Shown here: positions 1 to 28,419 of the stretch, in pieces
Layout of the letters: each line of letters begins with the position of its first letter
How positions within the stretch are numbered: the stretch's first letter is position 1
Source: a virus
Reading direction: 5' to 3' (one strand)
DNA length: 28,419 nt
IMG/VR virus record: IMGVR_UViG_3300049048_000006
Location: 1 to 28,419 of that record
Position numbers and translations under genes: made by a program
The notes under the pieces: generated by a model
The model's input: only the letters and a program-made list of their open reading frames with translations
Databases searched by the model: none
What the model was told of the DNA's origin: nothing

Positions 1-47
1 GCGGCCACTGACTTGTGCTAGGTATCGAATTGCTAATCGATGGGTCA

Positions 48-88
48 ATGATGAACTATTGTTCCACTCATGTCAAGAACTATTGTTC
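48..88 (-). promoter_or_regulatory. Left operator (OL-like, two sites) and leftward promoter PL
   Basis: Two identical copies of GAACTATTGTTC lie at 53-64 and 77-88, with centres 24 bp apart. On the minus strand a perfect -35 box TTGACA (76 down to 71) directly abuts the first operator. A CATCAT -10 box (53 down to 48) follows after 17 bp and touches the second operator. The promoter fires leftward out of the window, away from the repressor gene. The geometry mirrors the right operator region at 526-586, where GTTC also runs straight into TTGACA. A repressor bound here should block the polymerase. The motifs are seen directly; the function is inferred from lambda OL/PL. Confidence 0.8.
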
Positions 89-105
89 GTTTTTTTACGA
101 TAGGC

Positions 106-129
106 AACAAAAAACCCGCCGAAGCGGGT
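106..129 (-). terminator. Intrinsic terminator of the repressor gene
   Basis: Read on the minus strand, ACCCGC-TTCG-GCGGGT forms a perfect 6-bp stem with a stable UUCG tetraloop, followed by a T run (109-113). It lies 20 bp past the repressor stop codon and before the left promoter, so it would keep repressor transcription from running into OL/PL. Confidence 0.9.
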
Positions 130-148
130 CATTCATATAACAGATAGA

Positions 149-499
149 TTACTTAGCTATTTCGCGCGCAAGAACTTCGCAGATGAATTCCTGGGTGGTA
201 GATGAGGAAGCGGAGTAGTCGTCAATGATCTTGTCAAGTTTCCCAGACTTGGCAAGCTCGTAGTGCAGGTTAGGCATAATCATCTGCCAGCCTGATACAC
301 CGAAAGCCGAGCCAATGCCTTCAGCTACCTCGATTGTCGGGTAGCTTCCATAAGTTAGCAGCTTATCTATATATCGGGGTGTGACTCCGGCTTTTTTGGC
401 TACGTCTTTTTTGCTGATCTTGGTTGTTGCTAGCAACTGTTTCAGGTTTGTTACGAAGTTCACCACCGTTTGCGGGTGGAATGGTTGAACCATATTCAT
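149..499 (-). CDS. Phage repressor (CI-like), small XRE-type HTH protein
   Basis: The predicted 116-aa DNA-binding protein has a helix-turn-helix at about residues 28-49 (ISKKDVAKKAGVTPRYIDKL) inside an XRE-like domain spanning roughly residues 13-75, then a short C-terminal tail. It has no S24 peptidase domain, so RecA-stimulated self-cleavage is not expected and induction must work another way. The gene sits between left and right operator regions and is divergent from a Cro-like gene, which is the classic immunity layout. The frame stays open upstream to 673, but that would cover the right operators and the cro start. I chose Met at 499 because a PRM-like promoter ends just before it; Met at 493 is equally possible. 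Neither start has a clear ribosome site. Repressor identity is inferred from HTH plus context. Confidence 0.8.
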   Translation of the reverse strand: MNMVQPFHPQTVVNFVTNLKQLLATTKISKKDVAKKAGVTPRYIDKLLTYGSYPTIEVAEGIGSAFGVSGWQMIMPNLHYELAKSGKLDKIIDDYSASSSTTQEFICEVLAREIAK

Positions 500-512
500 A
501 CCGTGAACGATA

Positions 513-540
513 CCTATATCTTCAGGAACTGTGGTTCCAA
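513..540 (-). promoter_or_regulatory. Candidate repressor-maintenance promoter (PRM-like)
   Basis: On the minus strand TTGGAA (540 down to 535) and TATAGG (518 down to 513) are separated by 16 bp, a weak -35/-10 pair. The expected start near 506 is only about 7 bases before the Met codon at 499. Operator 526-537 overlaps the promoter, and operator 545-556 is centred about 44 bp upstream of the expected start, close to the position from which lambda CI activates PRM. The boxes are weak, so this rests largely on context. Confidence 0.5.
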
Positions 541-581
541 TGAAGAACGATTGTTCTTGACACGAACTAGAACTATAGTTC
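526..581. promoter_or_regulatory. Right operator (OR-like) with three GAAC-N4-GTTC sites
   Basis: Three palindromic sites lie at 526-537 (GAACTGTGGTTC), 545-556 (GAACGATTGTTC, extended to AAGAAC/GTTCTT arms) and 570-581 (GAACTATAGTTC, a perfect palindrome). Centre spacings are 19 and 25 bp. They share the GAAC-N4-GTTC consensus with the two left sites. The first overlaps the PRM-like promoter; the second and third flank the -35 box of the rightward promoter. This matches lambda OR3-OR2-OR1 in logic. A further match at 684-695 lies inside the cro-like gene and may be chance. Confidence 0.85.
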
Positions 582-586
582 ATACT
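557..586 (+). promoter_or_regulatory. Rightward early promoter (PR-like)
   Basis: A perfect TTGACA -35 box (557-562) and CATACT (581-586) are separated by 18 bp. The expected start falls at about 593-594, on or one base before the ATG of the Cro-like gene, so the message would be leaderless. Operators 545-556 and 570-581 abut or overlap the promoter elements. Confidence 0.75.
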
Positions 587-593
587 GTCAGCC

Positions 594-779
594 ATGGATA
601 AAGACCTTCTTACCAAAACATTAGAGCTAGCACGGAACACTTCCGTTCCGCCAAAACAACTTTGCGCAGACATCGGGGTAACGGAACGCTGGTTCTACAA
701 GCTGATGTCTGGGGAAATCAAAAACCCTGGCGTCATTCATGTTCAGAACCTTTATAAAAGATTGAGCAGAGGTAAGTAA
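594..779 (+). CDS. Cro-like HTH regulator
   Basis: This is a 61-aa basic protein with a helix-turn-helix at about residues 19-42 (PPKQLCADIGVTERWFYKLM), the size expected of a lambdoid Cro. It is divergent from the repressor and is the first gene read from the rightward promoter. No Shine-Dalgarno sequence precedes the ATG at 594, and the predicted transcript begins at the start codon, so leaderless translation is likely. Its stop overlaps the next start by one base (TAATG), suggesting coupled translation. The Cro role is inferred from size, HTH and position; sequence alone does not separate Cro from another small activator. Confidence 0.75.
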   Translation: MDKDLLTKTLELARNTSVPPKQLCADIGVTERWFYKLMSGEIKNPGVIHVQNLYKRLSRGK

Positions 780-1378
780 TGGCATCCCCATCACCTATGC
801 GCCCAACTGATCGAGCAGAAGCGATTATTGCCATGTACAAACAAGGCAAAACGCTTCAAGAGATTGGAACCCACTTCATGGTATCTCGGGAGCGCATCCG
901 TCAAATTCTCGCAAAGAACGGAATCAAAGGAAATGACGGCGGCAGATGCATTCGCTCGGCAGAAACTAAATCCAAGCGGATTGCAGACAAGGAAAAACGT
1001 TGCCTTGAAAAACTTGGCTGCACACACGCTCAATACAAAGAAATATTGAAGCATTGCAGAGAAGGTGGTTATTCGACTTACAGCGCCCCATTGCGGGCCT
1101 TTCAAACACAAAAGAACAACGCAAGACTTCGCGGCATTGAATTTAACCTCAAGTTTTGGGACTGGTGGCAAATTTGGCAAAAGTCCGGCAAGTGGGAACA
1201 GAGAGGTCGGGGCGAAGGCTATGTCATGGCTCGTCTCATGGACTCTGGCCCATATGAGATCGGCAATATCTACATAACCACGTCTTGCAAGAACACGAAG
1301 CATTATCAAGAGCGCCGTCAAAAGAAGTCCTTTGATGATTGGAGTGATTGTTACTTCCCGACATTGGAGGCTGCATGA
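779..1378 (+). CDS. HTH protein with C-terminal RGIEF/GPY-GN domain
   Basis: The 199-aa protein appears to have two domains. Residues about 12-46 resemble a sigma-70 region 4/HTH unit (TLQEIGTHFMVSRERIRQIL). Residues about 108-180 carry a Trp-rich module with R-GIEF, W-WWQIWQ, RGRGEGYVMAR and a D-GPYEIGNIYI-T-N tail. The same module occurs alone in the gene at 7776-8162. The D-GPY--GN---I pattern recalls the end of HNH-type phage endonucleases but lacks an obvious HNH catalytic set, so no enzyme activity is claimed. The gene follows cro with a one-base overlap and ends just before an intrinsic terminator. Its role in early regulation is unknown. Confidence 0.75.
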   Translation: MASPSPMRPTDRAEAIIAMYKQGKTLQEIGTHFMVSRERIRQILAKNGIKGNDGGRCIRSAETKSKRIADKEKRCLEKLGCTHAQYKEILKHCREGGYSTYSAPLRAFQTQKNNARLRGIEFNLKFWDWWQIWQKSGKWEQRGRGEGYVMARLMDSGPYEIGNIYITTSCKNTKHYQERRQKKSFDDWSDCYFPTLEAA

Positions 1379-1389
1379 AAACCCCACTC

Positions 1390-1424
1390 GGGCTGGCTAT
1401 CCATAGTAACCAGCCCTTTTTTTT
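1390..1424 (+). terminator. Intrinsic terminator after the early regulator genes
   Basis: GGGCTGG (1390-1396) pairs perfectly with CCAGCCC (1410-1416) across a 13-base loop and is followed by eight T residues (1417-1424). It lies between the cro-side genes and the replication genes, where lambda has tR1, so an early antitermination or leak mechanism is expected for genes downstream. Confidence 0.9.
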
Positions 1425-1473
1425 ACGCAACTTTGCAACTGCTAATTCAACAGGTAATTGATAAGAAAATTAA

Positions 1474-1833
1474 ATGAATACATCAATGAATATGCCGCTA
1501 GGACTGATGGGAGGGATGCTACAAGCCCCGTCACCATTGCCTATGGAACAGGTTGCACATTGCAAGACATACCGCGATGCCGTCCGTCTCTCATGGGCGC
1601 ACCGTAGAAGCACAGGTATGACCCTCAGGACACTTGCCGAACTCATTGGCACACATCCCCCACACGTTACCGATTATCTCCATTCAGACGACAACGTAAA
1701 GCGCCGTGACCTGCCAGCAGACAAGTTAGGTGCATGGTGCTGTGTCGTCGGAAATCTGGCTGTTCAGCAATGGCTCTCTATCGACGCAGAGCGGGAGCTT
1801 CTCAAATCTCTCAACGGGAGGATCGCAGCATGA
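1474..1833 (+). CDS. HTH DNA-binding protein of the pre-replication region (CII-position)
   Basis: The 119-aa protein has a region (about residues 31-75) built around TYRDAVRLSWAHRRSTGMTL and a helix-turn-helix-like LAELIGTHPPHVTDYL, followed by LPADKLGAWCCVVGNLAVQQWL. This layout resembles a family of small proteobacterial phage regulators found between cro and the replication genes, the place of cII in lambda. The first 23 residues (Met- and Pro-rich) look non-conserved and the site before 1474 is weak, so Met at 1543 is a possible real start. Function as activator or repressor is not established. Confidence 0.7.
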   Translation: MNTSMNMPLGLMGGMLQAPSPLPMEQVAHCKTYRDAVRLSWAHRRSTGMTLRTLAELIGTHPPHVTDYLHSDDNVKRRDLPADKLGAWCCVVGNLAVQQWLSIDAERELLKSLNGRIAA

Positions 1834-1961
1834 CAACCGCACTAATCGTAGTTGGCGTTTTCGTCCTTGGCGTTCTATGTGGCCTGGCCCTGGCTGTCGG
1901 CATCTCACATCTGTTCCGTGACGATCCTGATTATCAACACTTCGATAGCTGGGGTTGCTGA
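1830..1961 (+). CDS. Small single-pass membrane protein, 43 aa
   Basis: The start ATG overlaps the preceding stop (ATGA). Residues about 4-27 (LIVVGVFVLGVLCGLALAVG) form one clear hydrophobic segment, followed by a polar, acidic tail. Function is unknown. The tight overlap on both sides favours a real, coupled gene. Confidence 0.55.
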   Translation: MTTALIVVGVFVLGVLCGLALAVGISHLFRDDPDYQHFDSWGC

Positions 1962-2084
1962 ATGACACCGACAAACATGGCTATTCGCCGCGCTAGACAG
2001 ATCCCATCCGGCAAGAAGACGCCTGCTAAGTGCAGGGCTGTTCATCGCTGGTATGAAGCCATTATCAAGATGTTGGGCAACTAA
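1962..2084 (+). CDS. Small basic protein, 40 aa
   Basis: The ATG at 1962 directly follows the preceding stop (TGA at 1959-1961). The product is strongly basic (RRARQIPSGKKTPAKCRAVHRWY). Its stop is nine bases before the initiator gene. It may be a small regulatory or nucleic-acid-binding peptide; no family is recognised. Confidence 0.45.
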   Translation: MTPTNMAIRRARQIPSGKKTPAKCRAVHRWYEAIIKMLGN

Positions 2085-2093
2085 GGAACAAAG

Positions 2094-2819
2094 ATGCATC
2101 ACTACCAGCATCACATTGGCGACTACAGGAGAGACACAGCTCACTTGTCTCTGATTGAGCACGGGATCTATCGCCAGTTGCTGGACATGTACTACCTAAA
2201 CGAACAGCCAATACCGAAAGAAACCCAAGTGGTTTTCCGTCGGTTATCAGCAAAAACCGAACATGAGCAAAACGCTATCGAAACCATACTAAAAGAGTTC
2301 TTTTTAGATACTCCTGATGGGTGGAAACACACACGTTGCGATAGCGAAATAGCAGCATATCAAGAGAAGGCAGAGAAGAACCGTATCAACGGAAAGTCAG
2401 GCGGGAGGCCGAAGAAAACCCAAGTGGTTATTGATGGGTTATCAGATGAAAACCAAAGTGGAACCCAAAATAACCTTAACCATAAACCATTAACCATTAA
2501 CCAAGATACTTCTTTAGTCGGAAACAAAGTTTCCAACTGCCCATATCAAGAGATTGTTGATCTGTTCAATCGCACGCTCCCTGATCTTCCTGCTGTTCGC
2601 ATGATTACAGAGAAAAGGAAGAAGGCTATGAACGCCAGATGGAAAGAAAACCAGAAGCGACAAAACATTGAATGGTGGGAAAGATTCTTTGAGCACATTG
2701 CAGGCAATGATTTTCTTACAGGCCGTAACGCCAAGTGGACTGCTTGCTGCTTCGACTGGATTTTCAAGCAGGAGAACTTTGTGAAGATTATTGAAGGCAA
2801 CTACGAGAACAAGCCATGA
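2094..2819 (+). CDS. DUF1376 replication initiator-like protein
   Basis: The 241-aa protein opens with the DUF1376 (YdaU-like) signature: HHYQHHIGDYRRDTAHLSLIEHGIYRQLLDMYY near residues 2-34. A low-complexity polar linker (about residues 98-140) is followed by a C-terminal WW-RFF region containing WTACCFDWIFKQENFVKI (about residues 216-233), as in other phage O-like initiators. It overlaps the DnaB helicase gene by four bases (ATGA), matching the lambda O-P logic in which the initiator recruits helicase. The linker-coding DNA holds repeats that may be the origin. DUF1376 membership is confident; initiator activity is inferred. Confidence 0.85.
   Translation: MHHYQHHIGDYRRDTAHLSLIEHGIYRQLLDMYYLNEQPIPKETQVVFRRLSAKTEHEQNAIETILKEFFLDTPDGWKHTRCDSEIAAYQEKAEKNRINGKSGGRPKKTQVVIDGLSDENQSGTQNNLNHKPLTINQDTSLVGNKVSNCPYQEIVDLFNRTLPDLPAVRMITEKRKKAMNARWKENQKRQNIEWWERFFEHIAGNDFLTGRNAKWTACCFDWIFKQENFVKIIEGNYENKP
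2221..2502. repeat. Iteron-like repeats inside the initiator gene (candidate origin)
   Basis: AAACCCAAGTGGTT occurs exactly at 2221-2234 and 2416-2429. Each copy is followed after seven bases by GGTTATCAG (2242-2250 and 2437-2445) and then by AAACC. Each AAACCCAAGTGGTT contains AACC and GGTT as an inverted pair. Further on, 2472-2502 is an A/T-rich run of AACC/TTAACC units (TAACC, TTAACC, AAACC, TTAACC, TTAACC). Lambda-type origins lie inside the initiator gene and contain iterons next to an A/T-rich stretch, so this is a plausible origin. The repeats are seen; origin function is inferred. Confidence 0.5.
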
Positions 2820-4180
2820 GCATGCTTGAAGAACTGAAACTACCGCCGCACAACATCGAGGCAGAGCAGTCAGTAATTGGCGGATTGTTGCTGGATAACA
2901 ACGCCATCGACCGCATTGTTGGCATCCTGTCTGAGAGCGACTTCTACCGCCATGACCATCAAGTGATTTTCTCTCACATCGAGAAGATGATTGCGCGTAA
3001 CCAGCCAGCCGACATTGTTACCGTTGCCGAGAGCATGGAAGCTGCTGGAGTGCTGGATAGAGTGGGTGGTATTAGCTACATCGGCGCAATGGCTCAGAAC
3101 ACGCCAGGATCTGCCAACATAAAACGCTACGCCGAGATTGTCAGGGACAAGGCGGTAGCCAGAAGCCTAATCTCCATCGCGGCAGAGATTCAGGAAGACC
3201 TCTACAGCACGGCAGACATTCAATCCAGCTTAGACCGCGCTCAATCCGCAATCATGGGGATTACCGAGAGCAAGCAAACCGACGACCCTGTTGCTGTGCG
3301 TGAATTGTTACCTGCATGCGCTGATCGTATCGACGCAGCGTTCCACGGTGAGATTAAGAGCATCAAGACTGGCTTTGATGACCTAGACCGTGAACTAGGC
3401 GGAGGGATTGAACCTGGAGACCTCATCATCGTTGCAGGCCGTCCATCTATGGGCAAGACAGCCTTTGCCACTCAGATAGCCCGCAACATCCAATCCGACA
3501 AAGAAGCCGCACTGCTTATCTCCTGTGAAATGGGTAGCGCCCAAATCGTCATGCGCCTCATATCGGCTGATGCCCGTGTTAATTCCTACAAGTTACGCAA
3601 CGGCAAGATGGAAGACGAAGACTGGACACGCCTTGCAAGCGGTATCGGGCGGCTGAACAACATCAACATGTTCATTGATGACAAGACATTCACGATTGCA
3701 GGAGTTAGAGCCAAGGCAAGGTCAATCAAGCGCAAGCACGGCCTATCAGTGATCGTCATTGACTACATCCAGCTTATGCGTGGAGAAGGCACGAACCGTG
3801 AGCAAGAGGTTAGTTCAATTTCACGCGGCCTGAAGGCTATTGCTAAAGAATTGGATGTTCCGGTCATCGCACTATCCCAACTATCTCGCGAAGTCGAGAA
3901 GAGGGCAGACAAGCGCCCCGTCATGTCAGACCTTCGTGATTCAGGCGCTATCGAGCAGGACGCGGACATTATCGTTTTCCTCTACCGAGACGACTACTAC
4001 AACGAGGATTCGCCATACAAGGGAACTGCCGAGGCCGCTATCTCAAAGAACCGTAACGGCGCAACAGGTCGCGTCATCTTCACATTCGAGAAAGAGCACA
4101 CGGTATTCCTGCCATTTACAGGCCAGGTTTACGAGTTCAGGAAGCCAGCACCAAAGGCTAGAGGTTTCAGCGATGACTAG
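2816..4180 (+). CDS. dnaB: Replicative DNA helicase (DnaB-like)
   Basis: The 454-aa length is typical of DnaB, the ring helicase that unwinds the fork. The N-terminal domain starts with PPHNIEAEQSVIGGLLLDN. The RecA-fold domain carries Walker A GRPSMGKTA (about residues 207-215) and Walker B VIVIDYIQLM (about 312-321). Conserved LSQLSREVEKR and DLRDSGAIEQDADII motifs follow, ending near residue 385. It is translationally coupled to the initiator gene by an ATGA overlap. A phage-encoded helicase next to an O-like initiator removes the need for a separate helicase loader. Nothing looks truncated. Confidence 0.97.
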   Translation: MSMLEELKLPPHNIEAEQSVIGGLLLDNNAIDRIVGILSESDFYRHDHQVIFSHIEKMIARNQPADIVTVAESMEAAGVLDRVGGISYIGAMAQNTPGSANIKRYAEIVRDKAVARSLISIAAEIQEDLYSTADIQSSLDRAQSAIMGITESKQTDDPVAVRELLPACADRIDAAFHGEIKSIKTGFDDLDRELGGGIEPGDLIIVAGRPSMGKTAFATQIARNIQSDKEAALLISCEMGSAQIVMRLISADARVNSYKLRNGKMEDEDWTRLASGIGRLNNINMFIDDKTFTIAGVRAKARSIKRKHGLSVIVIDYIQLMRGEGTNREQEVSSISRGLKAIAKELDVPVIALSQLSREVEKRADKRPVMSDLRDSGAIEQDADIIVFLYRDDYYNEDSPYKGTAEAAISKNRNGATGRVIFTFEKEHTVFLPFTGQVYEFRKPAPKARGFSDD

Positions 4181-4232
4181 GGCAATACCTTGGTCTGGTA
4201 ACGCACAACGGGTTGCAGAAAGGAAGCTGTGA
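4173..4232 (+). CDS. Possible 19-aa leader ORF
   Basis: A short frame starts within the end of the helicase gene and ends with TGA overlapping the ATG of the methyltransferase gene (TGATG, 4230-4234). It could couple translation between the two genes. There is no conservation evidence, so it may be incidental. Confidence 0.2.
   Translation: MTRAIPWSGNAQRVAERKL
4213..4225 (+). repeat. Cassette-edge repeat TTGCAGAAAGGAA, copy 1
   Basis: These 13 bases are repeated exactly at 6485-6497. Each copy lies immediately before a gene and supplies its ribosome binding site (AGAAAGGAA). See the paired 3'-edge repeat CGATTAGTCCGCACCC. Confidence 0.6.
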
Positions 4233-4804
4233 TGGATAAGCAGATTTTAGATATGTGCTGTGGAAGCAAGATGTTCTGGTTCGACAAGAATCATCCAGAC
4301 GTTTTGTTTGGAGACATTCGCACAGAATCGCACACGCTTTGCGATGGTCGTGCACTTGAAGTAACTCCAGATATGGAGATTGATTTCACTGACCTTCCTT
4401 TCCCATCAGATACGTTCAGCATGGTTGTGTTCGATCCACCACATCTAAAAGTTTTGGGCAATGAAAGCTGGATGGCCAAGAAGTATGGCGTATTGAAAGA
4501 AAGTTGGCCAGACGATATTGCATCAGGGTTTAGAGAGGGGTTCCGTGTATTGAAAGATGGCGGATTTTTAATATTCAAGTGGAATGAAACCCAAATCAAG
4601 GTAAGTGAAATTCTCAAGCTCACTCCTTACAAGCCGTTGTTCGGACACATCTCGGGCAAGCGTAGCAACACGCACTGGATTTGTTTCGCAAAGCCGATTA
4701 GTCCGCACCCCAACGTAACGCAGCCGGAAACAAATCTCCCCATATCTGGTTTGGGTGGATACGACCAAGTCCTTCGTGACGAATTTGAGGATGGGAAGAA
4801 GTAG
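4232..4804 (+). CDS. Phage SAM-dependent methyltransferase
   Basis: The 190-aa protein carries a class I methyltransferase motif I, ILDMCCGSKMFWFDK (residues 5-19), and motif IV DPPH (68-71) in VVFDPPHL. These are followed by a GFREGFRVLKDGGFLIFKWNE segment typical of Rossmann methyltransferases. DPPH fits an amino-methyltransferase (N6-adenine or N4-cytosine), so modification of DNA is plausible, but there is no visible target-recognition domain. I prefer ATG 4232 over GTG 4229 because AAGGA at 4220-4224 is better spaced from it. The last 20 residues (ISPHPNVTQPETNLP...) are encoded beside a repeat also found at 6794-6809 and may be a cassette-junction tail. Confidence 0.85.
   Translation: MDKQILDMCCGSKMFWFDKNHPDVLFGDIRTESHTLCDGRALEVTPDMEIDFTDLPFPSDTFSMVVFDPPHLKVLGNESWMAKKYGVLKESWPDDIASGFREGFRVLKDGGFLIFKWNETQIKVSEILKLTPYKPLFGHISGKRSNTHWICFAKPISPHPNVTQPETNLPISGLGGYDQVLRDEFEDGKK
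4695..4710 (+). repeat. Cassette-edge repeat CGATTAGTCCGCACCC, copy 1
   Basis: The 16 bases recur exactly at 6794-6809, and the core ATTAGTCCGCAC also occurs at 6399-6410. Here it encodes ISPHP near the methyltransferase C-terminus. Confidence 0.65.
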
Positions 4805-5230
4805 ATGGATCCCATCAAACGCAAATGGAAGCTCATCAACCAGAACGTCAAGCTCTCCATGCTTGCTGTCCTTGGCAATCTCCCTGTAAGCGAGAGTAAC
4901 CCGCTAGTTATCACTCTGGACGAAGAGAGGCGGAATCTGGATCAGAACGCCAAGTTTCACGCGCTATGCGAAGACCTCGCTAAATCCGGCTATCAGTGGG
5001 CAGGCAAGGAACGTACTGCTGAGCAATGGAAAGTATTGCTGGTTTCTGGTCACGCAATGGCAACCAAGCAAGGTGCAGAGATGGTGCCAGGAATCGAGGG
5101 TGAGTTCGTCAACCTTCGTGAATCGACGGCACGCATGAGTAAAGCACGCAGTAGCAGCTTAATCGAGTACACGCTGGCTTTCTGCGCTAGCAACAACATC
5201 AAACTGACCGATGAAAGGATTGCAGCATGA
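4805..5230 (+). CDS. ninB: NinB recombination protein (lambda Orf-like)
   Basis: The 141-aa protein matches the NinB/Orf family: an N-terminal LVITLDEERRNLDQNAKFHALCEDLAKS with the characteristic R--DQN-KFHAL motif at about residues 35-56, then SLIEYTLAFCASNNIKLTDERI at the end. Lambda Orf is a recombination mediator that binds single-stranded DNA and SSB and can substitute for host RecFOR. The gene abuts the methyltransferase gene and overlaps the next one by four bases, as expected for a nin region. Length is normal for the family. Confidence 0.9.
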   Translation: MDPIKRKWKLINQNVKLSMLAVLGNLPVSESNPLVITLDEERRNLDQNAKFHALCEDLAKSGYQWAGKERTAEQWKVLLVSGHAMATKQGAEMVPGIEGEFVNLRESTARMSKARSSSLIEYTLAFCASNNIKLTDERIAA

Positions 5231-5670
5231 TGACACAGGAAGAACGCGCTAAACGCACATTGGAGCGTAGACAGAAGATTGTCGAGTTCCTTGCCGAGCC
5301 ACATTCAATCACGCAGATGCGCGACCACATGGGGATCAGCAGTAGCTGTGCTTTCGATGACGCGCAGTATTTGCGGGCGGCTGGCTTACTGATTCTGCAT
5401 TCCGGTGTTCCTAAATCTCACGGGCGCAATGGTGCTAAATACATCTGCAAGCAAGTCACGCTGAAGCCTGAAGGCGATATTGCTCAGTCCGACATTATCC
5501 CTGACAACTACCCAGACCTGATGCTGAAGTTCCTAGGATTTACGACATTCAAGCCGCCGAAAATCGGTGAGATTTACCACAATGAGTACAAGCAGGTTAA
5601 GCCTGACCCATCCCCGCTACGCAAGGTAAGCGCATGGGCTGGACACATGAGCGCTATGGAGATGGCATAG
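5227..5670 (+). CDS. Winged-helix-like nin-region protein
   Basis: The 147-aa protein starts by an ATGA overlap with ninB. Residues about 15-60 (RQKIVEFLAEPHSITQMRDHMG followed by DDAQYLRAAGLLI) look like a winged-helix DNA-binding unit. The C-terminal half is short and unrecognised (PDNYPDLMLKFLGFTTFKPPKIGEIYHNEYK). It lies between ninB and ninG, so a role in recombination or early regulation is possible. The winged-helix assignment is by eye only. Confidence 0.65.
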   Translation: MMTQEERAKRTLERRQKIVEFLAEPHSITQMRDHMGISSSCAFDDAQYLRAAGLLILHSGVPKSHGRNGAKYICKQVTLKPEGDIAQSDIIPDNYPDLMLKFLGFTTFKPPKIGEIYHNEYKQVKPDPSPLRKVSAWAGHMSAMEMA

Positions 5671-6303
5671 GTGAACGCCCCCAGCAAGGTAAAGATGAAG
5701 CGTTGCCGAGTGTGCCGTGAGCCATTCATACCGCGCCGCGCTACTCCTACTCAGCCTTGCTGTTACAAGTACGAATGCCAAGTGACCTATGCCACAGCAC
5801 ATGCGCTGAAGTCTCAGGAAAAGCGAGTGAAGGCTGATCGCAAGGAAACTAAAGCTAAGTTGATGGCAATGAAGCCTATCAGCTATTACCGAAAACAAGC
5901 CCAAGATGCGTTCAACCGATTCATTAGGTTAAGAGACGAAGGCAAGCCATGCATTAGTTGCGGCCGGACGCATGTTGAGTGGACAAGGGGCGGTGAATGG
6001 GATTGTGGTCACTTCCTCTCTGTTGGCTCACATCCTGAACTCAGGTTTGAAGAGTTGAACGCTCACCGTCAATGCAAATCTTGCAACGGCGGATCAGGAA
6101 AGTATGCGAGGAAAGGCTACACAGTAGCTAAAGAATATGAAGAGCGGCTTATCGAGAGAATTGGACAGGATGCGGTTGATTGGCTCAAAGGGCCGCATGA
6201 AGCAAAGCACTATGGGAAGGATGACTTCTTAGCCATCAAAGCGAAGTACAAGACCCTATGTAGGGAATTAGAGCGAGATAGAAAGGAAAATGCAGATGCT
6301 TGA
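5671..6303 (+). CDS. ninG: NinG (Rap-like recombination endonuclease family)
   Basis: The 210-aa protein starts with GTG immediately after the preceding TAG. It has an N-terminal zinc-finger set (Cys12, Cys15, Cys31, Cys36), a coiled basic stretch, then PISYYRKQAQDAFNRFIRLRDEGKPCISCG with Cys94 and Cys97, DCGHFLSVGSHPELRF (Cys112, His114) and QCKSCN (Cys135, Cys138). This is the lambda NinG/Rap pattern, a structure-specific endonuclease acting on recombination intermediates. NinB and NinG in one operon suggest a shared phage recombination pathway. Length is close to lambda NinG. Confidence 0.93.
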   Translation: MNAPSKVKMKRCRVCREPFIPRRATPTQPCCYKYECQVTYATAHALKSQEKRVKADRKETKAKLMAMKPISYYRKQAQDAFNRFIRLRDEGKPCISCGRTHVEWTRGGEWDCGHFLSVGSHPELRFEELNAHRQCKSCNGGSGKYARKGYTVAKEYEERLIERIGQDAVDWLKGPHEAKHYGKDDFLAIKAKYKTLCRELERDRKENADA

Positions 6304-6403
6304 AGCAATCGGATTATTCACTGTTGGGATGGTCGTTATTTGCACGGCGCTACACCTAAGCGGGCTGATCAAGTTCAGCATTGAAATCGAGAAACCAAAT
6401 TAG
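6296..6403 (+). CDS. Small membrane protein, 35 aa
   Basis: It overlaps the end of ninG by eight bases and has one hydrophobic segment (residues about 5-21, IGLFTVGMVVICTALHL). It ends at a TAG that lies in the ATTAGTCCGCAC repeat (6399-6410). Function is unknown. Confidence 0.45.
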   Translation: MLEAIGLFTVGMVVICTALHLSGLIKFSIEIEKPN

Positions 6404-6410
6404 TCCGCAC
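6399..6410 (+). repeat. Cassette-edge repeat core ATTAGTCCGCAC, copy 2
   Basis: These 12 bases are shared with 4697-4708 and 6796-6807. This copy contains the stop codon of the 35-aa ORF. Confidence 0.6.
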
Positions 6411-6420
6411 TAACTATGAC

Positions 6421-6474
6421 CTTGCTGAGATGGTATGTCCCTAAAGGCTTTTGGGGTAATAGCATCCCAGCAAG
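6421..6474 (+). other. Long interrupted hairpin upstream of the 6505 gene
   Basis: CTTGCTG (6421-6427) pairs with CAGCAAG (6468-6474). Past a one-by-one internal loop, GATG (6429-6432) pairs with CATC (6463-6466), then TAT (6434-6436) with ATA (6459-6461), and CCC (6439-6441) with GGG (6453-6455). The non-coding gap from 6404 to 6504 is mostly this structure. It may control the following gene or mark a cassette edge. Confidence 0.5.
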
Positions 6475-6484
6475 ACCAACCTCA

Positions 6485-6497
6485 TTGCAGAAAGGAA
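6485..6497 (+). repeat. Cassette-edge repeat TTGCAGAAAGGAA, copy 2
   Basis: An exact copy of 4213-4225, providing the ribosome site of the gene at 6505. Confidence 0.6.
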
Positions 6498-6504
6498 ACG
6501 TGAG

Positions 6505-6846
6505 ATGGCAAATACAAAAAAGCGCTTTAGAAGGCCAAAAGTCAAAGAAGGTGAACTTCGAATGTATTGGGGGAAGTTGCCACATGACGCTCCAGACATA
6601 GTCATTGAATGGAGGGGTGAGGGAATGAAGCATGACAGCAATTTGTTGTATTACGTTCTTTGCAGCGACCGGCCAGACTATTTCGCTAGGCCATTATTCA
6701 GCAAGATGGAGCCAAGCCTTATAAAAGAACTGGAGAGCAGAGGATACGACATTACTACATTGAAATTTAGCATTATGAAAAAGCAGCCCATGTCGATTAG
6801 TCCGCACCCAAGCCCATACAAGTCTGACCAACAAATTGCCCCATGA
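6505..6846 (+). CDS. Hypothetical nin-region protein, 113 aa
   Basis: The start is supported by AAAGGAA about ten bases upstream. The product is basic at the N-terminus (NTKKRFRRPKVKEGELRMYWG) and has a central WRGEGMKHDSNLLYYVLCSDRPDY segment. The C-terminal tail (ISPHPSPYKSDQQ) is encoded in part by the repeat at 6794-6809 and parallels the tail of the methyltransferase at 4804. I recognise no family. It overlaps the next ORF by ATGA. Confidence 0.7.
   Translation: MANTKKRFRRPKVKEGELRMYWGKLPHDAPDIVIEWRGEGMKHDSNLLYYVLCSDRPDYFARPLFSKMEPSLIKELESRGYDITTLKFSIMKKQPMSISPHPSPYKSDQQIAP
6794..6809 (+). repeat. Cassette-edge repeat CGATTAGTCCGCACCC, copy 3
   Basis: Exact copy of 4695-4710, again near the 3' end of a gene and again read as ISPHP. 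Confidence 0.65.
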
Positions 6847-7055
6847 AAAGGTCTTTAACCCCTTCTTCTCTAGGTCTTGCTCAAGGTAAGTCTCCTATGA
6901 ACGAAGAAGAGCTACACGACAAAGCAAAGCAGCTATACGACGACACCGGATCAGTCTTATTCACACAATCCACATTAGCCAAGTTGCCTTACACGGTTCG
7001 CAAGACTGTTGAAGAGGCGGCTGCCCAACTATTCGGTCAAAGGAAACAGAAATGA
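6843..7055 (+). CDS. Hypothetical protein, 70 aa
   Basis: The ATG overlaps the preceding stop (ATGA). Met at 6897, preceded by AAGGTAAG, is a second credible start and gives a 52-aa acidic-then-basic protein (NEEELHDKAKQLYDDTGSVL). No family recognised. The stop overlaps the next start by ATGA. Confidence 0.6.
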   Translation: MKRSLTPSSLGLAQGKSPMNEEELHDKAKQLYDDTGSVLFTQSTLAKLPYTVRKTVEEAAAQLFGQRKQK

Positions 7056-7261
7056 AACTATGCGTTAATTGTAAGCACAGCCGTGTTGAAACTGGATGGT
7101 TAACCCGTCAGAAATACTATTATTGCAGGGTTCGCATAGAGGATGCGATCAGCCCCGTAACCGGAGAGCATTTCCAAGGTGGCTATGAAGGCAGGTGCTC
7201 CGCGATGCGCGAGATGGAAGTGGAATGCGGCAAAGAGGGCAAGTTCTGGGAGGCTAAATAA
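7052..7261 (+). CDS. Small Cys-rich (zinc-binding-like) protein, 69 aa
   Basis: Cys4 and Cys7 (CVNCKHS), Cys25 (YYYCRVR) and Cys49 (GRCSAMRE) are arranged like a small zinc-ribbon found in many phage nin-type regions. Metal binding is inferred. It overlaps neighbours on both sides (ATGA, TAATG), placing it firmly in the operon. Confidence 0.7.
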   Translation: MKLCVNCKHSRVETGWLTRQKYYYCRVRIEDAISPVTGEHFQGGYEGRCSAMREMEVECGKEGKFWEAK

Positions 7262-7620
7262 TGAACGCCCCCGCACACATCGACACCACTACTCAAAAGG
7301 TCAAGGATGCCTTAGAGGTCTGGGCTGAATGGATGCAGCAGGACGACACTAAGCTAGGATACCCGAGCAAGAGTGCCGTTATCCTTTCAGGCGGTGGCGC
7401 ATGGGGCAGTTTTGGCGATGACCTGGAAGATGAGGTAGACGGAACGATGGCAAGGGCTGTAGATGCGATTCTGGAAGGAATGCCGCTAAGCCAGAAGAAC
7501 GCGGTGTTTCACTTCCACATTGCGGCAGTATTCACGCCACGGCGAACACTGATCGAGGACGACTATGCGGATGCGTTGGTATCGGTTGAAGTAGGACTAA
7601 GAAAGCGCGGCCTCGTATAA
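7261..7620 (+). CDS. Candidate late antiterminator (Q-like)
   Basis: The 119-aa protein has VKDALEVWAEWMQQDDTKLGYPSKSA at residues 14-39, then VDGTMARAVDAILEGMPL and a helical C-terminus. The W-EWM---D--LGYP-KS pattern resembles small Q-like antitermination proteins of proteobacterial phages, where the rest forms a sigma-region-4-like fold. Position is the stronger argument: it is the last gene before a promoter (7634-7662) followed at once by two intrinsic terminators and then the late genes, as with lambda Q. Alternative: an unrelated end-of-operon protein. Confidence 0.55.
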   Translation: MNAPAHIDTTTQKVKDALEVWAEWMQQDDTKLGYPSKSAVILSGGGAWGSFGDDLEDEVDGTMARAVDAILEGMPLSQKNAVFHFHIAAVFTPRRTLIEDDYADALVSVEVGLRKRGLV

Positions 7621-7633
7621 CATGAAATATCGC

Positions 7634-7662
7634 TTGCACACAAGTAAAAATAGGTCTAGAAT
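7634..7662 (+). promoter_or_regulatory. Candidate late promoter (pR'-like)
   Basis: TTGCAC (7634-7639) and TAGAAT (7657-7662) are exactly 17 bp apart. It starts 14 bp after the candidate antiterminator gene, and expected transcription (near 7669) runs straight into two terminators. The -10 box is good (5 of 6); the -35 box is moderate. Confidence 0.65.
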
Positions 7663-7705
7663 TTGTCGTGCGTATACCCCTGCGCGAAAGAAACGTAATT
7701 TATAG

Positions 7706-7725
7706 ACCGCCTAAATGGCGGTTTT
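7706..7725 (+). terminator. First tandem terminator (tR'-like)
   Basis: ACCGCC (7706-7711) pairs with GGCGGT (7717-7722) around TAAAT, followed by a short T run. It lies about 40 bases after the predicted late start site. Confidence 0.75.
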
Positions 7726-7734
7726 GTCATTTAT

Positions 7735-7760
7735 AAGCCGCCAATTGAGCGGCTTTTTTA
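7735..7760 (+). terminator. Second tandem terminator (tR'-like)
   Basis: AAGCCGC (7735-7741) pairs with GCGGCTT (7749-7755) with a seven-base loop and a T run to 7759. Two terminators in a row directly after a promoter imply a regulated read-through switch. Confidence 0.88.
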
Positions 7761-7775
7761 TTGTCCGGAGTATTG

Positions 7776-8162
7776 ATGCAATACGACATGAAGGACGTAA
7801 AGAGAAAGTTCTACACCCAACGCAGTGGCGCAAAGGCTCGCGGCATTGAATTCAAGATGACATTCGATGAGTGGTGGGAAGTCTGGAAGCCACATTGGGC
7901 AAACAGAGGATCAAAGAAAGGCCAGCTAGTAATGTGCCGAAAGATGGATTGTGGCGCATACGAGGTTGGCAATGTCCGAATAGGAACAGTTGACTGCAAT
8001 GCGCGGGACAGGTCATATACATGCCACGACAGGTGGATGAAGGCAGCGCAAGAAGAAGTCAGGCAAGCGCAAAGTGGCGAGTATGAAGAAGAAGATGAAA
8101 ACAGTTGGCTGCCTGATGAACTAAAGAATCCATACCGATCAAGCGCAGATTTCAGATATTAA
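7776..8162 (+). CDS. RGIEF/GAY-GN domain protein next to structured RNA
   Basis: The 128-aa protein starts at ATG 7776 with GGAG at 7767-7770; a TTG at 7761 is less likely. Residues about 12-75 form the same module as the C-terminus of the 779-1378 protein: AKARGIEFKMTFDEWWEVW, an R-G-QLVMCR segment and DCGAYEVGNVRIGTVDCN. The rest is acidic and Glu-rich. The module is probably nucleic-acid related (HNH-like ending without clear catalytic residues), but function is unknown. It is the first gene after the late promoter and terminators and lies immediately before the structured non-coding stretch at 8165-8506. Confidence 0.8.
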   Translation: MQYDMKDVKRKFYTQRSGAKARGIEFKMTFDEWWEVWKPHWANRGSKKGQLVMCRKMDCGAYEVGNVRIGTVDCNARDRSYTCHDRWMKAAQEEVRQAQSGEYEEEDENSWLPDELKNPYRSSADFRY

Positions 8163-8164
8163 AG

Positions 8165-8506
8165 AACACCCATAGCAATATGGGCTAACGTCCGGTTCTA
8201 GACCGTTCCCCACTCGCTAGGCCAACGAGTGGTAGAAGGAACCCACGGGAGGTTCCGACAGTGAATCCCGTTTCTCCAAGAAGCATTAGCATTTATCGCA
8301 AGCGCAACTCTCACCCATCCGAGAGGCGACGAGTGCTAATCCTTGTTGGTGAATGATTCGGCTGTGAATCTGTCAGTGGGTGCAAGCCAGCCCGCGCAAC
8401 TGTGCAGCTTGAGCCATATCAAGCAAACGAAGCTAGAGCCTGAGTTCAGCATAGCCCACCAACAACCCCACACCACAGCCTCATGCTTAACCGCATGGGG
8501 CTTTTT
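8165..8506 (+). ncRNA. Candidate structured RNA with two pseudoknots and its own terminator
   Basis: No credible protein is encoded, but perfect helices fill the stretch. CCCATA/TATGGG closes a GCAA tetraloop (8169-8184). CCACTCG/CGAGTGG (8210-8232). GGAACC/GGTTCC (8238-8256), whose loop ACGGGA (8245-8250) pairs with TCCCGT (8266-8271) as an H-type pseudoknot. ATTAGCA/TGCTAAT (8285-8291/8334-8340) encloses CTCTC/GAGAG (8308-8325). TTGTTGGT/ACCAACAA (8343-8350/8458-8465) encloses GATTC/GAATC (8355-8370) and GCTTGA/TCAAGC (8407-8424). The GATTC hairpin loop GGCTGT (8360-8365) pairs with ACAGCC (8475-8480), on the 5' arm of a terminator. I match it to no known RNA family with confidence. Possible roles are a cis regulator of packaging genes or a stable phage RNA. 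Confidence 0.65.
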
Positions 8507-8510
8507 CTTT
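8478..8510 (+). terminator. Intrinsic terminator at the end of the structured RNA
   Basis: GCCTCATGC (8478-8486) pairs with GCATGGGGC (8493-8501), nine pairs with one G-U, loop TTAACC, then TTTTTCTTTT. The GCC at its base (8478-8480) is also needed for the pseudoknot with 8360-8365, so the two foldings compete. Confidence 0.85.
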
Positions 8511-8521
8511 TGGAGTAACGG

Positions 8522-8689
8522 ATGAGCACCAATGACGTTACAGGAGACCGTATCGTTACCAAGCCATCCAAGAAGTACGAAGACAACTACGACGCAATCT
8601 TTCGAAAGGACAAAGCCATGTTCGGTAAAAAGCCAAAGGGTACGGGTAAGAAGCCAATGCCAGGGAAGAAAGGTAAAGCAGGCTGCTAA
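8522..8689 (+). CDS. Small conserved-type phage protein, 55 aa
   Basis: GGAG at 8512-8515 precedes the ATG. The product opens with STNDVTGDRIVTKPSKKYEDNY and ends in a Lys/Gly-rich tail (KKPKGTGKKPMPGKKGK). Proteins with a TGDRIV-KP start are common near phage terminase genes, but their function is unknown. The stop abuts the next ATG. Confidence 0.8.
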   Translation: MSTNDVTGDRIVTKPSKKYEDNYDAIFRKDKAMFGKKPKGTGKKPMPGKKGKAGC

Positions 8690-9355
8690 ATGCTTCCTGT
8701 GTATGTCGGGTATGACGAACGGGAAGCCGTCGCATACCACACTTACTGTAATTCAATCATCAGACGGGCTACAAAGCCCGTTTCTTTTTGCCCATTAGCC
8801 TTAAACACGCTGCACGAATACGAAGAGAAGCACGCAGACGGTAGTAACGCTTTCATCTATTCGCGCTTCCTAGTCCCTCATCTACAGAACTATCAGGGAT
8901 GGGCGCTGTTTGCTGATGGAGACATGATCGTAAACGAAGACATCGTTAAGTTATTCGACCTAGCTGATGAAACCAAAGCCGTGATGGTGGTGAAGCATGA
9001 CTACAAGACTAGATTCCCACGCAAGTATCTCGGCAACAAGAACGAAGACTATCCACGGAAGAACTGGTCAAGCGTCATCCTGTGGAACTGCGGTCACCCA
9101 AAGAACAAGATCCTTACGCCGGAATATATCCAACAGGCAAGCGGAGCACTTCTTCATCGCTTTCAGTGGCTGGACGATGGAGACATCGGGCAACTGAAGC
9201 ACGCATGGAATTGGTTGGTTTCGGAGTACAGCTATAACCCATCAGCCAAATTACTTCATTACACCGTAGGCACTCCCTGCTTCCAGGAATACGCAGACTG
9301 CGAACATGCAGATCAGTGGTATTCGGAATACGAGAAGGCAAGAGCGCCACTTTAA
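8690..9355 (+). CDS. Glycosyltransferase (GT-A, GT8-like)
   Basis: The 221-aa protein begins LPVYVGYDEREAVAYHTYCNSII, as in phage GT8-like enzymes. It carries the metal/nucleotide-sugar motif Asp-Gly-Asp at residues 76-78 (WALFADGDMIV), then SSVILWNC and a C-terminal HYTVGTPCF segment with His and Cys typical of the fold. It should transfer a sugar from a nucleotide-sugar donor; the acceptor (virion protein, modified DNA base or host surface glycan) is not visible. It lies inside the packaging module, one base after the 55-aa gene. The first 30 codons contain a perfect terminator-like hairpin. Confidence 0.85.
   Translation: MLPVYVGYDEREAVAYHTYCNSIIRRATKPVSFCPLALNTLHEYEEKHADGSNAFIYSRFLVPHLQNYQGWALFADGDMIVNEDIVKLFDLADETKAVMVVKHDYKTRFPRKYLGNKNEDYPRKNWSSVILWNCGHPKNKILTPEYIQQASGALLHRFQWLDDGDIGQLKHAWNWLVSEYSYNPSAKLLHYTVGTPCFQEYADCEHADQWYSEYEKARAPL
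8764..8789 (+). terminator. Terminator-like hairpin inside the glycosyltransferase gene
   Basis: ACGGGCT (8764-8770) and AGCCCGT (8775-8781) close an ACAA loop, followed by TTTCTTTTT. It overlaps codons for residues about 25-34, so it could attenuate late transcription unless antitermination is active. Confidence 0.65.
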
Positions 9356-9397
9356 CCGCGAATAATCCATAGTGAACTCGCAAAGGATCAATAAATC

Positions 9398-9652
9398 ATG
9401 GCTGGAAAACCAGGGATGCATAAGAAGCTGCTTAACCCTGCGGCTGTAGAAGTAATAAGAGAAAAGATAGAAGCAGAGAAATTAATTAAAAAGCTTGAAA
9501 GTCATGTGCTTACAGGCGAAGAAATGACAAGCTCACAAGTTACTGCTGCATTAGGGTTGCTAAAGAAGAAAGTACCAGACCTTTCTGCTGTAGAGCACAG
9601 CGGAGAAGTTGAGACAACTAGAGCATTGGCTGATGTCCTTAAGTCTCTCTGA
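9398..9652 (+). CDS. Terminase small subunit
   Basis: The 84-aa protein ends in the pattern MTSSQVTAALGLLKKKVPDLSAVEHSGE (about residues 43-70), the conserved C-terminal region of one class of small terminases (TerS), here immediately upstream of the large subunit. TerS binds the packaging start site and recruits TerL. At 84 aa it is short, with only a brief N-terminal stretch before KKLESHVL. Its 3' end overlaps the terL start by 20 bases. Confidence 0.85.
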   Translation: MAGKPGMHKKLLNPAAVEVIREKIEAEKLIKKLESHVLTGEEMTSSQVTAALGLLKKKVPDLSAVEHSGEVETTRALADVLKSL

Positions 9653-11045
9653 AGAGGATCTAGCAGCCTTAGAGCAAAAGATTGTCGAGTGGCGTAAAGG
9701 TGGGCCTGCCCTGTTCGCTAAAGAGGCTTTAGGTGCAAGTCCAACAGACCAGCAATGGGAAGCATCGAAAGCTATTGTAGAGAAGAGAAAGGTCTCGATA
9801 CGGTCTGGGCACGGCACTGGCAAGTCTGCGTTCATGGCTTGGTGTGTATTGTGGTTCCCAATCTGCTATTTCCCTTGCAAGGTTCCGTGTACCGCGCCAA
9901 CGAGTCACCAATTGCAAGACGTTCTCTGGGCAGAGGTGGCTAAGTGGCACTCAAGACTCATTGAGAGAATCCCAGAGCTAGGCAATCAATTCGCTTGGTC
10001 AAGTGAGCGGTTTGGCATGATCGACAGGCCGCAAGAGTCTTTCGCAGTCGCACGAACATCGCGCCCTGAAAAGCCAGAGGCCCTGCAAGGGTTTCACTCA
10101 GAGAACATCCTATTCCTGATTGATGAAGCATCAGGGGTACCAGAAAAAGTATTTGAAGTGGCAGAGGGCGCATTGTCCACGGACGGCGCTTTCGTGCTGA
10201 TGGCTGCTAACCCAACTCGTGAAGATGGGTATTTCTACCAGAGCCACCACAAGATGCGCTCTCGATGGGCAGCGCTACATTGGGATGGCGAGGAAAGCCC
10301 GATGGTTAGTAAGACGTACATTGAAGACATGCGTCTCAAGTACGGCGTTGATTCCCCAATTTACCAAGTCCGCGTCAAAGGCAACTTCGCAACTGCCGCA
10401 GATGGTGTTATCCCATTGCATCTGTGCGTATCTGCTCAGCAACGAGAGATACAGGCAATTGCAGGCGCTGATGAGATATGGGGGCTTGACGTTGCCAGGT
10501 TCGGCGATGACTCGACGGCATTGGCTAAGCGCAGAGGAAATATTCAGGTAGAGCCTACTCAAGAGTGGTTTGGCAAAGACACCATGCAGACTGCGGGGCT
10601 TATTAAGAAAGAGTACGAGAATTCAGCCAAGAAGCCCGTAAGCATCAATGTGGATGTGATTGGCATCGGTGCTGGCGTTGTTGATCGCTTGAAAGAGCTT
10701 GGATTGCCAGTAAGAGGCATCAATGTGGCAGAAGCAGCAAGCGTTAGCGAGCAGTACTCAAGATTGCGTGATGAGCTTTGGTTCAATGGCAGAGAGTGGC
10801 TAGAAGAGCGTGATTGCAAGTTGTGTGAAGGCGATGACGCGCTTATAGGCGAGTTGACTACTGCCAAGTATTCAGTGCTAAGCAACGGCAAAATCAAGGT
10901 CGAAGGCAAGGATGAGATGAAGCGCCGAGGCGTTCAGTCCCCTAATCGTGCAGACGCTTGGCTTCTTACCTTTGCGCCTATCAGTGCATCTACTTCCCAT
11001 AAGTGGAGAGCGCCCATCAAGTATCCGAACATGGGGATTGTTTAA
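9633..11045 (+). CDS. Terminase large subunit
   Basis: The 470-aa protein is the packaging motor and nuclease. It has Walker A SGHGTGKSA (residues 58-66), Walker B ILFLIDEAS (about 159-167) and AANPTREDGYFY as the coupling region. The C-terminal RNase H-like nuclease domain starts with WGLDVARFGDDS and continues with DVIGIGAGVVDRL and a late Asp in NRADAWLL. The reading frame opens earlier at a TTG (9609); I chose ATG 9633 because the Walker A distance then fits and the TTG is poorly spaced from its GGAG. It overlaps terS, as is usual. Confidence 0.95.
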   Translation: MSLSLSEEDLAALEQKIVEWRKGGPALFAKEALGASPTDQQWEASKAIVEKRKVSIRSGHGTGKSAFMAWCVLWFPICYFPCKVPCTAPTSHQLQDVLWAEVAKWHSRLIERIPELGNQFAWSSERFGMIDRPQESFAVARTSRPEKPEALQGFHSENILFLIDEASGVPEKVFEVAEGALSTDGAFVLMAANPTREDGYFYQSHHKMRSRWAALHWDGEESPMVSKTYIEDMRLKYGVDSPIYQVRVKGNFATAADGVIPLHLCVSAQQREIQAIAGADEIWGLDVARFGDDSTALAKRRGNIQVEPTQEWFGKDTMQTAGLIKKEYENSAKKPVSINVDVIGIGAGVVDRLKELGLPVRGINVAEAASVSEQYSRLRDELWFNGREWLEERDCKLCEGDDALIGELTTAKYSVLSNGKIKVEGKDEMKRRGVQSPNRADAWLLTFAPISASTSHKWRAPIKYPNMGIV

Positions 11046-11068
11046 TCCCAACTAACCATTTGGATTAA
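11042..11068 (+). other. Hairpin between terminase and portal genes
   Basis: TTAATCC (11042-11048) pairs with GGATTAA (11062-11068) around 13 bases, overlapping the terL stop codon and ending seven bases before the portal ATG. No T run follows, so it is not a terminator; it may affect portal translation. Confidence 0.4.
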
Positions 11069-11075
11069 GAAACCT

Positions 11076-13172
11076 ATGAAGAAGATGACCGAAGACGAAC
11101 TGATAGTCAGGATCGAGCAGGAAGAACGTGTCTCCCTCGATTACCTGTCCGGCACGTTGTCAGATGAGCGCTCCGAGAACATGGAGCTATATCTTGGCGA
11201 CAAGACTCGAGAATTAGCCGCCATTGAAGGCCGTTCGTCCGTTGTCTCTATGGATGCACAGGAAGCGGTTGATTCCGTCATGCCGTACCTGATGAAGGTA
11301 TTCTGCTCTGGCGATGAAGTAGTGAAGTTCGACCCTGTCGGCCCTGAGGATGTAGAAGCCTCAGAGCAAGAGACTGACTATGTAAACCATGTGGTGATGA
11401 ATCAGAACAACTTCTTTCTGGTGGGCTATCAGTGGATCAAGGACGGCTTAATCACCAAGAACGGTTACTGCAAGTACTGGTGGGATGAATCCGAGGATGT
11501 GACCGAGGAAAGGTATCAAGGTCTCACCGATCAAGAGTTCCAGATGCTGATTCAGGATGAGAGCGTAGAGCCATTAGAGCATACGTCCTATCCTGACACT
11601 ACAGACCCGATGGCGGCACAGATTGCAGAAGCCGCACAGATGGGTGACCCGCAGGCTCAGATGATTCTCCAGCAAGGCCCGATGCTGCATGACTTGAAGG
11701 TGAAGATCCGCAACGTCAAAGGCCGTGTGAAGATTGAGCCATGCCCGCCTGAAGAGATTCTAGTAGCGCCTGATGAGCGCAACATCGACCCGAACACCAC
11801 TCGCTTCTTTGAGCATAGGCAGTGGAAGACTATCTCCGATTTGCGCGAGATGGGCTATGACATTGACGACGACATTGCAGACGACCCAACGACATTGTTC
11901 ATGTCCGAGGATTGGCTGAGCCGTCAGGAGTTCCCAGAGGAAGAGACTTGGCGTGATGAGCCCACTGATGGCGTGATGCGCCGTGTGGTCTATCGTGAAG
12001 CCTATATCAAGGTTGACTTCGACGGGGATGGTATTGCTGAGCGTCGCCGCGTGTGCATGGTTGGCAAGACGGTACTTGATAACGAATTGTGCGATGGTGT
12101 GCCATTTGCAGCTTTAACGCCTTACATCGTGCCTCACCGTCATATCGGTCGTGCATTGGTGGACTTGAACAAGGATATTCAAGTCATCAAGACGGTGATC
12201 TTGCGTAACGTGCTGGATAACTTCTACGCCTCCAACAACGGGCGCTGGGCTATCTCTGACCGCGTAAACCTTGACGACATGCTGGTATCGCGTCCTGGTG
12301 GCGTTGTGCGTGTAGAAGGCTCTCCTGGCAGCGAAATCATGCCATTGGTGACGAACCCTATCGGCAATGCAGCCTTCCCGCTGATGGAATACCTAGACAC
12401 CATCAAAGAGAACCGCACAGGGATCACCCGTTACAACCAAGGCATGGATTCGGACAGCCTCAACAAGACGGCATCCGGCATCAATCAGATCATGGACGCT
12501 GCACAGCAGAAGCAGGACTTGATTGCACGTACGTTGGCTGAGACTGGTGTTAAGCAATTGTTCCAAGGCGTCCACAAGCTCATCAAGCAGCACGGTAACA
12601 AGGAAGAGGTGGTTAGGCTGCGCGGTAAGTGGGTTCCTGTTGATCCCCGTCAGTGGAAGTCTCGCACCGACATGACCGTGACGGTAGGTCTCGGCACTGG
12701 CAACAAGCAGGCCATGTTGGGCCAAATCATGAGCATCTTGGGTGTTCAGCAACAAGCTCTGCAAATCGGTGTGGCTACCCCTCAGAACATCTACGAAGCC
12801 TGCATGGAGTTGACTAAGAACGCAGGGTTCAAGGACGGAGACAAGTACTGGACGAATCCCGTACAGCAACAGCAGCAAGAGCCTCAGCCTGATCCTAAAG
12901 TAGTGGCAGAGCAACAGCGTCTTGAGTTCGACAAGCAGAAGGCAATGGCAGAGCATCAGCAGAAACAAGAGCAGATGCAAATGGACTACCAGCTCAAGCA
13001 GCAGGAATTGCAGCAAAAGGCAGAACTCGCTGTGCAAGAGATGATGAAAGAGCTACAGATCGCCCGTGACCGCATGCTGGCAGAGATTGACATTGAGCGC
13101 GATAGATTGAGACTGCAAGCCGCAGGCATGGCACAGAAGGCAGAAACCGACGCGGTTAATGGAGGCTTATGA
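11076..13172 (+). CDS. Portal protein (P22 gp1-like)
   Basis: At 698 aa this fits the large P22-type portal, the ring at the capsid vertex through which DNA is pumped. The N-terminus (SSVVSMDAQEAVDSVMPYLMKVFCSGDEVVKF) and the FDGDGIAERRRV and LVDLNKDIQVIKTVILRNVLDNFY segments are characteristic of podoviral portals of this group, as is the later YNQGMDSDSLNKTASGIN stretch. The C-terminal 110 residues are Gln-rich and strongly coiled-coil, likely the portal barrel or scaffold contact. It follows terL after 30 bases and overlaps the next gene by ATGA. Confidence 0.93.
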   Translation: MKKMTEDELIVRIEQEERVSLDYLSGTLSDERSENMELYLGDKTRELAAIEGRSSVVSMDAQEAVDSVMPYLMKVFCSGDEVVKFDPVGPEDVEASEQETDYVNHVVMNQNNFFLVGYQWIKDGLITKNGYCKYWWDESEDVTEERYQGLTDQEFQMLIQDESVEPLEHTSYPDTTDPMAAQIAEAAQMGDPQAQMILQQGPMLHDLKVKIRNVKGRVKIEPCPPEEILVAPDERNIDPNTTRFFEHRQWKTISDLREMGYDIDDDIADDPTTLFMSEDWLSRQEFPEEETWRDEPTDGVMRRVVYREAYIKVDFDGDGIAERRRVCMVGKTVLDNELCDGVPFAALTPYIVPHRHIGRALVDLNKDIQVIKTVILRNVLDNFYASNNGRWAISDRVNLDDMLVSRPGGVVRVEGSPGSEIMPLVTNPIGNAAFPLMEYLDTIKENRTGITRYNQGMDSDSLNKTASGINQIMDAAQQKQDLIARTLAETGVKQLFQGVHKLIKQHGNKEEVVRLRGKWVPVDPRQWKSRTDMTVTVGLGTGNKQAMLGQIMSILGVQQQALQIGVATPQNIYEACMELTKNAGFKDGDKYWTNPVQQQQQEPQPDPKVVAEQQRLEFDKQKAMAEHQQKQEQMQMDYQLKQQELQQKAELAVQEMMKELQIARDRMLAEIDIERDRLRLQAAGMAQKAETDAVNGGL

Positions 13173-13453
13173 GTCTGGAACAAGAAGCAGGACAAGGATT
13201 ACAAGCCGAACGCCTCTTAGAGGAGCTATCCCCATATATCGTCATGGTGCGTGAAGCCATCGTGCAGAAGTGGGAATCCTCCCCTGTAGGCGATAAGGAA
13301 GGCCAGCACGAGCTACGGCTGATGCGTAAGTTGCTAGGTGACGTAGAGGCCAACATCAAGACAGCTATAGAGACAGGCAAACTGGCACGTATCCAGATTG
13401 AGCGTGATTCCAAGCTTGAGCTAGTGAAAAAGGTAGTACGCAGGTTCGCATAG
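13169..13453 (+). CDS. Hypothetical head-module protein, 94 aa
   Basis: It starts on an ATGA overlap with the portal gene. The product is mostly helical with alternating charge (LLEELSPYIVMVREAIVQKWESSP, then LRLMRKLLGDVEANIKTAIETGKLARIQIERDSK). No family is named; position suggests a portal- or scaffold-associated virion assembly protein. Confidence 0.75.
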   Translation: MSLEQEAGQGLQAERLLEELSPYIVMVREAIVQKWESSPVGDKEGQHELRLMRKLLGDVEANIKTAIETGKLARIQIERDSKLELVKKVVRRFA

Positions 13454-13506
13454 CATTAAGCCGTTACTCAGTCGGCTTGATTAGTAGTAAGCACTGAGCA
13501 GTAAAA

Positions 13507-13543
13507 CGTCGTGAGACGCCGTTGCAAGGGGACGCCCTTTGCA
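13507..13543 (+). promoter_or_regulatory. GTGA-loop hairpin before the scaffold gene (copy 1)
   Basis: CGTC-GTGA-GACG (13507-13518) is a 4-bp hairpin with a GNRA-type GTGA loop. A second hairpin follows (TGCAAGGG/CCC-T-TTGCA, 13523-13543). The ribosome site TAGGAG lies at 13550-13555. The GTGA hairpin recurs with different stem bases before three other late genes. Confidence 0.6.
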
Positions 13544-13562
13544 CAGACCCTAGGAGTATGAA

Positions 13563-14531
13563 ATGAGTGACCAAGCCATTGAGCAGTCGCCACAAGAGTT
13601 AAGCATTGAAGACCGCTTTGCCACATTGCTGGCTGAGCCAGTTCCGGAAGATGAAGAAGTAGCTGAATCCGAGGAACAACCCGCACCCCAAGATAACGAG
13701 GAAGAAGTAGAGACGACCGAGGAAGAAGGCACTCCTGAACAGGAGCAAGCCGAAGCCGAAGAAGAAACTGCCGAACTCGACCTTGTAGAGATAGAAGTAG
13801 ATGGCGAGTCTTACCGAGTGCCAGAAGCGCTTAAAGACAAGATCATGCTACAAGCGGACTACACCCGTAAGACGCAGGAAGTCGCTGAACAACGTAAGCA
13901 AGTCGAGCAGATGCAGATGCAACTGCAACAACAAGCCCAGATTCAGCAAGAATCCCTCGCAGAATACGCACAATTAACGGCATTGGACAACCAGATCCAG
14001 GCGTTCAATCAAGTCGATTGGAATGCCCTGTACGATTCTGACCCTGCCGAGTTCGTCAAGCTCAAGGAAACGCGCCGAGACTTACTCGATAACCGCCAAG
14101 CCTTGGCTAACACGATTGGCACGAAACAACAGCAACTAGCAGCACAGCAACGCGAAACCTACATCAAGGCTGTCGAAGAAGGACAGAAGGTACTGGCAAG
14201 GGAGATTCCTAACTGGAATAACGAGCTTGCACGTAACCTCAACACTCTCGCAGTCGATAAGTACGGGTTCACGCCGGAAGAAGTGGCGCAAGTCATTGAT
14301 CCTCGCGTAGTGAAGCTATTGCACGATGCCTATCGGTTCCAGAAACAACAATCCAACAGGCCAGTGGCTGAGAAGAAGGTGGCGAATCTACCTAAAGTCT
14401 CCAAGCCAGGAAGCCCAAGCGCAGCCAAGTCCGTGGCAACCAGCCGCGAAGCAGAGGCTCGCAAAGCACTGAAAAAGACTGGCTCAGTAGACGCAGCACA
14501 AGCTGTGTTCCTAGCCCGATATTCAAAGTAA
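13563..14531 (+). CDS. Scaffolding protein
   Basis: The 322-aa protein has the look of a capsid scaffold. It has a long acidic N-terminal half (residues about 20-80 rich in Glu), then YRVPEALKDKIMLQADYTRKTQEVAEQRKQVEQMQ leading into a Gln-rich coiled coil. A basic C-terminus (KALKKTGSVDAAQAVF) is consistent with coat binding. It sits between portal and major capsid genes. Scaffolds guide coat assembly and exit or are degraded. Identity is from composition and position as well as a family-like LQADYTRKTQEVAEQR motif. Confidence 0.85.
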   Translation: MSDQAIEQSPQELSIEDRFATLLAEPVPEDEEVAESEEQPAPQDNEEEVETTEEEGTPEQEQAEAEEETAELDLVEIEVDGESYRVPEALKDKIMLQADYTRKTQEVAEQRKQVEQMQMQLQQQAQIQQESLAEYAQLTALDNQIQAFNQVDWNALYDSDPAEFVKLKETRRDLLDNRQALANTIGTKQQQLAAQQRETYIKAVEEGQKVLAREIPNWNNELARNLNTLAVDKYGFTPEEVAQVIDPRVVKLLHDAYRFQKQQSNRPVAEKKVANLPKVSKPGSPSAAKSVATSREAEARKALKKTGSVDAAQAVFLARYSK

Positions 14532-14532
14532 A

Positions 14533-14554
14533 CGCCGTGAGGCGCTACGAAAGG
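14533..14554 (+). promoter_or_regulatory. GTGA-loop hairpin before the capsid gene (copy 2)
   Basis: CGCC-GTGA-GGCG (14533-14544), then four bases and GAAAGG (14549-14554), seven bases before the capsid ATG. Same loop as copy 1, with compensatory stem changes. Confidence 0.65.
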
Positions 14555-14561
14555 ACAGACC

Positions 14562-15584
14562 ATGTTTAAGTTATTCAGCATTTTCGCGCTGATGGAGTTC
14601 CTGACTCCTAAAGCTGTGCCTGGTGGCACGTTCCAAACCTTCCAAGCGGTCGGTAACCGTGAAGACTTGTCGGACATCATCAACGACATTTCCCCAACCG
14701 AAACGCCGTTCTACTCCAAGGCCAAGAAGGGCACTGCTTCGGCAACCTTCCACGAGTGGCAAACTGACGCTCTGGACGCAGCCGCTACCAATGCAGCTAT
14801 CCAGGGTAATGACGCAGTAGTTAATACTGCAACCCCAACCGTTCGCCTGCGTAACTACTGCCAGATCCTGACCAAGACTGTCTCGGTATCCGGTACGCAA
14901 GATGCAGTGAACAAGGCGGGCCGCGCAAGCGAACTGGCTTATCAGATGTCCAAGCGTTCCAAGGAACTGAAGCGCGACGTGGAATATGCTCTGGTGCGTA
15001 ACCAAGCATCCACCTCCGGTGCTGCTGGCTCTGGCGCTACCTTGGCAGGCGTTGAATCGTGGCTGGCTACCAACAAAACCTCGGTCGGCACTGGTACTGC
15101 ACAAACCACCCCAGGTTACTCTGGCGGCACGGTTGCATCCCCAACCGACTCGACCGTTGCAGGCACTGTGACCGAAGCTAACCTGAAGGCCGTTATTCAG
15201 GCTTGCTGGACGCAAGGCGGTGACCCTGGCGTGCTGATGGTTGGCCCAGCCACCAAGTCGAAGATTTCCGGCTCTTTCAACGGTATCGCTACCCGCTATC
15301 GTGAAGTACCAGGCATGAAGCAAGGCTCCATCGTTTCCGGTGTTGACTTGTACATCTCTGACTTCGGTGAGCACGAGATTGTGCCTAACCGCTTCATGCG
15401 CGATCAGAACATTCTGGTTCTGGATATGGATTATTGGACTGTGGCTTCCCTGCGCGGCTTCCAAGCGTTCGATCTGGCGAAAACTGGTGACAGCAACAAG
15501 AAGCAAATCCTTACCGAACTGACGCTTGTCTCGAACAACGAGAAGGCATCAGGGAAGGTGGTCGATATCAACCCCGCACTCTAA
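14562..15584 (+). CDS. Major capsid protein (SU10/DUF5309-like)
   Basis: The 340-aa coat protein matches the SU10-type major head family: TFQTFQAVGNREDLSDIINDISPTETPFYS near residues 23-52, FHEWQTDALDAA, and a C-terminal EIVPNRFMRDQNILVLDMDYW with LRGFQAFDLAKTGDS. Coat subunits of this family usually begin close to the TFQT motif. Here about 20 extra residues (FKLFSIFALMEFLTPKAVPG) with a hydrophobic run precede it. AAGGA before ATG 14562 supports the longer start. The synonymous codon pattern here looks more polished than in neighbours, as expected for a highly expressed gene. Confidence 0.93.
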   Translation: MFKLFSIFALMEFLTPKAVPGGTFQTFQAVGNREDLSDIINDISPTETPFYSKAKKGTASATFHEWQTDALDAAATNAAIQGNDAVVNTATPTVRLRNYCQILTKTVSVSGTQDAVNKAGRASELAYQMSKRSKELKRDVEYALVRNQASTSGAAGSGATLAGVESWLATNKTSVGTGTAQTTPGYSGGTVASPTDSTVAGTVTEANLKAVIQACWTQGGDPGVLMVGPATKSKISGSFNGIATRYREVPGMKQGSIVSGVDLYISDFGEHEIVPNRFMRDQNILVLDMDYWTVASLRGFQAFDLAKTGDSNKKQILTELTLVSNNEKASGKVVDINPAL

Positions 15585-16088
15585 CTAGATAACGTGGCTC
15601 CAAGCATCTCCTTTTAGGATATAGCTGACATTAGTTCTTGTAATGTTAAAACGAGCCGCGATTTCTCTATGTGACAAACCTGTATGACCAAGGCGGCGAA
15701 TCTCACGGACAATCTCATCTGTGATTTTTGAGTTTCCGTGACTTTCGCCCCTCCCTTTATTTAGAAACTTAGTTGCATGTAATTTGTTTTGCGACTTTGT
15801 GCAATATTCAAGATTTTCTAAGCGATTGTCGTCTTTGATGCCATTGATGTGGTTAATTTCCATGCCATCAGGTTTAGAGCCAAAAAATGCTTGCATTACG
15901 AGAAGGTGCGCTGAATGTCTGCCGCCGTATTTCCCAAGAGTGTATTGAACATAGCCTTTTTGGCTATATCCAGGCTTCAATATCCTGCCGTAACGTGCGC
16001 CACTGCCTTGTTTGACGGTCATCAATCGACCAAGATTGCTTACATGATATTCGGATTCAAAACCAACGACTGGTTTCCAGATTTCCAT
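15585..16088 (-). CDS. HNH homing endonuclease (NUMOD4-HNH-HTH)
   Basis: The 167-aa protein reads opposite to the late operon and ends on the base after the capsid stop codon. It begins with a NUMOD4 signature (EIWKPVVGFESEYHVSNLGR) and continues with RILKPG-S-KGYVQYTL. The HNH core is GMEINHINGIKDDNRLENLEYCTKSQN, with the Asn-His pair and the closing Asn. A C-terminal NUMOD-type HTH (LSHREIAARFNITRTNVSYIL) follows. AGGAG before ATG 16088 decides the start; the frame extends 17 codons further up without support. Such genes are selfish mobile elements that cleave and copy into phages lacking them. Confidence 0.93.
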   Translation of the reverse strand: MEIWKPVVGFESEYHVSNLGRLMTVKQGSGARYGRILKPGYSQKGYVQYTLGKYGGRHSAHLLVMQAFFGSKPDGMEINHINGIKDDNRLENLEYCTKSQNKLHATKFLNKGRGESHGNSKITDEIVREIRRLGHTGLSHREIAARFNITRTNVSYILKGDAWSHVI

Positions 16089-16110
16089 GACATTGCTCCT
16101 GTTAGCAAAT

Positions 16111-16142
16111 CCTGTGATATGGGGTGTGGCGGTCGTCACAGG
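16111..16142. other. Inverted repeat between the HNH gene and the next late gene
   Basis: CCTGTGA (16111-16117) and TCACAGG (16136-16142) form a perfect 7-bp inverted repeat with an 18-base loop in the 104-base divergent gap. It could be an operator or an RNA hairpin; no T run follows. Confidence 0.4.
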
Positions 16143-16192
16143 TAACGATGTTCAGCCGCTAAGCCTAGCCACACAGGGAAATTATACTACTT

Positions 16193-16528
16193 ATGGATAA
16201 AAGAGTCCTAGACTATGACCCGCTAAGCAAGATCATCACATGGTTTGCTTACGACGATGACACTGACACGACTTACATTGAATACACAGGCGGTGATGCT
16301 AGGCAAAAGGCCGAGCAGTCACATACGCTACAGAATGACGAGAACTACACCAAGATAGGTCTCAAGAACAGCATGGTTCACTATGCCCACATCAGCGATG
16401 AGCAGTTGCTCCGCTGGCATTGCATGGGGATCGACATCAAGGACAAGAGCGAACTATTCCGCATGGTCAATAAACCAGAATACAGCAAGCTCAAGACCAC
16501 GACCTTAGTTCACAAGCCCAAGGGCTAA
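16193..16528 (+). CDS. Conserved-type phage structural-region protein, 111 aa
   Basis: The protein (VLDYDPLSKIITWFAYDDDTDTTYIEY, then LQNDENYTKIGLKNSMVHYAHI, and KPEYSKLKTTT at the end) resembles a family of small proteins found after the capsid gene in many podoviruses. Their function is unknown. It lies just past the HNH insertion and directly abuts the TPR-glycosyltransferase gene. Confidence 0.8.
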   Translation: MDKRVLDYDPLSKIITWFAYDDDTDTTYIEYTGGDARQKAEQSHTLQNDENYTKIGLKNSMVHYAHISDEQLLRWHCMGIDIKDKSELFRMVNKPEYSKLKTTTLVHKPKG

Positions 16529-17884
16529 ATGGCAAACATCCTAGACGCGATCCGTTATGTAGAGAACGGTGAGCCGGACGAGGCGCTGAGAATCGCCTCA
16601 CAAATACTGAATGACGAACCTGAGCAGGTAGATGCTATCTGCGTAGCAGGGCAGGCGCTGTTGAATGCCGAGCGGTATGGGTTGGCTTATAACCTGTACA
16701 AGAGAGCACTAGAGTTAAGACCTGACATCTCAGGAATATGGAACAACATTGGCCTAGTCTGCATGAAGATGATGCGGGACGACGAGGCAAGGAAATACCT
16801 GACACGCTCGCTTAACATGGAGCCAGATAACACGGCGGCATTGAACAACATGGCGCTGATAGAAGTGAACAATGGGAATCCTCAAGGCGCTGTCGTCTTG
16901 GGGAATAAATCTCTATCCATCAATCCTGACCAGTCGGATGTGAGAGAGACGCTAGGATATGCGAATCTCATGCTAGGTAATTGGGAATCAGGGTGGGACG
17001 GCTATGAGGCGATGGTGGGGACGGAGAAGCATAGAACCTTCCCGCCGCGTAAGGATAAGCCCTATTGGGACGGGACCAGAGGATTGACCCTGAATATCCG
17101 TGGTGAGCAGGGAATTGGGGATGAAATATCCTTCGCCTCAATGATTCCTGAAGTATCCCGCGAGAACAATGTGATTCTGGAGTGCGATGCAAGGCTATAT
17201 GGCCTGTTTAAGCGCAGTTTTCCTGATATTACGGTGTATCCAACCCGCTTTGAGAAGGCTCCCGAGTGGGTAGATAGTCAAGATTTCGACGCATGGTGTC
17301 TTGTTGGGTCGCTTGGCTGGCATTACAGGGTGAAAGACAGTGATTTTAGTGGTATTCCGTACCTTAAAGCCTGCCCAGAGCGCAAAAGTCACTGGAATGC
17401 CGAGCTATCTAAGCGAGGAAACAGGAGAAAGGTCGGGATTGCGTGGAATGGCGGCCTTAAAGACACATTCAAGCAGCGCAGAAGCCTGGATTTAGAGCAA
17501 TTGCTACCGATCCTCTCTCAATACTGCACGTTTATCAGCCTAGAGTACAAAACACCCCATGAATTAGCGGAGTTTGAGCGGGAATACGGGATAAAGATTC
17601 ACCACTTCCCAGAAGCGACAGAATCCAAGGATTACGACGACACAGCAGCCATGGTTGACGAGCTAGACCTCGTTATCTCGGTGCAAACCGCTGTCGTTCA
17701 CCTAGCAGGGGCATTGGGTAAACCTTGTTGGACACTCATCCCGAACAAACCTAACTGGAGATACGCTACGCCCCGTTTCGTGTGGGCTAACAGCGTAGAA
17801 CTGTTCAGGCAAGGTAAGACATGGGACGAGCCGATTAAATGCGTTACAGAGCGATTGCAGAGGTTTATTGATGGGTCTAGGTGA
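16529..17884 (+). CDS. TPR-repeat glycosyltransferase-like protein
   Basis: The 451-aa protein has about four tetratricopeptide repeats in residues 1-140 (for example YNLYKRALELRPDISGIWNNIG and EARKYLTRSLNMEPDNTAALNN). A GT-B-like C-terminal domain (about residues 180-450) carries IRGEQGIGDEISFASMIP, VGIAWNGG, and DLVISVQTAVVHLAGALGKPCWTLIP, which is the GT9/GT41-type donor-binding end. TPR domains in such enzymes bind protein acceptors or partners, so protein glycosylation is possible. It overlaps the next gene by 14 bases. Acceptor and sugar are unknown. Confidence 0.85.
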   Translation: MANILDAIRYVENGEPDEALRIASQILNDEPEQVDAICVAGQALLNAERYGLAYNLYKRALELRPDISGIWNNIGLVCMKMMRDDEARKYLTRSLNMEPDNTAALNNMALIEVNNGNPQGAVVLGNKSLSINPDQSDVRETLGYANLMLGNWESGWDGYEAMVGTEKHRTFPPRKDKPYWDGTRGLTLNIRGEQGIGDEISFASMIPEVSRENNVILECDARLYGLFKRSFPDITVYPTRFEKAPEWVDSQDFDAWCLVGSLGWHYRVKDSDFSGIPYLKACPERKSHWNAELSKRGNRRKVGIAWNGGLKDTFKQRRSLDLEQLLPILSQYCTFISLEYKTPHELAEFEREYGIKIHHFPEATESKDYDDTAAMVDELDLVISVQTAVVHLAGALGKPCWTLIPNKPNWRYATPRFVWANSVELFRQGKTWDEPIKCVTERLQRFIDGSR

Positions 17885-18683
17885 CTGGATCATGGCGACC
17901 GCCGATGCCAAGGAAGTGAATGAGCGTCACGGCGTGCGTGTGGTGTTTGGCGATGGGGTAAACAAGTTCTACGACGAAGTATTCGAGGGTAATCCAAGGA
18001 TCGCCAAGGAACTGAGACCTAATGAGCGGTTTGCATGGGTGAAGAACTATCCAGGACACAGACCTTACATCAAGCAGATCCACAAAGGTTACTTTGAGTT
18101 TCATCCAGACTTCAAGGCCAAGCCTGGCGAGTTATATCTCGGTGACGTTGAAAAGAACGGTTATGTGTTGATCGAGCCGAACGTGAAGCAGGACTTCTGG
18201 ATAGGCAAGAACAAGGATTGGGGGCTGGATAACTGGAAAGCCCTCGTATCCAAGCTGGATTGTGAATGGCGGCAGATCGGTACGGATAAGTTTCTCGACA
18301 AGCAGCATGCGCTCAGGACAAAGACATTCATGCAGGCAGCAAGGGTGCTTGCAGGAGCCAAGCTCTTAATCACTACAGACGGGGCCTTACATCATGCAGC
18401 GGCTGCACTTGGCGTGCCTTCGATTGTGTTGTGGGGTGGCGTGGCTCATCCGCGCAATCTTGGCTATGACACTCATATCAACCTGCATCATGGTGATGAG
18501 CCTTGCGGGTCTCATTCAAAGAAGTGCGAACACTGCCAAAAAGCTATGGCTAAAATCACTGTAGAGGAAGTCCTAGAAGCCTATGAAAGAAGTCAACGGG
18601 ATTTGGTTGCCGGATCACGAAAGCCATCTGGAGCAGTACGCAAAGGCAGGCGAGTACGGCAGGTGGACGTATCAGGGGCATAA
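17871..18683 (+). CDS. GT9-like (heptosyltransferase-family) glycosyltransferase
   Basis: The 270-aa protein starts at ATG 17871 with AGAGG at 17859-17863. It opens with MGLGDWIMATADAKEVNERHG, the donor-side loop seen in GT9-like proteins, and contains FMQAARVLAGAKLLITTDGALHHAAAALGVPSIVLWGG (about residues 150-190), the conserved GT9 end motif. ADP-heptose LPS heptosyltransferases belong to this family. The last 34 residues are read through the first 101 bases of the following methyltransferase gene and look like junction-derived sequence (SRKPSGAVRKGRRVRQV), not family sequence. Confidence 0.85.
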   Translation: MGLGDWIMATADAKEVNERHGVRVVFGDGVNKFYDEVFEGNPRIAKELRPNERFAWVKNYPGHRPYIKQIHKGYFEFHPDFKAKPGELYLGDVEKNGYVLIEPNVKQDFWIGKNKDWGLDNWKALVSKLDCEWRQIGTDKFLDKQHALRTKTFMQAARVLAGAKLLITTDGALHHAAAALGVPSIVLWGGVAHPRNLGYDTHINLHHGDEPCGSHSKKCEHCQKAMAKITVEEVLEAYERSQRDLVAGSRKPSGAVRKGRRVRQVDVSGA

Positions 18684-19215
18684 GCTACTGGAAGCCCTTA
18701 AGTGGGTTAACGGTATTGAATTAGCGATTGATGTAGGCGGGCATTGCGGGCTATGGTCGAAAGAGCTAGTCAAGATATTCGATAACGTCGTGGCCTTTGA
18801 GCCAGTTGCCGATCACCGAGCCTGTTATGTGAAGAACGTCAAGGCCGACAACTACACACTGCATCCTGTGGCTCTTGGCGACAAGGAAGACTTTATCTCT
18901 ATCCATACCTCTATCGGTTCATCCGGTGATTCATGGGTCGATGGTAAGGGTGATATTCCGGTCAAGCTGCTGGATACCTACAACCTGAATCCCGACTTCA
19001 TCAAGCTTGACTGTGAAGGCTTTGAATACTTCGCGCTCAAGGGTGGGGAAGAGATGCTGAAGCGCAGTAAGCCTTGTGTGATTGTCGAGCAGAAGCCTGG
19101 CAGGGCAAAGAAGTTCGGGTTGAAAGACACGCAGGCTGTCACCTATCTGGAATCGTTGGGCGCAAAGCTACGCAAGGAAATCTCTGGTGATTTCATCCTC
19201 AGTTGGGAAGATTGA
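18583..19215 (+). CDS. FkbM-family methyltransferase
   Basis: The 210-aa protein has motif I ELAIDVGGHCGLWSK (residues 46-60), VVAFEPVADH, an ILE-like VKLLDTYNLNPDFIKLDCEGFEYFALKGGEEML segment and a C-terminal IVEQKPGR. This is the FkbM pattern of SAM-dependent O-methyltransferases, often found with glycan synthesis genes where they cap or decorate sugars. It overlaps the preceding gene by 101 bases and the following by 29, an unusually tight packing that keeps the cassette as one unit. Confidence 0.9.
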   Translation: MKEVNGIWLPDHESHLEQYAKAGEYGRWTYQGHKLLEALKWVNGIELAIDVGGHCGLWSKELVKIFDNVVAFEPVADHRACYVKNVKADNYTLHPVALGDKEDFISIHTSIGSSGDSWVDGKGDIPVKLLDTYNLNPDFIKLDCEGFEYFALKGGEEMLKRSKPCVIVEQKPGRAKKFGLKDTQAVTYLESLGAKLRKEISGDFILSWED

Positions 19216-19897
19216 CACCAGATCAAAGAGCGAACAGCGAGAGAGGGTTCGCAAGCAGATACGGGCCGATGTGCCCGTTTTTTTTGGGTTCGACCAGCTA
19301 GACAACCTGAAGGCATTAAAGGCTAAAGGCCAACCATTCCTTTATGTAGACCATGCCTACTTTGACAGGGGCTACGAGCGAGGCAATTTCAGGGCGGTGT
19401 ATTGCAACATCCACCAGACCAAAGAACTGGATTTGCCGAATGACAGGCGCAAGCAATTCGGCGTGAAGTTGAGGGATTGGCAGGAATGGACTGATGGCAG
19501 GGTGGTCTTCATCCCAAGCCCTAAAAACCCTACGGCTTACCACGACGAACCTAAATGGAACGATGACGCAATAGACCTTCTGGTGAAGAAGACCAGGAGA
19601 GAGATATACGTCAAGAGCCAGAAGACCAAGGGGCTAGGCGATTCGATACACAAGGCATGGGCATTGGTATCCCATTGTTCTGTGGCTGCTGTTGAGGCTG
19701 CTTGCCACGGCATCCCTGTAGTGACTTCAAGACATAACCCTGCTGCTCCTATCTCTGTGGATCTGGAGCACATAGAAATCCCCATTCGTCCTGATCGGGA
19801 CAAGTGGGTGAACACCCTTACCTATTCGCAATTCACGCTGCAAGAGCTTAGCGATGGCTCAGCATGGCAGATCATTAAGGAAATGAACCGACTATGA
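19187..19897 (+). CDS. Capsule-biosynthesis-like / GT-B-like protein
   Basis: The 236-aa protein starts at GTG 19187 with AAGGA at 19173-19177. It has DVPVFFGFDQLDNLKALKAKGQPFLYVDHAYFDRG near residues 28-62 and ends with HKAWALVSHCSVAAVEAACHGIPVVTSRHNPAAPIS (about residues 158-193), similar to the donor-side half of KpsC/KpsS-type and other GT-B proteins. It probably acts with the three preceding genes on a glycan. The family call is tentative. A perfect terminator-like hairpin lies within its first 35 codons. Confidence 0.65.
   Translation: MISSSVGKIDTRSKSEQRERVRKQIRADVPVFFGFDQLDNLKALKAKGQPFLYVDHAYFDRGYERGNFRAVYCNIHQTKELDLPNDRRKQFGVKLRDWQEWTDGRVVFIPSPKNPTAYHDEPKWNDDAIDLLVKKTRREIYVKSQKTKGLGDSIHKAWALVSHCSVAAVEAACHGIPVVTSRHNPAAPISVDLEHIEIPIRPDRDKWVNTLTYSQFTLQELSDGSAWQIIKEMNRL
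19261..19285 (+). terminator. Terminator-like hairpin inside the last glycan-cassette gene
   Basis: ACGGGC (19261-19266) and GCCCGT (19273-19278) close a six-base loop and run into eight T residues (19278-19285). It overlaps codons for residues about 25-33 of the gene at 19187. Its stem core is the same as that of the in-gene hairpin at 8764. Confidence 0.7.
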
Positions 19898-20505
19898 GCA
19901 TCACTAACTATACCGAGCTACAAACAGCGGTGGCTAGCTGGCTGTCTCGCGCTGATTTGACGAGTCTGATCCCAGACTTCATTGCTTTGGCAGAAGCCAA
20001 GTTCCAGCGTGAGTTACGCACCCGCAACATGGAAGCCATTGTGTCTATCACGCCTAGCTCCGGTGTGTGTGCATTGCCTGCTGACTTCCTGCAAGCGCGA
20101 AGAGTGTACGTGAACGCAGATGAGCCGTACGAGCTTGAGTACCTGACACCTGAGAACTTCTACCTCAAGTATCCAGTACTCACTACCTGGTCGGTAGGGC
20201 CTAGCCGTTATTACACGATTCAGGATGAGGGCATCTATCTGTCCGACATTGCGAGCGGGAATGCCATTAGCTTGCTGTACTACCAAAAGATTCCAGATTT
20301 AGCGACGAATAGCACCAATTGGCTGCTGACCAATCACCCGGATTTGTACCTATACGGCGCATTGTTTGAATCGACCAACAAGACCAAGAACCGCGAAGAC
20401 CGCGCCTTCTTCACTGAAGCCATGAATGTGGTATTGGGCCAGATCGCCAAGTCCGACAAGCACGGCAAGTTCTCTGGCTCTGCGATGCGAGTTATCTCAG
20501 CATGA
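19894..20505 (+). CDS. Head-tail adaptor (P22 gp4-like position)
   Basis: The 203-aa protein (TELQTAVASWLSRADLTSLIPDFIALAEAKFQRELRTRNME at the start, then LPADFLQARRVYV and HPDLYLYGALFE) belongs to a phage adaptor family that plugs onto the portal ring and begins the tail. It overlaps its neighbours by four bases at each end and is followed by the gp10-like hub, as in P22 where gp4 precedes gp10. Some gp4 proteins hydrolyse peptidoglycan; nothing in this sequence shows that here. Confidence 0.85.
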   Translation: MSITNYTELQTAVASWLSRADLTSLIPDFIALAEAKFQRELRTRNMEAIVSITPSSGVCALPADFLQARRVYVNADEPYELEYLTPENFYLKYPVLTTWSVGPSRYYTIQDEGIYLSDIASGNAISLLYYQKIPDLATNSTNWLLTNHPDLYLYGALFESTNKTKNREDRAFFTEAMNVVLGQIAKSDKHGKFSGSAMRVISA

Positions 20506-21965
20506 AGCTGTTAGGGTACGCACCAGACCTCGACCAGACTATCGAGGGGGTCATTACCGACTGCGAAGCCTTCATTCCTACTGAAAAGGGCATGCAAGCC
20601 GCACCTTCTGCACAGGATGGCGGAACGGACGCACTTGCCGCTGCCTGTCTTGGGGCTGCTTCGGTACGGAAACTAGATAACTCATTCCGATTGATTGCAG
20701 GGACGGCTACCAAGCTATACGAACTATCTGGTTCCTCATGGGTGGATTCTAGCCGCGCTGTCGGTGGCAATTACGCCGCGACTACGGATAATCCTTGGCG
20801 CTATGCTCAGTTTGGCAATACGAGCTTAGCTGTAGCCAAGACCGACACGTTGCAATACTCGGATTCTGGTGCATTTGCTAATGTGACTGGTGCGCCGAAA
20901 GCCTCAATTGTCGAGACCGTGCAGAACTTCGTGTTCCTGTTCGATACCAGCGAATCATCGTTTGGGGATTCGCCTAACCGTTGGTGGTGCGCTGGTATTG
21001 GGACTTATGACGACTGGACGCCTGCTATCTCTACGCAGTGTGCGACTGGCTTATTGACTTCCGCCCCTTCCCGTATCTCTGCGGCTAAAAGGTTCGGCAA
21101 TCAGATCATCGCTTACAAAGAACGTGCCATGTATATCGGGACGTATGTGGGTGCTCCGGTTATCTGGGACTGGCAACAGATTCCAGGCGAAGCTGGGTGT
21201 TCCTCCAATGAAGGTGTGGTGAATATCGGCACGGCTGACAACCCTGTCCATATTTTCATGGGGATCGACGACTTCTGGCGGTTCGATGGGGCTAGACCTG
21301 TACCTATCGGCAATCCGCTGAGAAAGACGATTTACGCAGACTTTAATGCTTCGTTCGCCAATCGCATTAAGACATTGCACGACCGTAGGAACCAGAGAGT
21401 CTATTTCTATTACCCATCTCTAGGTGGAGGTGGCGCGATTGATTCATGTGTCGTTTACCACTACAGGACTGGCATGTGGGGCAGGGACGATAGACCCGTA
21501 GAGGCGGTTGTTGAGTATTTGGCTGGCGGGATCACCTACGACAATTGGGACACGCTTTATGCGACCTATAACGCGATTCCTTCGACCTTATCGTATGACT
21601 CGCCATTCCTGACATCTGGCAACTTCACGCCAGGGATTTTCGACACCAATCATGATCTTCTGTCTCTGGACGGGATTGCGACCAATAGCTCCTTCACGAC
21701 AGGAGACATGGGCGACGACATCAACTTTTATCTGCTTGAGCGAGTGAAACCTAAGTGGCTCACATCGCCTACTAGCGCCACGATGACCAATTACTACAAG
21801 CAGTCTGAAGGCGATGCTCTGACGACTGACATAACGACCACCATGAGCCTTTCCAGATTTGATGTATTGCGTTCTGCTCGTTGGCACAGGCTGCAATTCA
21901 ACATGGTTGGGGATTGTACGTTGTCTGAGTATTCGCCATTGATGAAGCTGGATGGGTCGGAATGA
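20502..21965 (+). CDS. Tail hub / packaged DNA stabilization protein (P22 gp10-like)
   Basis: The 487-aa protein is rich in beta-strand segments, as expected for the gp10 propeller hub (for example IAGTATKLYELSGSSWVD, WRYAQFGNTSLAVAKTDTLQYSD, RISAAKRFGNQIIAYKERAMYIGTYVG and FMGIDDFWRFDGARPVPIGNPLRKTI). It closes the portal channel after packaging and holds the needle and tail spikes. Its position after the gp4-like adaptor fits. Length is near that of P22 gp10. Confidence 0.85.
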   Translation: MKLLGYAPDLDQTIEGVITDCEAFIPTEKGMQAAPSAQDGGTDALAAACLGAASVRKLDNSFRLIAGTATKLYELSGSSWVDSSRAVGGNYAATTDNPWRYAQFGNTSLAVAKTDTLQYSDSGAFANVTGAPKASIVETVQNFVFLFDTSESSFGDSPNRWWCAGIGTYDDWTPAISTQCATGLLTSAPSRISAAKRFGNQIIAYKERAMYIGTYVGAPVIWDWQQIPGEAGCSSNEGVVNIGTADNPVHIFMGIDDFWRFDGARPVPIGNPLRKTIYADFNASFANRIKTLHDRRNQRVYFYYPSLGGGGAIDSCVVYHYRTGMWGRDDRPVEAVVEYLAGGITYDNWDTLYATYNAIPSTLSYDSPFLTSGNFTPGIFDTNHDLLSLDGIATNSSFTTGDMGDDINFYLLERVKPKWLTSPTSATMTNYYKQSEGDALTTDITTTMSLSRFDVLRSARWHRLQFNMVGDCTLSEYSPLMKLDGSE

Positions 21966-22258
21966 GGCTGAATCTCTATAACCGCGTTCCTGCTCAGTAC
22001 GATCGCCAAATCTTCGTCAAGCTACTTCTGGACATGCAGAACCAGATTAACGCTTTATCCGAGGGGCAGTTAGTGGGCAGGTACAACGCCACGACATCAG
22101 CCCCTACGACAGGCACATACGCTATCGGGGATATTGTCTACAACTCCAATCCTAGCGAGTTAGGCGCGGCGAGTAGCAAATATATCCTGCTGGCGTGGTT
22201 ATGCACGGACGATGACCCGCTGACATTCAAAGAATTGCGCTGTTTGACGGGTAACTGA
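21962..22258 (+). CDS. Hypothetical tail-region protein, 98 aa
   Basis: It starts on an ATGA overlap with the tail hub gene. Residues 5-35 (LYNRVPAQYDRQIFVKLLLDMQNQINALSEG) look helical. The rest (TSAPTTGTYAIGDIVYNSNPSE, then YILLAWLCT) resembles the short beta carbohydrate-binding or fibre-tip units common in phage tail proteins. A virion role is likely; no family assigned. Confidence 0.7.
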   Translation: MRLNLYNRVPAQYDRQIFVKLLLDMQNQINALSEGQLVGRYNATTSAPTTGTYAIGDIVYNSNPSELGAASSKYILLAWLCTDDDPLTFKELRCLTGN

Positions 22259-22653
22259 TGATCTGTTGTGCACTAGACATGAAGTTCTGGCCCGACGTTC
22301 AAGAAGCGATTGCAGAGGCTTTTCATGGCAACTTCGACAAGTTATCCATGCAAGACGTTAAAGACGCGATAGAGGCCCAGAAAATGCAGTTGTGGGGCAT
22401 CCATGACGGTATTTTGCGTGCGGTTATGGTCACTGAGATGGTGGATTATCCCCAAAGCCGCGCAGTCAGGGTTTTAACGCTGACAGGTAAGGAATGTGAG
22501 CAATGGCTGGATGTGCTTATCAAGACCCTGGAGGAATGGGGTGGAGAGAATGGAGCTCACCAGATAGAGTTCACCGGACGGACGGGCTGGAAAAAGGTTT
22601 TAAGTGATTACGGATTCGAAAATCCGCAGATCACCATGAGCAAAACGATTTAG
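22258..22653 (+). CDS. GNAT-fold-like virion-region protein
   Basis: The 131-aa protein (LWGIHDGILRAVMVTEMVDYPQSRAVRVLTLTGKECEQWLDVLIKTLEEWGGENGAHQIEFTGRTGWKKVL) resembles small GNAT-like proteins found beside internal virion genes in podoviruses, including the T7 gp13 neighbourhood. Acetyltransferase activity is not established, since a clear acetyl-CoA motif is not visible. It ends at a short intrinsic terminator. Confidence 0.7.
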   Translation: MICCALDMKFWPDVQEAIAEAFHGNFDKLSMQDVKDAIEAQKMQLWGIHDGILRAVMVTEMVDYPQSRAVRVLTLTGKECEQWLDVLIKTLEEWGGENGAHQIEFTGRTGWKKVLSDYGFENPQITMSKTI

Positions 22654-22672
22654 ACCGCTTCTGCGGTTTTTT
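22654..22672 (+). terminator. Intrinsic terminator after the neck genes
   Basis: ACCGC-TTCT-GCGGT (22654-22667) followed by T residues to 22672, starting on the base after the stop codon. Short but canonical. Confidence 0.8.
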
Positions 22673-22681
22673 AATTTCTAA

Positions 22682-22701
22682 CGCTGTGAAGCGCTGAAAG
22701 G
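22682..22701 (+). promoter_or_regulatory. GTGA-loop hairpin before the first ejection protein (copy 3)
   Basis: CGCT-GTGA-AGCG (22682-22693), two bases, then GAAAGG (22696-22701) six bases before the ATG. Same element as at 14533, with a compensated stem pair (C-G to T-A). Confidence 0.65.
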
Positions 22702-22707
22702 AAATAT

Positions 22708-23544
22708 ATGGGCGGAGGCGGAAAAGGCGGAGGCGGTGGTAGCACCCAAAGCCAAACCACGACGGTTACCCCTTGGGCTGGGGTGCAGCCTGACATTACG
22801 AACTACCTGAGCCGTGCTCGCGCTCAATCCAATGTGCCGTTTCAGTTCAACCAAGGCGACCAGATAGCCCCGTTAAGCCCAGAACAGCAATACGGCTTAT
22901 CAGGAACTACTCAGAGAGCGATTCAAGGCTCTCCAAATAACCTCGCGGCACAAGGGAATAACTTTAATACCCTGACGGGCGCGTATATGTCTCCTGACAG
23001 CAACCCTTGGCTGAAGCAGAACGTCGATACCGCCTTGGGTGATGTGCAGTCCCGCGTCAACAGTCAGTTCAACAACAACAACTTCGGCTCCAGCGCTCAT
23101 CAAGAAACATTGACCCGCAATCTAGGCCAAACTGCCGCTGGTATGTACGGCAGTAACTACGATCAGGAACGCGGTCGTCAAATGCAGGCAAGCGCTCTCG
23201 CTCCAACACTTGCAGAAACCGACTACCGCGACCTGCAAGCGCTTACTGGTGTGGGTGATGTGCGACGTGGCTTGGCTCAAGACTATCTCAATCAGGCTAA
23301 TGGCTTGTTTAACAACGCGACAGGCTACAACCAGCAACAACTAGACAACTACGGACGCGCAGTAGGGATGGGCATGGGTGTCGGCTCCAATCAAACCTCG
23401 ACCAGCCCTAATCCCTATCAATCCAGCCCTATTGCAGGCGCTATCGGGGGTGGCATGGCTGGCTACAGTCTTGGCCCCATGCTCGGATTAGGCGGGCCAG
23501 TAAGCGCTGGCGTTGGTGCGGTTCTTGGCGGTCTTTTAGGTTAA
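22708..23544 (+). CDS. Gly-rich DNA ejection / internal virion protein
   Basis: The 278-aa protein begins with a glycine run (GGGGKGGGGGSTQSQ), has a central Asn/Gln-rich helical region (PWLKQNVDTALGDVQSRVNSQFNNNNFG and ETLTRNLGQTAAGMYGSNYDQERGRQMQA) and ends in a Gly/Ala hydrophobic segment with glycine-zipper spacing (IAGAIGGGMAGYSLGPMLGLGGPVSAGVGAVLGGLLG). This composition is typical of podoviral ejection proteins, which leave the virion and form a channel across the envelope. A ribosome site within GAAAGGAAA supports the start. Confidence 0.75.
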   Translation: MGGGGKGGGGGSTQSQTTTVTPWAGVQPDITNYLSRARAQSNVPFQFNQGDQIAPLSPEQQYGLSGTTQRAIQGSPNNLAAQGNNFNTLTGAYMSPDSNPWLKQNVDTALGDVQSRVNSQFNNNNFGSSAHQETLTRNLGQTAAGMYGSNYDQERGRQMQASALAPTLAETDYRDLQALTGVGDVRRGLAQDYLNQANGLFNNATGYNQQQLDNYGRAVGMGMGVGSNQTSTSPNPYQSSPIAGAIGGGMAGYSLGPMLGLGGPVSAGVGAVLGGLLG

Positions 23545-23553
23545 GGAAAAATC

Positions 23554-23967
23554 ATGGCAGGCATCATTCCAGAGCAAAAAGTAACGTATTTCAACAATAC
23601 GCCCTACATCGACAACCGCATGGACTACAGCAATAGCGCCTTCTCTCAGCTTGGCGCTAAAGCAAATATGCTGGAAACGCAGAACATGCCGTGGCTGTTG
23701 CAACGCAAGCAGTTGATCCCGCTCCAGCCACAACAACCAGCTATGCAGCAACCAGCGCAAGGCGCGGGTAACGGCATGATGACTGGCAAGCTCCCTGATA
23801 TGTACAACCGCCTCACCATGCAAGCCAATGATGCTTTGTACGGCGGGATCTTGGGCTATCAGCCAAAACCTATCACTTCGCCTACTGGCAACCAATACCA
23901 GCCGCCTGCTAATCAAGGCTTCCAATTCCCGTTCGGCCTCTTAAACCGTAATTTCATGGGGCAATAA
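23554..23967 (+). CDS. Virion-associated protein, 137 aa
   Basis: It is a Gln/Pro/Asn-rich, low-complexity protein (QPQQPAMQQPAQGAGN, then LTMQANDALYGGILGYQP) between two ejection-protein genes and a single base before the next start. AAGGAAAAATC precedes the ATG. A minor internal virion component is plausible; no family recognised. Confidence 0.65.
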   Translation: MAGIIPEQKVTYFNNTPYIDNRMDYSNSAFSQLGAKANMLETQNMPWLLQRKQLIPLQPQQPAMQQPAQGAGNGMMTGKLPDMYNRLTMQANDALYGGILGYQPKPITSPTGNQYQPPANQGFQFPFGLLNRNFMGQ

Positions 23968-23968
23968 T

Positions 23969-25192
23969 ATGGCATATCCAATCTACGGAACGCCTGGCAT
24001 CCTGCCGTCTCAAGGGCAAGGTGGTGTCATGGGTGGCGGATTAGAAGGTCTATTGGGTGGTGGAAATCCACTTTTCAACATGGGCCTCGGCATCCTTGCG
24101 AACAACTATGGAAACTATGGCAATGCAGGTGTAGCTATCGGTCGTGGCGCTCAACAGGGCATGCAGCAAACGCAGCAATATCGCCAACTGCAAAACCAGA
24201 ACAAGATTTCCGACATCAACATCAAGCGAGGTGAGGCAGAATTGGCTGCTGCACAAAGAGCAGAGAAAGCCCGTCAAGACGCAATGAATGCGCTTCGAGG
24301 TGTCGGCGTATTTAAGGGGCCATTCAAAAACCCATCGGAAGCGGTAAAAGTTCCAAGCTTGGATGATGCCCTCATGGAGCTTGATCCTGTTGCCTATATA
24401 AAACGCAAAACGGAAAAGAAAGAGCCTATCAAGCTTGGCAAGAATGAGCGCTTAATCAACCCAGACAACAACCAAGTTATTTTGGACGCTGCACAAACTT
24501 CAGAAGATTTGCCTTCTTCCGTACAAGAGTACAACTTTGCCAAAGAGCAAGGGTTCAAAGGCTCTTTCATGGAATTCGAGCTTGCCAAGAAACGTGCAGG
24601 GGCATCTAACACCACTGTAAGTTACGGCGCTCCTGTAGCTGGAGTTGATGCGTCTGGAAACCCTGTATTCTTCCAGCCTTCCAAGGATGGCGGCGCTCCA
24701 GCAATTATTTCAGGCGTAGCCCCTCCCAAAAATGCAAAGGCTCCAACAGAAATGCAAGCCAAGGCTGGCACATTCTATAGCCAGATGCGTTCAGCCAATG
24801 ACGAGCTAGGCGCTTTGTCGCGCGAAGGGTATGACCCAACCAAGATTGGCTCACAAGTCCAGACTGCCATTGCAGGAGGCGTAACCAACCCATTGGCAAG
24901 TCAAAAGGCTCAACGAGCACGCCAAGCACAAGAACAATGGGCTGAATCATTCTTGCGAGTAAAGACTGGTGCTGCAGCAACACAAGGTGAAGTTGATCGT
25001 AACGTCCGCACATTCTTCCCGCAAATCGGCGATACGCCAGAGGTCATACAGCAAAAGGCGCGTGCACGTATTCAAGCAGAACAAGACGTTCTTGGGATGT
25101 CTGGTATGTCTGGTATTCCAAGTGGCGGCTCTCAGGCTCCTAATACAACTCGCTCAAAGGGCGACATTCTGAAGCAATATGGGGTTCGATAA
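23969..25192 (+). CDS. DNA ejection / internal virion protein, 407 aa
   Basis: A Gly-rich N-terminus (GGVMGGGLEGLLGGGNPLFNMGLGILANN) leads into a long Gln/Ala helix (QYRQLQNQNKISDINIKRGEAELAAAQRAEKAR). The motif YNFAKEQGFKGSFMEFELAKKRA (near residue 188) is a recurring helical unit in phage DNA-transfer proteins. The C-terminus (SGGSQAPNTTRSKGDILKQYGV) ends in a short tail often seen in this class. It overlaps the following ejection protein by one base. Confidence 0.75.
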   Translation: MAYPIYGTPGILPSQGQGGVMGGGLEGLLGGGNPLFNMGLGILANNYGNYGNAGVAIGRGAQQGMQQTQQYRQLQNQNKISDINIKRGEAELAAAQRAEKARQDAMNALRGVGVFKGPFKNPSEAVKVPSLDDALMELDPVAYIKRKTEKKEPIKLGKNERLINPDNNQVILDAAQTSEDLPSSVQEYNFAKEQGFKGSFMEFELAKKRAGASNTTVSYGAPVAGVDASGNPVFFQPSKDGGAPAIISGVAPPKNAKAPTEMQAKAGTFYSQMRSANDELGALSREGYDPTKIGSQVQTAIAGGVTNPLASQKAQRARQAQEQWAESFLRVKTGAAATQGEVDRNVRTFFPQIGDTPEVIQQKARARIQAEQDVLGMSGMSGIPSGGSQAPNTTRSKGDILKQYGVR

Positions 25193-26700
25193 TGGCTACA
25201 TACAAGCAAAGACTTGAAGACGCTATCGTTGCGGCGCATAACGCCGGCGATGTGGAAGGCGCACAGATCCTGGCAGATGAACTCAAGTCTTGGCAGCCTA
25301 AGAAAGTCAATCCCACGGAAGGAATGTCAACAGGCGAGAAGTTGCTTGGGGTTGGCAAGGGATTTGTGGATATTGGCCGAGGCATCGGGCAGCGCGTCGG
25401 GTTGGTGGATCAAAAATCCATTGACGAAGCAAAGGCTATTGATGCTCCCTTGATGGACACGACCGCTGGCACTGTCGGAAACGTTGCTGGTCAAGTGGCT
25501 GCTTTAGCTCCTACAGCGTTAATTCCAGGAGCCAATACCGCAGTAGGCGCAACCTTGATTGGTGCTGGGACGGGCGCTTTACAGCCAACAGCCACTGGAG
25601 AATCCGTAGCGACCAATGTCGGCTATGGCGCAGTAGGCGGGCTGGCAGGAAATCGTCTAGGTAATTACATCGGCAACAAGGTATCCAGCAAGGTTGCATC
25701 GAACGCCACCAGAAAAGCCCAGAACGCTACTCGTGATGCAGCTTTGCGTGAAGCACAGGCAGCAGGGTATGCAGTTCCACCAAGTCAAGCTGGCGCTGGC
25801 ATGGGGAGCCGTTTGCTGGAGGGCTTGAGTGGTAAGTACAAGACCAACCAGCTTGCAGCCATCCGTAATCAAAATGTCACCGATGACCTTATCCGTCAGG
25901 ATCTTGGCTTGTCGCCAGATTCTCCAATTAACGAAGAAGTTCTGGACAATCTTAGAAGCACACTGTCTGCACCATATCGAGAAGCGCAGGATATTCCTAG
26001 CATGGTTGTCGGTAGCAAGCTTTCAGGCCCATCAGTAACTGGCTCTCGCACCAAGATGGAGGTAGAAAAGACTGGCGAACAGGTGCTGAAAGAGCTTAAA
26101 GATGCAAGGTTCAATGCTAAGCAAAACTGGACATTCTTCGGGCGCTCTGGCGATCCACAAGCCTATGAGCGCGCGATTAACCTGGATGGTCAAGTTAAAT
26201 CTCTTGAAGATACTTTGGAGATGATGGCCGAATCTACGGGTAATCCAAAGCTTGTTTCTCAGTTGCGCGAAGCTAGAAAAGCGATAGCAAAAACATATAC
26301 CGTAGAAAAAGCCTTGAAAGGCGAAAGGGTTGATGCAAAAGCGTTGGCCCGAGAACTCAAGAAAGGCGCTCCACTTTCCGGGAATATGCGCTCTATCGCC
26401 AAGTTTGCAGATCAATTCCCAGATGTGACCAAAGTGCCAGCAAGCGGGGACGCAAACCCTCTCACAGTTCTTGACTATACGGCAGGGACTGCCTTGGGGG
26501 TTGGAGTTAACCCATTGGCGGCACTGTTACCTGCTGCAAGGGTGGGTGCAAGGTATGGGATTCTGTCGCAGCCTTACCAGCGTGCATTCGCTAACCCAAA
26601 TTATGGCTCCGCTCCGCTAGACGCATTGAATGCAGCAAGGCCAGCTTTGCCTTATGCAGGAACAATCGGCGGAGGTTTGTTAGGTGCTAACTACCAGTAA
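25192..26700 (+). CDS. DNA ejection / internal virion protein, 502 aa
   Basis: The protein starts with a helical region (YKQRLEDAIVAAHNAGDVEGAQILADEL), then a long stretch of small residues (TTAGTVGNVAGQVAALAPTALIPGANTAVGATLIGAGTGALQ, about residues 86-130) that could insert in membranes, followed by a coiled-coil middle and Ala/Gly-rich C-terminus. With the 278- and 407-aa proteins it makes a set of three large ejection proteins, matching P22 gp7, gp20 and gp16 in number. Which corresponds to which cannot be decided by eye. Confidence 0.75.
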   Translation: MATYKQRLEDAIVAAHNAGDVEGAQILADELKSWQPKKVNPTEGMSTGEKLLGVGKGFVDIGRGIGQRVGLVDQKSIDEAKAIDAPLMDTTAGTVGNVAGQVAALAPTALIPGANTAVGATLIGAGTGALQPTATGESVATNVGYGAVGGLAGNRLGNYIGNKVSSKVASNATRKAQNATRDAALREAQAAGYAVPPSQAGAGMGSRLLEGLSGKYKTNQLAAIRNQNVTDDLIRQDLGLSPDSPINEEVLDNLRSTLSAPYREAQDIPSMVVGSKLSGPSVTGSRTKMEVEKTGEQVLKELKDARFNAKQNWTFFGRSGDPQAYERAINLDGQVKSLEDTLEMMAESTGNPKLVSQLREARKAIAKTYTVEKALKGERVDAKALARELKKGAPLSGNMRSIAKFADQFPDVTKVPASGDANPLTVLDYTAGTALGVGVNPLAALLPAARVGARYGILSQPYQRAFANPNYGSAPLDALNAARPALPYAGTIGGGLLGANYQ

Positions 26701-26838
26701 TTACCAGCGAAAGAGAAGGAAGCGTTTCAGCTTCCCATCTTTCATGTATTTCTGAACGGCGCGCTTGAAGGGCCACGCAATCAAAAGCATGGCGAACAGG
26801 ACGAACGGCTTGAATATGCCTACAAGTAAAGCCGTCAT
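26701..26838 (-). CDS. Small membrane protein of the leftward moron, 45 aa
   Basis: On the minus strand a 45-aa ORF starts at 26838, overlapping the stop of the upstream lipoprotein gene (TCAT on the plus strand, ATGA on the minus). It has one hydrophobic segment (ALLVGIFKPFVLFAMLLIAW, residues 3-22) and a very basic tail (PFKRAVQKYMKDGKLKRFLL). Small proteins of this shape occur in many phages near the tail genes. A holin-like role cannot be ruled out, but the basic C-terminus and single segment do not prove it. Its stop is one base past the convergent ejection gene's stop. Confidence 0.65.
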   Translation of the reverse strand: MTALLVGIFKPFVLFAMLLIAWPFKRAVQKYMKDGKLKRFLLFRW

Positions 26839-27194
26839 TTAGTAATGATGTACATAGGTGGAATAGCCGTATTGGTAGGGCCAATAGGAGTGATTAGCGT
26901 AAGGCTAGAGCCGCTAGGGGCTGCGCAAAACACGTAATCGCCATTATCTAGCTGGCAACGCAAGTAATCCTTTGGCTGTCCTTGACGACCCATCTTCTGG
27001 CGGTCTTGTAAGTAGCTGATCCAGCGCTTGCAATCCTGGCCGCGAGAATTTAGCTCTTTAGTGGCTGATTGATAGGTTGGGGTGTCGAAAGTGTCGGCAG
27101 CCGCATAGCACAGATCCTCTTGGCTCATCTGCTTGGCTCTATCTGGAGACAATGCACAGCCTGAAATAAGCACCAACAACCATAAGTAACGCAT
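26835..27194 (-). CDS. Lipoprotein (probable moron, envelope protein)
   Basis: The 119-aa protein opens with a signal peptide ending in a lipobox (RYLWLLVLISGCALS; lipidated Cys13). The mature part (LCYAAADTFDTPTYQSATKELNSRGQDCKRW) resembles short bacterial lipoprotein modules with a Y-A--EL--RG--C ending. GAGG precedes ATG 27194. It reads against the late operon between ejection and fibre genes, typical of a moron expressed from the prophage. Candidate roles are blocking superinfection or altering the host envelope; an outer spanin is less likely because no inner-membrane partner or endolysin is next to it. Confidence 0.75.
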   Translation of the reverse strand: MRYLWLLVLISGCALSPDRAKQMSQEDLCYAAADTFDTPTYQSATKELNSRGQDCKRWISYLQDRQKMGRQGQPKDYLRCQLDNGDYVFCAAPSGSSLTLITPIGPTNTAIPPMYIITK

Positions 27195-27205
27195 ACATGC
27201 CTCGG

Positions 27206-27219
27206 TTCACAAGTGTGAA
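27206..27219. promoter_or_regulatory. Palindrome upstream of the lipoprotein gene
   Basis: TTCACA-AG-TGTGAA is a perfect 6-bp-arm inverted repeat 12 bases upstream of the leftward lipoprotein start. Its size and position suit an operator. I see no convincing -35/-10 pair around it. Confidence 0.4.
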
Positions 27220-27253
27220 TCAATAGCATACTCCTTTTTAACCAATTAGTTAA

Positions 27254-27276
27254 CGACGTGATGTCGCCGCGAAAGG
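27254..27276 (+). promoter_or_regulatory. GTGA-type hairpin before the tail fibre gene (copy 4)
   Basis: CGAC-GTGAT-GTCG (27254-27266), four bases, then GAAAGG (27271-27276) six bases before ATG 27283. The loop has one extra T compared with the other copies; the stem is again different but fully paired. Confidence 0.55.
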
Positions 27277-27282
27277 TAAATT

Positions 27283-28419
27283 ATGGCAGTTCCATCAGTA
27301 ATGGCGGACTTGAGCACTACCGCCAACTCCAATTCTCCAGCAGGAACCGAATCTCCATCCAATGCTGATGACTTCCTGAGGGCGATTCAGGCCATTGTCC
27401 GCACCACGAATGCCAAGGGCGCAGACATTGCCTCTGCCACTACGACCGATATTGGCGCAGCTACAGGGGAATTCGTTGATGTCACCGGAACCACAACCAT
27501 TACAGGTCTTGGAACCGTAGCAGCAGGGATAGTTCGCACTGTCCGCTTCACTGGCGCACTTACGCTTACGCATAACGCTACCTCGCTGATTCTTCCAGGT
27601 GGTGCAAATATCACCACTGCCGCTAACGATAGGGCTGTATTCCGCTCCCTAGGATCTGGTAACTGGCTGTGTGTCGATTACATCAAGGCAAGCGGACTTC
27701 CAGTGATTCTGGGCGGCACTGCAACTAGCGACATTACCATGTCCGGCGCTTCGATGATCTGGTCTAAAGGCGCAGACGTGGCCTCCGCCGCCGCACTCCC
27801 TCTCATCACTGACGGTAACTATTTCGACGTAACGGGAACCACTACCATTACGTCTATGGCGTCTATGGGGGCTGGGACGTGGATTGCGCTTCAATTCGAC
27901 GGTGCCTTGACGCTTACTCATAATGCAACAGATCTAATCCTTCCTGGCGGGTCTAATATCACGACCGCTGCTGGGGATCACGCAATCTTCATTGAATATG
28001 CGTCGGGTGATTGGCGTTGTGTTTCCTATATCCGCAACAATGCCTTGAATAATCCAGTCGTGATGGGGACGGCGCAGGCCACCACTTCCGGTACAAATAT
28101 TGATTTCACTGGACTTCCAAACTGGCTGAATGTTCTTGTCGTAACAGTCTCTGCTTTATCTAGCAATGGAACCTCCAGCTTCCTTTTGCAATTTGGCGAT
28201 AGCGGAGGCTTGGAAACCACAGGATATTTTGGATCAAGCGTCCACGCAGGTAACGCATTGGCTTCTGTTGGTGCGTCATTCACCACAGGCTTCGGCATTT
28301 TTTCAGCCAATGCCGCATCGGTAATTAGCGGTGGGTTCACATTTGTCCGCCATTCTGGGGATACGTGGGTATGCATGGGGTCTTTCGGCTTCTCTAATTC
28401 AGCCTTTGCAGGTGCAGTC
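27283..28419 (+). CDS. Tail fibre/spike protein, 3' end beyond window
   Basis: An open frame of 379 codons runs off the window end without a stop. The N-terminus (AVPSVMADLSTTANSNSPAGTESPSNADDFLRAIQAIVRT) is the kind of virion-attachment end seen in phage fibre proteins. Two copies of a beta-rich module follow, about residues 46-136 and 162-250, each with FVDVTGTTTIT or YFDVTGTTTIT, ALTLTHNAT-LILPGG-NITTAA and GNWLCVDY or GDWRCVSY. The protein probably binds the host surface. The distal receptor-binding part is missing from this window. Confidence 0.85.
   Translation, partial: MAVPSVMADLSTTANSNSPAGTESPSNADDFLRAIQAIVRTTNAKGADIASATTTDIGAATGEFVDVTGTTTITGLGTVAAGIVRTVRFTGALTLTHNATSLILPGGANITTAANDRAVFRSLGSGNWLCVDYIKASGLPVILGGTATSDITMSGASMIWSKGADVASAAALPLITDGNYFDVTGTTTITSMASMGAGTWIALQFDGALTLTHNATDLILPGGSNITTAAGDHAIFIEYASGDWRCVSYIRNNALNNPVVMGTAQATTSGTNIDFTGLPNWLNVLVVTVSALSSNGTSSFLLQFGDSGGLETTGYFGSSVHAGNALASVGASFTTGFGIFSANAASVISGGFTFVRHSGDTWVCMGSFGFSNSAFAGAV

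Follow-up and report, generated by a model that had tools for sequence, protein, structure and literature searches.

Among the RNAs carried by phages, GOLLD and ROOL are large, structured, of unknown function and associated with tRNA genes, and the put antiterminator RNAs and lambdoid late leaders are structured RNAs located upstream of a terminator and the late genes. Those put RNAs that are of the HK022 type promote readthrough of terminators. Structures of GOLLD and ROOL are treated in PMC12286853. The vrRNAs of VIPR are phage-encoded, ~100 nt long, combine a structured constant part with a hypervariable one, carry 9-16 YNNGG repeats and are used in inter-phage conflict (PMC13142463). The prophage sRNAs AgvB, AsxR and Pas and the P22 sncRNAs, which are non-coding RNAs of lambdoid phages or prophages, are described as Hfq-binding or antisense (PMC4104026, PMC13192938, PMC13397905).

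We analysed an RNA encoded in a virus contig of 28,419 bases (the window). It occupies positions 8165-8506. An HNH-like gene (7761-8162) precedes it and a small ORF follows, and the genes for the terminase large subunit and the portal protein are downstream; all features of the RNA given below lie on the plus strand. The minimum free energy of this stretch is -128.9 kcal/mol against a mean of -96.4 for dinucleotide-shuffled sequence (z -6.27; 0/100 shuffles as low), so that it folds far below its shuffled controls. The helices listed in the original prediction that we tested were exact at their coordinates, namely 8238-8243/8251-8256, 8245-8250/8266-8271, 8343-8350/8458-8465 and the complementarity of 8360-8365 with 8475-8480. 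These 340 bases thus form a genuine structured RNA. It is modular: a pseudoknotted 5' core specific to the lineage is followed by motif I, which is a variable stem-loop, by a diverged version of an element that we call motif II, and by a terminator. Searched with Rfam covariance models, the stretch had no match above the curated gathering threshold and only chance matches at permissive E-values; no tRNA or tmRNA was found in it with tRNA covariance models and ARAGORN, and a DNA search of phages and plasmids with the whole stretch returned nothing useful. A visual likeness of GGGTGCAAGCC..CCGCGCAACTG to a cobalamin riboswitch was dropped, as no cobalamin model matched.

The 5' core (8169-8271) begins with hairpin H1 (8169-8184, CCCATA-GCAA-TATGGG), read from the sequence, whose stem 8169-8174/8179-8184 closes the GCAA tetraloop noted originally; in the sister contig L083 the GNRA loop is GAAA and sits on a different stem. 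Two further hairpins (8193-8232) follow, CGGT-TCTAG-ACCG (8193-8205) and 8210-8216/8226-8232 with the invariant loop CTAGGCCAA, and then an H-type pseudoknot (8238-8271) with the stem 8238-8243/8251-8256, in which loop 8245-8250 would pair with 8266-8271. The sister contigs L082/L084 (~94% DNA identity in shared blocks) and L083, found via a neighbouring gene, have both this core and the 3' terminator (8477-8506) in common with the window. Across three related contigs 98.5% of the cells in the core helices are paired and 9/22 pairs are changed on both sides, with 0/500 shuffles as high. Such double changes affect 5/7 pairs of the hairpin 8210-8216/8226-8232 (window, L084 and L083) and 4/6 pairs of the pseudoknot stem (window and sisters). 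The sister contigs thus retain the 5' helices through compensatory changes, which supports the core, on the basis of three sequences, as a selected structure; the pairs 8245-8250/8266-8271 are nearly invariant and therefore compatible with the pseudoknot, though unproven by covariation. Neither pattern searches nor blast found the core beyond the sisters, and one further exact string match, in L165, looks like chance.

The region between core and terminator is different in L084 and absent from L083, where the core adjoins the terminator directly. The replaced middle of L084 (3563-3763, equivalent to 8284-8452 of the window) contains a T-arm-like hairpin, CTGCG-TTCGATT-CGCAG, within the same closing stem TTGTTGG/CCAACAA as window motif II; it was not called a tRNA, since no tRNA model matched. 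Upstream of the core RNA, L084 (2560-2850) and L083 (185-530) have another stretch that looks like a structured RNA and ends in a terminator of its own (TATAGGTGCAGTGAATAAGGCA ... GAGCGCACCTATA). The window lacks it; its ends, GUGCA...GCGCAC, are those of some members of the family described next.

The intrinsic terminator that ends the RNA (8477-8506) is present in L083 and L084 and, at the same place, in L169, a relative by portal protein in which the preceding RNA differs. This other RNA has GTGCAATGCGTAGGCTG and a matching tail in common with L003, and other viral contigs have the same combination. A blast search with a consensus of both halves gave matches in 147 isolated-phage records, most of them in gaps without annotation, and a longer consensus matched 130 records, including HK620, HK633, mEp460, IME11 and the P1-like RCS47. 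The choice of search patterns biases this set of loci. Pattern matches in L165, L175, L177, L180 and L181 were set aside as probable chance matches by sequence, and L183 has a partial match to hairpin B only.

Comparison of the members shows motif II as a closing stem and two hairpins with mutually complementary, putatively kissing loops around an interior that is neither conserved nor structured. Among 21 non-identical phage members (window excluded), the closing stem of the frame, P1, has ~10 pairs, each of which covaries. The linker AAT leads from it to hairpin A (GCGCA/TGCGC or a variant of this), and hairpin B (GCCGG/CCGGC) is joined straight to P1. In this set 92.4% of cells are paired, against at most 42.4% in slid controls, and 77 cells carry double changes, against 26.6 in shuffled alignments. 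The loops of A (GCUGA) and B (UCAGC) are complementary over 5 pairs; these pairs are near invariant, so the kissing contact is deduced from complementarity and cannot be proved by covariation. In members found in further Pseudomonadota genomes, hairpin A also occurs as GCGGA/TCCGC, and new pairs appear in P1. Neither Rfam 15 nor the tRNA models matched the family relatives above the gathering threshold, and no description of the family was found in the openly accessible literature. Motif II is thus well supported as an RNA family. It is absent from Rfam and seems to be new as a family, an earlier description outside that literature being possible.

The 3' half of the window RNA is, on the evidence of a covariance model, a distant member of this family. 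The model (R1), built from 18 members with the window and its sisters left out, matches 8342-8467 with 33.1 bits (E 7.5e-9), and the next best match in the window has 6.9 bits; the model E-values are rough, so that more weight is given to a control of 498 kb of other phage DNA, in which the best score was 16.3 bits. The window element would comprise P1 (8343-8351/8457-8465), hairpin A (8355-8359/8366-8370), hairpin B (about 8438-8442/8452-8456) and the kissing loops (8361-8364/8447-8450). It has 9/10 family pairs in P1, all 5 pairs of hairpin A with GATTC/GAATC in place of GCGCA/TGCGC, 4/5 kissing pairs (GCUG 8361-8364 with CAGC 8447-8450) and, in the R1 alignment, 4/5 pairs of hairpin B including one G-U, with one C-C mismatch. 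Most members score 57-101 bits, and the only full-length member scoring below the window is that of Stenotrophomonas phage CM1 (28.4 bits); a wide genome search with stricter filters missed the window member. The 108-base-span stem 8343-8350/8458-8465 of the original prediction is the homologue of P1, in which 10/10 pairs covary across the family. The loop 8360-8365 is indeed complementary to 8475-8480, but as its partner in the fold that segment gives way to 8447-8450, in the same domain, with which family homology pairs 8361-8364. The segment 8475-8480 overlaps the 5' arm of the terminator, so that pairing of the loop there would compete with the terminator, and this pairing has no counterpart in the family. 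The statement that the RNA matches no known family likewise holds for Rfam but not in the sense of an orphan, as its 3' half belongs to a widespread phage family.

Set against the known systems, motif II resembles GOLLD and ROOL as a structured phage RNA associated with tRNA genes, but neither the window nor its relatives match either model in Rfam, and motif II, at about 97-240 nt, combines a kissing frame of two hairpins with an interior that is not conserved. With the VIPR guides it has in common the plan of a constant and a variable part; however, the 23 family elements inspected never have >3 GGYNN units in register on either strand, and the absence of VIPR repeats excludes the family as VIPR guides. 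A closing stem, two arms with interacting loops, a second arm abutting the closing stem and an insert between the arms recall tRNA and tmRNA, from which motif II differs in having no tRNA model match, T-loop consensus or CCA. Like the put RNAs and lambdoid late leaders, the window RNA lies upstream of a terminator and late genes; the motif II family, in contrast, is found in other contexts as well and in multiple copies, and we set it apart on these grounds of context and copy number. The prophage sRNAs are likewise non-coding RNAs of lambdoid phages or prophages but show no frame in common with motif II, as judged from passages of their descriptions.

In the window, the interior of motif II (8371-8437) cannot be aligned with the rest of the family and folds with a z of -0.75. 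Family interiors are about 33-165 nt long and not alignable, and in 27 members their mean folding z is -0.21 (se 0.19), which is no excess of structure, with a mean of -2.14 for whole elements. The Pseudomonas phages ZC03 and ZC08 are near-identical on either side of the interior but differ within it, the break falling at the frame. Between Klebsiella phage SopranoGao and an E. coli prophage, 38/38 interior bases match, and there is no homology beyond the element in the fetched loci; two Klebsiella phages (L186 and L190) are 97.6% identical over the element alone, again with no homology beyond it in the fetched loci. The differences between interiors are replacement and not drift, and recombination in the conserved halves would produce them. 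Selection may favour the exchange, although the variability could also reflect relaxed constraint plus recombination instead of selected specificity. An antisense test of the window interior against its own contig gave a best match no better than shuffled sequence.

The family is present in many unrelated bacterial viruses. Members were detected in phages of Klebsiella, Pseudomonas, Escherichia, Erwinia, Aeromonas, Burkholderia and Xanthomonas, in P1-like phage-plasmids and in lambdoid prophages. Blast matches were present in 1051/5426 complete E. coli genomes, unannotated among the matches listed, and the model matched 4/4 E. coli loci checked. Across Pseudomonadota, 11/398 species genomes had a match at E <= 1e-4, and both halves were readable in 7/8 of those fetched. 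Members often follow the Q antiterminator and precede holin, lysis or terminase genes, or lie within or beside tRNA clusters (e.g. ZC08, ZC03 and P1-like plasmids); others lie elsewhere, including early regions. In 11/29 loci a tRNA gene is present within 300 nt of the element, always on the same strand, and positions drawn at random from these loci have one so close in 10% of cases; this is an association rather than a test as the loci are not independent. In ZC03 a tRNA-Arg is inserted just before motif II, exactly at the junction with motif I. In one P1-like phage-plasmid (L207, 2512-3329) three tandem elements, the third weak, follow tRNA-Asn and tRNA-Thr. In L003, the place equivalent to the window RNA has genes for tRNA-Gly and tRNA-Asp (4765-4923), which separate the family element from the terminator.

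The conserved frame with a swapped interior suggests an RNA tool of exchangeable specificity. We give an even chance to our preferred reading, that of motif II RNA as a trans-acting phage scaffold, stable, with a frame that is recognised or protective and an interior that is specific. The element would be transcribed as a stable non-coding RNA inside late-leader or tRNA-cluster transcripts and would act in trans; its rigid frame would be the part recognised by a host or phage factor, or would protect the RNA, and the exchangeable interior would determine specificity, through base pairing or by serving as a decoy, in conflicts with host or rival phages. The stable phage transcript that had been among the roles first suggested fits this reading, its stability being presumed. 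More tentatively, motif II may stand for a class of RNAs common to many kinds of phage (P1-like, lambdoid, N4-like and jumbo) in which a kissing-loop scaffold carries an exchangeable unstructured specificity sequence as guide or decoy in phage-host or phage-phage conflict. A covarying family absent from Rfam, with matches in about one fifth of complete E. coli genomes and in HK620, mEp460 and P1-like plasmids, would fill a gap in phage biology and could be tested in laboratory strains. Frame and swapped interior resemble the outline of RNA-guided or RNA-decoy systems, with the direct prediction that specificity resides in the interiors.

Other readings explain parts of the same evidence. A cis-acting late leader that controls readthrough of the terminator 8477-8506, by put-like or Q-linked antitermination, would account for the position of the window RNA before the terminase genes, for the terminator common to L083, L084 and L169, and for the many relatives between Q and holin or terminase. 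It could work, for instance, through pairing of loop 8360-8365 with the terminator 5' arm, where the complementarity to 8475-8480 lies, or through the UUGUUGG strand common to two stems, which would switch between motif I and motif II. We consider it unlikely, because tRNA clusters and early regions also contain members, P1-like plasmids have tandem copies, the loop-terminator pairing lacks a family counterpart, and L083 has the core and terminator but no motif II. The last point, together with elements situated in tRNA clusters or early regions or next to unrelated lysis genes, also speaks against the packaging role or regulation of terminase expression named in the original prediction. That the stretch serves the downstream terminase in packaging, as an RNA or as a pac/cos-like element, is hardly credible: the element does lie ~1.1 kb upstream of the terminase large subunit, yet elsewhere it is far from terminase genes and in phages of unrelated gene content, close relatives by terminase mostly lack it, and the spread of genomic contexts counts against an RNA of the phi29 type, which assembles on the portal and without which packaging fails.

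The topology of motif II also invites a reading as a tRNA-shaped mimic or decoy that occupies tRNA-binding factors or tRNA-directed host nucleases, with P1 as acceptor stem, A as D arm, B as T arm abutting P1 and the kissing loops as elbow. The 3-nt linker before A, the absence of a linker between B and P1 and the 5-bp stem of B agree with this, as do the tRNA genes near family loci and the tRNA-Arg at the motif I/II junction of ZC03. It is nonetheless quite unlikely, given that the element has no T-loop consensus, CCA end or tRNA model match, that in their details the loops, of 6 and 9 nt and with 5 Watson-Crick pairs, do not resemble those of a tRNA, and that more than half of the loci have no nearby tRNA, tRNA clusters being a common site for phage cargo. 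The clean replacement of interiors at the frame boundaries and the identical elements in otherwise unrelated phages would also be expected of a DNA-level exchange cassette, in which the conserved halves would be recombination or single-strand folding sites for swapping inserts and the RNA fold would be incidental. This is very improbable: the annotated loci viewed have no recombinase gene in common, no integron attC core was seen, conserved loop sequences and a kissing contact are unnecessary for DNA exchange, and homologous recombination in short conserved halves explains the swapping without a dedicated system.

In many loci a long stem, motif I, lies directly 5' of motif II, and its 3' strand overlaps the 5' strand of P1, so that the two stems compete for that strand. 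In the window, motif I (8276-8349) pairs 8276-8293 with 8332-8349 around a variable interior (8294-8331), and the best stem upstream reaches a score of 13, the mean of shuffled sequence being 6.3 (1/60 shuffles as high); 12/32 family loci have 0/60 shuffles as high. As motif I is significant in about half of the loci or fewer, we treat it as a frequent companion outside the family definition. Forcing P1 in the window costs ~8 kcal/mol relative to the motif I fold, with the kissing contact not counted. A switch between motif I and P1 may exist.

The genes and candidate signals around the RNA, also on the plus strand, were inspected too. The upstream gene (7761-8162, 133 aa) is HNH endonuclease-like (phrog_16521, 1.7e-14; phrog_3118 HNH, 1.8e-5); its position is taken by other ORFs in L084 and L083, which places it outside the RNA system, and no relative was found with its protein as search bait. 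A weak sigma70-like late promoter candidate (7635-7662, TGCACA-16-TAGAAT) matches the consensus at 9/12 positions; the scan gave this one site against a shuffle average of 2.6, so the candidate is not evidence by itself. The corresponding place in L169 has a better candidate (11/12). Downstream, a small ORF of 55 aa (8522-8689) has no PHROG match and lies outside the RNA, and the terminase large subunit is encoded at 9609-11045 (phrog_2, 6.2e-40). By DNA similarity, most of the close relatives by terminase have no RNA like it. One phage contig among the relatives by terminase, L004, has a Betaproteobacteria-1 sRNA (1113-1234; RF02932, 80.5 bits) upstream of its terminase gene. Another relative (L017, 5415-5440) has an isolated family tail (GCCGGAGATCAGCACCGGCCACC) upstream of terminase, the 5' half not being recognised. 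Within the window, the ORF 8690-9355 contains a terminator-like hairpin (AGACGGGCTACAAAGCCCGTTTCTTTTT) at 8762-8790.
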